Source: Myxococcus stipitatus (GTDB lineage Bacteria; Myxococcota; Myxococcia; Myxococcales; Myxococcaceae). Taken from it: a DNA stretch of 64,000 bases. The stretch covers positions 372,001 through 436,000 of the forward strand of contig NZ_JAKCFI010000005.1 in NCBI RefSeq assembly GCF_021412625.1, written 5' to 3'. The notes beneath the pieces were generated by a model. It was not told the origin of the DNA and searched no databases. It worked only from the letters and a program-made list of their open reading frames with translations. Made by a program: the position numbers and the translations under genes. Positions 1-64,000 of the stretch are shown one piece after another (the first letter of the stretch is position 1; the number at the start of each line of letters is the position of its first letter).

Positions 1-1490
1 ACGATGCCGTCCGGATGGCGGAGGATGACGACGTTCTCCCGGGCCGGCGCCGTCCCTCCCAACCCGAAGACGGTGCGCAGACGCAGGAAGGGAACCGGCT
101 GTCCCCGCAGCGACAACATGCCGGCCTCGTCGGCCGTGCGCTGCGACGCGGGGAGCTCCAGGCACTCCTGCACCAGCTCGATGGGGGCCACGTACACCTG
201 GTCGCCCACGCCCATGGCGAAGCCCTGGATGACGGCGAGCGTGAGGGGCAGGCGCAGCGTCATCGTGGTGCCCTGCCCGTCCTGACTCCGCACGCCCACC
301 GTGCCTCGCATGGCCTCGACGTCCCGGCGCACCACGTCCATCCCCACGCCGCGCCCCGACAGCTCCGTCACCGTCCTCGCGGTGGAGAAGCCGGGCTCGA
401 AGACGAGCCGATCCACCTCCTCGTCGCGCAGTCGCTCCGAGGCGGAGACCAGGCCCAGCTCCCGGGCGCGTTCCTTGATTCGCTCACGCTGCATGCCCCG
501 GCCGTCATCGGACAGCTCCACGATGACGCTCCCTGCATCATGGACTGCCCGCAGGCGCAGTCGGCCACATTCATCCTTGCCCGCCGCGCGCCGCTCCGCC
601 GGCGTCTCGATGCCGTGGTCCAGGGCGTTGCGCAGCAGGTGGAGCAGCGGGTCGCGCAGGGCCTCCAGCACGGCCGTGTCCAGGGTGACGTCCTCGCCCT
701 CCAGCTCCAGCAGCGCCAGCTTGCCCTGATCCCTGGCCAGGTCTCGCACCGTGCGCAGGTGCTGCCGGAACAGCGGCCCCACGGGCACCATGCGCACCCG
801 CATGACCTCTTCCTGGAGCTCGTGGAAGAGCGTGTCCATCTCCCGCTGCTGCGTGAGGGCCTCGTCCCAGCTCGCGCCGGAGGACTCCGCCTCCATCAGG
901 AACTGCGTCATCCGCCCCCGAGCGATGGACAGCTCCGCGGTGAGCGTGACGATGCGGTCCAGCCGCTCGACGTCCATCCGCAGGGAGCGGCCCCGCGCCG
1001 CCGCGCGCGCCTCCATGGGGAGGGGGACGTCCTCGACGGGGAGGACCCCGGCGACCGGAAGGCCCGGCCCGCCCGTGGCACCCCCTTCCCTCAGGCGCGC
1101 GAGCTGGGCCTGATGCGCGGGCCCGAGCTGGTCCATGCCCGCCACCGCCGCGCGCGTCAGCTCCCGCAGGTGGTCCACCGCGCCCAGCAGGAGTGAAACC
1201 CACGGCTCTCCCACGGCGAGGCGCTGGTCGAGCAGGGCCTGGATCAGGTCCTCGGCGCCGTGGACGTAGTCCGTCAGCGCCTGGAAGCCCAGCGAGCTCG
1301 CGCTGCCCTTGAGGTTGTGAGCCAGCCGGAAGAGCGCCCGCAGGCGTTCCTCGTCCGGCCGCGCCTCCAGGGCGATGAGCGTCTCCTCCATCGAGGAGAG
1401 CAGCTCCTCCGCCTCGTCGGCGAAGATGGCCAGCACCCGTTGCCACTCGGCCCCGAGGCCCGGCGGGGGTCCACTCGCGCCGCCGCTCAC
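1..1490 (-). CDS. CheA-type chemotaxis histidine kinase, cut off by the left window edge
   Basis: Sensor kinase of a chemosensory pathway; it autophosphorylates in trans and passes phosphate to response regulators. Reading from GTG at 1490 (good ribosome site GGGAGGAGG, about 7 bases upstream) the visible 496 codons show an Hpt (P1) domain with the phospho-accepting His at about residue 58 (AHNLKGSAS), only a short linker, then the dimerisation domain, an HATPase with N box (LLRNALDHGIE), G1 (DDGRGM) and G2 (GRGVGMD), and the start of the CheW-like P5 domain. There is no room for a normal CheY-binding P2 domain between P1 and P3. The C-terminus lies outside the window, so a fused receiver domain cannot be excluded. 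No receptor or cheW gene is visible to its right, so the rest of the pathway is probably to the left. Family assignment is firm; the pathway is unknown. Confidence 0.93.
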   Translation of the reverse strand, partial: MSGGASGPPPGLGAEWQRVLAIFADEAEELLSSMEETLIALEARPDEERLRALFRLAHNLKGSASSLGFQALTDYVHGAEDLIQALLDQRLAVGEPWVSLLLGAVDHLRELTRAAVAGMDQLGPAHQAQLARLREGGATGGPGLPVAGVLPVEDVPLPMEARAAARGRSLRMDVERLDRIVTLTAELSIARGRMTQFLMEAESSGASWDEALTQQREMDTLFHELQEEVMRVRMVPVGPLFRQHLRTVRDLARDQGKLALLELEGEDVTLDTAVLEALRDPLLHLLRNALDHGIETPAERRAAGKDECGRLRLRAVHDAGSVIVELSDDGRGMQRERIKERARELGLVSASERLRDEEVDRLVFEPGFSTARTVTELSGRGVGMDVVRRDVEAMRGTVGVRSQDGQGTTMTLRLPLTLAVIQGFAMGVGDQVYVAPIELVQECLELPASQRTADEAGMLSLRGQPVPFLRLRTVFGLGGTAPARENVVILRHPDGI

Positions 1491-1692
1491 GGCAGCGCCT
1501 CCTCCCGGAGGACATACGTCTTCCAGAGGCGATGCCCCGACCCCAGGGCATCCACGAAACAACGCGTCTTGTCAGTGGTCATCGAGGTACGGATCGAACG
1601 GCAGGAGAGGAGCCCATGGACACCACGCGCCAGCCCGCGGAATACCCTCCGCCCGGGCCACCCCGCGTGGGAAATGTCACGAAGCGGACACC

Positions 1693-1721
1693 ACCTTATC
1701 GCTTGATGATAAAAGTTTCAA
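1693..1721 (-). promoter_or_regulatory. Candidate sigma-70 type promoter for the cheA-type gene
   Basis: On the minus strand TTGAAA (1721-1716) is followed after 17 bases by TAAGGT (1698-1693), in the only A+T-rich patch of the region. It points at the kinase gene and would give a leader of roughly 190 bases. This is a pattern match only. Confidence 0.4.
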
Positions 1722-2047
1722 ATGTGTCGCGCGACTCCGCGTCAACCCCGACGGGCTCGGATTTGACAAGCCATTGAGGGGTGTTTCAGACCTCGACCGG
1801 GGTGTATTCGACCCGCCAATCACAGACATCCGACCCACGCGGGAAGTGCGGATGCGCGGGCGTGCAACGGACTTCGTGTATCAAACAGCGGAGGACTGAG
1901 CCGGCGCGAGGCGGAGCGGCCCCGGCGCACCTGGCGCGCGCCAGGGCCCTGAGCGCGAAAGACAAGCTGCCTGCCCACGCCGGCCGTGGAAGGCGCGAGG
2001 AGCGGCCCGGACTTCGGGTGCTCGTGACACGGCTTGTATCAAGCGAG

Positions 2048-2085
2048 GAAGGCGCGGCGCGTCGAGGAACGACACCCGCGCCTTC
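2048..2085 (-). terminator. Hairpin downstream of the thiamine-diphosphate enzyme gene
   Basis: A perfect 10-base stem (GAAGGCGCGG / CCGCGCCTTC) begins 16 bases after the stop codon at 2102. The 18-base loop contains a further 4-base stem. No T tract follows, as is common at high G+C, so it may be a terminator or an mRNA-end stabiliser. Confidence 0.45.
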
Positions 2086-2101
2086 GACACACATCCCCCG
2101 G

Positions 2102-3886
2102 CTACTCCTTGTGGGGGACCAACTTGTCCACCATCGCCTTGAAGGACTGCTTGATGACACCGGGCATGTTCTCGTCGCCGCTGGCGAGCGACTCGGCGAA
2201 GTGGCGGGCCTGCTCGAGGCTGATGTGCGGGGGGAGCGGTGGCACGTCCGGGTCGACATAGGCCTCGAAGACCACGGGCCGGTCCGCGGAGAGCGCCCGG
2301 TCCCAGGCGCGGGCCAGCTGCTCCGGGCGATCCACGCGGACGCCCTCCAGCCCCAGGGACTCCGCGTAGCGCGCGTAGGGGAAGTCGGGCAGCGTCTGCG
2401 TGGCGGGGTTCTTCGGGTCCCCCGCCAGCACCCGCTGCTCCCACGTCACCTGGTTGAGGTCCCGGTTGTTGAGGACGAGGACCACGAAGCGTGGATCCTT
2501 CCAGTCCTTCCAGTACTTCGCCACGGTGATGAGCTCCGCGTTGCCGTTCATCTGCATGGCGCCATCCCCCACCATGGCCAGCACGGGCCGTTCGGGGAAG
2601 GCGAACTTCGCGCCGATGGCGTACGGCATGCCGCAGCCCATGGTGGCGAGGTTGCCGGAGAGCGAGGCCATCATCCCCTTGCGGACCCTGATGTCGCGCG
2701 CGAACCAGTTGGTCCCGGAGCCGGAGTCCGCCGTGAGGATGACGCCGTCGGGCAGCTTCGGCGACAACTCCCAGAAGACGCGTTGAGGGTTGATGGGGTC
2801 CGCCGAGTTCATCGCCTGGGCCTCGCTCATCTTCCACCACTGCCGGACGCCCCGCTCCACCCGCTCGCGCCAGCCGCGGTCCCCCTTGCGTCGCAGCAGG
2901 GGAATCAAGGCGCGCAGCGTCTCCTGGCTGTCCCCCACCAGGCCCACCTCCATGGGGTAGCGGATGGCGAGCATGCGGGCGTCCAGGTCCACCTGGACGC
3001 CCCGCGCCTGTCCCTCCGGAGGCAGGAACTCCGCGTAGGGGAAGCTGGTGCCCACCATCAACAGCGTGTCGCACTCCATCATCAAATCCCACGACGGCTT
3101 CGTCCCGAGCAGCCCGATGGAGCCGGTGACGAAGGGCAGCGCATCCGGCAGCACCGCCTTGCCCAGCAGGGCCTTGGCCACGCCGGCGCCCAGCAGCTCC
3201 GCGACCTCCACGACCTCGTCCGCGGCGCCACGCGCCCCCGCGCCAATGAGCATGGCCACCCGGTGCCCGGCGTTGAGCACCTCCGCCGCGCGACGCAGGT
3301 CCCTCTCCTGGGGCAGCACGCGCGGCTCGCTGTAACCCACGCCGGAGTGGATGGTGCCGTGCTTGTGCGCGGGGCGCTGGTACTCCAGCTCCTGCACGTC
3401 GTTGGGGATGATGACGCAGGTCACCGTGCGCTCGGCGCGGGCGATACGCACCGCGCGGTCGATGGCGTGCCGCACCGCCGAGGGCTTCGTCACCTGGGTG
3501 ATGTATTCGCTCGCCACGTCCTTGAAGAGCACGGGCAGGTCCACCTCCTGCTGGTAGTGGCCGCCGAGCGCGGCGCGCGCCTGCTGCCCGACGATGGCCA
3601 CCACCGGTTGGTGGTCGAGCTTCGCGTCGTAGAGGCCGTTGAGCAGGTGGATGGCGCCCGGACCCGAGGTGGCCAGGCACACGCCGACCTCGCCGGTGAA
3701 CTTCGCGTGCGCGCACGCGGCGAAGGCGGCCATCTCCTCGTGACGGACCTGGATGAACTCGAACTCGGAGGTGCGCCCCAGCGCGCCGACGATGCCGTTG
3801 ATGCCATCCCCCGGGTACCCGTAGATGCGGCGGATGCCCCACTGCCCCAGGCGATAGAGCAGGTAGTCGGAGACCGTGGCGCCCAT
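2102..3886 (-). CDS. Thiamine-diphosphate-dependent enzyme, pyruvate oxidase / acetolactate synthase family
   Basis: A 594-residue enzyme with the three-domain layout of the PoxB/IlvB family. The N-terminal pyrimidine-binding domain has GIRRIYGYPGDGIN and the conserved Glu in VRHEEMAAF; a central Rossmann-like domain follows; the C-terminal domain carries the diphosphate/Mg motif GDGAMQMNGNAE ending in NN. Length and the YGYPGDGIN start resemble pyruvate oxidases (pyruvate to acetate or acetyl-phosphate), but related proteins include sulfoacetaldehyde acetyltransferase and acetolactate synthase, so the substrate is not settled. The ATG at 3886 was chosen because GAGGAG lies 6 bases upstream and the family fold begins there; upstream in-frame sequence looks non-coding. 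It is divergent from a lactate-dehydrogenase-like FAD/Fe-S protein, which fits a role in pyruvate oxidation. Confidence 0.88.
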   Translation of the reverse strand: MGATVSDYLLYRLGQWGIRRIYGYPGDGINGIVGALGRTSEFEFIQVRHEEMAAFAACAHAKFTGEVGVCLATSGPGAIHLLNGLYDAKLDHQPVVAIVGQQARAALGGHYQQEVDLPVLFKDVASEYITQVTKPSAVRHAIDRAVRIARAERTVTCVIIPNDVQELEYQRPAHKHGTIHSGVGYSEPRVLPQERDLRRAAEVLNAGHRVAMLIGAGARGAADEVVEVAELLGAGVAKALLGKAVLPDALPFVTGSIGLLGTKPSWDLMMECDTLLMVGTSFPYAEFLPPEGQARGVQVDLDARMLAIRYPMEVGLVGDSQETLRALIPLLRRKGDRGWRERVERGVRQWWKMSEAQAMNSADPINPQRVFWELSPKLPDGVILTADSGSGTNWFARDIRVRKGMMASLSGNLATMGCGMPYAIGAKFAFPERPVLAMVGDGAMQMNGNAELITVAKYWKDWKDPRFVVLVLNNRDLNQVTWEQRVLAGDPKNPATQTLPDFPYARYAESLGLEGVRVDRPEQLARAWDRALSADRPVVFEAYVDPDVPPLPPHISLEQARHFAESLASGDENMPGVIKQSFKAMVDKLVPHKE

Positions 3887-4130
3887 GCGAAGCTCCTCGT
3901 CGTCGATGACGATGTGACGTGCTCCGTCCAATGCTGGGCACGTGCGTACGGCGCGAGGAGCCCCGCCAGCCCCAGGCGGGCAGCCGAGTCCTCCACCCCG
4001 GCATCTCCACCGGAGCAGGTGGGCATGCCCCAAGGCTGTCTCATGCCCGCGCCGGAGGCGCCGGTGCGCAGCTTCAACCCCGGGTCCGCCCACGGGCGCC
4101 CCTGACCCCCAACCCCCAAGGAGGCTCGAC

Positions 4131-7100
4131 ATGCGGACCACGCAGGCGATTCAACGCACCTGGTCGCGGCTGTCCCGCGAGCGCCCCGTGCCCCAGCCGA
4201 TCCCCGGCGGCCAGGGTGGCGACGTCCTGGTGGACTCGCGCGGCCTGGAGCAGGACCTGCGCCACGCCCTCGAGGGCGAGGTCCGCTTCGACGACGGGAG
4301 CCGCGCCCTGTACGCCACGGATGCGTCCAACTACCGGCAGGTCCCCATCGGCGTCGTCATCCCCCGGAGCCTGGACGACGTCATCCAGACGGTGCGTGTC
4401 TGCCGGGAGTACGGCGCCCCGCTCCTGTCCCGGGGCGGCGGCACCAGCCTCGCGGGCCAGTGCTGCAACGTGGCCGTGGTCATCGACTGGACGAAGTACC
4501 TGGGCGGCGTGCTGGAGCTGACGCCCGCGACGAAGTCCGCCCGCGTCCTCCCGGGCACCGTGCTGGACGTCCTCCGGAATCAGGCCGAGCGCTACCACCT
4601 CACCTTCGGACCGGACCCGGCCACGCACGACCACTGCACGCTCGGAGGCATGCTAGGCAACAACTCCTGTGGCTCCCACGCGCAGATGGCGGGCCCCGTG
4701 TCGCACAACGTGCTGGAGCTGGACGTGCTCACGTACGACGGGCTGCGCCTGCGCGTGGGGCCCACGTCCGACGCGCAGCTCCAGGCCTGCCTCCGCGCGG
4801 AAGGACGGGTGGGCGAGCTCTACCGCCGACTCAAGGACCTGAGGGATCGCTACGCGGACGAGATCCGCCGCCGCTATCCCCGAATCCCCCGGCGCATCTC
4901 CGGGTACAACCTGGACGCCCTGCTCCCGGAGCAGGGCTTCGACGTGGCGAAGGCCCTGGTCGGCACGGAGGGCACCTGCGTCACCCTCCTCACCGCGAAG
5001 CTGCGGCTGATCGACAGCCCGCCCCACCGCGTGGTGGTCATGCTCGGCTACCCGGACATCTACGCCGCTGGCGACCAGGCCCATGTCCTCGCCGACCGCT
5101 TCCACCCGCTCGCGCTGGAGGGGATGGACGACGAGCTCATCCACAACGTCGTCTTGAAGGGCCAGGCGGACGAGCACGCGTCCGTCCTCCCCCGCAGCTC
5201 GCACGCCGAGTTCCTCTCGATCCTCCCGGGAGGACAGGCCTACCTGATGCTCGAGCTGGGCGGGGACACGCCCCAGGAGGCCATCGACCGGGCGCGCGAG
5301 GTGATGGACCAGGCACGGAGCGGACGGGGCGCGGCCCTGGACATGCGCCTGTACTCGGACCCCGAGCACGTGGAGCACGCGTGGAAGATCCGCGAGTCGG
5401 GGCTCGGGGCGACGGCGCGCGTGCCGGGGCGCCCGGACAACTGGCCGGGCTGGGAGGACTCCGCCGTTCCGCCCGAACAGCTGGGCGACTACCTGCGCGG
5501 CCTGCGTCGGCTCTATGACAAGCATGGCTATGACGCCTCGCTGTATGGCCACTTCGGCCAGGGGTGTGTCCACTCGCGCATCGACTTCGACCTCACCTCC
5601 TCCGCGGGGATCCGCAACTACCGGTCCTTCGTCAGCGACGCGGTGGACCTGTGCCTGGCCCATGGCGGCTCGATGTCGGGCGAGCATGGGGATGGCCAAG
5701 CGCGCGCAGAGTTCCTGCCACGCATGTTCGGGCCGGAGCTGGTGAACGCCTTCCGGGAGTTCAAGCGCATCTGGGACCCCCAGGGGAAGATGAACCCGGG
5801 CAAGGTGGTGGACGCCCACCCCATCGACCATCAGCTGCGCCTGGGCCGCGACTACCGCCAGCGCACGTGGAGGCCCACCACGCACTTCCATTATCCGGAC
5901 GACGAGGGCTTGCTGCACCGGGCCACCGAGCGCTGCGTGGGCGTGGGCAAGTGCCGGCGGTTGGACGGCGGCACCATGTGCCCCAGCTACCAGGTGACCC
6001 ACGAGGAGCGGCACACCACGCGAGGCCGCGCGCACCTGCTCTTCGAGATGCTCCAGGGCCAGGTCGTCCGCGACGGCTGGCGCGACGAGAACGTGAAGCA
6101 GTCGCTGGACCTGTGCCTGGCGTGCAAGGGCTGCAAGGGCGACTGCCCGGTGAACGTGGACCTGGCCACGTACAAGGCGGAGTTCCTCGCCCACTACCAC
6201 CAGGGGCACCTGCGCCCCAGGCCCGCCTACGCCATGGGCCTCATCATGTTCTGGGCTCGCGCGGCGATGCTGGCGCCGGGCCTGGTGAACCTCCTCACCC
6301 AGCACGCGCCGAGCCGCGCGCTGCTCCAGGCACTGGGAGGGATGACCCCACGGCGCCAGCTGCCCCGGTTCGCGCCGGAGACCTTCCAGCGCTGGGCCCG
6401 CCGGACGCGTCCCGAGCCGCGCAACGCGGGCGCGCGGCGGGTGCTGCTGTGGCCGGACACCTTCAACAACCACTTCTTCCCGGAGACGGCGGCCAGCGCG
6501 CTGGAGGTGCTGGAGGACGTGGGGTTCGAGGTGACGGTGCCCGGCGGCTTCCTGTGCTGCGGCCGTCCGCTCTACGACTTCGGGATGCTGCCCACCGCGA
6601 AGTGGATGCTCGCGCGCACGGTGGAGCGGCTCCGCCCGGAGATAGAGGCCGGCGTTCCGCTGGTGGGCCTGGAGCCGAGCTGCGTCTCCGTGTTCCGAGA
6701 CGAGCTCCGCAACCTCTTCCCCGACTGGGGGCTGGCGCGACAGCTGCGTCGCCAGACGTTCCTCTTCAGCGAGTTCCTCCAGCACCACGCCGGGCAGTGG
6801 CGGCCTCCGAGGCTGGAGCGGCGGGCCGTCGTGCACGGGCACTGCCACCACAAGTCCCTGTTCAAGATGCGCGCCGAGAAGGGCCTGCTCGACAAGCTGG
6901 GCCTGGACCACGAGCACCCGGAGACGGGGGGCTGTGGCATGGCGGGCTCCTTCGGCTTCGAGGCGGGCGACAAGTTCGAGGTCTCCCAGCGGGTGGGCGA
7001 GCGCGTGCTCCTGCCGAAGGTCCGCCAGACGCCCCGGGACACCCTCATCATCGCCGACGGCTTCAGCTGCCGGGAGATGATCGCCCAGAACACGCGGCGG

Positions 7101-7295
7101 CGCGCGCTGCACGTCGCGCAGGTGGTCCGGATGGCGCAGACCCACGGCCCCCAGGGCCCCCAGGGCGACGACCCGGAGCGAGGCTGGGTGACGAGCGGGC
7201 TGGGGCGGCCCCCACCGCGATGGGGGGCGCGCGTGGCGGGCATGCTCGTGGGGGCGCTGCTCGGCGGCATGTGGCTGCGCGGGCGTCGACGATGA
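4131..7295 (+). CDS. FAD-binding and Fe-S oxidoreductase, D-lactate dehydrogenase (Dld/YdiJ/GlcD-GlcF) type
   Basis: A 1054-residue fusion of a GlcD-like flavin half and a GlcF-like iron-sulfur half. The N-terminal half has a PCMH FAD domain (RGGGTSLAGQCCN near residue 100) and the FAD-oxidase C domain. Then come two [4Fe-4S] ferredoxin motifs (CVGVGKC...CPSY and CLACKGCKGDCPVN near residue 660) and two CCG domains (FLCCGRP near 808, TGGCGMAGSFGFE near 936). Such enzymes oxidise D-lactate, D-2-hydroxyglutarate or other 2-hydroxyacids and feed quinone. An unusual tail has a short GPQGPQGDDP segment and a single predicted membrane helix ending GRRR, suggesting its own membrane anchor. The start ATG has AAGGAGG 5 bases upstream. 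Substrate is inferred from family only. Confidence 0.9.
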   Translation: MRTTQAIQRTWSRLSRERPVPQPIPGGQGGDVLVDSRGLEQDLRHALEGEVRFDDGSRALYATDASNYRQVPIGVVIPRSLDDVIQTVRVCREYGAPLLSRGGGTSLAGQCCNVAVVIDWTKYLGGVLELTPATKSARVLPGTVLDVLRNQAERYHLTFGPDPATHDHCTLGGMLGNNSCGSHAQMAGPVSHNVLELDVLTYDGLRLRVGPTSDAQLQACLRAEGRVGELYRRLKDLRDRYADEIRRRYPRIPRRISGYNLDALLPEQGFDVAKALVGTEGTCVTLLTAKLRLIDSPPHRVVVMLGYPDIYAAGDQAHVLADRFHPLALEGMDDELIHNVVLKGQADEHASVLPRSSHAEFLSILPGGQAYLMLELGGDTPQEAIDRAREVMDQARSGRGAALDMRLYSDPEHVEHAWKIRESGLGATARVPGRPDNWPGWEDSAVPPEQLGDYLRGLRRLYDKHGYDASLYGHFGQGCVHSRIDFDLTSSAGIRNYRSFVSDAVDLCLAHGGSMSGEHGDGQARAEFLPRMFGPELVNAFREFKRIWDPQGKMNPGKVVDAHPIDHQLRLGRDYRQRTWRPTTHFHYPDDEGLLHRATERCVGVGKCRRLDGGTMCPSYQVTHEERHTTRGRAHLLFEMLQGQVVRDGWRDENVKQSLDLCLACKGCKGDCPVNVDLATYKAEFLAHYHQGHLRPRPAYAMGLIMFWARAAMLAPGLVNLLTQHAPSRALLQALGGMTPRRQLPRFAPETFQRWARRTRPEPRNAGARRVLLWPDTFNNHFFPETAASALEVLEDVGFEVTVPGGFLCCGRPLYDFGMLPTAKWMLARTVERLRPEIEAGVPLVGLEPSCVSVFRDELRNLFPDWGLARQLRRQTFLFSEFLQHHAGQWRPPRLERRAVVHGHCHHKSLFKMRAEKGLLDKLGLDHEHPETGGCGMAGSFGFEAGDKFEVSQRVGERVLLPKVRQTPRDTLIIADGFSCREMIAQNTRRRALHVAQVVRMAQTHGPQGPQGDDPERGWVTSGLGRPPPRWGARVAGMLVGALLGGMWLRGRRR

Positions 7296-7311
7296 CGCGC
7301 CCCGCGTGGAC

Positions 7312-7788
7312 TCAGGCACCGTAGAGGGCCCCCAGCATCGCCCCGAAGGCGACATGCGCCGCCAGCGCCACCAGCGGCGTGCGCGTCCCGTAGTGCAGGG
7401 CCAGGAAGCCGGGCGGCTCCAACGTACGGACATCGGTGGGGTCCTGGGACTCGGTGGCCATCCTCGGGTGCACCGCCGGCAGGGAGGGCAACAGGAGCAT
7501 CAGGACGAAGCCCGCGTGCAGCATCCCCAGCAGCCCCCCCAGCCACCAGGAGGCGCGCCCCCACGCGATGAACACCGCGACATACAGCCCGGAGAAGACC
7601 ATGCCCGCGACCAGGTGCAGCCCCAGCCCATAGAGCTTCGCGCGGTCCCGGTCCGGGGTGACGAGCGTGCCCAGCAGGAAGGGCAGGTCGAGCCGCGTCA
7701 GCCGCATCCGCTGGCTCCCCGACAACAGCGCGGTGAGCACCACCGTGCTGACGAAGCCCCAGACGACCCAGCGCAGCCCCCCGCTCAT
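7312..7788 (-). CDS. Small multi-pass membrane protein of unknown function
   Basis: 158 residues with about four hydrophobic segments: one at the N-terminus (WVVWGFVSTVVLTALLSG), two around residues 55-105 and one near the C-terminus. I recognise no functional motif; similar small integral proteins occur in proteobacteria but I cannot name the family. The ATG overlaps the stop of the upstream GH15 gene by four bases (ATGA), so the two are translationally coupled and the protein probably works with, or is expressed at the same time as, that enzyme. The 3' end converges on the FAD/Fe-S gene with a 16-base gap. Confidence 0.75.
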   Translation of the reverse strand: MSGGLRWVVWGFVSTVVLTALLSGSQRMRLTRLDLPFLLGTLVTPDRDRAKLYGLGLHLVAGMVFSGLYVAVFIAWGRASWWLGGLLGMLHAGFVLMLLLPSLPAVHPRMATESQDPTDVRTLEPPGFLALHYGTRTPLVALAAHVAFGAMLGALYGA

Positions 7789-9629
7789 GGCCGGGCCTCC
7801 TCGCCGGGGCCCCCGAGCGCCCCCTGCCATGGACGCGTCGCCTCCAGCTCCAACGCGGCGGAGATGAGGCCCACGTGCGAGAGGGCCTGGGGGAAGTTGC
7901 CCAGGGCATCCCCCGTCTCGGGCGCGACCTCCTCCGCGAGGAGCCCCAGGTCGTTCGCATGGGCGAGTTGCTGGACGAAGAGCCGCTCCGCCGCGTCCCG
8001 GCCGGCGCCCTCCTGCCTCGCCAGCAGCACCACGCGCCAGAAGCCGCAGATGCCGAAGGCGCCCTCCCCCGCGCGGAGGTCGTCCTCGTTGCGGAACAAC
8101 AGCCCGCCGCGAGCGCCCAGCCGCGTCACGATGCGCTGGTCCGTGCACCGCATCCGTTCCGAGCAGGCGTCCTCGAAGCCATACCAGGCCATGAGCAGGA
8201 GGTCGGCGTCCACGTCGTCCCCGTCGAGGATGCGGACGTAGCTGCGCAGCTGGCGGTTCCAGGCGCGCGTGCGCAGCTCCTCCCACAACTGCTCGCGCAC
8301 CCCTCGCAGGTGCTCCGCCGGGACCCGCAGGCCGCGGAAGGCGCCTCGGCCGTGCAGCTCCAGCAGTCGATCCAACGCCATCCAGCACGACAACCGGGAG
8401 AAGGTATGCGGCCAGCGCCCCCCGCGCGGCTCCCAGATGCCTTCGTCGGGCGCGTCCCACATCTTCATGATGTATTCGCCCAGCCGCAGCAGCATCCGCA
8501 GCTCGTCGCGGGCCAGCGCGCCCCCGTGCCGGATGAGCTGCGCCACCGCGTCGATGACCTCGCCATACGAATCCAGCTGTTGCTGCGTGGCCGCGGCGTT
8601 GCCCACGCGCACCGGGCGGGAGCCGGCGTAGCCACGCAGCCCCGGGACCTCCTCTTCGTCAGGCCGGTTGCGGCCATAGACATCGTAGAGGACGCTCATT
8701 CGCGGCTGGGTCAACCAGGTGGCGCGCAGCAGCCACGTCACGAAGGACTCCGCCTCGGCCTCGTAGCCCAGGCCCAGGAAGGCCCGCGCGGTGAAGGACG
8801 CGTCGCGCACCCAGCAGAAGCGATAGTCCCAGTTGGACGCGCCGCCGGGCACCTCCGGCAGGGACGTGGTGGCCGCGGCCACCACCGCGCCCGAGGGACC
8901 GAAGGTCAACAACTTGAGCGCCAGCGCGCTGCGCACCACCGCCTCGCGGTAGGGGCCGTCGTAGCGGCAGCGCGCCGCCCAGCGCCGCCAGGTCATCGCG
9001 GTGTGGTCCACCCGCTCCCACGCCCGGCGCCCCAGGGGCGGCAGCACCGCCGGCCCGACGTCCGTCATGGTGAGGGAGAAGTGCGCGCGCGCGCCACTCC
9101 GCAGGCGCGCGCGCCCCCGGAGCTCACCCTCGGAAGCCGGCGTCAGGGGCACATCGGTGAGCAGCGTGTAGAGCCACCCCGCGTGCTCGAGGCGCCAGCC
9201 CAGCCGTCCTCCGTCCCGCAGGGAGGGCCGCGCGCGGCCGAAATCGGGCCGGGGGGCGTAGCGCGCCAGCAGCGTCACCTCGCCGCGCTCGCAGTGGACA
9301 CAGCGCAGCAGCTCGCGTTCGGGCTGCGTCTCTCCGCCGCGCGTATCGTGGATGGGCATCAGGTCCGTCACCACGAGCACGCCGTCGTCCGTCTCGAAGC
9401 GCGTGCGCAGCACGTTCGTGTCCGGCAGGTACTCCCGCGACACCCGCGCGGGCGCCTCGGGCGACAGCCAGAACCCGCCTCCCGCTTCGGCGTCCAGGAT
9501 GGCCGCGAAGAGGGAGGGGCTGTCGAACCGGGGCCAGCACAGCCAGACCACGCCTCCGTCGCGGGACACGAGCGCCGCGCTGTGTCCATCTCCGATGACG
9601 GCATGGTCCTGGATGCGCGCTGGTCGCAA
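7785..9629 (-). CDS. Glycoside hydrolase family 15 (glucoamylase/trehalase-type) protein
   Basis: 614 residues. The N-terminal beta-sandwich domain opens with the family pattern IQDHAVIGDGHSAALVS and VVWLCWPRFDSP; the (alpha/alpha)6 barrel contains WDYRFCWVRDASFT near residue 270, the general-acid region GIWEPRGGRWPHTFS near 405 and a late GEGAFGICGFW segment holding the probable catalytic base. The enzyme should hydrolyse alpha-glucosidic bonds; bacterial members of this non-secreted branch include glucoamylases, trehalases and dextranases. There is no signal peptide, so it is probably cytoplasmic and acts on storage glycan or trehalose. The start is TTG at 9629, with GGGAGG 7 bases upstream and no better in-frame start. 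It is divergent from the short-chain dehydrogenase gene. Confidence 0.92.
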   Translation of the reverse strand: MRPARIQDHAVIGDGHSAALVSRDGGVVWLCWPRFDSPSLFAAILDAEAGGGFWLSPEAPARVSREYLPDTNVLRTRFETDDGVLVVTDLMPIHDTRGGETQPERELLRCVHCERGEVTLLARYAPRPDFGRARPSLRDGGRLGWRLEHAGWLYTLLTDVPLTPASEGELRGRARLRSGARAHFSLTMTDVGPAVLPPLGRRAWERVDHTAMTWRRWAARCRYDGPYREAVVRSALALKLLTFGPSGAVVAAATTSLPEVPGGASNWDYRFCWVRDASFTARAFLGLGYEAEAESFVTWLLRATWLTQPRMSVLYDVYGRNRPDEEEVPGLRGYAGSRPVRVGNAAATQQQLDSYGEVIDAVAQLIRHGGALARDELRMLLRLGEYIMKMWDAPDEGIWEPRGGRWPHTFSRLSCWMALDRLLELHGRGAFRGLRVPAEHLRGVREQLWEELRTRAWNRQLRSYVRILDGDDVDADLLLMAWYGFEDACSERMRCTDQRIVTRLGARGGLLFRNEDDLRAGEGAFGICGFWRVVLLARQEGAGRDAAERLFVQQLAHANDLGLLAEEVAPETGDALGNFPQALSHVGLISAALELEATRPWQGALGGPGEEARP

Positions 9630-9831
9630 CGGTCGGCCTCCCGTCCTCGAAGGATGCGCATCGGCGGGGCCCTCCGGACGTCGACGAGGCGCCAGCCTCC
9701 CGCCCGCTCGCCAGCGGAGGCGGGGGTGGGGGGCTTGTCACCGGGCTCATCGGCATGCACGTCCGGGGGAAGCCCGAGGTCATGACGCGGGCGCGACGTG
9801 CTCGCCACGGAGGCGCGGGAGATCTCGAGAC

Positions 9832-10842
9832 ATGAGCCAGGGACACGTGGTGGTGGTGACGGGCGCGTCGGCCGGGGTGGGCCGCGCCGTCGTCCGGGAG
9901 TTCGCGCGGAGGGGGGCCCGGGTGGGCCTGGTCGCGCGAGACGCGGAGCGCCTGCGCGAGGCGGCGCGCGAGGTCGAGGCGCTGGGAGGGGAAGCGCTCG
10001 TGCTCCCCTGCGACGTGTCGGACAGCCAGGCGGTGGAGGCGGCGGCGGAGGCGACCGAGCGGAGGTGGGGCGCCCTCGACGTCTGGGTCAATTGCGCGAT
10101 GGTCACCGTCTTCGCCCCGGTGATGGAGACACAGCCGGACGAGTTCCGTCGCGTCATGGAGGTGACGTTCCTGGGCTACGTGCATGGCACCCAGGCGGCG
10201 CTGCGGAGGATGCGGCCTCGCGACCGGGGCACGGTGGTGCAGGTGGGCAGCGCGCTCGCGTTCCGCGGCATTCCCCTCCAGGCGGCCTACTGCTCCGCGA
10301 AGCACGCCATCGTCGGCTTCACCGAGTCTCTCCGCAGCGAGCTGCTCCACGACAAGAGCCGGGTGCACCTCACCGTCGTGGACCTGCCCGGCATGAACAC
10401 GCCCCAGTTCGACTGGTCCCGCAGCAGGATGCCCCGGCAGGCGCAGCCCGTCCCCCCCATCTTCCAACCCGAGGTCGCCGCGCGCGCCGTGGTGTGGGCC
10501 GCGCGCCACCGCCGCCGCTCCATCCGCGTGGGAATGCCCACCGTGGAGACCATCCTCGGCAACCGGCTGGCGCCCTGGCTCCTGGACCGCTACCTGGCGC
10601 GGGTCGGCTACGCGAGACAGATGACCCGGGCGCCACGGAGACAGCGGGCGGACAACCTCTTCTCCCCCGTCCCCGGCGACCCGGGCGCCCATGGGCGCTT
10701 CGACTCGCGCGCCAGACGCCACAGCTTCCAGACCTGGGCCAACCTCCACCGGGGCTGGCTCGCCGGGCTCGCCGCGGTGGGCGTGGCGCTGGCGTTCAGC
10801 TCCCCATGGCCACCGCGTAGCGCCGGGCGTCCGCGCGCTTGA
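9832..10842 (+). CDS. Short-chain dehydrogenase/reductase with C-terminal membrane segment
   Basis: 336 residues. The Rossmann nucleotide site is TGASAGVG near residue 10, the catalytic Tyr-Lys pair is YCSAK near 150 and the catalytic Ser lies in VQVGSALA. The usual NNAG motif reads NCAM, a variation tolerated in this long SDR subgroup. After the roughly 250-residue SDR core comes an Arg-rich stretch and a hydrophobic segment (GWLAGLAAVGVALAF) that may anchor the protein. Substrate unknown. The last 47 bases overlap the 3' end of the convergent enolase-superfamily gene, so the extreme C-terminus is encoded opposite another coding region. Start ATG preceded by GGGAGA. Confidence 0.88.
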   Translation: MSQGHVVVVTGASAGVGRAVVREFARRGARVGLVARDAERLREAAREVEALGGEALVLPCDVSDSQAVEAAAEATERRWGALDVWVNCAMVTVFAPVMETQPDEFRRVMEVTFLGYVHGTQAALRRMRPRDRGTVVQVGSALAFRGIPLQAAYCSAKHAIVGFTESLRSELLHDKSRVHLTVVDLPGMNTPQFDWSRSRMPRQAQPVPPIFQPEVAARAVVWAARHRRRSIRVGMPTVETILGNRLAPWLLDRYLARVGYARQMTRAPRRQRADNLFSPVPGDPGAHGRFDSRARRHSFQTWANLHRGWLAGLAAVGVALAFSSPWPPRSAGRPRA

Positions 10843-11923
10843 GCTCCAGCCCGAGCCCCGGACGCGACAGGTCCAGCACCAGACTCCCCTGCTCCACGCG
10901 AGGAACGCCGTCGAACAGCATCGCCTCCAACCGCGCGTGGTCGTGGAAGTACTCCAGATGGACCAGTCGCCGCGCCGCGCAGGCCACGTGCGCGTGGAGG
11001 GCCGGCGCGCAGTGCCCCGACAGGGGCACGTCGTACGCGTCGCACAGGACATGGGCCTGGAGGAAGCCGCTGATGCCCAGGCAGCGCGTGGCGTCCGCTT
11101 GCAACACGTCCACCGCGCCGGCCTCCAGCATCCGCCGGAAGTACAGGTCGCGGTCGCCATACTCCCCGGCGGCCACCGCCATCCCCGCGGGCACGCGGTC
11201 CCGGAGGTGACGCAGCCCCTCCAGGTCATCGCTGGAGACGGGCTCCTCCAGCCAGCGGACGTCGTGCTCCGCGAAGCGCTCCGCCAGCGCGAGGGCCTGG
11301 GGGCGGGTATAGGCGCCATTGGCGTCGACGAAGAGCGAGGCCTCGGGTCCGATGGCCCGACGCGCGGCACGCACGCGCATCCAATCGTCCTCGGGGTGGG
11401 TGCCGACCTTCATCTTCACCCGCGTGAAGCCCTGCTCCACCCAGCCCGCCAGCTGCGCCTCGAGCCGCGCCAGCGGATAGGACGTGAAGCCTCCGCTGCC
11501 ATAGAGGGGGACACGCTCGCGCACCGCCCCCAGCAGCCGCGCCAGGGGCAGCCCCAGCAGCCGCGCCTTCACGTCCCACAGGGCCGCGTCCACCGCGGAC
11601 AGGGCCATGGCCCCCAGCCCTCCTGTCCCCAGGTTGCGCATGCGACGCAGCAGCGCGGCCCCTCGCGCGGGGATGTCGAGGGCATCCTGCCCCTGGAGCT
11701 CTCGCGAGAGCACGCGCTGGACGAGGTCCACCGCGCACGCGGCCGAATAGGTGTAGCCGAGCCCGCGCACCCCACCCGCCGACAGCTCCACGACGACGAG
11801 CGTGGTGGAGCTCCAGGCGAAGGTGCCGTCCGCCTCCGGCGCGTCCGTGGGAATCTCGTAGGCCGAAGCCCGGACCTCCGTGATGGGCACGGCCTCCGAG
11901 CCGAGCCTGCTCCCTTCACGCAT
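10796..11923 (-). CDS. Mandelate racemase / muconate-lactonizing (enolase superfamily) enzyme
   Basis: 375 residues. The barrel shows the full catalytic set of the mandelate-racemase subgroup: KMK in FTRVKMKVG (acid/base lysine), metal ligands Asp in FVDANGAY, Glu in WLEEPV and Glu in VAAGEYGDRD, and an Asp-His dyad (QADATRCLG, SGHCAPALH). This predicts abstraction of a proton alpha to a carboxylate, for example sugar-acid dehydration or racemisation; the actual substrate cannot be read from sequence. The ATG has AGGAGG 4 bases upstream. It is convergent and overlapping with the short-chain dehydrogenase gene and divergent from a small membrane protein. Confidence 0.9.
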   Translation of the reverse strand: MREGSRLGSEAVPITEVRASAYEIPTDAPEADGTFAWSSTTLVVVELSAGGVRGLGYTYSAACAVDLVQRVLSRELQGQDALDIPARGAALLRRMRNLGTGGLGAMALSAVDAALWDVKARLLGLPLARLLGAVRERVPLYGSGGFTSYPLARLEAQLAGWVEQGFTRVKMKVGTHPEDDWMRVRAARRAIGPEASLFVDANGAYTRPQALALAERFAEHDVRWLEEPVSSDDLEGLRHLRDRVPAGMAVAAGEYGDRDLYFRRMLEAGAVDVLQADATRCLGISGFLQAHVLCDAYDVPLSGHCAPALHAHVACAARRLVHLEYFHDHARLEAMLFDGVPRVEQGSLVLDLSRPGLGLELKRADARRYAVAMGS

Positions 11924-12230
11924 GATGCCTCCTCGATGCTCGACGCCGTGCGAGGAGGCATCGGGCCCCGCATAGGGTGGGCATGCCCCGACCCGCCGGC
12001 AGCACGTCGCGGCGTCCTCCCTGCATGGCCCGGGGCCACGCCAGCGGCGCGGCGGACGGTTCACGCGTGCCCGTCAGCCTCCCCGTCCTCGAGGGACCTT
12101 GCATCCAACGCGCCCCATGCCCTTCCTCCCGACGAGGGCCCACGACCCGCGCCACTCGAGGCGCGCCGTCATCGATGGAGAGCCTCCGAGGCGTCGGGCC
12201 TCGGCGGGCGTGCCCTTGCGTGAGGCGGAC
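11924..12230. other. Divergent intergenic region
   Basis: 307 bases between two divergent genes. It must contain both promoters, but I see no clear -35/-10 pair, no hairpin worth calling and no supported small gene. Confidence 0.4.
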
Positions 12231-12758
12231 ATGGCTCGAATCCACGCGGCCGAGAATCCCCTATCCAGGAGCCTCCCCCGAGACGTGGTCCTGCCAGGGG
12301 CCATCGCCGGCCTGTGCGGGGCGTTGGTCATGATGGCCCTGGCGATGCCGCTGGGCGCCCTCTCGCGAGGAGATGTCTGGTATGCGGCGCGGCTGGCGGC
12401 GGGACTCTTCCTCCGCTCCACGCCCGACGGTGGAGGGGCGGTGGTGCTCGGCTTGCTCGTGCACGTCGCCACGGCGGGCGGGCTGGCCACCACCTTCGCC
12501 CTGCTCCTCCCGCGCGGAGGCACGGCGGTGGCCGCCCTCTTCCTCGGGCTGATGGTGGCGCTGGGGCTCCAGGCGATCATGCCCTCCCTGGTGGTGCCCT
12601 TCGCCTCTCCGCCCCTGGCGAGGCAGGCCCCCCAGGGCGCGTTCCTGCTGCTGCACCTGGCGTTCGGCGCGGCGCTCGCGCTGGTCGTCCCCATGAGGCG
12701 GCTGTCGACCCTGGTGGCGCGCTCGCGCCGTCGCGGCTCCCGCGGCCCCAGGCGCTGA
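12231..12758 (+). CDS. Small integral membrane protein of unknown function
   Basis: 175 residues with about five hydrophobic segments starting near residue 20 (VVLPGAIAGLCGALVMMALA) and a basic C-terminal tail (RSRRRGSRGPRR) that would lie in the cytoplasm. No family recognised. The ATG at 12231 follows GAGGCG and starts just before the first hydrophobic segment; an in-frame start at 12099 is possible but that stretch does not look coding. It ends 8 bases from the convergent oxidase operon, so the two transcripts must meet or overlap there. Confidence 0.65.
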   Translation: MARIHAAENPLSRSLPRDVVLPGAIAGLCGALVMMALAMPLGALSRGDVWYAARLAAGLFLRSTPDGGGAVVLGLLVHVATAGGLATTFALLLPRGGTAVAALFLGLMVALGLQAIMPSLVVPFASPPLARQAPQGAFLLLHLAFGAALALVVPMRRLSTLVARSRRRGSRGPRR

Positions 12759-12766
12759 CGTCCATC

Positions 12767-13138
12767 TCAGGGGAGCCACCCGCTGGGAGCCTCTCTCGGT
12801 GGCGCCCGCTTCGGCACGGTGGCGCGCCCCGGCAGGAGCAGCGGCTGGAAGGGTCCGGGGGGCATCGTCGGCGCCGCGCGGTCTCCCGCCTCGACGAGCA
12901 CCAGGCCCACGAGGATGACGACGAAGGTGAACGCCGTCGCGAACACCAGGCGGGGCCCCCCGTGCCGCTCCGACAAGTGCATGAAGAAGAAGGCGATGAG
13001 CCCCACCTTCGTCGCGGCGATGACGAGCGCCACCACCAACCCCAGCGTGCCCGTGTGCAACCTCGACAGGGTGAACGACAGCGTGGTGAGCACGAGCAGC
13101 CCCAGTCCCACCCCGAGCATCTTCAGAGAGCCCGCCAT
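12767..13138 (-). CDS. coxD: Cytochrome c oxidase subunit IV (caa3-type)
   Basis: 123 residues with three hydrophobic helices followed by a short hydrophilic tail; the second helix contains the typical AATKVGLIAFFFMHL pattern of the bacterial COX4/CyoD family. It is the last gene of the act-cox operon and starts 12 bases after coxC with a strong GAGGGGAGG ribosome site. Subunit IV helps assembly and stability of the oxidase and carries no redox centre. Confidence 0.88.
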   Translation of the reverse strand: MAGSLKMLGVGLGLLVLTTLSFTLSRLHTGTLGLVVALVIAATKVGLIAFFFMHLSERHGGPRLVFATAFTFVVILVGLVLVEAGDRAAPTMPPGPFQPLLLPGRATVPKRAPPREAPSGWLP

Positions 13139-13150
13139 GCGCGCCTCCCC

Positions 13151-13801
13151 TCACGCCAGGTACAGCAGCGGCCAGAGGAACAACCAGACGATGTCCACCA
13201 GGTGCCAGTACATGCCGCCCAGCTCCAGGGGGGTGTGGTAGGCGGCGCTGAAGCGCCCCGACAACGCGCGCACCACCAGGGTGGACAACACGCCCAGCCC
13301 CACCAGCACGTGGATGGCATGGATGCCGGTCATCACCCAGTAGAGGGTGAAGAAGAGGCTCGCCCCCGGCACGGCGAAGTCGTCGAAGTCATACCAGGCC
13401 CCCGGCAACGCGCCGTCATGGGCATGGTGCGCGTACTCCATGCCCTTGATGCACAGGAAGCCGACCCCCAGCACCCACGCGCCGAGCAGGAACATCCCCG
13501 CGCGCATGTCCCGGCCCGCCCGCACCGAGGTGATGGCCAGCGCCACCAGGATGCTGCTCGTCACCAGCACGTAGGTGTTGAGGGTGCCCAACCCCACGTC
13601 CATGTACGCGCGGCCCTGGTGGAAAGCGTCCGGGTACGCGTAGCGATAGAGCGCGTAGGCCGTGAAGAGGGCCGTGAACAGCATCACCTCCGACGCGAGG
13701 AACACCCACATGCCCACGTGCGCGGCGTCCTGGCGCGAGGCCTCGTCGCCGAAGTGCCGCGCCTGGGGAACCACGGGCCGGACGGACGCTTCAGGCCGCA
13801 T
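13151..13801 (-). CDS. coxC: Cytochrome c oxidase subunit III
   Basis: 216 residues with about five membrane helices. Family patterns include GMWVFLASEVMLF near the N-terminus and the C-terminal YWHLVDIVWLFLWPLLYL. The bacterial caa3-type subunit III lacks the first two helices of the mitochondrial protein, which matches this length. The start ATG at 13801 overlaps the coxA stop by 11 bases; an upstream in-frame start would run deep into coxA. Subunit III supports proton uptake and complex stability. Confidence 0.93.
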   Translation of the reverse strand: MRPEASVRPVVPQARHFGDEASRQDAAHVGMWVFLASEVMLFTALFTAYALYRYAYPDAFHQGRAYMDVGLGTLNTYVLVTSSILVALAITSVRAGRDMRAGMFLLGAWVLGVGFLCIKGMEYAHHAHDGALPGAWYDFDDFAVPGASLFFTLYWVMTGIHAIHVLVGLGVLSTLVVRALSGRFSAAYHTPLELGGMYWHLVDIVWLFLWPLLYLA

Positions 13802-15428
13802 GCCCCACCTCCGGCTGGGTGTCCGGCCGTGAGTAGTCGTGCGGTCGGTAGGGGAAGTCTGGCGGGGCGTGGAAGTTGGACTCCGGCGGAGGCGAGTCGC
13901 TGTGCCATTCGTAGCCGCGGCTGCCCCAGGGGTTGCGCCCCGCGACCCGGCCATGGCGCAGGGACCAGCCCAGGTAGGCGGCGATGATGAGGAAGCCGAA
14001 CCCCAGCAGCGACGCGCCCGCCGTGGACGCCACGTGCAGCGACTGGAAGTGCTCCGGATAGTCCGCGTAGCGACGCGGCATGCCCATGTTGCCCAACAGG
14101 AACTGCGGCAGGAAGGTGGCGATGAAGCCGAAGATGATGAGCACGGCCGTCCCCACGCCGAGCCCCTCCGGGTAGCACCGCCCGAACATCTTCGGGAACC
14201 AGTAGTGCAGCGCCGCGAGGAACGCCATCAGCGAAGCCCCCACCATGATGAAGTGGAAGTGCGCCACCACGAAGTACGTGTCATGCCAGTGCAGGTCCGC
14301 GGACGTCACGGCCACCGCCACCCCGCTCATCCCGCCGAAGAAGAGCAGGAAGATGAAGCCGAGCACGTACGTGAACGGCGCGCTCATCCAGATGCTCCCC
14401 CGGTACATCGTGCTGGTCCACGTGAAGATCTTGAGCGCCGTGAAGATGGCCACCAGCATGGACAGGATGCTGAAGGTCCCCGAGCCCAGCACGGACTGGC
14501 CGGACACGAACATGTGGTGGCCCCACGTGAGGAAGCCGACGAAGGCGATGCCCACGGTGCTCCACACCAGCACGCGGTAGCTGCTGGGGTTCTTCCGGCA
14601 GAAGGCGCTCACCGACTCGCTGATGACGCCCATGCCGGGGAGGATCATGATGTAGACGGCCGGGTGGCTGTAGAACCAGAACAGGTGTTGGTACAGCAGG
14701 GGGTCCCCTCCCCTCGCCGGGTCGAAGAGCCCCACGCCCGCCACCCGCTCCAGCGCCACCAACAGCAGCACCATGCCCAGCACCGGCGTCGCCAGCACCT
14801 GGATGATGGAGGTGCCGTACAGGGTCCACACGAAGATGGGCATCCGCATCCACCCCATGCCGGGCGCCCTCATGGTGTGGACGGTGGTGATGAAGTTCAG
14901 CCCGGACAGGATGGTGGAGAAGCCGACGACGAACACGCCCATCAACACGGGCAGCACGTCCGTGCCGGTGGCGGTGCTGTAGGGCGTGTAGAAGGTCCAG
15001 CCCGTGTCCACCCCACCCTGGAGGATGGCCCACACCGTCATCACCGCGCCCAGCAGGAACAGGTAGAAGCTGGCCAGGTTGAGCCGGGGGAAGGCCACGT
15101 CCCTGGCGCCAATCATCAGCGGCAGCAGGAAGTTGCCGAAGCTGGTGGGGATGGAGGGGATGAGGAAGAGCCACACCATGATGACGCCATGGAGCGTGAA
15201 GGACCGGTTGTAGGCCAGCCGCCCCATCACCGTCTCGCCCGGGGTGAGCAGTTCCAGCCGCAGCGCCAGCGCGAACACGCCGCCCAGGAGGAAGGTGCAC
15301 AGCAGCGCCCCCAGGAACATCACGCCGATGCGCTTGTGGTCGTGGGTGGTGAGCCACGACCACGCGCCCCGCTGGGCGTTGAGGTAGTGCTCACGCGGCA
15401 TCGCCGGCTCAGCGGCCTCGAAGCTCAT
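13791..15428 (-). CDS. coxA: Cytochrome c oxidase subunit I, A2-type heme-copper oxidase
   Basis: 545 residues, about 12 membrane helices. Heme and copper ligands are visible: SFTLHGVIMVW (low-spin heme), FYSHPAVYIMILPG and WGHHMF (CuB), and DTYFVVAHFHFIM (heme a3 and low-spin heme). The A1-family glutamate of HPEVY is replaced by Ala and preceded by Tyr-Ser (YSHP), the hallmark of A2-type oxidases such as Rhodothermus caa3, where the tyrosine takes over the glutamate's role in the D channel. The start overlaps coxB by 20 bases. Together with CoxB it reduces O2 and pumps protons. Confidence 0.97.
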   Translation of the reverse strand: MSFEAAEPAMPREHYLNAQRGAWSWLTTHDHKRIGVMFLGALLCTFLLGGVFALALRLELLTPGETVMGRLAYNRSFTLHGVIMVWLFLIPSIPTSFGNFLLPLMIGARDVAFPRLNLASFYLFLLGAVMTVWAILQGGVDTGWTFYTPYSTATGTDVLPVLMGVFVVGFSTILSGLNFITTVHTMRAPGMGWMRMPIFVWTLYGTSIIQVLATPVLGMVLLLVALERVAGVGLFDPARGGDPLLYQHLFWFYSHPAVYIMILPGMGVISESVSAFCRKNPSSYRVLVWSTVGIAFVGFLTWGHHMFVSGQSVLGSGTFSILSMLVAIFTALKIFTWTSTMYRGSIWMSAPFTYVLGFIFLLFFGGMSGVAVAVTSADLHWHDTYFVVAHFHFIMVGASLMAFLAALHYWFPKMFGRCYPEGLGVGTAVLIIFGFIATFLPQFLLGNMGMPRRYADYPEHFQSLHVASTAGASLLGFGFLIIAAYLGWSLRHGRVAGRNPWGSRGYEWHSDSPPPESNFHAPPDFPYRPHDYSRPDTQPEVGHAA

Positions 15429-16431
15429 ACCGGGGCTCCCGCGCGGCGGGAGGCACGGGGCGCTCCGGTCGCAGCGATTGGATGAATTCGACGAGCGAGG
15501 CCACGTCCGCCGCGCTCAGCCGTCCCTGGAACGACGGCATCACCGGCGCGTAGCCCGCGACCACCTTCGCCTGGGGCTCCATCATCGACTCGGTGAGGTA
15601 GGCCACGTCCGCGCGGATGGTGCCCCCCGAGTCCAGCGGCTCCTCGCGCAGGTACAGCCCCCGCCAGGTGGGGCCGATGTGCGGGGTGCCGTCCACGGTG
15701 TGGCACTGGAAGCACCCCTCACGCGTGGCCACGAGCCGCCCCCGCGCGACCAGCGGCTCGGTGAGCCCCGCGCCGGAGGCCACCTGGTCTCCCCCCTGCT
15801 CGGCGCGCCAGGCCTCGAACTCGGCCGGCGACAGGACCACCACCTCGGCGCGCATCAGGGAATGGTTGAGGCCGCAGAACTCCGCGCACAGCACCGGGTA
15901 GCGCCCGGGGCGGATGGCCTCGAACCAGGTCTCCGTGTAGCGCCCGGGGATGGCATCCATCTTCAGCCGGAAGGCGGGCACGTAGAACGAGTGGATGACG
16001 TCGCGCGAGGTGAGGAGCAGCCGCACCGGGCGGCCCGCCGGCACGTGCAGCACGTCCACCGCGCCCGGGCCCTCCGGGTAGGCGAACTTCCACATCCACT
16101 GCTTGCCCGTGACATAGACATCCAGCGCGTCCGGCGGCGCCGCGCGCGACCAGACGTAGTCGCGGTAACCCAACGCCCCCCACAGCAGGAAGAAGGACAG
16201 CGGCACGGTGACGAAGAGGACCTCCAGCCACATGGGCGCGGTGAACGCCTCGGTGAGCGCGTGCGCGTAGCGGCGCCGGTAGCGCAGCAGGAAGACGAAG
16301 CCCGTGAGGCCGATGCCCGCCCCCACCACCATGGTGGTGAGGATGATGAAGAAGTGGATGCCGTCCACGCGCGAGGCCAGCGTGGAGCCCTCCTCCGGGA
16401 GGAAGAGGATGGACCGGAGCACGTCGTTCAT
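15409..16431 (-). CDS. coxB: Cytochrome c oxidase subunit II with fused cytochrome c domain (caa3-type)
   Basis: 340 residues: two N-terminal membrane helices, a cupredoxin domain with the binuclear CuA site CAEFCGLNHSLM near residue 180, and a C-terminal cytochrome c domain with heme site CFQCH near 240 and a late Met (PVMPSF) as likely sixth ligand. The fused cytochrome defines a caa3 oxidase, which can take electrons directly from alternative complex III. The ATG at 16431 overlaps the stop of the preceding gene by four bases (ATGA). Confidence 0.96.
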   Translation of the reverse strand: MNDVLRSILFLPEEGSTLASRVDGIHFFIILTTMVVGAGIGLTGFVFLLRYRRRYAHALTEAFTAPMWLEVLFVTVPLSFFLLWGALGYRDYVWSRAAPPDALDVYVTGKQWMWKFAYPEGPGAVDVLHVPAGRPVRLLLTSRDVIHSFYVPAFRLKMDAIPGRYTETWFEAIRPGRYPVLCAEFCGLNHSLMRAEVVVLSPAEFEAWRAEQGGDQVASGAGLTEPLVARGRLVATREGCFQCHTVDGTPHIGPTWRGLYLREEPLDSGGTIRADVAYLTESMMEPQAKVVAGYAPVMPSFQGRLSAADVASLVEFIQSLRPERPVPPAAREPRYELRGR

Positions 16432-16787
16432 GGCCGCGCGCCTTCTTCCGCCAGGACCGCGTCCATGGCCCGCTCCACGGGGACGTGGATGACGCCCGCG
16501 TCCCGGTCCACCCAGCCATAGTCCTCCAGTCGCGCGTGCTGCGCGGCCCTCAGCCGTGCCGCCGAGTCCTCCAACGCGAAGGGGCGCTGGTCGACGACGG
16601 ACTGCTCCGCGCGTCCCATCCCCGGCGGGGCTCCCGCCTCCTCGGTGGGGCGGTTCCACGCCTGCCAGACGTGGGTGGCGACCACCGCGGCGGCGACGAT
16701 GACCAACCAGCCTCCCGCCACCAGCCCGATGCGTCCGCTGGGGAGCTTCCCCGGATCGGACGGGGGTGGCGTGAACTCGCGACTCAT
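16428..16787 (-). CDS. Single-pass membrane protein of the act-cox operon
   Basis: 119 residues: a Pro-rich cytoplasmic start, one membrane helix (residues ~20-42) and a periplasmic tail containing DYGWVDRDAGVIHVPVERAMD. That tail pattern is, from memory, conserved in small proteins encoded beside alternative complex III and cytochrome oxidase genes, but its role is not established to my knowledge; it may be an accessory or assembly subunit of the ACIII-oxidase supercomplex. It is locked into the operon by ATGA overlaps at both ends (actF stop / own start, own stop / coxB start). Confidence 0.8.
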   Translation of the reverse strand: MSREFTPPPSDPGKLPSGRIGLVAGGWLVIVAAAVVATHVWQAWNRPTEEAGAPPGMGRAEQSVVDQRPFALEDSAARLRAAQHARLEDYGWVDRDAGVIHVPVERAMDAVLAEEGARP

Positions 16788-17989
16788 TGTTCGGGCACCC
16801 GCAGCGAGTGGAGCAGGAAGGGGTCCCTCACGGGCACGGTGTAGCCCCCGCGCGCGAGCCACAGGACGGCCGCCACGCTGAGCCCTCCCAGCCCGAGCCA
16901 CGCGGTGACGCTCGTCCAGTGGAAGGAGGCCCGCCCCGGGTGGAGCGCGGGCAGCACCAGCCAGTAGTGGTCCACCACGCGCATGAGGAGCAGCCACGCG
17001 GACACCGCGGCCAGCGAGCGCGGGTGTTCCTTGATGCGCCGCGAGAGCAGCAGGAAGAAGGGCACGCCGAAGTGCCCCACCGCGAGCAGCACCGCCAACG
17101 CGCGCCAGCCCCCGTCCAACCGGGCGCGGTACCACGTCACCTCCTCCGGCAACGAGGCAATCCAGATGAGCATGAACTGCGAGAAGGCGCAGTAGGCCCA
17201 CAGGCACACGAAGGCCAGCAGCAGCGTCCCCAGCCGACGGAAGTGGCGGGGCCCCATGAGCGCGCCGAACCCACCGGGCCCGCGCCCGCCCGCCGCCAGC
17301 AGCGCCACCGTGGACAGCGCCGCCACCACCGCGCCACACCCCACGTAGAGCGCGTACACGGTGGACAGCCACAGCGGCTCCAAGGACATCATCCAGTCCA
17401 GGGAGGCGAAGGACAGGCACAGCACCACCAGCGGCAACGTGCCCGCCGCCAGCCTGCGCTGGTGCTGGGTGAGGCGGATGCCCTCCGGGCTGATGCCCGC
17501 CTCCGCGTCCTGTCGCACGGACCAGCGCCACAGCAAGCCCCCCACCACGCTCCAGACGAGGAAGTAGAGGACGGCGCGGACGAGGAAGAAGGGCACGTTG
17601 AGATACGGGCGCTTGTGCGCGAGCAGGTGCAGTCCATGCGCGCCGAGGTCCGACGGCGGGCTCACCCACGGAAACAGCCACGGCATGGCGAGCGCCACGG
17701 GCACGAAGAAGCAGGCGAACAGCGGGCCGCACGCGGCCATGAGCTCCAAGGGCCTGCGCAACACCGTGGGCCAGCGGGCCCGGGAGGCATGGAAGGACGC
17801 GAGGATGATGAGCGCGCCCAGGCCGAGCGACAGCCACCAGGAGAACGCGAAGAGGTAGCCATACGCCGCCTCTCGCGGCGACGCCCGGCCTCCCGCGAGC
17901 GTGGCGAGGAGGAAGAGCGCGCCGAGTCCCCCCGCGCCCACCAGGGTCCGCCAGCCGCCGTCATGACGAGGGACGACATCCAAGCTCAT
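16784..17989 (-). CDS. actF: Alternative complex III subunit ActF (NrfD-like quinol-side membrane subunit)
   Basis: 401 residues with about ten membrane helices, a shortened relative of ActC. Recognisable segments include LSFASLDWMMSLEPLW, GHFGVPFFLLLSRRIK and VVDHYWLVLPALHP. ActC and ActF together form the membrane core of alternative complex III, which oxidises menaquinol and reduces a cytochrome or the oxidase. Stop and start overlap the neighbouring genes by ATGA at both ends. Confidence 0.92.
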   Translation of the reverse strand: MSLDVVPRHDGGWRTLVGAGGLGALFLLATLAGGRASPREAAYGYLFAFSWWLSLGLGALIILASFHASRARWPTVLRRPLELMAACGPLFACFFVPVALAMPWLFPWVSPPSDLGAHGLHLLAHKRPYLNVPFFLVRAVLYFLVWSVVGGLLWRWSVRQDAEAGISPEGIRLTQHQRRLAAGTLPLVVLCLSFASLDWMMSLEPLWLSTVYALYVGCGAVVAALSTVALLAAGGRGPGGFGALMGPRHFRRLGTLLLAFVCLWAYCAFSQFMLIWIASLPEEVTWYRARLDGGWRALAVLLAVGHFGVPFFLLLSRRIKEHPRSLAAVSAWLLLMRVVDHYWLVLPALHPGRASFHWTSVTAWLGLGGLSVAAVLWLARGGYTVPVRDPFLLHSLRVPEQ

Positions 17990-18672
17990 GGCATTCCTCT
18001 CGGACCGGAGGACCGCAGGAGCCGGGTGCGGACCTCCGGCGGCGCGGCGGAGAGCGGCGCGAGCTGGCTGTGGGCCAGCACTCGCAGCCAGGCCACCACC
18101 ATCCAGCGCTCCTCCGGAGGGAGCTGCGCCGCGTAGGAGGGCATGAGTCCATACCCGTCCGTGATGACCTGATAGTAGAAGCCGGGCGGATGCGGCAAGG
18201 CCGCCCACCCCGATGGCGCCGGGCGCACGACACCGGTCCCCGCGTCCGGGCGTCCGGACTCGGCGCCCTCGGGCGGGTGGAGCTCGTGTCCGGGCCCATA
18301 CAAGGCGGGGGGCGCGCGCAGCCGCATGTTCCTGGCGACGATGCTCCGGCCGTCCGCGAGCAGGCCGTGGCACGGTGAGCACCAGGTCTCGAACTGGTCG
18401 CGGCCTCGCTGCAACACCTCGCGGGTGAGCCGCAGCGGGAAGTGGGCGGGGTCGACCAGGCCGCCGTCCGGTATCTCCAGCGGCACGTAGGCCGCCTGGC
18501 GCAGGTACCACTCCCGAGGCACCGTGCCCGGCACCGTGGGCCGCATGGCGCGCGCGTCCGCGAAGTTCTCGTCCTCCGAGTAGGCGTCGTCACGCGCCTG
18601 CACCTGCATCGGATCGAGGTCGTCGCACGCGGTCACGACCAGCGCGACCAGCCACAGGCTCCGGGCGCTCAT
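17986..18672 (-). CDS. actE: Alternative complex III subunit ActE, monoheme cytochrome c lipoprotein
   Basis: 228 residues. A lipoprotein signal (LVALVVTAC, acylated Cys near residue 16) is followed by a cytochrome c domain with one heme site, CSPCH, and a distal Met in GYGLMPSYA. ActE carries electrons from the pentaheme ActA towards the oxidase. ATGA overlaps with actD and actF. Confidence 0.93.
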   Translation of the reverse strand: MSARSLWLVALVVTACDDLDPMQVQARDDAYSEDENFADARAMRPTVPGTVPREWYLRQAAYVPLEIPDGGLVDPAHFPLRLTREVLQRGRDQFETWCSPCHGLLADGRSIVARNMRLRAPPALYGPGHELHPPEGAESGRPDAGTGVVRPAPSGWAALPHPPGFYYQVITDGYGLMPSYAAQLPPEERWMVVAWLRVLAHSQLAPLSAAPPEVRTRLLRSSGPRGMP

Positions 18673-19195
18673 GGCCGCTCCTCCTCCGCCAGGGACACCT
18701 GGGAGGCGCCCAGCCCTCGCAGGGCCGAATCCACCGCGTCGCGCCCGGCGTCGTCGTCCACCGGCACCGCCAGCCAGAAGCCATCGATGCTGGCGCTGCG
18801 GAAGGCCTCCACGTCGAAGAACGGGTGTGTCAGCCGGGGCAGCCCACAGGCCACGAGCACGCCGAGGAAGAGCGCGCCCGCGGCCGCGAGCACCGCGGAC
18901 TCGAAGACGATGGGGATGAAGGCCGGCCCCGAGTGCAGCGGTCTCCCGCCCACGTCGAGAGGCCAGTCCACCGCCTGGGTGAACCACTGCACGAGGTACG
19001 CGCCCCCCGCGCCCCCGACCCCGGCGACGAGCCCCAGCAGCGGCAGGCCCGAGGGAGGCAGCGACAGCACCTCGTCCACGCCCTCCACCGGGATGGGCGT
19101 CAGCGCGTCCATCCGGGTGAAGCCTCGCGCGCGCAGCGCGCGCGCCGCCTCCAGCAGCTGCTCCGACGTGCGGAACTCGCCCAGGACCCAGCGAC

Positions 19196-19199
<4 letters not shown>
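18669..19199 (-). CDS. actD: Alternative complex III subunit ActD
   Basis: 176 residues: a soluble N-terminal region (FRTSEQLLEAARALRARGFTR), two membrane helices (~residues 55-80 and 95-120) and the soluble end with HPFFDVEAF and FWLAVPVDD. This is the standard DUF3341/ActD layout. The GTG start overlaps the actC stop by four bases (GTGA); no ATG start fits. The subunit has no cofactor and helps hold the complex together. Confidence 0.9.
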
Positions 19200-20625
<1,426 letters not shown>

Positions 20626-20629
<4 letters not shown>

Positions 20630-23574
20630 GAGAGCGCCTCCGAGGGGTTCTTCAGCCTCAGCAGGTGGACCGTGCGCGGTCGCGTCCCCAGGTTGTTGAG
20701 CAGCGCGTAGTGCCGCGCGTCGTCATGCAGCCGCGCCACCTCCGAATCAGGGGCGTCCAGGTCTCCGAAGGTGATGGCGCGCGTGGGGCACGTCTGCGCG
20801 CACGCGGTGACCACCTCACCGGGGCGGATGTCGCGCAGCTCCACGCGCGCCCGGATGCGCGCCGACTCGATGCGCTGGACGCAGTAGGTGCACTTCTCCA
20901 TCACTCCGCGCGAGCGCACCGACACGTCGGGGTTGCGCCGCATGCGCGCCAGCGGGTCGTGCCCCGTGTAGTCCAGGTAGTTGAAGCGGCGGACCTTGTA
21001 GGGACAGTTGTTGGAGCAGTACCGCGTGCCGATGCAGCGGTTGTAGACCATCTGGTTGAGCCCCTCGTCCGAGTGGACGGTGGCCGCCACGGGGCAGACG
21101 TACTCGCAGGGTGCGTACTCGCAATGCACGCACATCAACGGCTGGGTGATGACGCCGGGGTCGTCCTCCCCGCCCAGGAAGTACCGGTCGATGCGCAGCC
21201 AGTGCATCTCCCGCCCCCTGCGCACCTGCTCCTTCCCCACCGAGGGGATGCTGTTCTCCGCCTGACACGCCACCACGCACGCGCCGCAGCCGGTGCAGCG
21301 GTTCAGGTCGATGGCCATCGCCCAGCGATGCGACGGCGTCGCCTGGCCCGGGTTGGGCGGATACAGGTGCTCCTTGCGCTCCTGGAGCCCCTCCAGGAGG
21401 GTTCGGGCGTGGGCCGCGAAGACGCCGCGCGGGGTCTGGAGGGCCAGGGGCCGCTCCTCCATGCGCCAGTGCTCCTGTGTGAGGGCGAAGTCGTGGTGTC
21501 CCTCCAACCGGGTGAGGCTCGCGCCCGGCAGGACCCAGGGCGCGTCCTGGAAGCGCAGCGCGTAGGCATCGAAGCCCACGCCCTCCGCCACGGGCCCGCC
21601 GCGCGTGCGCCCATAGCCCAGCGGCAACGTGACGGTGTCATCCGCCTGTCCGGGCAGCACCAGCACGGGCGCCTCCACCGCCCTGCCCCGCGCCTCCAGT
21701 CGGACGCGGGCGCCACGCTCCAGGCCCAGGCGAGAGGCCGTGGCCGGGCTCACGAGCGCGGCGTTGTCCCACGTCATCTTGGTGATGGGGTCCGGCATCT
21801 CCTGCAGCCAGGGGTTCGCGCCGAAGCGCCCGTCATGGACCCTGGCGTCGGTGACGAACTGGAGCTCGAGGCCCGTGTCCGACGCGGGAGGCAACGCGCG
21901 CACGGCCGCCAGCACCGCGGCCGCGTCCACCCGGGCGTCCACCTCCGGCAGGCGCGTCCCGGGAATCACGCCCTCCGCGAGCCAGCCCTCCCACTCCCGT
22001 CCTTCTCCGCCCTGTTCGCGCCACAGCGCGCGGAGCCGCTGATAGGGCGCGTCCGCCAGCTCTCCGGAGAAGGCCGCCGCGAGCTCCAGCGGCGCCACCA
22101 CCGCTTCGAGCCATGGCGCGATGAGCGGCTGGAGGATGGTCGCGGTGCCGTCGATGGCGCGCCCGTCCTCCCAATGTTCATAGGGGTGCGTGGAGGGGAC
22201 GCTCCAGACGCAGGCGGCGGACGTCTCGTCCTCGTGGAGCGTGCAGTACACGCTGTCCTCCACCCGGCCCAGCGCCTGTGCGAGCGGCACGTCCGCGGGC
22301 GCCCGGTAGACGGGGTTCCACGCGGTGACGAGCAGGGTGTCCACCCCGCCCGCGAGCAGCTCCTCCACGAGCGCCGGGAGCGCCCCGGGGTCCGGCGAGG
22401 GCGTCAGCGTCTGCGCCACCCGTGACACGCGTCCGCCGAGCGCCTCGTTGAGGAGGTGCGCGAGCGCGTGCACCGCCGCGGGCTGTCGCGCCCCCACTAC
22501 CACCAACGCCTGGGACCTTCGCGCCACCAGGTCCGCCGCGGCCGCCGCGACCCAGCGTCGCTCGGACTCGCCGATGACCATGGCGCCCTCGGCCAACCCG
22601 GCCAGGTCCTCGCGCCCCAGCAGCCGCCCCACCTCCGCGCCAAGGTGGCGCGCCAGCTGGGGGAGTCGGGTGGGCCGCTCCCGGAGCCGGTGGTCGCTGA
22701 AGGCGCCGGTGACGGACAGGTGGCTCTCCACCACCCACAGCCGGCTCATGTCCGAGGGCTCACGCGAGGCGCTGAACTCCCGCGCCGCGCGGAGGCTGCC
22801 CGGCAGCGTGGAGAGGAAGTCGTCGTCCAGCGAGAGCACGGCGCGGGCGGTGTCGAACCGGGGGAGCGTCGCCAGCGGTCGACCGTAGGCGAGCCGCGCG
22901 CCCTCGAGGGACGCGCCGGTGTCGGTGGTGCTGAAGGGCACGACCCTGGCGTGCGGGAAGCGCTCCAGGACGCGCCTCCAGGTGTGGGCCCACAGGGGCG
23001 AGGCCGTGGGCTCCACCAGCAGCCGCAGCCCCCGGCCCTCGTCCCGCCGGGACGCGAGCTGGCGCAGCCGCGCGAAGAGGTCGTCGCGGCTGACCGGCTG
23101 GCCGCGGTGCCGCACGACCTTCGCGCGGTGAGGGTCATAGAGCCCCAGCAGCGACGCCTGCTCCCGGAGGCCCGCCGCTCCCAGGCTCTCGGGGTGCGCG
23201 GCGTTGCCCTCCACCTTGGTGGGCCGCCCCTCGTGGCTGCGCACGACGAGTCCCCGCACGTGGCCGTCCAACGTCAGGCCCGTCGCGTAGTGGAGCGGCA
23301 CGCCCGGCGTCACCTCGGGCGGCTGCCGCGAGTACGGCATCACCTTCTCGGGAGGTTGTCGGAAGCACCCCGCGGTGCTCGCCGCCGCGCCGAAGGCGGC
23401 CAGCTCCAGCAGGGCCCGCCGCGACAGGCCCTCGGGGGGCTGCGCGGCGCCCGGAGGAAACTCCGCCTCGGGCTCCGACGCCTCCTGCCGTCGACGCGAC
23501 TCCAGGCTCCGCCACGCGGGTGGCGAGGCGTTCCCCACCACCGGCAGCGGATGGCGCTCCTTCAGCGGTGGCAT
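20626..23574 (-). CDS. actB: Alternative complex III subunit ActB, molybdopterin-like protein fused to four-cluster Fe-S protein
   Basis: 982 residues. A twin-arginine-type signal ([15 protein letters not shown], residues ~50-70) with a following Cys precedes a large molybdopterin-oxidoreductase-like domain, then an Fe-S domain from about residue 760 to 930 with four cysteine clusters: [37 protein letters not shown] and CTYCVQRI...CAQTCP. In characterised ACIII the molybdopterin-like part has no bound cofactor and serves as scaffold while the clusters transfer electrons from ActC to ActA. The ATG lies 13 bases inside the actA 3' end. Confidence 0.96.
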
Positions 23575-24218
23575 GTGTTGCACTCCGTTCGGGGCTGGAC
23601 GTGGAGGGCCTTCCGCACCTGTCGGCCCGTCTCGATGGCGTCGGCGGGAGGTCGCCACGTCATGTCCGCGACATGCTCCGGAGGGCGGAGGTGGGGCGTC
23701 GGGTCCCGGTGACACTCCAGACACCACCCCATGGTGAGCGGCGCCACCTTCTCCACCAGCGCCATCTGGTCCACGCGGCCATGGCAGCTCACGCAGCCCA
23801 CGCCCTTGTGCACGTGGATGGCGTGATTGAAGAAGACGAAGTGCGGGAGGCGGTGGACGCGGTTCCAGGGGATGGGCCGGTCCTGGAAGTAGCTCTCTCG
23901 CACCGGCGCCAGCCGCGGGCTCTCGTTCCAGACCTGGGCGTGACAGCCCATGCAGCGACTGGTGGGAGGCACGCCCGCGTAGGGCCCCTCCCACGCGCCC
24001 TCGTGGCAATAGCGGCAGCCAATGCCTTCATCTCCACTGTGGTGGCGATGATCGAACTGGACGGGTTGCTCCACCGGCTCGAACGAGGCGGTCCCCAGCG
24101 GGCTGCGGGCCAGCAGCATCAAGACGACCAGCCCCAACAGGGGCAACCCGGCCAACAGGGCCAATCCGCCACGCAAGACGTCGTCGGTCCCTGGGGGGAA
24201 GAGGCCCATCGCACCCAC
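23562..24218 (-). CDS. actA: Alternative complex III subunit ActA, pentaheme cytochrome c
   Basis: 218 residues: an N-terminal membrane helix (residues ~15-37) and five CxxCH heme motifs, CRYCH, CMGCH, CVSCH, CLECH and CNTCH, the last four residues from the end. ActA receives electrons from ActB and hands them to ActE or the oxidase. First gene of the operon. The start may be GTG at 24218 or ATG at 24209; neither has a strong ribosome site (GGTGGG lies just before the ATG, GGAGGGG further up), and both leave the helix intact. Confidence 0.95.
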
Positions 24219-24276
24219 CGCTTGAAGTCAGGCCCCTCCGAGTACAGGAGGTGCCGGGACGGGAGGATGAGATGAG

Positions 24277-24300
24277 CGAGGGATTGTCGATTATCCCTCG
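24277..24300. promoter_or_regulatory. Inverted repeat upstream of the act-cox operon, operator candidate
   Basis: Perfect 8-base arms CGAGGGAT / ATCCCTCG with an 8-base spacer, 59-82 bases upstream of the actA start in the 214-base gap between actA and ppk2. Its position suits an operator for the respiratory operon, but a structured 5' leader is also possible. No matching copy was noticed elsewhere in the window. Confidence 0.35.
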
Positions 24301-24432
24301 ACGGCGGCACGCCCCTTGTCGTTCGCGACACAGCGGAGCAGGTGGAAGGATGGAATCCCGACGGACGACCGCGCCCGACCTCGGACGCCGCGCGCAATGC
24401 ATCGACGTCGTCGCCAGTGGCGACGTGGACGC

Positions 24433-25233
24433 TCAGTACCTTTCGGGGATGAAGTTCCTCCCCTGGAGCGAAGCGGTGTCGTCATACGCCCCATGATTGG
24501 AGCGAGGGGGCAGCTTCACCTTGGCGTGCTTCACCCGCTTGTGCGGAATCTTCTCCAGCAGGAAGCGGATGCAGTTGAGCCGCGCCTTCTTCTTGTTGTC
24601 GGACCGCAGGATGTGCCAGGGCGCATAGGGCGTGTCCGTCGCGGCCAGCATCTGGTCCCGCGCATGGGAGTAGTCGTACCAGCGCTTCCAGGACTTGATG
24701 TCCATGGGGCTCAACTTCCACTGCCGGAGGGGGTCGTCGATCCGCGCCGCGAACCGCCGCGCCTGCTCCTCCTTGCCGACCTCCAGCCAGATCTTCAGCA
24801 GGAGGATTCCGTTCTCGACGATGTATCTCTCGAAGACGGGACAGCCCACGAGGAAGCGATCGTGTTCCTCGGGAGTACAGAAGCCCATCACCAGTTCGAC
24901 GCCGGCCCGGTTGTACCAGCTGCGGTCGAAGATCACGATTTCGCCGGCCGCGGGGAAATGCGGCACGTACCGCTGCAGGTACATCTGTGTCTTCTCTCGG
25001 CTCGAGGGCGCCGGGAGGGCCACCACGCGAAACACGCGGGGACTCACCCGTTCGGTGATGGCGCGAATCGTTCCGCCCTTCCCCGCGGCGTCCCGGCCCT
25101 CGAACACCACGATGACCCGCATCCGCTCCTGCTTGACCCAATCCTGGAGCTGACAGAGCTGGGATTGGAGCCTGCGAAGCTCTCTTTCATACGCCTTGCG
25201 CTTCAGCGGCTCCGCCTGTGTGTCCTGTGCCAT
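24433..25233 (-). CDS. ppk2: Polyphosphate kinase 2 family protein
   Basis: 266 residues, a single PPK2 domain (class I/III length). The P-loop is EGRDAAGKGG near residue 48, Walker B is DRSWYNRAG near 110 and the lid region contains SPMDIKSWKRWYDYSHARD. These enzymes transfer phosphate between polyphosphate and nucleoside diphosphates (or monophosphates), usually making GTP or ATP from polyphosphate. Start ATG at 25233 fits the family N-terminus but has no clear ribosome site. It stands alone, just upstream of the respiratory operon on the same strand, and is divergent from the efflux operon. Confidence 0.92.
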   Translation of the reverse strand: MAQDTQAEPLKRKAYERELRRLQSQLCQLQDWVKQERMRVIVVFEGRDAAGKGGTIRAITERVSPRVFRVVALPAPSSREKTQMYLQRYVPHFPAAGEIVIFDRSWYNRAGVELVMGFCTPEEHDRFLVGCPVFERYIVENGILLLKIWLEVGKEEQARRFAARIDDPLRQWKLSPMDIKSWKRWYDYSHARDQMLAATDTPYAPWHILRSDNKKKARLNCIRFLLEKIPHKRVKHAKVKLPPRSNHGAYDDTASLQGRNFIPERY

Positions 25234-25478
25234 GGCCGAAGGATTGTGCGGCCCCAACGCACGCGCAATGCGTGCGCGCGGGGAGGGATTCCGCCAGCCT
25301 GCGGAACCACACAGGCGACGGCACCCAGGTGTGGCGGTCGGCGGCTCTGTCGCCCTCGAGTTCGTAGCGCCCATGACGCAACGAACATTGGAGCCTGCCC
25401 CTGGGGGCATTCGGACGACGCCCCCCTTCCGGGTGCCCCAGCGCATGCGAATCCTCGCCCATCATCGAGGTGTCGCGA

Positions 25479-27095
25479 ATGAGGGGGACGGTCAGCACCA
25501 GGCGGGGGACGAGGCCGGGGTTCGCACGCGTCACCGGCGCATGGCCGCTGGTCGGCGCCCTCTCCTTGCTCTCCGCGTGCACGGTCGGCCCCCGCTTCAC
25601 GAAGCCCGAAGCCGCGGTCGCGAAGGAATGGCGCACCCAGGGCGACCCGCGACTCTCGACGCAGGACGCGGTCAACACGCAGTGGTGGAAGTCCTTTGAC
25701 GACCCCTCGCTCGACCGCCTCGTCGAGCTCGCCTACCAGCAGAACCTGCCGCTGCAGATCGCCGGGTTGAGGATCGTCGAGGCGCGCGCCCAGTTGGGCA
25801 TCCTCACCGGCCGACAGTTTCCTCAGGTCCAGGTCGTGACCGGCAGCGGGGCCGCGGTGGGACGCAGTGAGAACGCCGCCGCCTCCAACCTGATCGACCT
25901 GCCCAACCTCGGAGAAATCGACCGCCACTACCTGGAGTACCAGGTGGGCTTCGATGCGCTGTGGGAGGTGGATTTCTGGGGCAAGTACCGGCGGGGCGTG
26001 GAGTCGGGAACCGCGGGCCTGCTCGCGTCGGTCGCGGACTACCAATCCTCCGTCGTCTCGCTCACCGCCGAGGTCGCGCGAACCTACGTCACGGTCCGCA
26101 CGTTAGAGGTGCTCATCGAGCAAGCCCAGCAGAACGTCCGGGTCCAGGAGGAGGGATACCGGATCGCCGAATCGCGCTTCAACAACGGCGTGACCTCGGA
26201 GCTCGACATGATGCAGGCGCAGACCCTGCTGGAGAGCACCCGGGCCACCATCCCCCAACTGGAAGCAGGGCTGGAGCAGGCTCACAACGCCCTGAGCACC
26301 CTCCTCGGCCGGCCCACGGGCGAGGTGGAGGCGTTGCTCTCCGGCCCCAAGCGGATTCCGTTGGCGCCCGCGACGGTGGCCGTCGGCATGCCGGCCGAAA
26401 TCCTGCGGCGGCGCCCGGACGTTCGCAGCGCGGAGCTGTATGCCGCCGCGCAGTGCGCCCGGGTGGGCATCGCCGAGGCGGACCTCTATCCGAGCTTCTC
26501 CATCTTCGGGACCATCGGGCTGCAGGCCAGCACGGCCGGCTCGGCCTCCGGCAATCTCTTCTCCCTGGACAGCCTTGCCTATTCCGTGGGCCCTCGAATC
26601 GTCTTCCCCTTCCTGAACTACGGCCGCCTGAAGAACGGCGTGCGCGTCGAGGACGCGCGGTTCCAGCAATTGCTCGTCAACTACCGCAACACGGTGCTCA
26701 AGGCGGCGCAGGAGGTCGCGGACGCCTTGACGGGGTTCATCCACGCCCAGAAGACCCTGGAGTTCCAACAGTCCGCCGTGAAGTCCGCGCAGCGGTCGGT
26801 GGAGCTCTCGGTGGTGCAGTACCGCGAAGGCGCCGTGGACTACCAGCGCGTGCTGGATGCGCAGCGCTCGCTCCTGGAACAGCAGAACAACCTGGCCCAG
26901 ACGAGCTCATCCATCGCCACGAACCTGGTCGCCCTCTACAAGGCGCTGGGCGGAGGCTGGGAGATCCGCCAGGGCCAGCCCATCGTTCCGGGGCCGATGC
27001 AGGACGAGATGAAGAAGCGGACCCACTGGGGCGACATGTTGTCCAAGCCGCGCGCGCCGGAACAGAAGGCGCTTCCGCCATCCGAGAAGCCATAG
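25479..27095 (+). CDS. Outer-membrane efflux lipoprotein, NodT/TolC family
   Basis: 538 residues. A lipoprotein signal (LSLLSACTVGPRF) is followed by the duplicated OEP (outer membrane efflux) domains; typical features are YQQNLPLQIAGLRI, LLGRPTG and the late VVQYREGAVDYQRVLDAQR. It forms the trimeric outer-membrane channel for the exporter encoded directly downstream. The start is ATG at 25479 (GAGG 8 bases upstream) or GTG at 25470. First gene of a four-gene operon; it ends 10 bases before the adaptor gene. Confidence 0.93.
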   Translation: MRGTVSTRRGTRPGFARVTGAWPLVGALSLLSACTVGPRFTKPEAAVAKEWRTQGDPRLSTQDAVNTQWWKSFDDPSLDRLVELAYQQNLPLQIAGLRIVEARAQLGILTGRQFPQVQVVTGSGAAVGRSENAAASNLIDLPNLGEIDRHYLEYQVGFDALWEVDFWGKYRRGVESGTAGLLASVADYQSSVVSLTAEVARTYVTVRTLEVLIEQAQQNVRVQEEGYRIAESRFNNGVTSELDMMQAQTLLESTRATIPQLEAGLEQAHNALSTLLGRPTGEVEALLSGPKRIPLAPATVAVGMPAEILRRRPDVRSAELYAAAQCARVGIAEADLYPSFSIFGTIGLQASTAGSASGNLFSLDSLAYSVGPRIVFPFLNYGRLKNGVRVEDARFQQLLVNYRNTVLKAAQEVADALTGFIHAQKTLEFQQSAVKSAQRSVELSVVQYREGAVDYQRVLDAQRSLLEQQNNLAQTSSSIATNLVALYKALGGGWEIRQGQPIVPGPMQDEMKKRTHWGDMLSKPRAPEQKALPPSEKP

Positions 27096-27105
27096 AGAGT
27101 CCACC

Positions 27106-28116
27106 ATGCCCAAGCACCCGAAAGGGAAACTCAAGTGGGTCATTGGGTTGATCGCCCTCGCGATCGCTGCGTTCATCGGCTTCCGCTACTGGAAGGGGAA
27201 GCAATCCGAGCTGCCGGAGGGAATCTTCTCCGGCAACGGCCGCCTCGAGGCGAAGCTGGCGGACGTCGCCGCCAAGGAACCTCTTCGGGTGAAGGAGATC
27301 CTCGTCAACGAAGGCGACCTCGTCAAACCCGGTCAGGTGCTGGTGCGCCTGGACACCTCCACCCTGGAGTCCAGCCTGGCGGAGGCCAACGCGAGCCTCG
27401 CGGCCACGCAGGAGAAGGTGGCGGTGGCCGAGGCGGGCATCGTCAAACAGCGGAGCGAGATCGAACTCGCCACCATCGAGGTCGCGCGCGCCCGGCGATT
27501 GGTGGCGCAAGGCGCCGGCTCGCAGCGGGACCTGGACGTCCGGGCGAGCCAGCTGGAGACCACCCGGGCCGCCCTGTCGGAAGCGGAGGCCACGCTGAAG
27601 ACCTCCAAGGAGGAGATCGAGGTCGCGCGCGCCAACGCGGCGACGATTCAGACGCGCATCGCCGACGCGACGCTCAAGTCTCCGGTGACGGGCCGGGTCC
27701 TCTACCGCCTCGCCGAGCCCGGTGAGGTGCTCTCTCCCGGCGGACCGGCGTTGACGCTCGTGAACCTGGAGGACGTCTTCATGGAGATCTTCCTGCCCGC
27801 CAGCGAGGCCGCCCGCGTGAAGCTCGGGTCCGAGGCGCGCCTCACCGTCGACTTCGAGCCCGACCGCTCCATCCCCGGCTACGTCTCCTTCGTGTCCCCG
27901 GAGGCCCAGTTCACGCCCAAACAGGTGGAGACGAAGAGCGAGCGGGAGAAGCTCGTGTTCCGCGTGAAGCTCCAGGTCCCCCGGGAGCTGGCCAGCCGCT
28001 ACGTCGAGCGCATCAAGACGGGCATTCGCGGCGTCGGCTACGTCAAGGTGGACCCTTCCGCCACCTGGCCCCCCCAGCTGCGCAACGTCATCACGGCCGA
28101 ATCCGGCGCCCACTAG
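27106..28116 (+). CDS. HlyD-family periplasmic adaptor (YhiI-like)
   Basis: 336 residues: one N-terminal membrane helix (residues ~10-28), a lipoyl/barrel-sandwich half-motif (VLVRLDTSTLESSLAEA), a long coiled coil (~residues 85-185) rich in Ala and Glu, the second half-motif (LKSPVTGRVLYRLAEPGEVL) and a beta-barrel domain. It bridges the inner-membrane ABC exporter and the outer-membrane channel. In E. coli the corresponding order is yhiI-rbbA-yhhJ, which is reproduced here with the channel gene placed in front. Confidence 0.92.
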   Translation: MPKHPKGKLKWVIGLIALAIAAFIGFRYWKGKQSELPEGIFSGNGRLEAKLADVAAKEPLRVKEILVNEGDLVKPGQVLVRLDTSTLESSLAEANASLAATQEKVAVAEAGIVKQRSEIELATIEVARARRLVAQGAGSQRDLDVRASQLETTRAALSEAEATLKTSKEEIEVARANAATIQTRIADATLKSPVTGRVLYRLAEPGEVLSPGGPALTLVNLEDVFMEIFLPASEAARVKLGSEARLTVDFEPDRSIPGYVSFVSPEAQFTPKQVETKSEREKLVFRVKLQVPRELASRYVERIKTGIRGVGYVKVDPSATWPPQLRNVITAESGAH

Positions 28117-28141
28117 CTCGGAGACCCGGGAGGGCTCGGCC

Positions 28142-30943
28142 ATGGTCTCACCCACGTCTCCAGAATCACCGGCTGGTGGCCCCCGCGGGTACGTCGTCTC
28201 CGTCCAGGGCGTGACCCACCGCTACGGGAAGGCCGTCGCGCTCGATGGACTCTCGCTCGACGTCCCCAGCGGCATCCGCGTGGGCATCGTGGGCCCCGAC
28301 GGCGTCGGCAAGTCGACGCTGATGGCCCTGGTGGCCGGCGCCAAGAAGCTGCAGCAGGGACGGATCACGGTCCTGGATGGGGACATCGCTCAAGCCCGGC
28401 ACCGACGCGAGGTGGGGCCGCGAATCGCATACATGCCGCAGGGGCTGGGAAAGAACCTCTACCTGGAGCTCAGCGTCTACGACAACGTCGACTTCATGGC
28501 CCGGCTCTTCGGGCTCTCCCCGGAGGAGCGCAAGGTGCGCGTCCCGCAGCTGCTCCAGGCCACGGGGCTGGGCAAGTTCGCGGAGCGCCCCGCAGGCAAG
28601 CTCTCCGGCGGCATGAAACAGAAGGTCGGGCTCTGCGGGGCGCTGGTGCACGACCCGGACCTGCTCATCCTCGACGAGCCCACCACCGGCGTCGACCCGC
28701 TCTCCCGGCGGCAGTTCTGGACCCTCATCGACGAGATTCGCGCCGGGCGTCCGGGCATGAGCGTCATCATCTCCACGGCCTACATGGACGAGGCCCAGCA
28801 GTGGGATTGGATCGTGGCCATGGACGCGGGGCGCGTGCTGGCGACGGGGACGCCCGCGGAGCTGATGCAACGTTCGGGGACCACGGACCTGGAGAAGTGC
28901 TTCATCGCGCTGCTGCCCGAGGAGAAGCGCAAGGGCCACAAGGAGCTCACCATTCCGCCCCGTGTGCCGGGCAACGCGGAGCTGGCCATCGAGGCCCACG
29001 GGCTGACCCGCCGCTTCGGGACCTTCGTCGCCGTCGACCACGTCACCCTCTCCATCGAGCGCGGTGAAATCTTCGGCTTCCTGGGCTCCAATGGCTGCGG
29101 CAAGTCCACGACCATGAAGATGCTGACCGGCTTGCTGCCCCCCTCGGAAGGCACGGCGAAGCTCTTCGGCAGCTCCGTGGACGCCGGCAGCATGGAGGTC
29201 CGCAAGAACCTGGGCTACATGACGCAGGCGTTCTCGCTCTACGGCGAGCTGAGCGTCCATCAGAACCTGGTCCTGCATGCCCGGCTCTACCATCTGCCGC
29301 CAGACAAGGCGAAGACACGCATCGACGAACTGGTCGATCGGTTCGGACTGGGCGCGCACCTGGAGACGCTGGCCGGAGGTCTGCCCATGGGCCTGCGCCA
29401 GCGGCTCTCCCTGGCCGTCGCCGTGCTTCACGGGCCGCAGATCCTCATCCTGGACGAGCCCACGTCGGGCGTCGACCCGGTCGCCCGTGACAGCTTCTGG
29501 GAGCTGTTGATCGACCTGTCGAGGAAGCAGGGCGTCACCATCTTCGTGACGACGCACTTCATGAACGAGGGGATGCGCTGCGACCGCATCTCACTCATGA
29601 ACGCGGGAAGGGTGCTGGCCGCGGACAGCCCCCAGAAGCTCATCGATTCGAAGCAGGCGGACAGCCTGGAGACCGCCTTCATCGCCTACATGGAGGAGGC
29701 CATCGAGGAGAAGGCCCGCGCGGAGGGCAAGGAGAAGAAGGACACGGCCCCCGAGCCCGAGGCCCCCGCCCCCGAGCCCGAGGCCCCGGCACGAGAAGAC
29801 CGGGCCGGACTTCGCCTGCGGATGGGCCGGATGCTCGCGTATGCATCCAACGAGACCAGTCAGATCCTCCGCGACAAGGTCCGGCTGGCGTTCGCCTTCA
29901 TTGGTTCGGCGTTGTTGATGCTCGTCTTCGGCTTCGGCATCACGACCGACGTGGAGAACATCCGCTACTCCGCGCTGGACCTCGACCAGTCGCCCGAGAG
30001 CCGCGCGTACCTGGAACAGTTCAGCGCGGCGAAGCCCTATTTCGCCCAGACTCCGCCAGCCCCGTCCGCGAACGACGCGTTGCGCCGGCTCCAATCAGAC
30101 GATGTGTCGGTGGTGCTGGAGATTCCGCCCCTCTTCGGTCTGAATCTTCGCCGGGGCTCCGGCCCCGAGGTGCTGGCGCAGGTGGACGGCGCCATGACCT
30201 TCCGCGGAGACACCGTCGAGCAATATGTCCAGGGGGTCCACGCGCGGATGCTCCGGGACCCGGCGAGCGGCTTCCATTCCGCCCGCGCACAGGAATACAC
30301 GGCCAACATCGAGGAGCGCTACCTCTACAACCCCACCTTCGAGAGCATCTACTCCATCGTGCCGAGCGTCCCGGCGCTATTGCTGCTGCTCATCCCCGCG
30401 ATCCTCATGACGGTCAGCATCGTGCGGGAGAAGGAGCTGGGGTCGATCATCAACTTCTACGTCACGCCCACGGGGAGGCTGGAGTACCTGCTGGGGAAGC
30501 AACTGCCCTACATCGCCATTGGCATGGCCAACTTCTTCATCCTGACCGCCCTGGCGCTGATTGTATTTGGCGTCCCCATCAAGGGCAGCTTCCTGATGTT
30601 GATCGTCTGCACGGTGTTCTACGTCGCGGCGACGACAGGCATTGGAATGGTGACGTCCACCTTCACCGGCAGCCAGGTCGCGGCCGTGTTCGTCACGGCC
30701 ATCCTGACCATCGTGCCGACCATTCAGTTCTCCGGCTTGTTGCAACCCGTCTCCACCCTGCAGGGCGGAGCCAAGATCGTCGGTTCCATCTGGCCCGCGA
30801 CCTATTACATGCACGCCAGCCTGGGCGCCTTCACCAAGGGACTGGGGGCGGGCCTCCTCCTGCCGGACGTGGCCTTCCTGGCCGTGTGCTTCCCGCTCCT
30901 CCTGGCCATCAGCGTCATCGGCCTGAGAAAGCAGGAGAAGTAG
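28142..30943 (+). CDS. rbbA: RbbA-type ABC transporter, two ATPase domains fused to a permease
   Basis: 933 residues. ATPase 1 (residues ~15-250) has a P-loop GPDGVGKST, signature LSGGMKQK and Walker B ILDEPTTGVDP. ATPase 2 (~280-505) has GSNGCGKST, a degenerate signature (AGGLPMGLRQR) and ILDEPTSGVDP. A Pro/Glu/Ala-rich linker with a repeated PEPEAPA unit (~535-550) leads to an ABC-2 permease domain with a first helix, a large periplasmic loop and five more helices. Gene order and the GPDGVGKST/GLRQR variants match E. coli RbbA, described as ribosome-associated ATPase but by architecture an exporter. The exported substrate is unknown. Ribosome site GGGAGGG upstream. Confidence 0.92.
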   Translation: MVSPTSPESPAGGPRGYVVSVQGVTHRYGKAVALDGLSLDVPSGIRVGIVGPDGVGKSTLMALVAGAKKLQQGRITVLDGDIAQARHRREVGPRIAYMPQGLGKNLYLELSVYDNVDFMARLFGLSPEERKVRVPQLLQATGLGKFAERPAGKLSGGMKQKVGLCGALVHDPDLLILDEPTTGVDPLSRRQFWTLIDEIRAGRPGMSVIISTAYMDEAQQWDWIVAMDAGRVLATGTPAELMQRSGTTDLEKCFIALLPEEKRKGHKELTIPPRVPGNAELAIEAHGLTRRFGTFVAVDHVTLSIERGEIFGFLGSNGCGKSTTMKMLTGLLPPSEGTAKLFGSSVDAGSMEVRKNLGYMTQAFSLYGELSVHQNLVLHARLYHLPPDKAKTRIDELVDRFGLGAHLETLAGGLPMGLRQRLSLAVAVLHGPQILILDEPTSGVDPVARDSFWELLIDLSRKQGVTIFVTTHFMNEGMRCDRISLMNAGRVLAADSPQKLIDSKQADSLETAFIAYMEEAIEEKARAEGKEKKDTAPEPEAPAPEPEAPAREDRAGLRLRMGRMLAYASNETSQILRDKVRLAFAFIGSALLMLVFGFGITTDVENIRYSALDLDQSPESRAYLEQFSAAKPYFAQTPPAPSANDALRRLQSDDVSVVLEIPPLFGLNLRRGSGPEVLAQVDGAMTFRGDTVEQYVQGVHARMLRDPASGFHSARAQEYTANIEERYLYNPTFESIYSIVPSVPALLLLLIPAILMTVSIVREKELGSIINFYVTPTGRLEYLLGKQLPYIAIGMANFFILTALALIVFGVPIKGSFLMLIVCTVFYVAATTGIGMVTSTFTGSQVAAVFVTAILTIVPTIQFSGLLQPVSTLQGGAKIVGSIWPATYYMHASLGAFTKGLGAGLLLPDVAFLAVCFPLLLAISVIGLRKQEK

Positions 30944-30945
30944 CG

Positions 30946-32070
30946 GTGAACTCGCTGCTGAACATCCTGTGGTTGGGACTCAAGGAGCTTCGCAGCCTCC
31001 TCAGCGACGCGGTGATGGTCGTGTTCGTCGTCTATGCGTTCACCCTGGCCATCTACGTCCAGGCCACGGGGACCTCGAGCGAAGTGAACAACGCCTCGAT
31101 TGCGTTCGTCGACGAGGACGAGTCCGCGTTGTCCAAGGAGTTGCTGAACGCCTTCTATCCACCGCGCTTCAAGTCGCCGGAGCTCATCTCCCCGGACGAC
31201 ATCCAGCCGGACATGGACCGGGGCCGGTTCATGTTCGTCGTCGTGATTCCCCCCCGCTTCGAGCACGACCTCCGAGCGGGCCGCAACCCGGACATCCAGG
31301 TGAACATCGACGCGACCGCCATGCAGCAGGCGGGCATCGGCGCCGGCTACATCAAGAACATCCTCAACGACCGCATCGCCTCCTTTCTCAAGCGCACGGA
31401 GGAGACGGGACCGAAGCCCGTCAATCTGGTCGTCCGCAAGCTCTTCAACCCCAACGGGGTGTCGTCCTGGTTCAAGAGCGTGGTGGCCATCATCAATCAA
31501 ATCACCCTGCTGACGGTGGTCCTCACGGGCGCCGCGGTCATCCGCGAACGCGAGCACGGCACGCTCGAGCACCTGCTCGTGATGCCTCTGACCTCGTTCG
31601 AGATCGCGATGGCGAAGGTCTGGGCCAATAGCCTGGTCATCCTGGTGGCGACCGCGGCTTCGCTCCTCCTGGTCGTCCACCTGGTGCTGAAGGTGCCGTT
31701 CGCCGGCTCGGTGTTGCTGTGGTTCGCCGGCGTCGTGCTCTACCTCTTCTTCGCCACGGCGCTCGGCATCTTCCTGGGGACCATCTCACGCTCGATGGCG
31801 CAGTTCGCCCTGCTCATCATCCTCGTGGTCCTCGTGTTGATGCTGCTTTCGGGCGGAAGCACACCCGTGGAGAGCCAGCCGAAGTGGCTTCAAGCCATCA
31901 CGTACCTGCTGCCCGCCCGGCACTTCGTCAGCTTCTCGCAGGTCATCATCTACCGTGGTGGGGGGCTGGGCGCGGTCTGGCGCCAGTTCCTGATGGTGAG
32001 CGCGGTGGGCGTGGGCTTCTTCGTCTACAGCCTGGCGATGTTCCGCAAGTCCATCGCGGTGAGCAAGTAG
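30946..32070 (+). CDS. ABC-2 type permease (YhhJ-like)
   Basis: 374 residues: an N-terminal helix, a periplasmic domain of about 150 residues, then five membrane helices with the ABC-2 motif REREHGTLEHLLVMPLTSFE. It pairs with the permease half of the preceding RbbA-type protein. The GTG start lies two bases after the rbbA stop and uses an AGGAG site inside the rbbA 3' end, so translation is coupled. Last gene of the export operon. Confidence 0.92.
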   Translation: MNSLLNILWLGLKELRSLLSDAVMVVFVVYAFTLAIYVQATGTSSEVNNASIAFVDEDESALSKELLNAFYPPRFKSPELISPDDIQPDMDRGRFMFVVVIPPRFEHDLRAGRNPDIQVNIDATAMQQAGIGAGYIKNILNDRIASFLKRTEETGPKPVNLVVRKLFNPNGVSSWFKSVVAIINQITLLTVVLTGAAVIREREHGTLEHLLVMPLTSFEIAMAKVWANSLVILVATAASLLLVVHLVLKVPFAGSVLLWFAGVVLYLFFATALGIFLGTISRSMAQFALLIILVVLVLMLLSGGSTPVESQPKWLQAITYLLPARHFVSFSQVIIYRGGGLGAVWRQFLMVSAVGVGFFVYSLAMFRKSIAVSK

Positions 32071-32099
32071 AGCCGGCGCGCCTGCTCGAAACCTGGCCG

Positions 32100-32117
32100 C
32101 CGTGTCCCGAGACACGG
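32100..32117. terminator. Hairpin between convergent genes
   Basis: CCGTGTC-CCGA-GACACGG, a perfect 7-base stem with a 4-base loop, in the 52-base gap between the convergent permease gene and dnaE2. Without T tracts; probably a shared transcript end. Confidence 0.45.
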
Positions 32118-32122
32118 GCCCC

Positions 32123-35100
32123 TCAGGGAACGACTGTGTCCCAGAGGCTCTCGATGACCTTCGTCTTCACGTTCGTCACCTTCCCCGAGCGCTCCAGGAC
32201 GCCATATCCGACGACGAGCAGGGCGCCGTGGATCTGCTTCCGGCATCGCTCGTACACGTCCGGCGGCACGACGAGGTTGGCGATGCCCGTCTCGTCCTCC
32301 AGCGAGATGAAGCACATGCCCCGCGCCGTCGGTGGCCGCTGGCTGCAGATCATCATCCCGCCCACGGCGACCCTCCTCCCCGAGGGGACCTTCCTCAGGC
32401 CCTCCGCCGTCACCGCGCCCAGCTTCCGCAGCCGGGGCCGCAGCAGCTCCAGCGGGTGCTTCTCCAACGACAGCCCCACCGTGTCGTAGTCCGCGCTCAC
32501 CCGCTCCATCACGTCCATGGGCGGCAACTCCACCTGCGTGCCGTCCATCGACATCCCGAAGAACAGGTCGTCCGAGTCCAGCGGCCCGAGCGCCTGGAGC
32601 TCCCACAGGGCCTTGCGCCTCGAGCCACACAGCGAGCCCAGCGTCCCCGCGAGCGCCAGTCGCGTCAGCTCGTGCCGGGGGATCCGCGCGCGCCGGGCCA
32701 GGTCCCCCACGCTCGTGTACCCCTCCCCTCGCGCCGCCTCCACCCGGCGCCCCGCGGACTCGCCCAGGCCCTTCACCAACCGCAGCCCCAGGCGCACCGC
32801 CTTGCCGCCCTCCTCCAGCGTGCAGTCCCACCGCGAGCGCTGCACGTCCACCGGCCGCACCTCCACGCCGTGCCGCTGCACGTCCGCCACCAGCGTGTGC
32901 GGCGCGTAGAAGCCCATCGGCTGGGAGTTGAGCAGCGCCGTGGTGAAGGCCGCCGGGTAGTGGCACTTCAGCCAGCTCGACGCGTACGAGATCAGCGCGA
33001 AGCTGGCCGAGTGACTCTCCGGGAAGCCGTAGTGCGCGAAGCCCCGGAAGTTGTCGAACCACTCCTCCGCCTGCGCCCGCTCGTACCCGCGTGACAGGCA
33101 GCCCTCCACGAAGCGGCCCCGGTACCGCAGCAGCATCGTCTCCGCCCGCTTGTGGCTCAGCACCCGGCGCAGCCCGTCCGCCTCCTCCGCGGAGAACCCC
33201 GCCGCCACCATCGCCAGCTTCATCGCCTGCTCCTGGAACAGCGGCACGCCCAGCGTCTTGCCCAGGATCTCCTTCACCGCCTCGCTCGGGTACACCACCG
33301 GCTCCACGCCATTCCTGCGCCGCAGGAACGGGTGCACCATCTTCCCGACGATCGGCCCGGGGCGGATGAGGGCGATCTCCACCACCAGGTCGTAGAAGGT
33401 CCTCGGGCGCAGCCGCGGCAGCATGTTCATCTGCGCGCGGCTCTCGATCTGGAACACGCCCACCGTGTCCGCCTCGCACAGCATGTCGTAGACCTTGGAG
33501 TCCTCCGCCGGAATCGTCGCCAGCGACAGCTCGCGTCCGTGGTGCTCGCGAATCAACGCGAAGCACTTCGACAGCGCCGTGAGCATGCCCAGGGACAACA
33601 GGTCCACCTTGAGCAGGCCAATCGCGTTGATGTCATCCTTCTCCCACTGGATGACCGTGCGCCCGGGCATCGCCGCGTTCTCCACCGGCACCAGCTCCGT
33701 CAATGGCTCACGCGTCATCACGAAGCCACCGACGTGGATGGACAGGTGTCTGGGAAAGCCCTCCAGCTCCGCCGCCACGGAGAGCGTGCGCCGCACCCGG
33801 CGGTCGAAGGCGGACAGCCCCGCCTCCAACAGGACCTCCGGCGTCACCTCGAAGCCGTGGGCCGCCGAGACCTTGGACAGCCGGTCCACCTGGTCCAGCG
33901 ACAGCCCGAGCGCCTTCCCCGCCTCCCGCAGCGCCAGCCGCCCCCGAAAGCAGATGACCTCGCACACCATGCCGGCGCGGTGCCGGCCGTGCTTCTCGTA
34001 GACGTACTGGAGCACCTCCTCGCGCCGCTCGTGCTCGAAGTCCACGTCGATGTCGGGCGGCTCCTTGCGCGCCATGCTCAGGAAGCGCTCGAAGAGCAGC
34101 CCCATCCGCACCGGGTCGATGGCGGTGATCTGGAGCGCGTAGCAGACCGCCGAGTTCGCCGCGCTCCCCCGTCCCTGACAGAGGATGCCCCGCCGCCGCG
34201 CGAAGCCCACGACGTCCCACAGCGCCAGGAAGTAACCCGCGAAGTCCAGCGCCGCGATGAGCCGCAGCTCGTGTTCGATCTGCCTCGCCACCTCCGGCGG
34301 CACACCCGCCGGGTAGCGGACCTGGAGGCCCTCGTACGTCAGCGCCCGCAGATACGCGTCCGCCGTCATCCCCCCCGGCAGGTCCTCCTCCGGGAAGCGG
34401 TAGCGCAGGTCGTCCAGCGAGGCCCGACAGCGGGAGGCCAGCTCCACCGTGCGCGCCAGCACCTCCGGCCGGTCCTCGAACAGCCGCGCCATCTCCGCCG
34501 GGGACTTCAGCGTCCGCTCGCCGTTGGGCCACAGCAGCGTCCCCGCCTTGTCCACCGTCACCCCGTGCCGCACCGCCGTCAGGACGTCCTGGAGCGGCTG
34601 CCTGCGGCGATGGTGCGTGTGCACGTCGTTGTGCGCCACCAACGGCACGCCCAGCTCCCGCGCCAACGCGTCCGCCCGGGCCTCCCGCGCCGCGTCCCCC
34701 GCCGACAACGTCCGGCACACGCCGACGTGGAAGCGCTCCGGGAACGCCTCCACCAGCGGCGCCACCCGCTCCACCGGCGCGGGCTCCGGCAACACCGCCA
34801 GCAGCCCCTCCGAGCGCTCCGCCAGCGCCCGCCACGGCAACCCCGCCTCCCCCTTCGGGTGCGTCATCCGGCTGCGAGACACCAACGCGCACAGGCTCGA
34901 GTAGCCCCGCGCGTCCGCCGCGTAGACCACCACCGGGGGCCCGTCCTCCAGCGTCAGCTCGGCCCCCAGCAGCAACCTCACCCCGTGCTCCTTCGCCGCC
35001 AGGTGGGCCTTCACCACCCCGTACAGGCCGTCCCTGTCCGTCAGCGCCAGGGCCCCGAGCCCCAGCCTCGCGGCCGTGGCCACCAGCTCCTCCGGATGCG

Positions 35101-35155
35101 AGGCGCCGCGAAGGAACGAGAAGTTGGAGCGACAGACGAGTTCGGCGTAGTCCAC
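32123..35155 (-). CDS. dnaE2: Error-prone DNA polymerase III alpha subunit, DnaE2
   Basis: 1010 residues, the translesion polymerase of the ImuA-ImuB-DnaE2 mutasome. The N-terminal PHP domain starts with the DnaE2-typical AELVCRSNFSFLRGASHPEE; the polymerase active site shows PPDIDVDFEHERREE near residue 368; a helix-hairpin-helix region and a C-terminal OB fold follow. The length fits DnaE2 rather than replicative DnaE1 (about 1170). The GTG start at 35155 is where the family begins, with no clear ribosome site; a LexA-like box lies only 15 bases upstream, so the leader must be very short. Its partners imuA and imuB are about 8.5 kb away on the same strand instead of adjacent. Confidence 0.96.
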   Translation of the reverse strand: MDYAELVCRSNFSFLRGASHPEELVATAARLGLGALALTDRDGLYGVVKAHLAAKEHGVRLLLGAELTLEDGPPVVVYAADARGYSSLCALVSRSRMTHPKGEAGLPWRALAERSEGLLAVLPEPAPVERVAPLVEAFPERFHVGVCRTLSAGDAAREARADALARELGVPLVAHNDVHTHHRRRQPLQDVLTAVRHGVTVDKAGTLLWPNGERTLKSPAEMARLFEDRPEVLARTVELASRCRASLDDLRYRFPEEDLPGGMTADAYLRALTYEGLQVRYPAGVPPEVARQIEHELRLIAALDFAGYFLALWDVVGFARRRGILCQGRGSAANSAVCYALQITAIDPVRMGLLFERFLSMARKEPPDIDVDFEHERREEVLQYVYEKHGRHRAGMVCEVICFRGRLALREAGKALGLSLDQVDRLSKVSAAHGFEVTPEVLLEAGLSAFDRRVRRTLSVAAELEGFPRHLSIHVGGFVMTREPLTELVPVENAAMPGRTVIQWEKDDINAIGLLKVDLLSLGMLTALSKCFALIREHHGRELSLATIPAEDSKVYDMLCEADTVGVFQIESRAQMNMLPRLRPRTFYDLVVEIALIRPGPIVGKMVHPFLRRRNGVEPVVYPSEAVKEILGKTLGVPLFQEQAMKLAMVAAGFSAEEADGLRRVLSHKRAETMLLRYRGRFVEGCLSRGYERAQAEEWFDNFRGFAHYGFPESHSASFALISYASSWLKCHYPAAFTTALLNSQPMGFYAPHTLVADVQRHGVEVRPVDVQRSRWDCTLEEGGKAVRLGLRLVKGLGESAGRRVEAARGEGYTSVGDLARRARIPRHELTRLALAGTLGSLCGSRRKALWELQALGPLDSDDLFFGMSMDGTQVELPPMDVMERVSADYDTVGLSLEKHPLELLRPRLRKLGAVTAEGLRKVPSGRRVAVGGMMICSQRPPTARGMCFISLEDETGIANLVVPPDVYERCRKQIHGALLVVGYGVLERSGKVTNVKTKVIESLWDTVVP

Positions 35156-35170
35156 ACACCGATCAAGACA

Positions 35171-35186
35171 CTGAGCAGCCGTTCAG
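35171..35186 (-). promoter_or_regulatory. LexA-type SOS box upstream of dnaE2
   Basis: CTGAGCAGCCGTTCAG, an imperfect palindrome (CTGA-C / GTTCAG arms). With the next base it matches 15 of 17 positions of the M. xanthus LexA motif CTRHAMRYBYGTTCAGS as I recall it. It lies 15 bases before the dnaE2 start and is near-identical to the box upstream of imuA. Confidence 0.7.
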
Positions 35187-35203
35187 GCGCTAGGTCGGAT
35201 CTT

Positions 35204-35223
35204 CGTCCGGCGACCACCGGACG
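35204..35223. repeat. Short perfect hairpin upstream of dnaE2
   Basis: CGTCCGG-CGACCA-CCGGACG, 7-base arms and a 6-base loop. Function unknown; could be part of a promoter-proximal structure or an end of an unannotated transcript. Confidence 0.35.
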
Positions 35224-35268
35224 CGCCGGGTTGATACACGCCCAGCCCCGCCCGACGTATCACGTCCC

Positions 35269-35293
35269 CTCGAGGACCCGTGGGGTCCTCGAG
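35269..35293. repeat. Perfect 11-base inverted repeat with 3-base loop
   Basis: CTCGAGGACCC-GTG-GGGTCCTCGAG. It lies in a divergent region, where a gene terminator is not expected, 114 bases upstream of dnaE2 and 332 bases before the plus-strand gene. No T tract on either side. Confidence 0.5.
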
Positions 35294-35624
35294 CCATCTC
35301 CTCAATCACAGACTTTGAATAGCTGAGACGGATTGGACGCACCCCGCGCGGAGAATTCGCCTGTCACGGGACTGTCCATTCCGAGGCAACGCCAGACTTC
35401 GCCGTCCATGGGTTCGAGCCTCCCGTTCGGGCGAGGACAGCGTCTTCCCCGGGAGCGCCTGGCTGTTCGCGCAGCGACGCTCGTCGTGGTCGCGCGCCTG
35501 TCGGGACGCCCGCCGGTGCGTACCGTCCCCAGCCGCTCCCGCCTGTCGCGGGGCGCGCCGCGAAGCACGGTGTCCGCCCTCCCACCCCGGAGGGCGACGC
35601 CCTGCCCATCCGCGAGGAGGTCCC

Positions 35625-36272
35625 ATGTTCCCCCAAGCGCTCAAGCGTTCCCTGTCCACCCTCGTCGTCGTCTTCATCTCCGGGCTGCTCGCGCCGCCCC
35701 AGGTGCTGGGCGGCGGGCACTCGTCGGAGACGAAGGCGGTGAGGTGCGGAGGAAGCCGGGACCTCTACCTGGGGACGTACAAGGGACGGGTCTTCAAGGA
35801 ATGGAAGACGCCGCTCACGGAGGAGCAGCTCAAGGACCCGATGACCCGCATGGCCAACGACGCCCTGCTGCGCAACAACTACACGCTGACGCTGCGCTTC
35901 CACCGGGATGCGAAGTGGAACTATCGGGTCGACACCAACGTGCAGTTCGACAACCTCGCCACGGGCACGCCGGGGCCCGGGCACCGCGACGACAGCGACT
36001 ACGTGCTGGACCTCTCCGGCGAGGCCGCCAAGGTGCAGTTCGCCGTGAGCCGCCGCCCCTCGGCGCCCCAGGGCGGCAGGGCGCCCCAGCCCATCATCGA
36101 GAAGACCTCCCGGGCCCAGCCCACGGGCTTCGTCGCCACGTTCCGGGACAAGTTCCTGCTCGAGGCCATGGACTGCGACGAGCAGGGCGTCCCCCACCGG
36201 CTGCTCTTCACCCGCCTCGTCGGCGGCCACCAGCCCATCTTCGAGACGCGCGAGCTCTTTCGCCAGAAGTAG
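35625..36272 (+). CDS. Secreted protein of unknown function
   Basis: 215 residues with an N-terminal signal peptide (basic start, hydrophobic core VVVFISGLLAPPQVLGG, cleavage probably near residue 30). The mature part is hydrophilic with few cysteines (two: VRCGG and MDCDE) and no motif I recognise. A strong ribosome site (GAGGAGG) precedes the ATG. Downstream is the NfeD/SPFH pair, but the 81-base gap and different promoter context give no clear link. Probably periplasmic or exported. Confidence 0.75.
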   Translation: MFPQALKRSLSTLVVVFISGLLAPPQVLGGGHSSETKAVRCGGSRDLYLGTYKGRVFKEWKTPLTEEQLKDPMTRMANDALLRNNYTLTLRFHRDAKWNYRVDTNVQFDNLATGTPGPGHRDDSDYVLDLSGEAAKVQFAVSRRPSAPQGGRAPQPIIEKTSRAQPTGFVATFRDKFLLEAMDCDEQGVPHRLLFTRLVGGHQPIFETRELFRQK

Positions 36273-36353
36273 CCCCCGCTTAAGGAGAGGTCGGGCAGGC
36301 CACCCGCACCTCCGGTTTGACAGGATGGCGAGGTGGCTGCCAAACAGGACGGT

Positions 36354-36845
36354 ATGGATCTGACCCCCACCGCATGGCAGCTCTGGCTCGTCGCGGCCAT
36401 CGTCTGCGGCATGCTGGAGATCAAGCTCTCCGGCTTCGTGACGCTGTGGTTCGCGGTGGGGGCGCTCGCGTCCTCGCTCGCCGCGGCGCTGGGGCTGGGC
36501 ATCAACGTCCAGTTGCTGCTCTTCACCCTCGTCTCCCTCCTGCTGTTCGCCATCTCCCGCACCCTGTTCAAGAAGTTCTTCACGCGGGACTCGGCCCACC
36601 TGAAGACAGGGGTCGAGGCGATGCTCGGCCAGGAGGCGGTGGTGACGGAGGAGGTGGGCGAGCCCCACGGCGGCACGGTGCGCATCAACGGGGAGCTGTG
36701 GACGGCGCGCTCGCTGTCCGGCCACATCTCCGAGGGTGAGCGCGTCACCGTCGAGCAGGTGGACGGTCTCAAGCTTTGGGTGCGCCGCCCCGCGGCGACA
36801 CGGTCCGTTCCCCAGACGGGGTCGGAGAAGGAGAGGGTCGGATGA
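36354..36845 (+). CDS. NfeD-like membrane protein
   Basis: 163 residues. Two to three N-terminal membrane helices (~residues 8-75) precede a small soluble OB-fold domain containing MLGQEAVVTEEV and GELWTARS, the typical short NfeD (NfeD1b) layout. NfeD proteins are encoded beside SPFH proteins and are thought to act with them in membrane microdomains. The ATG at 36354 (AGGA 4 bases upstream) is preferred; GTG at 36333 would add seven residues. The stop overlaps the start of the SPFH gene (ATGA). Confidence 0.88.
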   Translation: MDLTPTAWQLWLVAAIVCGMLEIKLSGFVTLWFAVGALASSLAAALGLGINVQLLLFTLVSLLLFAISRTLFKKFFTRDSAHLKTGVEAMLGQEAVVTEEVGEPHGGTVRINGELWTARSLSGHISEGERVTVEQVDGLKLWVRRPAATRSVPQTGSEKERVG

Positions 36846-37960
36846 ACGTCTTCGCTACCATCGTGCTGTTCCTGCTGGCGGCCTTGGTCGTCTACTTCCT
36901 CGTCACGGGCATCCGCATCGTGCCCCAGGCGAAGGTGATGGTCGTCGAGCGGCTGGGCAAGTTCCACAAGGTGGCCACCAGTGGCCTCAACCTGCTCATC
37001 CCCTTCATGGACACCCCGCGCCCCATCGAGATGCGCACGGGCAACCGCTACATGCGCAGCCCCATGGTGGACCTGCGCGAGCAGGTCATGGGCTTCGAGA
37101 CGGTGCAGGTCATCACCCACGACAACGTCAACATGGAGGTCGGCTCGGTCATCTACTACCAGATCGTCGACCCGGCGAAGGCGCTGTACCAGGTGGAGAA
37201 CCTGGCGCTGGCCATCGAGCAGCTCACGATGACCAACCTGCGCAACATCATGGGCGGCCTGACGCTGGACCAGACGCTGACCAGCCGCGAGACGGTCAAC
37301 ACCAAGCTGCGCATGGTGCTGGATGACGCCACGGAGAAGTGGGGCGTGAAGGTGACGCGCGTGGAGCTGCGCGAAATCGAGCCGCCCCAGGCCATCAAGT
37401 CCGCCATGGCCAAGCAGATGACCGCCGAGCGCGAGCGCCGCGCCGAGGTGACCAAGGCCGAGGGCGACAAGGCCGCCGCCATCCTCCAGGCCGAGGGCGA
37501 GAAGATCTCCCGCATCCTGCGCGCCGAGGCGGAGCGCGACGCGGAGATCGCCCGCGCCGAGGGCCGCAAGCGCGCCACCATGCTCGAGGCCGAGGGCAAG
37601 GCCGAGGCCACCCGCCTCACCTTCGAGGCCATCAACACCGGTGGCGCCACCCCCGAGGTGCTCGCCCTGCGCTACATGGACGCGCTCCAGGAGCTGGGCA
37701 AGGGCGACAACAAGATGTTCGTCCCCTATGAGGCCACCGCCACGCTGGGCGCCGTCGCCACCATCAAGGAGCTCTTCACGCCCCGGGACGACGCACCCCG
37801 GCGCGCGCCCCCGGCCGCCCGGCCGCCCTCCGGGGCGTCCCTGAGCGCCCAGGCCCTCACGCGGGGCAACACGCTCGCGGAGCCCGCCACCCTCGCCGGC
37901 GCCCCCGCCGTCCCGCCGCGCCGCGCCGCGCCCCGGCCGCCCTCTGACAACGACGAGTAG
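36842..37960 (+). CDS. SPFH/band-7 (slipin, paraslipin-type) membrane protein
   Basis: 372 residues: N-terminal membrane helix, SPFH domain (VPQAKVMVVERLGKFHKV to about residue 170), a long Ala/Glu-rich coiled coil with EAEGKAEA-type repeats (~190-265) and a Pro/Arg/Ala-rich disordered tail (~310-372) that is longer than in most paraslipins. SPFH proteins form ring-like membrane assemblies; the overlapping NfeD gene upstream is the usual partner. Cellular role here unknown. Confidence 0.92.
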   Translation: MNVFATIVLFLLAALVVYFLVTGIRIVPQAKVMVVERLGKFHKVATSGLNLLIPFMDTPRPIEMRTGNRYMRSPMVDLREQVMGFETVQVITHDNVNMEVGSVIYYQIVDPAKALYQVENLALAIEQLTMTNLRNIMGGLTLDQTLTSRETVNTKLRMVLDDATEKWGVKVTRVELREIEPPQAIKSAMAKQMTAERERRAEVTKAEGDKAAAILQAEGEKISRILRAEAERDAEIARAEGRKRATMLEAEGKAEATRLTFEAINTGGATPEVLALRYMDALQELGKGDNKMFVPYEATATLGAVATIKELFTPRDDAPRRAPPAARPPSGASLSAQALTRGNTLAEPATLAGAPAVPPRRAAPRPPSDNDE

Positions 37961-37967
37961 CGCGAGG

Positions 37968-37992
37968 TGGGCGGGTCGCCACGAGGCCCGCC
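37968..37992 (+). terminator. G+C-rich hairpin after the SPFH gene
   Basis: GGGCGGG / CCCGCCC arms around an 11-base loop, 7 bases after the stop codon. No T tract. Confidence 0.4.
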
Positions 37993-38253
37993 CCCACCCG
38001 TGGCCGCCGCCCCGCCCCGGGAGCAACCCGCGGCGGAGCAGGCCGTCGGACGAGCCGGGGTTGCAATCCGCCGCGTCCCGCGCCATAGATTGGCTCCGCG
38101 GTACATCCGTCCACCGGAGGGCCTGACAACCCCTCCCTACGCGAGGTCGGCAGTCCCTTGAGGAAGAGCAACTGAGTCCCAGGCCCGTTGGTCTGTCCCC
38201 GCGCTGAGTCGCCCTGTCGGGCGGGCTCGCGCTCTGGATTCAGGAGTCTCCTC

Positions 38254-39759
38254 ATGTCGTCCTCCATCCGCGCCCATGGCGTGTCGTTCGCCTATTCCGA
38301 CGCCGTCCCCGTCCTCTCCGAAGTCGACTTCCACCTGCCGTCCGGTTGGACGGGCCTCGTCGGCGCCAATGGCGCTGGCAAGTCCACGCTGCTGCGCCTG
38401 CTGGCCGGCGAGCTGCACCCCACCGAGGGCCATCTCCAGTTCGAGCCGCCCTCCCCTTCGCTCCAGCTGTGTCCCCAGGTGGTGGAGGCGCTGACGCCCG
38501 AAATCACCGCGTTCGCCGAGTCCTGGGACGCGGTCGCGCGCAGGCTGCATGGGCAGCTGGGCCTGGACGTCACCGCGCTGGAGCGCTGGCCCACGCTCTC
38601 TCCGGGGGAGCGCAAGCGCTGGCAGGTGGGCGCGGCGCTCTCCGTCGAGCCCCATGTCCTGCTGCTCGACGAGCCCACCAACCACCTGGACGCGGAGGCC
38701 CGCACGTGGCTCGTCAACGCGCTGCGACGCTTCCGCGGCGTGGGCGTCGTCGTCTCGCACGACCGGCCGCTGCTGGAGTCGCTCACCACGTCCACCCTGC
38801 GCGTCCACGGCGGGAGCGCCCACCTGTGGCCCGGCGCCTACTCCGCCGCGCGCGAGCAGTGGGAGGCCGAGCGGGAGGTGGAGCTGCAGGTCCACCAGCA
38901 GGCCCGCGCGGAGCAGCGGCGCGTGGCCCAGGCGCTCGGCGAGGCCCGGCGGCAGCAGCAGGCCGCCGACGCGAATCGCAGCACGCGCAAGCGCATGAAG
39001 GACAAGCACGACAGCGACGCGCGCACGCTCGGCGCCGCGACGCTGGCCAGCTGGGCGGAGGCGCGCGCGGGGCGACGCGTGGGCGTGCTGCGCCGGGAGC
39101 TGGAGCGCGCCACCGACGCGGTGGGCGACATCTCCCAGGACAAGACGCTGGGGCGCTCCGTCTTCGTCGGCTTCGAGCGCTCCCCCAACCCGTGGCTCTT
39201 CACGCTGGACGCGCCGGAGCTGCGCGCCGGGGACGTCCCGCTGCTCGGGCCCATCCACCTGTCCGTCGGCCGCGAGGCGCGCGTGCGCATCGAGGGGCCC
39301 AACGGCGCGGGCAAGAGCACCCTCGTGCGCGCGCTCCTGGAGAACGCCCGCGTCCCCCTGGAGCGCGTGCTGTACCTGCCCCAGGACGTGGGCACCGAGG
39401 AGGCCCGCGCCACGCTCGACGCCGTGCGCGCGCTGCCACCGGAGGAGAAGGGCCGGGTGCTGTCCCTGGTGGCCGCGCTCGGCGTGGATCCGGAGCGGCT
39501 GCTCGGCTCCGAACAGCCCTCGCCGGGTGAGACGCGCAAGCTGCTCATCGCCCGGGGGCTGGGGCAGCACGCGTGGGCCCTGGTGCTCGACGAGCCCACC
39601 AACCACCTGGACCTGCCCTCCATCGAGCGGCTGGAGGCCGCCCTGCGCGAGTACCCGGGGGCCCTCCTCCTCGTGTCCCACGACGCCGCGTTCGCCAGGT
39701 CCTGCACCACCGAGTCCTGGCGCGTGGAGCACGGGCAGGTGACGGTGACGTCCGGGTAG
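38254..39759 (+). CDS. ABC-F family ATPase
   Basis: 501 residues with two ABC ATPase domains and no membrane segment. Domain 1: P-loop GANGAGKST, signature LSPGERKR, Walker B LLLDEPTNHLD. Domain 2: GPNGAGKST, signature PSPGETRK, VLDEPTNHLD. A basic, Gln-rich linker (~residues 205-290) joins them, as expected for ribosome-binding ABC-F factors. Members rescue stalled ribosomes or protect against ribosome-targeting antibiotics; which applies here cannot be told. ATG at 38254 has AGGAG 8 bases upstream; the 293-base upstream gap contains only the hairpin after the SPFH gene. It ends 11 bases from a convergent gene. Confidence 0.92.
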   Translation: MSSSIRAHGVSFAYSDAVPVLSEVDFHLPSGWTGLVGANGAGKSTLLRLLAGELHPTEGHLQFEPPSPSLQLCPQVVEALTPEITAFAESWDAVARRLHGQLGLDVTALERWPTLSPGERKRWQVGAALSVEPHVLLLDEPTNHLDAEARTWLVNALRRFRGVGVVVSHDRPLLESLTTSTLRVHGGSAHLWPGAYSAAREQWEAEREVELQVHQQARAEQRRVAQALGEARRQQQAADANRSTRKRMKDKHDSDARTLGAATLASWAEARAGRRVGVLRRELERATDAVGDISQDKTLGRSVFVGFERSPNPWLFTLDAPELRAGDVPLLGPIHLSVGREARVRIEGPNGAGKSTLVRALLENARVPLERVLYLPQDVGTEEARATLDAVRALPPEEKGRVLSLVAALGVDPERLLGSEQPSPGETRKLLIARGLGQHAWALVLDEPTNHLDLPSIERLEAALREYPGALLLVSHDAAFARSCTTESWRVEHGQVTVTSG

Positions 39760-39770
39760 CCGCGCGGGTG

Positions 39771-41207
39771 TCAGGGGGGCGTGCCGTCGAAGACGCCCAC
39801 CCACGACTCGTTGCGCTTGAGCAGGTCCGCCACGCGCGCCGCGTCCGCCGGCTCGTCGGTCTCGAGGGCGAACACCACGCGGCCTCCCGGGCCCTCCGAC
39901 GCCTGCGTCACCTCCGTGTCGCGGGGGCCCTGGAGGAGCAACAACGCCTGGCGCTCGCCCTGGCCATCCACCGCGAGCACGAAGCCCTGGCTCTCCGTCC
40001 AGGCCGGGCCCGTGGGGCTCGGTTCGAAGGCCGTCTGGCCCGCGAAGCAGAAGCGCCCCACGCCACACCCGATGAAGGCCGTGGGCACGTCGTCCCGGTC
40101 GATGTCCAACCTCCGGACGACGACCGCGTCCGCCGCGCCGTCCAGCCGCCCCGCCGCGAAGTACAGGTCGGGGTGCGCCTCGGAGAAGCCGTCGGCCGGC
40201 GCGCGCTCGCTCGCGCCCACCGCGAAGACGCCGTCCTCCACCGCCAGCCCGGTGACCTCGCGAGGCGTCTGGGCGGGAATCGCCCGGGAGGCCACGAGCT
40301 CGCCCGTGGGCGAGAAGCTGGCGAGCAGGATGGAGCGCCCCTCGGGTCCTCCCGGCACCGAGGGGAAGGCGTCCGCGCGGGCGCGCCGCTGGACGTCCAT
40401 GAAGGGCATCGCGACATGAACGCCCCCCGCCGGGTCCACGTCGAGCCCCGAACCCCCGAAGGGCGCTCCCAGCGCGAGCATCTGCTCCCGCGTGGGCTGG
40501 CCGGTGATGGCCACCGTGGGTGTCACCAGGCTCATCCACCGCGGCTGGAGCGAGCGGTCGAGCATGCCCACCCGGATGCCATCCGCCGCGACGAGGATGG
40601 CCGTCTCCTCCCCCACCGCTCGCGCCTGGAGGACGCTCATGTAGCGCTGGGGCTCGGCGACCTCCACCCGCCGCAGCACGCCCTCGGCGGACACCGTGTA
40701 GTCCCAGCGCTGCTCCACGGGAACGTCGTACGTCCACTCCCGTTCGGAGAGGAGGGAGCCATCCGCAGCCAGTCGCCGGAGCTGGACGAGCCGCCCCGCC
40801 TGGAACGACTTGTCCCAGCCGAGGATGGTCAGCTCGCCGCTGGGGTGGACCACGTGGTGGGAGACATAGTCCGGGACGCGCAGCTCGTTCAGCAGCGCGC
40901 CGTCAGCGCCCACGTGCTGGAGGAGCTTGTCCGGCGGACGGTAGAAGGAATCCTCCCCGTGGTCCTCGTACTCGATGCGGCGCAGCCACGCGGCCCCATC
41001 CGGCGCGACCGCGAGGCCGACCACGGAGCTGGTGAAGCCGCAGTCCACGCGCCGCACGCGGGCCCGCGCGTCGAAGGGAGCGCGCGCCGCGTAGCCCGCC
41101 TGTGACTCGCGGACACACGGCTCCGGCTCGGAGCACGCGGCCCCCACCCACCCGAGCCCCGCGATGGCGAGCCACGCGAAGGCTCGCGGACACCCCATGT
41201 GATTCAT
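39771..41207 (-). CDS. Putative lipoprotein of unknown function
   Basis: 478 residues. The N-terminal signal (FAWLAIAGLGWVGAAC) ends in a plausible but non-canonical lipobox. The mature protein is made of repeating short beta-type units with phrases such as VVGLAVAPDGAAWLRRI, VVHPSGELTILGW and VTGLAVEDGVFAVG, suggesting a beta-propeller of the kind found in large myxobacterial surface lipoproteins. Six cysteines, two close to each other in FIGCGVGRFCF. No catalytic motif seen. ATG at 41207 with GAGGAA 8 bases upstream. Confidence 0.75.
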   Translation of the reverse strand: MNHMGCPRAFAWLAIAGLGWVGAACSEPEPCVRESQAGYAARAPFDARARVRRVDCGFTSSVVGLAVAPDGAAWLRRIEYEDHGEDSFYRPPDKLLQHVGADGALLNELRVPDYVSHHVVHPSGELTILGWDKSFQAGRLVQLRRLAADGSLLSEREWTYDVPVEQRWDYTVSAEGVLRRVEVAEPQRYMSVLQARAVGEETAILVAADGIRVGMLDRSLQPRWMSLVTPTVAITGQPTREQMLALGAPFGGSGLDVDPAGGVHVAMPFMDVQRRARADAFPSVPGGPEGRSILLASFSPTGELVASRAIPAQTPREVTGLAVEDGVFAVGASERAPADGFSEAHPDLYFAAGRLDGAADAVVVRRLDIDRDDVPTAFIGCGVGRFCFAGQTAFEPSPTGPAWTESQGFVLAVDGQGERQALLLLQGPRDTEVTQASEGPGGRVVFALETDEPADAARVADLLKRNESWVGVFDGTPP

Positions 41208-41377
41208 CGTGATGATTCCTCGTCCCGGCCCGGGCGGCATCATCGCACACGGCCCAGGAGGTCGGGCCCCATCGCCTCCACGGCGAGGGGCATCCGCGCG
41301 CCCCGAGCCGGACACGCGAGGCGCGGAGAAGGGCGCTCGCGCCATCCCGGGACGGTCCACGCCACCGCCCGAGCCCC

Positions 41378-42367
41378 TCACGTCGCCGGCGCCAGCGCCG
41401 CGCCATGACGCAGCTCCCACGCCACCAGGTCCGCGAGCCCCTCCTCCACGCAGATGCGAGGCCGGAACCCCGTCTCACGCTCCAGCGCGGAGACATCCGC
41501 CCACGTCGCGTCCATCTCCCCGGGCTGAGCGGGCACGTCGTGGATCACCGCTCGCATCCCCAGGTGGCGCTCCAGCACGCGCACGAAGTCGAGCAGCGAC
41601 ACCGGTTCACCCCGTCCCACGTTGAGCAATCGATAGGGCGTCGGCCCCGCGGGGGGACGATCCAGGACCCGGAGCACCGCCTCCGCCACGTCGTCCACGT
41701 GCGTGAAGTCACGCCGCATCCGCCCCTCGCCATGCAGGTCGATGGCGCGCCCGGCGCGAATCGCTCGCAGGAAGCGCAGTGGCGCCATGTCGGGCCGCCC
41801 CCAGGGGCCGTACACCGTGAAGAAGCGCAACCCGCTCGTGGGAATCCCATACAGGTGACTGTAGGTGTGCGCGAGCAGCTCCGTCGCGCGCTTGGTGGCG
41901 GAGTAGACGTTGAGGGGATGGTCGGCGGAGGCGGACTCCGAGAAGGGCGGCGGCGTCCCCTCGCCGTACACGGAGCTGGAGGACGCATGGACGACATGGG
42001 ACAGGCCCGCCACGCGCGCCTGCTCCAACACCTCGAGGCTCCCCGTCACGTTCGTGTCCAGATAGGCCCGGGCCGCCGCGCCCGCGCTCCGGACGCCCAC
42101 GCGCGCCGCCAGGTGGACGAGCCGCTCGGGGCGCTCCCGACGGAACACCTCCGCCAGCGCCTCTCCGTCCGTGACGTCGACGGGATGGAACGAGAAGCCC
42201 TCCGCGCCAGGCAGTCGCCCGAGTCGCTCCAGCCGCGCGCGCATGAGGGGGACGTCCCCGGACGGCGCCAGCGCATCCACCCCGATGACGGAGTCTCCGC
42301 GCGCCAGCAGCCGCGCGCTGACGTGGTGGCCGATGAAGCCCGCCGCTCCCGTGACGAGTACACGCAT
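41378..42367 (-). CDS. NAD-dependent sugar-nucleotide epimerase/dehydratase
   Basis: 329 residues, extended short-chain dehydrogenase fold. NAD site GAAGFIGHHV, catalytic Ser/Thr region SSSSVYGE, catalytic YSATK and the family segment GLRFFTVYGPWGRPDMA. These features are closest to UDP-glucuronate 4-epimerases and related UDP-hexose 4-epimerases used in polysaccharide synthesis. It is not inside a recognisable glycan cluster, so the product is open. Separated by 170 bases from the downstream lipoprotein gene on the same strand. Confidence 0.9.
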   Translation of the reverse strand: MRVLVTGAAGFIGHHVSARLLARGDSVIGVDALAPSGDVPLMRARLERLGRLPGAEGFSFHPVDVTDGEALAEVFRRERPERLVHLAARVGVRSAGAAARAYLDTNVTGSLEVLEQARVAGLSHVVHASSSSVYGEGTPPPFSESASADHPLNVYSATKRATELLAHTYSHLYGIPTSGLRFFTVYGPWGRPDMAPLRFLRAIRAGRAIDLHGEGRMRRDFTHVDDVAEAVLRVLDRPPAGPTPYRLLNVGRGEPVSLLDFVRVLERHLGMRAVIHDVPAQPGEMDATWADVSALERETGFRPRICVEEGLADLVAWELRHGAALAPAT

Positions 42368-42496
42368 GTCCGCGCCACGCTTTCACGCCCACCCGCCGAG
42401 CGCCACGATTGCGACACATGCCTCCGTCCACCGGGCAGGTGGCCCTCCCGACGCGGCGCTTCCCGTCCACCCGGCTTGGTCGTAGGGTTGGCGTCC

Positions 42497-43030
42497 ATGG
42501 TGTCCGTGAATCAGCTCCGCCCCTTCGCCTCGGCGTCCCTGGATGCCTTCCGGGCCGCGTCCGGCCCCGTCGCCCTCATCCAGCAACCGGTGGACCCCGT
42601 CTTCCGCAACGTCGCCCAGCAGATGACCGGCGCCCGCACGGTGGGCATGGCGCACCGCACCCGGATGACGGAGCGGCTGCTCGCCATGCTCCGCGACTTC
42701 GACAACCTCGAGGTCCACTTCCTCAACCCCAAGGCGGACGGCGAGGAGCTCACCGTGGGCCGCGCCGACTGCGACCTCGTGGTGCCCGACCCGTCCGTCT
42801 CCCAGCACCACGCCACCCTGCGCTGGAGCCAGGACAAGGGCGCCTTCTCCGTGCGCGACGCGCAGTCGATGAACGGCACGTGGATCAACGGCGCGCCGCT
42901 GGGCTTCCGCGCCCAGGTGACGCTCAACGACGGAGACACCCTCGCCTTCGGCGACGCGCAGTTCCTCTACCTGCGCGCGGAGACGGTCCACGAGCACCTG
43001 CGCCTGGCGAGCCCCCAGGGCGGGCCCTGA
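42497..43030 (+). CDS. FHA-domain protein
   Basis: 177 residues: an N-terminal region of about 75 residues without known motif and a C-terminal forkhead-associated domain with the phosphothreonine-binding pattern VGRADCDLVV...SVSQHHATL...SMNGTWING. It should recognise Thr-phosphorylated partners of the many Hanks-type kinases of myxobacteria. Soluble. Convergent with the next gene across 22 bases. Confidence 0.9.
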   Translation: MVSVNQLRPFASASLDAFRAASGPVALIQQPVDPVFRNVAQQMTGARTVGMAHRTRMTERLLAMLRDFDNLEVHFLNPKADGEELTVGRADCDLVVPDPSVSQHHATLRWSQDKGAFSVRDAQSMNGTWINGAPLGFRAQVTLNDGDTLAFGDAQFLYLRAETVHEHLRLASPQGGP

Positions 43031-43052
43031 AGCCGCGCCCGCGCGCCGTGCC

Positions 43053-43577
43053 TCAGGGGACCGCGTTCACCGCCTCGATGATGGCCTTGCGCAGGTAGGA
43101 GCGGAAGTCCGTCTGGGATTGATACAACCCCAGCGTGGACACGGAGCGCGTCTCGTTGCGCCACTGGAGCGCGCCGTTCGGCGCGATGATGGCCGTGTCC
43201 ATCACCACCTCGGCCCGTCCCAGCGCCTGGAGCGCGGACACGTCCACCCAGGACAGCATGATGACCACCGCCGCCTCGGCCTGGTTCTCCTCGATGAAGG
43301 AGACCACCTCCTGGATGGACGGCGACGGCGCCTGGGAGATGCGCGTGCCCACCACGTCGAAGCCCCGGTCACTCAGCGCCGCCTGCGTCTGACCGACAAT
43401 CACCGTGCGAGGGTTGCCCTCGCCCAGCATGTCCTCGCGATACGTGGCCGTGGGCAGCGCGTCCACGCGCGAGCTGGCCACCACCACCACCTTGCGCAGG
43501 GCCCCCTCGGGCCGGACCGGCGGGGTGGCACAGGCGGTGAACAGGAACGACAACAGGAGGACGACCGAGGCGCGCAT
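43053..43577 (-). CDS. Lipoprotein of unknown function
   Basis: 174 residues. Classic lipoprotein signal (MRASVVLLLSFLFTACATPP, acylated Cys at residue 16). The mature part alternates strands and helices (VVVVASSRVDALP, DRGFDVVGTRI, EAAVVIMLSWVDVS) and ends in a conserved-looking LRKAIIEAVNAVP helix; I cannot assign a family. ATG at 43577 chosen for the signal; an in-frame ATG at 43589 adds four residues. It lies 43 bases downstream of imuB on the same strand and could be part of the imuA-imuB transcript. Confidence 0.75.
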   Translation of the reverse strand: MRASVVLLLSFLFTACATPPVRPEGALRKVVVVASSRVDALPTATYREDMLGEGNPRTVIVGQTQAALSDRGFDVVGTRISQAPSPSIQEVVSFIEENQAEAAVVIMLSWVDVSALQALGRAEVVMDTAIIAPNGALQWRNETRSVSTLGLYQSQTDFRSYLRKAIIEAVNAVP

Positions 43578-43620
43578 GGGTCCATCCATAACCAGCGGCG
43601 ACGGGGGCTGGCAAACCCAC

Positions 43621-45126
43621 TCAGTCGAACAGCCCCTGGAGATAGAAGCGGCCGTCCCTCGCGTCCCGGTACACCCAGGCGGGGCCGAGTCCCTCGAAGT
43701 GCACGCGGTAGTAGTCCCGTTGGTAGGGCTCCTCGGACCACCACTCGCCGCCCAGGCGCTCCGGCCCGGAGACCGCCGTCACGCGGTGACGCCTGCCCGC
43801 CACGCGCGCCGCCACCAGGCGGCCCGTCTGCGCCACCTCCGCGTCCAGCCACGCCGGCTCCGCGAGCAGCCGGGAGGGCCGCTCCCGGGCCCCGCCGCCC
43901 ACCGAGGCGGCCCGCGCCCGTCCCGACTCCCCGAGCAGCGCCTGACGCGACGCCGGGGGATGGAAGCCCCGCGTGACGTGGGCGCCCTCCGGCCGGTGCA
44001 CCGGCTCCAGCCCCGCGGCGAAGAGCGAGTCCTCGCCCAGCGTCGTCGCCAGCCGGGACAGCACCACCTCCAGCGCGGCGTCCCCCTCCGGCGAGTCCCC
44101 GAGCGAGAGCTGGAGCCCCCGGTCCTCCGAGTCCGCGTCCACGCGCGCGGACACCTCCGCCACCGGGTTCTCCAGCCGCAGCGACTCCAGCCGGTGCCGC
44201 GCCAGGTCCAGCAGCAGCTTCGCCGCCGCCGTGGGCCGGGCCAGTGACAGCGTCACCTGCTGCAGGCCCGTGGGGTCCAGCCGGAGCGTGAAGGTGATGC
44301 GCACCGCCGCCCGCCTCCGCCCCGCGAGCCGGGCCCCCAGCCGGTCCAACAGCGTCTTCAGCGCGAAGCCCAGCGGCTCGAAGGACTCCGCCGGCCACTC
44401 CAGCGTCAGCCGCTCCTCCAGCACCTCCTCCAGCACCGCCGGCACGAAGGGCGTGTCGTCCTCGCCCCGGCACAGCGCGTGGGCGCGCGCGCCCCGGGCC
44501 CCACCTCGCGCCACCACCGCCCCCGCGGGCAGCGCCGCCACCTCGCCCAGCGTGGTGAGCCCCAACGCGGCGAAGCCCGCCCCCACGCCGTCCTCCAGCG
44601 CGGCCAGCGGAAGCGGCGCCAGCGCCCGGGCCGACTCGCCGTCCGCCACCACCTCCATCCGCCGCGCGCCGTATCGCGCCAGCACCCGGGACGTGAAGGC
44701 CTCCGACGCCACCACCCCATGCGCCCGGTACCCCAGCCCCGCGCACACCTCCAGCGCCCGCGCGCACAGGCCCGGCTCGCCGCCGGACAGGTGCGCCGCC
44801 CCCGCGTCCAGCCACAGCCCGTCCGGCGCGGAGAGCTGGAAGCCCGGCCCCAGGCACAGCAGCGCCTCGCCCAGCGCCGTCAACGCCCGGGCCTCCTCGT
44901 CGGGGCGGTAGGGGAAGTGGCGCAGCTCCGGCACCAGCGCCGTCGCCGCCGTCACCGTCATCCCCGGACGGACGCCCGCCTTCAGCGCGGTGGTGGACGC
45001 CACCACCACCCGCCGCTGGCCGCGCGACTCCTCCATCAGCGCGAAGGGCCGCCCCGCCAGCTCCGGCGACTCGAGGACCCGGCGCTGCACCGGGAAGCGC
45101 GTGAAGTGCAGATAGGCCCTGCGCAT
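43621..45126 (-). CDS. imuB: ImuB, catalytically inactive Y-family polymerase-like protein
   Basis: 501 residues with the Y-family polymerase fold. The catalytic acidic residues near the N-terminus are missing (YLHFTRFPVQRRV instead of an Asp-containing motif), as in other ImuB proteins, and the palm segment reads APDGLWLDAGAAHLSGGE. The C-terminus ends in FYLQGLFD, with a QGLF that may bind the beta clamp. ImuB is the hub that brings DnaE2 and ImuA to the clamp for SOS mutagenesis. Starts 7 bases after the imuA stop with a GAGGGC site. Confidence 0.92.
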   Translation of the reverse strand: MRRAYLHFTRFPVQRRVLESPELAGRPFALMEESRGQRRVVVASTTALKAGVRPGMTVTAATALVPELRHFPYRPDEEARALTALGEALLCLGPGFQLSAPDGLWLDAGAAHLSGGEPGLCARALEVCAGLGYRAHGVVASEAFTSRVLARYGARRMEVVADGESARALAPLPLAALEDGVGAGFAALGLTTLGEVAALPAGAVVARGGARGARAHALCRGEDDTPFVPAVLEEVLEERLTLEWPAESFEPLGFALKTLLDRLGARLAGRRRAAVRITFTLRLDPTGLQQVTLSLARPTAAAKLLLDLARHRLESLRLENPVAEVSARVDADSEDRGLQLSLGDSPEGDAALEVVLSRLATTLGEDSLFAAGLEPVHRPEGAHVTRGFHPPASRQALLGESGRARAASVGGGARERPSRLLAEPAWLDAEVAQTGRLVAARVAGRRHRVTAVSGPERLGGEWWSEEPYQRDYYRVHFEGLGPAWVYRDARDGRFYLQGLFD

Positions 45127-45133
45127 GGCGCCC

Positions 45134-45994
45134 TCAGTGCGCCGCGGCCAGGTCCGGCCCCGCCCCCGGCGAGGACAGGGCCTTCGCCCTCCCCGGCCGC
45201 TGCCCCTGGAGGCCATACCCGTTGCGCGCCACCCACGCCCCCTCGCGCAGGAAGTCCGGCGTGGCGTCCTCCGCCACCGGCCCCACGTCCAGCACCCGCC
45301 CTCCATCCTCCAGCCCCAGCTCCGGGTACAGGGTGCGCCAGGGCACCACCGCGCGCGAGCCCGCTCCGCCCCGCCGGCTGCGCACCACCTCCACCGACCA
45401 CCCCTCGCCATCCTCCGACTCCGTGCGCAGCCGTGTCACCCCGTCCGCGGGCGCCTCCGCCGAGGTCAGCAGGAGCAGCAGTCCCCCGCCGCGCTCCGCC
45501 GCGTCCGCCAGCTTGCGCGCCTCCGCGATGCCCACCCGGGGCGGCCGCCCCGTCGCACCCACGCCCCGCGTCAGGTCCAGCACCACGCAGGCGAAGGCCC
45601 CGCTCCGGGCGAGCTGCACCGCCGCCCACACGGATTGCTCCGGCGCCCGGGGCCGGACGATGAGCAGCCGCTCCAGGTCCACGCCCTGCCCCGCCGCCGA
45701 GGGCGCGTAGAGCTCACGCGGGCCATCCACCCACGCGCACAGCCGCTCCTCCCGGTGGGCCGCCGCCACCGCGCCCAGCGCCAGGCTGGTGCGCCCCGAG
45801 GCCGCCTCGCCGCACAGCTCCACCACCTGCCCCAGCGGGAAGCCTCCCGCCGGCAACAGCGCGTCCACCGCCTCCAGCCCGGTGCGCAGGACCGACAGGT
45901 AGCGCCGGGGCTCCGCCTGCAGCTGGCGGATCCGCTCCCGAAGCTGCTCCACCACCGAGCCCGCCGCCCCCACTCGCTGCTCCGCCGCGCTCAT
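45134..45994 (-). CDS. imuA: ImuA, RecA-like mutagenesis protein
   Basis: 286 residues, RecA-fold protein with a degenerate P-loop (GEAASGRTSLAL) in place of GxxxxGKT, and FPLGQVVELCGE just before it, as usual for ImuA (SulA/RecA-like). ImuA from M. xanthus has been reported to interact with RecA and ImuB in SOS mutagenesis. Good ribosome site GAGGAGG. A LexA-like box sits 43 bases upstream; imuB follows at once, dnaE2 does not. Confidence 0.9.
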   Translation of the reverse strand: MSAAEQRVGAAGSVVEQLRERIRQLQAEPRRYLSVLRTGLEAVDALLPAGGFPLGQVVELCGEAASGRTSLALGAVAAAHREERLCAWVDGPRELYAPSAAGQGVDLERLLIVRPRAPEQSVWAAVQLARSGAFACVVLDLTRGVGATGRPPRVGIAEARKLADAAERGGGLLLLLTSAEAPADGVTRLRTESEDGEGWSVEVVRSRRGGAGSRAVVPWRTLYPELGLEDGGRVLDVGPVAEDATPDFLREGAWVARNGYGLQGQRPGRAKALSSPGAGPDLAAAH

Positions 45995-46036
45995 CTCGCC
46001 TCCTCGCCGGGCCCCGCCGGCCTACCGGACGACCGC

Positions 46037-46052
46037 CTGGACAGCGGTTCAG
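46037..46052 (-). promoter_or_regulatory. LexA-type SOS box upstream of imuA
   Basis: CTGGACAGCGGTTCAG, identical at 13 of 16 positions and in the same orientation to the box before dnaE2; it fits 13 of 17 positions of the recalled M. xanthus LexA motif. It ends 43 bases upstream of the imuA start, a typical operator position. Confidence 0.6.
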
Positions 46053-46143
46053 TATGGTGGCGGGTCTGACATCCACCTTCACAGGACGCAGGGCGGTGGA
46101 TTCGCGGAGGCGACGCGGTGGCTCGGATCCACGGGGGGCGCGC

Positions 46144-47358
46144 TCAGCCGGCGCAGAGCACCTTCACTTCCACCTTCTCGTCGTCCACGCGACGCAGGCA
46201 GCTTTCGAGGAAGTAGATGCGCGCCGGGCGATCCTCCCCGGAGGGTTCGTAGATGAGGTCCCCCGCCGCCACCGAGCACGTCTCCACCTGCCCCCCCGCG
46301 CGCGTCAGCTCCACCCGGGCCAGCCGCGGATCCGGCAGGTTCACGACGTCGATGCTCTGCGACACCGCGGCCAGCGCGGCGATGCCCAGCAGCGTGTCGC
46401 GGTAGTTCTCCCGGCAGATGGAGTCCAGGTTGACGAAGGACGAGTCGAACCGCTCCGACATGGCCCGGTGCCGGTAGCCGGGGCCGTAGGACGTGGGGCA
46501 ATCCACGTTGCGCACGAAGGTGCCCTGGGGCGTGACGTCCTGGACGAGCTCCGCCCGCTTGTCGCTCAGCGCCACCGGGCCCACCGTGGCCCACAGCACC
46601 TCCCGCCGGGCGCCGCGCGAGTCGCGCAGGGACTGGAAGGTCTCGAAGTAGAAGTCCACCGTCGACAGCTTGTCGGCCTCCTCGCTGCACTTGTCCACGG
46701 AGGTGTCGTCCGTGACGATGACGGGGGGCGGCCGCTCCGTGGAGCTGCAGTCCTCCTCGTCCGTCACCACCACGACCAGCAGCCGGGCACCGTCCCGGAA
46801 GAAGCCGCCGTTGCCCCCTTCCGCGACGGGGGTGTCGATCAACGGCGCCGTCACCGCCAGGCGCGCGGCCTCGAAGGGGGACTCCTGGCCGCTGCCCGTC
46901 GTGCCCTGCTGCACCAGCTTCTGGAAGCGCTCCAGCAGGTGCTCGTCCGTGCTCTCGATGAAGCGGTCCCCGGTGGGCTTGCCGTCCGCGTCCGGCACCG
47001 GCTGGAGCCGCCCGGCCTGATCCGGATAGTCGCGGTAGTATTCCTGGCCGGCGACCAGGACGCGCCGGTAGACGGACGTGGTGATGACCCCCACGCGGAA
47101 GTCGTGCGCCACGCCGCCCCCCTCGCGCAGGGCCTCGATGAAGGCGGGCAGCTCCCGGGCGATGCCCGCCTGCTCCTCCGCCATGGAGCCGGAGTTGTCG
47201 ATGACGAAGAGGATGTCCGTCTTCTGGGGAGCCACCACCGGGGACTCACTCTGACACTTCCCCGGAAGGGTGGATCCCGCCTCGTCGACGGGCGACTTGC
47301 AGGCCGCCACCCAGAGGGCCGGCAACAGGAGCAAGGGGGCACAGGTTCGGGACGACAT
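46144..47358 (-). CDS. von Willebrand factor A domain lipoprotein
   Basis: 404 residues. Lipoprotein signal (LLLPALWVAACKS). The vWA domain starts at about residue 45 with the metal-ion motif DNSGSM (FVIDNSGSM) and includes VVVVTDEEDCS. The mature protein has numerous cysteines, probably disulfide-bonded. Proteins of this kind are abundant in myxobacteria as surface or periplasmic binding proteins of unknown ligand. ATG at 47358 has GGAGG 6 bases upstream. It is divergent from lonD. Confidence 0.85.
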   Translation of the reverse strand: MSSRTCAPLLLLPALWVAACKSPVDEAGSTLPGKCQSESPVVAPQKTDILFVIDNSGSMAEEQAGIARELPAFIEALREGGGVAHDFRVGVITTSVYRRVLVAGQEYYRDYPDQAGRLQPVPDADGKPTGDRFIESTDEHLLERFQKLVQQGTTGSGQESPFEAARLAVTAPLIDTPVAEGGNGGFFRDGARLLVVVVTDEEDCSSTERPPPVIVTDDTSVDKCSEEADKLSTVDFYFETFQSLRDSRGARREVLWATVGPVALSDKRAELVQDVTPQGTFVRNVDCPTSYGPGYRHRAMSERFDSSFVNLDSICRENYRDTLLGIAALAAVSQSIDVVNLPDPRLARVELTRAGGQVETCSVAAGDLIYEPSGEDRPARIYFLESCLRRVDDEKVEVKVLCAG

Positions 47359-47617
47359 GGCGGCCTCCGGAGGACGGAGCGCCCCGGCGGCGCCCCGCGG
47401 CAGGGCTGGGGGGGCAAGCATGCCCCACCCCCGCCCAGGATGCGAGACAAGTGGTGCCGTCCGGCATCCGACTTCGGAGTGGAAAATCGCACACGCCGTT
47501 TGCCACGGGCGTTTTGGTTGTTACGTTGGTTCATCTGCCGCAGGAAAACGACAGATGTTCACCGGCACGGTCGTACCCCCGGCCGGATTTGAAGGAAGAA
47601 GGAAGAGGCCGAACCTC

Positions 47618-50104
<2,487 letters not shown>

Positions 50105-50139
50105 AGCGAGGCGTGGGACTGACGGCCTGAAGCCGTGAC

Positions 50140-50173
50140 ACGGGCAGGTTCCTCATCCGGGGGACCTGCCCGT
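50140..50173. terminator. Terminator hairpin after lonD
   Basis: Perfect 10-base stem ACGGGCAGGT / ACCTGCCCGT with a 14-base loop, followed on the plus strand by CGTCTTTC. It lies 35 bases after lonD and 33 bases after the convergent helicase gene, so it can serve both. Confidence 0.65.
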
Positions 50174-50206
50174 CGTCTTTCGTGGGCCGCGCGCCCGTTC
50201 GCGGCG

Positions 50207-53200
50207 TCAGTGCCGCGTGCGGGAGGGCTCCTCGTCCAGTTCGTCCGGCCGGGCGAGCCGCTGGGACAACAGGCCCAACAGCTCCTGGTTGGAGAGGCGG
50301 CCGGCCTGGTCCTTCCCCTCGAGGACGTCCGCCACGAGGGCGCGCTTGTCCTCGTGCAGGGCGAGCATCTGCTCCTCGATGGTGCCCCGGGACACCAGCC
50401 GGTAGACGGTGACGGGGCGCTGCTGGCCGATGCGGTGCGCGCGGTCCGCGGCCTGGTCCTCCACGGCGGGGTTCCACCAGGGGTCCAACAGGATGACGCT
50501 GGTGGCCGCCGTGAGGTTGAGCCCGAAGCCTCCGGCCTTGAGGGAGATGAGGAACAGCGGCGCGGTGCCCTCCTGGAAGACGCGCACCTGTTCGGCGCGG
50601 GCGCCAGGGGGCGTCTGTCCATCCAGGTACTGGTAGGTGATGCCGCGCGCGTCGAGCAGCTCGCGCACCAGCCCCAGGTGCGAGGTGAACTGGCTGAAGA
50701 CGAGCGCGCGCTGGCCCTCCGCGCGCAGCTCCTCGACCAGCTCCATGAAGCGCTCGAGCTTGGAGGACTCCACCTTCGAGCGCGCGTCGAACAGGCGCGG
50801 ATGCGAGGCGAGCAGGCGCAGCCGGGTGAGGGCCGAGAGGATTTCGATGCGCCGCTCCTGCTCGCGCTCCTTGTGGGCCACGGCGCGCGACTCCAGCGAG
50901 GCGAGCGCGGCGAGCCGCGCGTCCTCGTAGAGCGTCCACTCCTCCGAGGACAGGACGACGGGCACGCGCACGTCCGTGCGCGGCGGCAGCTGGGCCTCCA
51001 CCTGGGACTTGGTGCGGCGCAGCAGGAAGGGTTGCAGCACGCGCGCCAGGGCGGGCGCGGCCGTGGGGTCCACCCTGCGCTCGATGGGCAGCGCGAAGCG
51101 GGTGCGGAACGCCTCGTAGCTGCCGAGCAGCCCGGGGAAGACGAGCGTGAAGAGGCTCCACAGCTCGCCCAGGTGGTTCTCCAGCGGCGTGCCGGAGAGG
51201 GCGAACCGGAAGTCGCCCTGGAGCGCCTTCGCCGCGCGGAACCGGTGCGTCAGGGCGTTCTTCAGCGCCTGGGCCTCGTCGAAGACGATGGTGGCGAAGC
51301 GCAGCTGGGACAGCCGGCCGATGTCCCGCGTCAGCAGGCCGTAGCTGATGACCAGCACGTCGCGGGGACCGAGCCGCGCCAGCGTCTCGCCCCGGTCCTC
51401 CACTTCGGAGAACAGCTTCATCCGCAGCGAGGGCGCGAAGCGCTTCGCCTCGTCCACCCAGTTGAAGGCCACGGACGTGGGCGCCAGCACCAGCGCGGGG
51501 CCCAGCCGGCCGCGGTCCAACAGCACGGCGAGCGCCTGCACCGTCTTGCCCAGGCCCATGTCGTCCGCGAGCACCCCACCCGCTCCCCAGGACGCCAGCC
51601 GCGTCAGCCAGCGGAAGCCCTCCGCCTGGTAGTCGCGCAGCGGTGTCTTCAGGCCCGCGGGCACCTTCGGGTCGAGCTCCTTCGCGACGAAGATGCGCTC
51701 CACCAGCGCCCGCCAGGTCTTGTCCGCCTCGATGTCCGCGCCCGCGCCGCCCAGCGCGGCCATCGCGTCCGCCGCCGCCGGGCCAATCTCCAGGCCGTGG
51801 CGCGACGTGTACGCGTAGTCGGCGAGCCGCTCCAGGTGGTGGCGCAGCGCCTCCTCGATTTCGACGTAGGTGTGGCCCTTCACCTGGACGAAGCGCTCCT
51901 TGCGGCGGGCCGCGTCGAGCAGCTGCGCCAGCGCCACGCGCTCGCCCTGCACCGACAGCCCTCCGAGCACCCCGAACCAGTCCCGCTTGCGCTCCACGAC
52001 GACGCGCAGCGCGCCGGGGCCCCGGGAGCCCGACAGCTGCAACACCTCGCCCAGCCACTCCACCTCCGGCCGGGGCTCCAGCGCGCGACACGCCGACAGC
52101 AGCGCCAGCGCGCCCTGCACGCTCCGGAAGAGCCAGGCCCAAGGACGGTTCTCCACGACCTCCGCCGTCTCCAGCGGCAGGTGCTCCAGGAGCGCCTGCG
52201 TCACCGCCTGCTCCCGCGCGAAGTCGCGCACGGCGTGCACGGCGTCGGTGCCCCGGCGCACGCAGACGTCCCGCGCGCCCTCGCCGGGGATGAAGGCCTC
52301 GCTGTCCGGGAGGGCGCGCACGCGCACGTCCACGCGGACGGCGCCCCCGGGCTCGAGCTCGATTCGCAGCACCGGCAGCTGGAGCGACGGCACCTGCTCG
52401 CCCATGATGCCGCGGGGCATCGCCACCGGCAGCCGGTGCGCCAGCTTGGACAGCCGCTCCAGCAGCGCGCCATGGCTCTCCGGCGGGAAGATGTTACCGT
52501 GGCGCTGGAGCACCGTGGCGAGCGCGCGGACCTCCGGCCCCACGTCCAGCACGGTGAGCTGCCGCGCCCCCTCGTCCCAGAGGAAGTGCGCCTCCTCCGG
52601 CTTCGCCTTGCGCACGCGCTCCAGCATCGACGCCGGCAGCGTCGTCCCGTCCACGCCCACCGCGACGACGACGGCCCCGCCCCGCTCCACCGCGACGATG
52701 CCCACCCGCGCCCGCTCGACGTGCACCCGCAGGTCCGGCGTCCCCTCCTGGGTCAGGCGCGGGTGGTCGACCAGTTCGAGCAGCAGCGCGCGCGACGCGG
52801 GCGCGTCACCGTCCGGCAGCAGCGACGCGAGCCGCGCGTCCTGCGAGGACAGGTGCGCGCCGTGCTCCTGGAGCAGCTTGCGGCGGCTCACCCGCGCGCC
52901 CTGGGAGAGCTGCCCCTTCTTGTTGCGCCGGTGGACGTACGGGAAGACCTCCACGCCGTAGCCCTCGATGACGTCCACGCGCCAGGACAGCTCCACGCCC
53001 GCTCCGGCGCCAGGGCCCTCCTCCAACGCCCGCTCCAGCGCCCGGAGCGTCCGCTCCCACGCGGGACGCAGCAGCTCCTCCAGCGTCTCGCCGAGCGCCT
53101 CCGTCCACGGCTGGCGCAGCCACAGCAGCGCCGTGTCGATGGCCGCCAGCAGGTGGACGCAGGGCGCCGCGCCACAGGTGCAGTCTCCCCGCACGAGGTC

Positions 53201-53773
53201 GGGGGTGAAGGTCAGGGTCGCCTCGGGGAGGATGAAGCCCATCTGCGCGCCGTAGGGCAGCTCCGAGCAGCGCGTCTCCCGGAAGCGGAAGCCTGGCAGC
53301 TCCAGGTCCAGTTGGAGCGCCTCGCGGGCCAGGGTCCCGGGAGGCCGGGGCGCCACGGAGGCCGGCACCCGGTCACGCAGGGCGCGCAGCAGCGCGTGGA
53401 CGCGGTGGGCGCGGGCCTCCTCGGGCGGGGCGAGCCGCTCGTGGAGCGATGCCCGGGCCTGCTCCGCGCCCCGGCGCTCCTCGTCGACGAAGCGCCACGC
53501 GAGCCGGGGCAGGAGCTCCTTCATCCGGGGAGAAGGGAGGGACTCCTGGCTCCACCGCTCCAATCCCTCCACGCTCAAGAGCTCCACCAGCCTGCGGCGC
53601 GCCGTCACCGGCCGGGCCTGGGGCAGCGACGCGGGCTCCACGCGCGGCGTCAGGACGGTGAGGCTGAGCCTCGCCAGATGCTCCAGCCCCTGCTCGCGGA
53701 GAAAGGCTCGCAGCTCACCCTCCGTGGCGAAGGAAGGGGCGGCTGGGACTGGCTGCGAGGGCTCCGCGGACAT
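50207..53773 (-). CDS. SWIM-domain SNF2/SWI2 family helicase
   Basis: 1188 residues. A SWIM zinc finger (CTCGAAPCVH near residue 200) lies in a long N-terminal region; the SNF2 ATPase follows with ADDMGLGKT (near 739), DEAQ (VFDEAQALKN near 831) and the C-terminal helicase lobe with VFSQFTSHL, GGFGLNLTAA and QAADRAHRIGQ. Such proteins translocate on double-stranded DNA; bacterial members resemble RapA-like or phage-defence SNF2 proteins but have no defined function. No nuclease or methyltransferase gene is adjacent, so a restriction role is not supported. ATG at 53773 with GAGGG upstream. Confidence 0.92.
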   Translation of the reverse strand: MSAEPSQPVPAAPSFATEGELRAFLREQGLEHLARLSLTVLTPRVEPASLPQARPVTARRRLVELLSVEGLERWSQESLPSPRMKELLPRLAWRFVDEERRGAEQARASLHERLAPPEEARAHRVHALLRALRDRVPASVAPRPPGTLAREALQLDLELPGFRFRETRCSELPYGAQMGFILPEATLTFTPDLVRGDCTCGAAPCVHLLAAIDTALLWLRQPWTEALGETLEELLRPAWERTLRALERALEEGPGAGAGVELSWRVDVIEGYGVEVFPYVHRRNKKGQLSQGARVSRRKLLQEHGAHLSSQDARLASLLPDGDAPASRALLLELVDHPRLTQEGTPDLRVHVERARVGIVAVERGGAVVVAVGVDGTTLPASMLERVRKAKPEEAHFLWDEGARQLTVLDVGPEVRALATVLQRHGNIFPPESHGALLERLSKLAHRLPVAMPRGIMGEQVPSLQLPVLRIELEPGGAVRVDVRVRALPDSEAFIPGEGARDVCVRRGTDAVHAVRDFAREQAVTQALLEHLPLETAEVVENRPWAWLFRSVQGALALLSACRALEPRPEVEWLGEVLQLSGSRGPGALRVVVERKRDWFGVLGGLSVQGERVALAQLLDAARRKERFVQVKGHTYVEIEEALRHHLERLADYAYTSRHGLEIGPAAADAMAALGGAGADIEADKTWRALVERIFVAKELDPKVPAGLKTPLRDYQAEGFRWLTRLASWGAGGVLADDMGLGKTVQALAVLLDRGRLGPALVLAPTSVAFNWVDEAKRFAPSLRMKLFSEVEDRGETLARLGPRDVLVISYGLLTRDIGRLSQLRFATIVFDEAQALKNALTHRFRAAKALQGDFRFALSGTPLENHLGELWSLFTLVFPGLLGSYEAFRTRFALPIERRVDPTAAPALARVLQPFLLRRTKSQVEAQLPPRTDVRVPVVLSSEEWTLYEDARLAALASLESRAVAHKEREQERRIEILSALTRLRLLASHPRLFDARSKVESSKLERFMELVEELRAEGQRALVFSQFTSHLGLVRELLDARGITYQYLDGQTPPGARAEQVRVFQEGTAPLFLISLKAGGFGLNLTAATSVILLDPWWNPAVEDQAADRAHRIGQQRPVTVYRLVSRGTIEEQMLALHEDKRALVADVLEGKDQAGRLSNQELLGLLSQRLARPDELDEEPSRTRH

Positions 53774-53928
53774 GGCCCTCGCTTCTTCGCGATGCCCACG
53801 GGAAACGCAAGCACGACGGTGTCCCCGGGCCCTCGGGCAGGCGACCTCCCGCCCCTGGCTTCCGCCCGCCCGCTTTTCCCGTCACACTGAGGGAACATTT
53901 CCGCGACACCGAGCATCACATCCCGACC

Positions 53929-54900
53929 ATGACGAAGACCGCCGGACTCCGGGGCGCAGGGCTCGTCCTGCTCGCCGGCCTCGCCTGCGTGGGCAGGTCC
54001 CCCACCCCTCCCTCCGTGGAGACCGCCGCGCCCGGCGACGCCGCGACGACCGCGCCGTCACCAGTCCCCGGGGCCGCCATGTCCCCCGCGCCCGACACGG
54101 CGAACGAGCGCGACGGGGTGCCCCCGCGAGGAGACGGCCTCGCCTCCGCAGCGGAGCCACCGCGCTGGCCCGCGCCAGGCGCCCCCCTGCTGGTGCCGGA
54201 GGTGCGCTTTCCCCCTGGCTTCCGCACGCGCCGCGTCTACCTGGACGCGGGCCATGGGGCGGAGGGCAACACGGGCACCCGCTCCGCCACGTGCGAGGAC
54301 GAGGAGCTCTTCACCCTGCGCGCGGCGGAGGACCTGGCCCGGCGGCTGGAGGCCACCGGTCACTTCGCGGTGCGCATCAGCCGCAAGCAGGGCGCGCGCG
54401 TCCCCTATGCCGCCCGCCTCGCGGAGGCCGAGGCCTGGGGCGCGGACGTGCTGGTGAGCCTGCACTCGGACTCCCGAGGCGCCGCGCACCCATGGTCCCC
54501 CTCGCCGGGCCAGGAGTGCTTCCGCCAGGACACGACCCCGGGCTTCAGTGTCCTGTGGTCGACCAGCGCCTCCCCCACGCTCCAGTCCTCCCGGGCGCTG
54601 CTCGCGCGGGCGCTGGCGCGCGGCATGTCCCGCGCGGGCTTCCCGCACTACGACGGGGTGGACTACACGGGCCTGTACGCCGCGGACACGGAGCAGGCGG
54701 GGGTGTTCGTGTCGCGAGAGCCCTCGCACCGGCAGATCTTCGTGCTGCGCAAGCCCACCATCCCCTCCGTCATCATCGAGACCCACCACGCGCTCGACGT
54801 CGAGGAGTCCGCCCGGTGGCGCGAGGCGCGCACCCTGGAGTCCTTCGCCGCCGCCGTGACGCAGGGACTGGTGGAGTCCTTCACAGTCCCGAAGGAATGA
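53929..54900 (+). CDS. N-acetylmuramoyl-L-alanine amidase (Amidase_3), lipoprotein
   Basis: 323 residues. Lipoprotein signal (LVLLAGLACVG), a Pro/Ala/Thr-rich spacer of about 75 residues, then an Amidase_3 domain with zinc ligands visible as YLDAGHGAEGN, a Glu in CEDEELF, VSLHSD and the catalytic Glu in VIIETHHALD. It cleaves the bond between muramic acid and the stem peptide of peptidoglycan, anchored in the periplasm by its lipid. It has a long insertion after VSLHSD containing QECFRQD. Followed after 63 bases by an aldo/keto reductase gene, without obvious functional link. Confidence 0.9.
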   Translation: MTKTAGLRGAGLVLLAGLACVGRSPTPPSVETAAPGDAATTAPSPVPGAAMSPAPDTANERDGVPPRGDGLASAAEPPRWPAPGAPLLVPEVRFPPGFRTRRVYLDAGHGAEGNTGTRSATCEDEELFTLRAAEDLARRLEATGHFAVRISRKQGARVPYAARLAEAEAWGADVLVSLHSDSRGAAHPWSPSPGQECFRQDTTPGFSVLWSTSASPTLQSSRALLARALARGMSRAGFPHYDGVDYTGLYAADTEQAGVFVSREPSHRQIFVLRKPTIPSVIIETHHALDVEESARWREARTLESFAAAVTQGLVESFTVPKE

Positions 54901-54963
54901 CTGGACGAACGCCGGGGGCATGCGTGGATCCTCTCCCAACCGCATGAGGAGAGGAGCTCGCCG

Positions 54964-55944
54964 ATGAAGTACACCCAACTGGGCCGCACGGGCCTTCGCG
55001 TGTCCCGGCTCGCCCTGGGCTGCATGAGCTATGGAACGCCGGCCTGGCGCCCCTGGGTCCTGGACGAGGAGGCCGTGCAACCCTTCTTCCGCCGCGCCGT
55101 GGAGCTGGGCATCAACTTCTTCGACACCGCGGACATGTATTCACTGGGCGTCAGCGAGGAGGTCACCGGCCGCGCCCTGCGGCGCTACGCGCGCATGGAA
55201 GAGGTGGTGCTGGCCACCAAGGTGTACTTCCCCATGGGGGACGGGCCGAACATGCGGGGCCTGTCGCGCAAGCACATCGTCCAGGCGTGCGAGGCGAGCC
55301 TCAAGCGGCTGGGCGTGGACGCCATCGACCTGTACCAGATCCACCGGCTGGATCCGCAGACGCCCCTGGAGGAGACGCTGTCCGCGCTCGACCACCTCGT
55401 GCGCCAGGGCAAGGTGCGCTACCTGGGCGCTTCGTCGACCTATGCCTGGGAGTTCGCCCGGGCGCTGGGCGTGGCGGACCGGCACGGCTGGTCGCGCTTC
55501 GTGTCCATGCAGGACCACTACAACCTCGTCTATCGCGAGGAGGAGCGGGAGATGTTGCCCTTGTGCGAGGCGGAGGGCATCGGCGTCATCCCCTGGTCCC
55601 CGCTGGCGCGCGGCCTGCTCGCCGGCTCTCGCAAGTCCCTGGGCGACCGCACCGCGACGACGCGCGCGAAGACGGACGCGTACTCGTCGGTGCTCTACGA
55701 CCAGCCGGGGGACTGGGACGTGGTGGAGGCCACGCGCCGCGTGGCGGACAACCGCGGCGTGCCGCCCGCCCAGGTGGCCCTGGCGTGGTTGTTGTCGCGC
55801 CCCGTGGTGACGGCGCCCATCATCGGCGCCACGAAGATGGAGCACCTGGAGGACGCCGTCCGCGCGGTGGACCTCAAGCTCCAGCCCGAGGAGCTCCAGC
55901 AGCTGGAGGCGCCCTACCAGCCGCACGCCCTGCGCGGCATGTGA
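54964..55944 (+). CDS. Aldo/keto reductase
   Basis: 326 residues, (beta/alpha)8 barrel. Catalytic Asp and Tyr in FFDTADMYSLGVSEE, Lys in VLATKVYF and His in LYQIHRLD; NADPH region near ATKMEHLEDAV. The family pattern (LGRTGLRVSRLALGCMSYG, then RALGVADRHGW) places it with general bacterial AKR11/12-type reductases such as YajO. Substrate unknown. Strong ribosome site GGAGAGGAG. Confidence 0.92.
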   Translation: MKYTQLGRTGLRVSRLALGCMSYGTPAWRPWVLDEEAVQPFFRRAVELGINFFDTADMYSLGVSEEVTGRALRRYARMEEVVLATKVYFPMGDGPNMRGLSRKHIVQACEASLKRLGVDAIDLYQIHRLDPQTPLEETLSALDHLVRQGKVRYLGASSTYAWEFARALGVADRHGWSRFVSMQDHYNLVYREEEREMLPLCEAEGIGVIPWSPLARGLLAGSRKSLGDRTATTRAKTDAYSSVLYDQPGDWDVVEATRRVADNRGVPPAQVALAWLLSRPVVTAPIIGATKMEHLEDAVRAVDLKLQPEELQQLEAPYQPHALRGM

Positions 55945-55946
55945 GG

Positions 55947-55983
55947 GCGTCGGGGGCCGCCCCCTCCCAGCGGCCCCCGACGC
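55947..55983. terminator. Strong hairpin between convergent genes
   Basis: Perfect 14-base arms GCGTCGGGGGCCGC / GCGGCCCCCGACGC around a 9-base loop, filling the 45-base gap between the aldo/keto reductase gene and the next convergent gene. No T tract, but the stem is the strongest in the window. Confidence 0.6.
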
Positions 55984-55989
55984 GGCGCT

Positions 55990-56793
55990 TCACAGCTCGA
56001 GCGTCGACGCGGCGACCTCGTCGGGCGCCGGGACGAACAAGGCCGCATCCGGGCCCACGCCTCCGAAGGCGAGGGCTTCGATGCGATTGTTCCGGGGCGC
56101 ATGCGGCGGCCGGGGGATGCACTCGGCATCCGACTGAACCAACACCAGCCCCGGGCGGGCCGCCAGGAGGCGCTGGGGGTTCAGCGGCGTGTACCCCGCC
56201 GCCGCCTCGAAGCCGTATTGGTAGCGGTAGCGCGTCACGGGGGTCGAGCCGCACCGTGTCGCCGTCCGGAGCCCACCCGACGAGAAGGAGGGGTCGCTCG
56301 AGGGCCCCATGCCGTCATATCTGCCCCCCTTGGAGGTCGTGGTGGCCGTGACCGTCGTCCCCGGCATCAACACCTCCTGGCAGGTCACCATCATGGCCGC
56401 GTAGGGCTGGGCGACGCGCTCGAGCAGGGCGAGCGGCTTGCCCGTCACGGACACCATGCGCACCCGCGCCTCCTTCTCCTCGGGAGGGAGGCCATCCGGG
56501 CTCAGCCGCGTGCGGCACTCCAGCGACTGGCCCTCCTCCTGGGTGACGAAGACGACCTGGAGCTGGGTGACGAAGCGAGCGCCCGAGGTCTCCGCGCGGT
56601 CGAGGAACTTCAGCACCAGATCGGTTCCATCCTCGTTCGCGCCGAAGGGCAGCGAGATGGCCCACGGCTTCAAGCCCGTCTGCCGCGCCAGCTCCGCCGA
56701 GGAGACGACGACCCGTGACTCCGACCCCTGCGCCGGCCCATGGGCACAGGCCGACGCGAAGAGGAGCAACGACGCCAACACGCAACGCCCCAT
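55990..56793 (-). CDS. Lipoprotein of unknown function
   Basis: 267 residues. Lipoprotein signal (LASLLLFASACAHG). The mature part has the look of an extracytoplasmic beta protein (VTQLQVVFVTQEEGQSLECR, VRMVSVTGKPL) with four further cysteines that may form disulfides and a Thr-rich stretch TTVTATTTSKGG. No family recognised. ATG at 56793 follows GGGAG by 7 bases. It is transcribed towards the hairpin at 55947-55983. Confidence 0.75.
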   Translation of the reverse strand: MGRCVLASLLLFASACAHGPAQGSESRVVVSSAELARQTGLKPWAISLPFGANEDGTDLVLKFLDRAETSGARFVTQLQVVFVTQEEGQSLECRTRLSPDGLPPEEKEARVRMVSVTGKPLALLERVAQPYAAMMVTCQEVLMPGTTVTATTTSKGGRYDGMGPSSDPSFSSGGLRTATRCGSTPVTRYRYQYGFEAAAGYTPLNPQRLLAARPGLVLVQSDAECIPRPPHAPRNNRIEALAFGGVGPDAALFVPAPDEVAASTLEL

Positions 56794-57025
56794 GCATTCA
56801 CTCCCGAGCGAGATGAATCGAAGGGCCAGGGTAACAGCCCCGTCACGCCCCAGCCATCCCGCCCTCCCCGGGCAACCATCTCGCCGGGCCTCCGATATGA
56901 AACCCGGCCACGGGCGTTTCCTCGGGGCCCAAGGCGCCCCGGGCCCGGCGCGCGGGCGTCCCTGTCCACGCTCCACGGGGCCCGCGCGCCCTGGCCGGCC
57001 GTGGCCCCACCGCGTGAACGCCCCT

Positions 57026-58228
57026 TCACGACGCGCGTCCCACCCGTGTTCGCTTCACCCACGCCACGGCCGCGCGGACGTCCGCCTCCAGGTGGATGCG
57101 CAGCTCCGCGCGCTCCCGAGGCTCCGTGCGCGAAAGGACCTCCAGGGGATGCAACGTGGCCAGCGTCGCCTCCGCCCATGGAGACGGCAGGACCTGTCCC
57201 CGGTTCAGGCGTGAATGGAACCCGTTTCCCTGGAGCGCCCGCGTCGCCGCGTCTCCCAGGGTGATGATGATCCTCGGACGCACCGCCGCGACCTCTTCCT
57301 CCCACCACGGCCGGCACGCCGCCACTTCCGCCGCGCGGGGCTCCGCGCCCACGAAGTGCTTCACCACGTACGTCAGGTACAGCTCCGCGCGCCGCAACCC
57401 CGCGCGTGACAACACCTCCTCCAGCAACCGGCCCTCCTGCCCGATGAATGGGCGCCCCAGACGGTCGTCGTCCACTCCGGGCGCGTCCCCCACCAGCATC
57501 ACCGCCGCCCCCGGGGGCCCCTCGCCGCGCACGCCCCGCGTCGCTCCTCCATGCAGGGGACACCGGCCGCATTCGCTCAGCGGCTCCCTCCGCGCGGGCG
57601 CCCGCGCGCCGCCGGGCACGGCGTCTGGCGCGGCCCCGGGGCCGAAGGTGAGCCGGTCCAGGTCCCAGTGCGCGCTCGCCGCCGGCGTCAGCAGGCTCCA
57701 GCGCAGCGTGGAGAAGCGCCGCACCAGGAACCGCGCGACGAGCCGGACGACGCGGTGCTCCGGTTCGTGCCACGCGACATACGTCTCCAGCCCGTGCGCC
57801 ACGACCCGGCGGAAGCGGACCCGGGTCACCACCTCCCGCATCTCCCGGCGCACGTCTCGCTCCAGCCCGCGCAACCGCCGGACCTCCAGGTCCGCGTCAC
57901 GCGACAACAGGCCCCGCTCCCCATGCGTCAGGCGCCACAGCACCCGGTACAACAGGTCCCAGCGCTCCGGGGCCGTGTGGCAGAGGACCTTCTCCGCCAG
58001 CGCCAGGAAGTCCCTGGGAACGACGGGCGCGGCCAGCCAACCGGCCCCACCGTCCCTCCGCCTCCCGCTCCGCCGCGGCGAGGCCTCCTCGAAACACACC
58101 CACTCCGGCGGCGCCTGCCGCGCGAGCAGACCGCGCGCCACCTCCTGGAATGACACCAACTCCGGCTCCACGCAGACCCGCACGCCGACCTCCGGGAAGA
58201 AGGGAAGCACCGGACCCGGTGGACACAC
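57026..58228 (-). CDS. DUF4130 + UdgX-like uracil-DNA glycosylase fusion with shortened active-site loop
   Basis: 400 residues. Residues ~10-185 form the DUF4130 domain often fused to, or encoded beside, UdgX; residues ~215-400 are a family-4/UdgX-type glycosylase with Fe-S cysteines (ECGRCPL, AACRPW), motif A GDAPGVDDD followed by GRPFIGQEG, the UdgX signature Lys-His-Phe (VVKHF) and motif B LHPLEV. Between KHF and the EVAACRPW helix only 8 residues remain; the KRRIH loop with the histidine that traps uracil covalently in UdgX is absent. Activity is therefore uncertain: it could be an ordinary family-4-like glycosylase or inactive. GTG start with GGGAGGGG upstream; the start codon lies in a small hairpin (58215-58232). 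Confidence 0.85.
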   Translation of the reverse strand: MCPPGPVLPFFPEVGVRVCVEPELVSFQEVARGLLARQAPPEWVCFEEASPRRSGRRRDGGAGWLAAPVVPRDFLALAEKVLCHTAPERWDLLYRVLWRLTHGERGLLSRDADLEVRRLRGLERDVRREMREVVTRVRFRRVVAHGLETYVAWHEPEHRVVRLVARFLVRRFSTLRWSLLTPAASAHWDLDRLTFGPGAAPDAVPGGARAPARREPLSECGRCPLHGGATRGVRGEGPPGAAVMLVGDAPGVDDDRLGRPFIGQEGRLLEEVLSRAGLRRAELYLTYVVKHFVGAEPRAAEVAACRPWWEEEVAAVRPRIIITLGDAATRALQGNGFHSRLNRGQVLPSPWAEATLATLHPLEVLSRTEPRERAELRIHLEADVRAAVAWVKRTRVGRAS

Positions 58229-58298
58229 CGGGCCCCTCCCTGGAGGTTCCTACCCTCCCGGTCTGACACCCCCCGTCCCTCCCGTGGCGTCGGATGCG

Positions 58299-59267
58299 CT
58301 ACTCCTCCTTCGCGAGCGCGTCCACCGACTCCCGCAGCCCGTCCGTCCCCTCGAAGAAGGACTCCACGGACTGCGCCCGGACCAGCCGGAGCGAAGGCGG
58401 CAACAACGTGCGTGGGAAGTCCAGGGACGTGCTGAACGACTCGTTGCCCAGCAGGTCGTCCGCGCGGGACAGCGCCCCGAACACCAGCGTCACCACGACG
58501 AGCACCCGCACCAGCCGGCCGGACTCCCAGCGCGTCACGTATCGCAGGTGCCAGAACAGCCCCCAGCCCATCAGCACCAGGAAGCACAGGTGCTGCAGCC
58601 ACCCCAGCCCCGAGCCCACCGCCAGGCTGAAGCCGAGCAACGTGATGAGCGGCGGCAGCGCGACGGCCCCCAGCAACACCAGGGCCGCGATGGTCGCGTG
58701 CGTGCGGTAGTGGAACTGGCGCCGCGCGATGCGACTCGCCACCGACCAGCCCCCCGCCCACAGCAGCGTCAGCACCAGCGGCATCACCACGGCCACCGTC
58801 AGGCTGCCCCAGTCCGTGCGGCCGTAGTTGCCCAGGTGCGACTCCAGCAGGCTCAGGCCGAGCAGCGAAAGCATCGCCACCGGGAAGGCCCGGGCCCGCT
58901 CGAAGAGCCGCTCCCGGGGCGCGGCCGGCGCCTCGGCGATGACGGTGTCCGCGACGGCGTGGTCGCGCGAGCGGAAGCGCAACACCGTGTCGCCCACCGC
59001 CACCCGCGCGTCCGGCCCCAGCTCCATCTCCGCCAGCCGGGCCCAGGGGTCCACGCGCCACGTGCCGTTCTGGCTGCCCACGTCGCGCACCACCAGCACG
59101 CCGTCCTCGCGCCGCTCGATGCGCAGGTGCTCCGCGGACACCTTCGGGTCGTCCAGGATGACGTCGTTGGTGTACGCCCGCCCCACCGACACGGGGAAGC
59201 GCTCCAGCCGGTGGCGTGCGTCGACGGCGTCCCCCTCCAGCACTTCCAGGAAGATCACTTCGTCCAC
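58299..59267 (-). CDS. FHA-domain membrane protein
   Basis: 322 residues. An N-terminal FHA domain (VGRAYTNDVILDDPKVSAEHL...GSQNGTW, residues ~25-100) is followed by a linker and about five membrane helices (~135-270) and a C-terminal helix ending in VDALAKEE. FHA domains bind phosphothreonine, so this looks like a membrane-tethered reader of Hanks-kinase signalling. The GTG start at 59267 has GGAGGGG 5 bases upstream and overlaps the 3' end of the protease gene by 13 bases, so the two are coupled. Confidence 0.88.
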   Translation of the reverse strand: MDEVIFLEVLEGDAVDARHRLERFPVSVGRAYTNDVILDDPKVSAEHLRIERREDGVLVVRDVGSQNGTWRVDPWARLAEMELGPDARVAVGDTVLRFRSRDHAVADTVIAEAPAAPRERLFERARAFPVAMLSLLGLSLLESHLGNYGRTDWGSLTVAVVMPLVLTLLWAGGWSVASRIARRQFHYRTHATIAALVLLGAVALPPLITLLGFSLAVGSGLGWLQHLCFLVLMGWGLFWHLRYVTRWESGRLVRVLVVVTLVFGALSRADDLLGNESFSTSLDFPRTLLPPSLRLVRAQSVESFFEGTDGLRESVDALAKEE

Positions 59268-60580
59268 GACAACCCCTCCAGGTAGCGCCGCGCCAGCCGC
59301 CGCGCGTTCTCCGCCGTGAAGCCCCCCAGCGTCAGGCTGGTGTCCACGCCGCTGGTGCTCGCGTTGAGCGTGGCCGCGCGCAGCACCAGGTCGTAGAGGC
59401 CCGGGAAGCGACGGTACGCCCGCAGGCACAGCGCGGCGCGCACCGGCAGCCCGCCCACGTCCACGAAGCGCGTCTCGCAGCGGAAGTTCGTCACGTCCTC
59501 GCGCGAGGCCTCCACCGTGTCGGGGTCCTGCGAGAACAGCGCGCTGTAGAGGGCGGAGAAGCGCAGCGCCCCCAGCTTCTGGCTGGTGGCGTGCTGGTGC
59601 AGGTAGGCCACCACGCCGCTGCGGTGGTGCGAGGACAGGTAGATGTCCTCCTCCGACGAGCACTGGTAGTTCGTCACCGTGTACGGCACCTCCGGGTCGT
59701 GCGGCGTGTCACCCCAGCACTTGAGGAACGGCGTCCAGCGCCCCGGCACCTGGTAGCTGCCCAGCGGCTGCTTCGGCAGCGACGCCTCCAACAGGCGCTC
59801 GGTGAGCAGTTGCTGGTTGTCGATGAGCTGCTGGCGCACCCGCTCCAGCAGCGCCGTCGGCTCGACGTCCTGGGCCGCGACCGCCCGCGCCAGCAGCGCC
59901 CGCGCGTGCTTCATCGGCACCAGGAAGCCGAGCTGGTTGCCCATGGTGGCCACGTTGACGCCCACCACGCGGCCCTCGCCCGTCAACGTGGGGCCGCCAC
60001 TCATGCCGGGGTTGATGGCGCCGCTGAAGTGGATGCGCTCGTAGAGCGAGTCCTGGATGAGGCCGTTGAACGTGCCCTCGACGATGGTCGTCCCCAGGTC
60101 GTGGGGGTTGCCCATGGCGTACAGGCGCGTGCCCTGCGGGGGCTCGCGATCCTCCAGGGCGAAGAAGTGCGCCACCGGCGCCTCGATGCGGATGACGGCC
60201 AGGTCGTGCACCACATCCACGTCCACCAGCCGCGCGGGCACCGGGTCCCCGCCACGGCGCAGGACCAGCTCCGCCGTGTAGTCCTCCGGGTGCAGCACCA
60301 CGTCGGAGACGACGTGATAGTTGGTGATGGCGTGCCCCTCGGCGGAGACGAAGAACGCCGACCCGATGGACGAGCGGGTGCCGGAGCGCCGCTCGATGAT
60401 GCGCACCTGCGCGACACGGTCCTGGATGCGCTGGAACAACTCGTGGGTGGCGGGGGGCAGCACGGCGGGCGGGGCGGCGGGCGGGGCGGCCTCGGGCGGA
60501 CGGGCCGGAGACGGCGGGCCCGGCTCGACCGGGACGACCGGCGCCTGCGCGAGCGCGGCGGCGAGGAGAAGAGCGAACAT
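59255..60580 (-). CDS. Trypsin-like serine protease, exported
   Basis: 441 residues. Signal peptide (MFALLLAAALAQAPV), a Pro/Ala-rich spacer to about residue 55, then a trypsin-like (S1C/HtrA-type) domain with triad His in TNYHVVS, Asp in HDLAVIRI and Ser in NPGMSGGP. No PDZ domain is evident; instead there is a C-terminal region of about 200 residues with several cysteines and no known motif. Likely periplasmic or surface quality-control or processing protease. The downstream FHA membrane protein overlaps it by 13 bases. Confidence 0.88.
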   Translation of the reverse strand: MFALLLAAALAQAPVVPVEPGPPSPARPPEAAPPAAPPAVLPPATHELFQRIQDRVAQVRIIERRSGTRSSIGSAFFVSAEGHAITNYHVVSDVVLHPEDYTAELVLRRGGDPVPARLVDVDVVHDLAVIRIEAPVAHFFALEDREPPQGTRLYAMGNPHDLGTTIVEGTFNGLIQDSLYERIHFSGAINPGMSGGPTLTGEGRVVGVNVATMGNQLGFLVPMKHARALLARAVAAQDVEPTALLERVRQQLIDNQQLLTERLLEASLPKQPLGSYQVPGRWTPFLKCWGDTPHDPEVPYTVTNYQCSSEEDIYLSSHHRSGVVAYLHQHATSQKLGALRFSALYSALFSQDPDTVEASREDVTNFRCETRFVDVGGLPVRAALCLRAYRRFPGLYDLVLRAATLNASTSGVDTSLTLGGFTAENARRLARRYLEGLSWTK

Positions 60581-60855
60581 GGATGCCACCCACGCTATCC
60601 CAGCGCGCCGCGCGGGTGGGTCCCGTCTCGCATCCGACCAGGCCACCACCTGTCCCGCTGGCGGGGGCTGGAACACCCGCCAGGGCGCGCGCCGCCCGAG
60701 GCGCCGCGAGAGTCGTCCACCCGGTCTGGCGAGGGAACCCGGAGCCCCCCCGGGGTGTCAGCGGGAACCAACGCCCGCGCCCGGCCAGCGCTCAGCGGCC
60801 CACGCCTGCCTGGGAGTATCTCGGCAAGCCTTCCGTGCGAGAATCCCGCGCGCGC

Positions 60856-61527
60856 TCATCGCTCCGCGGCCCGTGCCTGTCCCCGCTTGCGCCACGCCGC
60901 GTAGGACGCCACGAGCGCTCCCGCCAACGCCCCCGCCAGCGCCCCCAGCGCGCGCCGAGGCACCGCGCCCGGCGCGTTCGTCGGCTCCATGCGGAACGTC
61001 TCCAGCGAGGCGCGCACCACCGGCGCCAGCGCCTCCCAGCGGACCGCCGGCGCGCTCACCAGCACCACGGCGTGTCGATGCTCGGAGGCCATCCCCGCCA
61101 CCAGCACCGTGCGCACCTGCCCCGCCTCCCGCAGCGTGCCCAATACCTCCACGCGCGGCGCCACGCCGCCCAGCCGCTCCACGCGCTCGGGCGACACCGT
61201 CACGCCCAGCTCGCGCCGGAAGTGCTGCATCACCGCCGACGCGAAGTCCTCCCGCTCCGAGGGACTCGCCGCGAATCCCTGCTCCACCACCGACACCACC
61301 AGCATCGCCGCGTCCGGCCCCTCGCCGTCCGCCAGCGCCGCCGACAACATCCGCGGCGCGCCCGGGTCCAGCGACACCGCCCCCGCCTGCGAACCGGCAT
61401 AGGGCTCCCACCGCACCATGTGGAACCCCTCGGGCGGACGCAGCGCGTAGCCGTCCCGGCGCAGCTCCGTCCCGAGCGCGCCCGACGACAACGACAACAA
61501 TCCCGCCGACACCCAGGAGAGCAGCAC
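60856..61527 (-). CDS. Exported protein with C-terminal membrane anchor, unknown function
   Basis: 223 residues. N-terminal signal (LLSWVSAGLLSLSSGALG), a domain with a DcrB/PsbP-like look (GYALRPPEGFHMVRWEP early, LVSAPAVRWEALAPVVRASLETF late) and a C-terminal hydrophobic helix (GALAGALAGALVASYAA) with a basic tail. The fold comparison is my impression, not a firm match. The GTG at 61527 is the best start before the signal but has only a weak ribosome site; the true start could lie further upstream. Confidence 0.65.
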   Translation of the reverse strand: MLLSWVSAGLLSLSSGALGTELRRDGYALRPPEGFHMVRWEPYAGSQAGAVSLDPGAPRMLSAALADGEGPDAAMLVVSVVEQGFAASPSEREDFASAVMQHFRRELGVTVSPERVERLGGVAPRVEVLGTLREAGQVRTVLVAGMASEHRHAVVLVSAPAVRWEALAPVVRASLETFRMEPTNAPGAVPRRALGALAGALAGALVASYAAWRKRGQARAAER

Positions 61528-61664
61528 GCCCCGAGCATAGGCCCGCCGCGACGCGCGCGCTGGCCACACCCCACGGATGAATCCACGGTTTGAAGGGAAT
61601 CCCGACAGCCCCCCGCGCCTTCGTTGTGACATCCCTTTTGCGCGCGGGTAACCTCGCTTCCGAG

Positions 61665-62147
61665 ATGACCCCTGCTGCCCGGGAGGAGATGGAAGCACGC
61701 GCCGACCGAGCCCTGCGCCGCGGTGAGCTCGCCGAGGCGCTCGACCTCTACGAGGCGCTCAGCCGCGAGTTCCCGGGCGACGCCGCGCTCGCCGGCAAGC
61801 TCGGCCACCTGCGCGACTCGCTCCAGCCCATGGAACTGCAGGTCCTCGAGGCCGCGCGTCCACCCGAGGAGCCCACCCTCCCGCTCGGCCCCTCCTCCCC
61901 CGCCCAGGAGGGCGAGCGACTGTTCGCGCTCGGTGACTACGCGGGCGCCGCCGCCGCCTACCGCCGCGCGCTCCAGGAGCGGCCGGACAACGAGCTGTTC
62001 AAGGAGCGCCTGCTCGAGCTGTTCCAGCTCGCCCGGGAGATGCCCCTACAGTCCCCCACAGACAAGGCGCTCCCCAAGGCGGCCCAGCCCCGGCTGCAGG
62101 CCCTGTTGGATCGGGTGGCCGCTCGGCGCCGCCTCAAGCGGGACTGA
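61665..62147 (+). CDS. Small TPR-type helical protein
   Basis: 160 residues, rich in Ala, Leu, Glu and Arg. Two TPR-like units are visible: RRGELAEALDLYEALSREFP (residues ~17-36) and LFALGDYAGAAAAYRRALQE (~86-105), each followed by a helix. A Pro-rich linker separates them. Probably a protein-interaction adaptor in the cytoplasm. It is followed after 140 bases by the promoter and start of pfk, so it is a separate transcription unit or a weakly linked upstream gene. Confidence 0.8.
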   Translation: MTPAAREEMEARADRALRRGELAEALDLYEALSREFPGDAALAGKLGHLRDSLQPMELQVLEAARPPEEPTLPLGPSSPAQEGERLFALGDYAGAAAAYRRALQERPDNELFKERLLELFQLAREMPLQSPTDKALPKAAQPRLQALLDRVAARRRLKRD

Positions 62148-62198
62148 TGGAAGGGCCCGTTTCCACTCGGCAAACCGACCCGTCACGTGATTCGCGCG

Positions 62199-62228
62199 TT
62201 GCACCCTGGCGCGTGGGGCTCCTACAAT
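62199..62228 (+). promoter_or_regulatory. Sigma-70 type promoter for pfk-pkn4
   Basis: TTGCAC (62199-62204), 18-base spacer, TACAAT (62223-62228). It is the best consensus promoter I found in the window, and lies 59 bases upstream of the pfk start codon. Confidence 0.6.
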
Positions 62229-62287
62229 CCGCCCCGACTCGGCTGTCATGGTGAAGCACCTTCCCTCTGACACCCGCGTCCGACCTT

Positions 62288-63385
62288 ATGGCCCGTGCAC
62301 TGAGACTCGGAGTTCTCACCGGCGGCGGAGACTGCCCCGGACTCAACGCGCTCATCCGCGGCCTCGTGAAGCGGGGCACGCACGAGTTCGGCCATGAGTT
62401 CGTGGGCATCGAACATGGCTACATGGGCCTGGTGGAGCCGGGGCTCGCGCGTCCGCTGACCGAGGAGGACACGCGGGGCATCCTGCCCAAGGGCGGCACC
62501 ATCCTCGGCACGTCGAACAAGGCCAACCCCTTCGCCTACGCGTTCCGCGAGGGCGACCACTGGGTCGAGCGCGACGTCTCCGACACGGTGCTGCGCCGCT
62601 TCGAGGAGCTGAAGCTGGACGGGCTGGTCGCGGTGGGCGGCGACGGGACGCTGTCCATCGCCCACCGGCTGAGCGAGAAGGGCCTCAAGGTGGTCGGCTG
62701 CCCGAAGACCATCGACAACGACCTGAGCGGGACGGACCAGACGTTCGGGTTCGACACCGCGCGGCTCATCGTCACCGAGGCGCTGGACCGGCTGCACTCC
62801 ACCGCGGAGGCGCACGACCGGGTGATGCTGGTGGAGATCATGGGCCGGCACGCGGGCTTCCTGACGCTGGAGAGCGGCATCGCGGGCGGCGCGGACGTCA
62901 TCCTCCTCCCGGAGATTCCCTACCGGGTCGAATCCATCGTGGAGAAGCTGCGCCGCCGCGCCACCCGCCGCCGCAGCTTCTCCATCATCGCCATCTCCGA
63001 GGGCGCCTTCCCGGTGGGCGGCACGCTCGCCGTGCTCGACCGGGCCGAGGACGTGCCGGGGCGCGGCGTGGTGCGGCTGGGCGGCTCCGGGAAGGTGTGC
63101 GCGGACCTGCTCGCGCGGCACGTGGACGCGGAGATCCGCGTGACGGTGCTGGGCCACCTGCAGCGCGGCGGCAGCCCGAGCGCCGCGGACCGCGTGCTCG
63201 CCACGCGCTACGGCTGCAAGGCGCTGGACCTGGTGCGGGATGGACAATGGGACCACATGGTGGCCCTGCGGGCCGGGGACGTCGTCGCGGTGCCGCTGAG
63301 TGAGTCGCGCAAGGAGCGCCGGGTGGATCCCAACGGGGACCTGGTCCGCTTCGCCAAGAGCATGGGAATCAGCTTCGGGGACTGA
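62288..63385 (+). CDS. pfk: 6-phosphofructokinase
   Basis: 365 residues, phosphofructokinase group A. Substrate and catalytic motifs: GGGDCPGLNA near the N-terminus, VGGDGTLS near residue 118, PKTIDNDLSGTD near 140, and EIMGRHAGFLTL. Gly in GGDGT points to ATP as phosphate donor, while Lys in PKTIDND is the residue usual in pyrophosphate-dependent enzymes; this mixed pair is known from ATP-using actinobacterial relatives. In M. xanthus the enzyme is activated by phosphorylation by Pkn4, encoded by the next gene, as here. Catalyses fructose 6-phosphate to fructose 1,6-bisphosphate. Confidence 0.96.
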   Translation: MARALRLGVLTGGGDCPGLNALIRGLVKRGTHEFGHEFVGIEHGYMGLVEPGLARPLTEEDTRGILPKGGTILGTSNKANPFAYAFREGDHWVERDVSDTVLRRFEELKLDGLVAVGGDGTLSIAHRLSEKGLKVVGCPKTIDNDLSGTDQTFGFDTARLIVTEALDRLHSTAEAHDRVMLVEIMGRHAGFLTLESGIAGGADVILLPEIPYRVESIVEKLRRRATRRRSFSIIAISEGAFPVGGTLAVLDRAEDVPGRGVVRLGGSGKVCADLLARHVDAEIRVTVLGHLQRGGSPSAADRVLATRYGCKALDLVRDGQWDHMVALRAGDVVAVPLSESRKERRVDPNGDLVRFAKSMGISFGD

Positions 63386-63412
63386 GGGAGGGGGAGGCAT
63401 CCGCCGCACACC

Positions 63413-64000
63413 ATGACGCTCGTCGGCCGCCATATCGGTCGCTACCGCATCCTCGAGCAGCTGGGCTCGGGGGGGATGAGCGTCGTGTACAAGGGGCTCG
63501 ACACCGCCCTGGACCGCGAGGTCGCGGTGAAGGTGCTGCACCCGCACCTGGCCGGCAAGGACGAGTCGCGCCGCCGGCTCGCGCGCGAGGCGCGCGCGGT
63601 GGCCAAGCTGCACCACCCCAACATCCTGGAGGTCTTCGACTTCTCCGCGGCGGACGCGCAGGACGCGTTCATCGTCACCGAGTACATCCGCGGCCAGACG
63701 CTCAAGGCGTTCCTCGACGAGGGGCCCATGGAGCCGCCGGAGCTGGCGGCGATGATCATCCATGAGCTGGCCGCCGCGCTCGCCCACGCCCACGAGGCCG
63801 GCGTCATCCACCGCGACCTGAAGCCGGAGAACGTCATGGTACGCGAGGACGGCGTCCTCAAGCTCATGGACTTCGGCATCGCCCGGCTGCTCGACATCGA
63901 GGAGCGGATGACGGTGACGGGCACCCTGGTGGGCTCGCCCGCGCACATGTCGCCCGAAATCATCGAGGGCCTGGAGGCCGGCCCGGAGGCGGACGTCTTC
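63413..64000 (+). CDS. pkn4: Hanks-type Ser/Thr protein kinase, Pkn4-like, cut off by the right window edge
   Basis: The first 196 codons of a protein kinase. P-loop LGSGGMSVVYKG, catalytic Lys in VAVKVLHP, Glu in LAREARAVAKLHHPN, catalytic loop HRDLKPENV, Mg motif MDFGIARLL, and GSPAHMSPE in the activation segment, so it is a complete active kinase core as far as seen. It starts 27 bases after pfk on the same strand, the arrangement known for pfk-pkn4 in M. xanthus, where Pkn4 phosphorylates and activates the phosphofructokinase. The symbol rests on that context. The C-terminal part is outside the window. Confidence 0.9.
   Translation, partial: MTLVGRHIGRYRILEQLGSGGMSVVYKGLDTALDREVAVKVLHPHLAGKDESRRRLAREARAVAKLHHPNILEVFDFSAADAQDAFIVTEYIRGQTLKAFLDEGPMEPPELAAMIIHELAAALAHAHEAGVIHRDLKPENVMVREDGVLKLMDFGIARLLDIEERMTVTGTLVGSPAHMSPEIIEGLEAGPEADVF

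Follow-up and report, generated by a model that had tools for sequence, protein, structure and literature searches.

According to PMC10359453, UdgX is believed to derive from family 4 of the UDGs by gain of a loop bearing a catalytic histidine. Mutants of Mycobacterium smegmatis UdgX (MsmUdgX) at this residue, His109, gain ordinary uracil excision, which is raised further by Q53A in the H109S protein (PMC10359453). Other MsmUdgX mutants are described in PMC10776899. The N91A and H178A proteins are folded and inactive, and N91A abolishes excision; F65A and K94A are unfolded; D59A and R107A are inactive with severely affected folding; and E52A/H109A is inactive. The same paper places a Lys at the Asn91 position in E. 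coli MUG. UdgX domains also occur fused to DUF4130 beside a gene of TIGR03916, a radical-SAM family whose name refers to its association with UDG. In the literature looked at on UdgX and DUF4130, as far as its available portions go, we found no description of the loop-less clade reported here, and a term search of PMC9266487 found neither UdgX nor DUF4130.

The fusion gene and its surroundings

The window, a 64,000-nucleotide stretch of Myxococcus stipitatus DNA, carries on its minus strand an open reading frame of 400 codons (57026-58228) that is open to 58228. Most intact relatives begin MRVxVxx (MRVxVEP type), so a GTG at 58186, from which the protein begins MRVCVEP, is the more likely start, and the probable DUF4130-UdgX-like fusion gene occupies 57026..58186. 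Both Pfam domains score above their cut-offs, with 59.8 bits against 27 for PF13566 (DUF4130) and 96.9 bits against 24.3 for PF03167 (UDG), and the KHF motif is present, which bears out the fusion recognized in an earlier note on this DNA. Three NCBIfam UDG models match the protein, each below its curated cut-off: TIGR03914, the best profile among them, gives 145.3 bits (cut-off 189.95), TIGR00758 115.4 bits (125.3), and NF040953 111.8 bits (250). TIGR03915 also remains below its cut-off (95.7 vs 112.25 bits) and matches over model positions 63-194 of 243, outlining a DUF4130 core at 57626..58027 (minus strand) from which the conserved C-terminal part is missing.

The UdgX-derived UDG domain lies at 57071..57586 on the same strand. 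Its CxxC pair (CGRC, 57560..57571), which we take to be iron-sulphur ligands, occurs among the 22 loop-less copies described below only in the window protein and its nearest relative, G016, which belongs to the same genus. Motif A (GDAPGVDDD, 57464..57490) keeps Asp59 and carries Asp for Glu52, Ala for Gln53, and Val for Asp56. Motif 3 (YLTYVVKHF, 57353..57379) has Tyr in place of Asn91 and keeps Lys94, His95, and Phe96; His95, presumably a cluster ligand together with the Cys residues, aligns with a Cys of the family-4 paralogue. The shortened loop VGAEPRAA (57329..57352) aligns at the place of the KRRIH R-loop. Motif B (HPLEVL, 57134..57151) retains His178 and is followed by Ser at the position of Arg184. 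The gap between KHF and EVAACRPW thus spans 8 residues, against 19 at the same place in the solved MsmUdgX chains (H109 mutants) and in the intact relative G020. No His, catalytic or displaced, is found in the aligned loop of the window protein or of G016. The earlier note was therefore correct about the lost loop and the deviating motifs A and B; changes beyond its account are a Tyr for Asn91, a Ser for Arg184, the loss of the C-terminus of DUF4130, and a missing radical-SAM partner.

Directly upstream of the fusion is a gene for an FHA-domain protein (58299..59240, minus strand), which appears by eye to be membrane-spanning. The 112-bp spacer between this gene and the probable fusion start (58187..58298, minus strand) folds marginally (z -1.9), with a GC-rich hairpin. 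A promoter and terminator scan of 56700-58700 found none. Downstream, at 55990-56790, lies what looks by eye like a putative lipoprotein gene; it has no Pfam match and is present in two copies in G016.

Within the fetched regions, most orthologues in the genus and in Citreicoccus have an aldo-keto reductase gene at one flank and trypsin and FHA genes at the other; none of these neighbors was seen for G010 in the 20 kb fetched, and for G002, G022, and G144 those of a single flank were seen. In 21 of the 22 loop-less copies 54-182 bp separate the FHA match from the start of the fusion match that follows it on the same strand; the remaining copy (G015) sits at a contig end. The five partner-less copies with a loop either have the FHA gene at 2.7-4.2 kb (three) or lack it in the 20-kb region (two), and the intact G020 has it at a distance of 5.7 kb from the fusion. 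Judging from these distances, the loop-less clade has also acquired a new gene context, in which the FHA gene and the fusion would be co-transcribed.

The genome of the window further encodes a standalone UdgX that scores above the TIGR03914 cut-off and has an RRVH loop, as well as a family-4 enzyme, a family-1 Ung, and a Mug, so that the repair of uracil need not depend on this fusion. A weak match, L004, is the sixth UDG-superfamily gene of this genome.

The loop and the radical-SAM gene in relatives

A TIGR03915 search of 195 genomes of the phylum yielded 44 with a match, of which 17 are full length and 27 truncated (25 from the genus of the window and 2 from a sister genus). Each of the 17 full-length fusions aligns with CxxC, GEQPGDxED, NAVKHF, an R-L-H loop, and HP..LR intact. 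Among the truncated fusions the loop is kept in five (G002, G010, G019, G022, and G144), with Tyr for its His in G019, and is absent in 22, comprising 20 from the genus and 2 from the sister genus. Another genome of the genus, G011, has no TIGR03915 match and was left unscored; its UDG fragment starts a contig, and its radical-SAM gene lies on a different contig with no DUF4130 after it.

A scan of a second collection (genome_contigs) gave the best 80 of 143 confirmed loci, 11 from the Myxococcus/Citreicoccus lineage and 69 from outside it; at least two of the latter (L134 and L171) are genomes already among the 17. The motif-3 stretch is missing or cut in seven of the outside loci, which were set aside. 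Among the 62 that can be read, all within these best 80 of 143, 61 retain an R-x-H loop, the exception being Paludisphaera soli (L176). Since relatives in the phylum (17/17) and outside the lineage (61/62) keep it, the loop belongs to DUF4130 fusions as a rule, and the loss seen in the Myxococcus/Citreicoccus lineage is derived. The same counts rule out that DUF4130 fusions generally lack the loop, the finding that the earlier note had said would undo its case; its other such condition, a catalytic His shifted elsewhere in the loop, did not hold either.

A sequencing or frame error is ruled out by G016, which has a loop of equal length and no internal gap. Replacement by a family-4 domain is ruled out as well: TIGR03914 is the best profile, synteny is shared, and a tree calculated without UDG columns points the same way. 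In this tree, built on 44 rows and 184 columns of the DUF4130 part only, one branch with support 100/98 unites the loop-less sequences (22, half of the phylum set), and the window protein pairs with G016 at 100/99. The clade of homologues sharing the deletion, which the earlier note had named as support for its idea, is therefore real, and a single loop loss would suffice to explain its 22 members. The term "UDG subfamily" is nonetheless too strong for it, because 20 of the 22 have also lost His178 and the CxxC pair.

The TIGR03916 radical-SAM gene lies 66-96 bp upstream, measured between matched stretches, in all 17 full-length copies, that of G065 being split in two. Where the fusion is truncated (27 genomes) the gene was not found, except as N-terminal stubs of about 26 residues in G022 and G144, and in the genome of the window TIGR03916 gives no match at E 0.001. 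The stubs (L010 and L062), which lie immediately upstream of the fusion, correspond to about the first 26 radical-SAM residues and continue in frame into DUF4130, so that they read as fossils of the gene deletion. One loss of the radical-SAM gene would also be enough for the distribution, on a weakly supported branch (57/79). Partner loss as a force that generally entails loop loss is ruled out by the five partner-less Myxococcus copies that keep the loop (Tyr for His in G019), by 11 of the 69 outside loci (L135, L137, L140, L163, L164, L175, L178, L190, L194, L196, and L200), all of which keep R-x-H and whose flanks as fetched, some of them ending at a contig edge, contain no radical-SAM match, and by Paludisphaera soli, where the loop is lost with the partner present.

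The Paludisphaera locus (L176:4013-5239) is a DUF4130-UDG fusion with a radical-SAM gene and the DUF4130 C-terminal motif, in which motif A is broken and the R-loop is gone; by its sequence it is an independent case of UDG erosion. Three acidobacterial loci (L175, L178, and L194) lack the DUF4130 C-terminal motif and, within the flanks fetched, any radical-SAM match, and keep the UdgX loop. In five others (L160, L174, L182, L185, and L187) a radical-SAM gene accompanies a DUF4130 to which no readable UDG motif 3 is attached, which suggests that the UDG domain is optional in such loci. L128, labelled Comamonas sp. KCTC 72670, carries a Myxococcus-type gene, and its label looks wrong.

Predicted fold, active site, and selection

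The AlphaFold model of the window protein has a mean pLDDT of 87.4 and a pTM of 0.55; the domains are mostly predicted with confidence and their mutual arrangement is not. The underlying alignment contained 30 of the 44 sequences and included intact relatives. Model residues 201-384, the UDG part covered by the structure comparison, superimpose on UdgX with Z 26.0 and an rmsd of 1.7 over 175 residues, indicating a UdgX fold. The model of the intact G020 is weaker (pLDDT 75.5).

To describe what the loop-less copies retain, we scored the columns that are invariant in the 17 intact copies; the values are means over 22 related copies, which are descriptive and not independent samples. The DUF4130 core keeps 84% of its 55 columns, and the DUF4130 C-terminus with the linker 1.6% of 25. 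Catalytic or Fe-S positions of the UDG domain are kept at 27% (17 columns) and its other positions at 54% (46 columns), with 84% in the C-terminal half and 42% in the N-terminal half. The window protein preserves a larger part of the active site than the other members of the clade. It has 10 of the 17 catalytic or Fe-S columns (CxxC, Asp59, Phe65, Lys94, His95, Phe96, the last Cys, His178, and Pro179) and has lost Glu52 (Asp), Gln53 (Ala), Asp56, Asn91 (Tyr), Arg107, His109, and Arg184 (Ser). It thus holds the fold residues Asp59, Phe65, and Lys94 and is without Asn91, whose Ala mutant is folded but dead.

Cross-linking of the window protein through His109 is excluded, as far as can be told from the residues present. 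Uracil excision is most likely lost too because Asn91 is also gone, an argument that leans on the published mutants. The earlier note had offered ordinary turnover, a changed base specificity, or binding alone. The first, which would be expected from the loss of His109 alone, is weakened because Asn91, Glu52, and Arg184 are changed beside His109, and binding alone is the best of the three. An active glycosylase, in which loss of the R-loop restored family-4-like turnover, possibly with a new base specificity through Tyr91 (His in G016), strikes us as unlikely. It could draw on the excision gained by H109 mutants of MsmUdgX and boosted in H109S by Q53A (PMC10359453), given that the window protein also has Ala at position 53; on the presence of His178, Phe65, Lys94, and an acidic residue at position 52; on the purifying selection described below; and on the Lys that MUG has at position 91. 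However, Ala in place of Asn91 abolishes excision and E52A/H109A is inactive (PMC10776899), the protein has neither the PPGN stretch of the family-4 paralogue nor the His of UdgX, and Arg184 is missing from both the window protein and G016. Furthermore, position 91 differs between these two sisters, unlike a fixed specificity residue.

All 22 loop-less frames are open over 366-423 residues. Between the window gene and G016, the codon model gives omega values of 0.099 for the UDG half (p 2e-15) and 0.114 for DUF4130, and site counting gives 0.26 and 0.37; the two methods differ, and for GC-rich genes omega can come out too low in codon models that use position-specific frequencies. Differences by codon position are 22/13/34 in the UDG half (p 0.008) and 16/16/24 in DUF4130 (p 0.32, not significant). 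GC by codon position in the UDG half of the window gene is gene-like (0.77/0.50/0.88). The pair shows no gap column in 400 shared residues vs 56 in the downstream spacer, but this argument for a maintained protein is weakened because the 112-bp upstream spacer is gap-free as well and 85% identical (95/112). For the UDG half the codon model, applied to 16 pairs picked from the 44 sequences, yields 0.09-0.22 in the other loop-less pairs and 0.04-0.07 in intact pairs; site counting, applied to 12 picked groups, yields 0.04-0.40 in loop-less and 0.04-0.20 in intact groups. Constraint on the loop-less UDG half is relaxed, not gone. In eroded copies the codon-position signal of this half is weak (G001/G021, p 0.15; G017/G024, p 0.17) and omega reaches 0.16-0.22 by the codon model and about 0.4 by site counting.

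The low omega, open frames, and gene-like GC argue that the protein is kept in the lineage of the window, where it is probably maintained; the case is weaker for the most eroded clades. We regard as improbable a relic on its way out, with a frame that owes its openness solely to the rarity of stop codons in GC-rich genes. Such decay would fit the stepwise loss across the genus, the weak signal and higher omega of the eroded copies, the gap-free non-coding spacer upstream, and the other Myxococcaceae that keep the radical-SAM gene only in pieces (G094, G109, G119, and G123). Against it stand the length of the frames in 22/22 copies, the low omega, codon-position signal, and gap-free alignment of the window gene with G016, its codon-position GC, and the 84% retention in the C-terminal half of the UDG domain.

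We think it somewhat probable that the gene encodes a UdgX-derived domain without uracil chemistry, kept as a non-enzymatic DNA-binding or scaffold module on a DUF4130 core. The window gene would then be the remnant of a radical-SAM / DUF4130-UdgX repair cassette. Comparison with relatives shows that an ancestor in the Myxococcus/Citreicoccus lineage lost the radical-SAM gene, the DUF4130 C-terminal part, and the R-loop, and that the fusion came to lie directly behind a trypsin-FHA gene pair; the order of these events is our reconstruction. The UDG domain is predicted to keep its fold, whereas cross-linking to DNA through His109 would have gone with the missing residue and uracil excision most likely with Asn91. 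Within the limits of the codon tests, the protein is still under purifying selection, most likely as the non-enzymatic module proposed here. Several findings count against this reading: with 10 of 17 active-site columns kept some chemistry is possible, MUG has a Lys at position 91, the partner and the loop have not always been lost together, omega by site counting is higher, and the DUF4130 codon-position test gives p 0.32. More tentatively, and we consider this rather unlikely, a self-sacrificing uracil-DNA cross-linker may have turned in this lineage into a non-enzymatic, possibly iron-sulphur-bearing DNA reader; with the radical-SAM partner lost and the gene then placed behind an FHA protein and a trypsin-like protease, it may act there as a damage-sensing adaptor.

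The states found in extant species read like the path from family 4 to UdgX taken backwards, although their order in time is our conjecture: the partner gone and the UDG active site still intact (G144), loss of CxxC (G022), loss of Asn91 and His109, and loss of nearly everything. Two questions become testable in the non-pathogenic Myxococcus, namely the role of UdgX and DUF4130 beside a radical-SAM partner, and what the UDG fold is kept for once its chemistry has gone.

Comparison with known systems

UdgX (TIGR03914; Mycobacterium smegmatis, PDB 6AIL) resembles the predicted fold of the window protein with Z 24.9 and an rmsd of 1.8. The two share CxxC, VKHF, ACRPW, and His178, with 37-40% identity in structural alignments. 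The window protein differs in the absence of the KRRIH loop (R107, H109), in GDAPG for GEQPG with Gln53 changed, in the replacement of Asn91, Glu52, Gln53, Asp56, and Arg184, and in a score below the TIGR03914 cut-off.

Family 4 UDG (TIGR00758; Thermus, PDB 1UI0) is also similar in fold (Z 24.4), and the window protein is like it in the shortness of the loop that leads from motif 3 to the last Cys and in Ala at position 53. It departs from this family in having His for the Cys of the paralogue, no PPGN, and Tyr for the Asn of motif 3; it is below the TIGR00758 cut-off, and its DUF4130 half places it inside the UdgX fusions.

The DUF4130-UdgX / radical-SAM cassettes (TIGR03915 / TIGR03914 / TIGR03916) have the same domain order as the window protein, and in G020 an intact cassette lies between the same FHA and aldo-keto reductase neighbors as the window gene. 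The window locus differs from these cassettes in lacking the radical-SAM gene, the DUF4130 C-terminus, and the R-loop.
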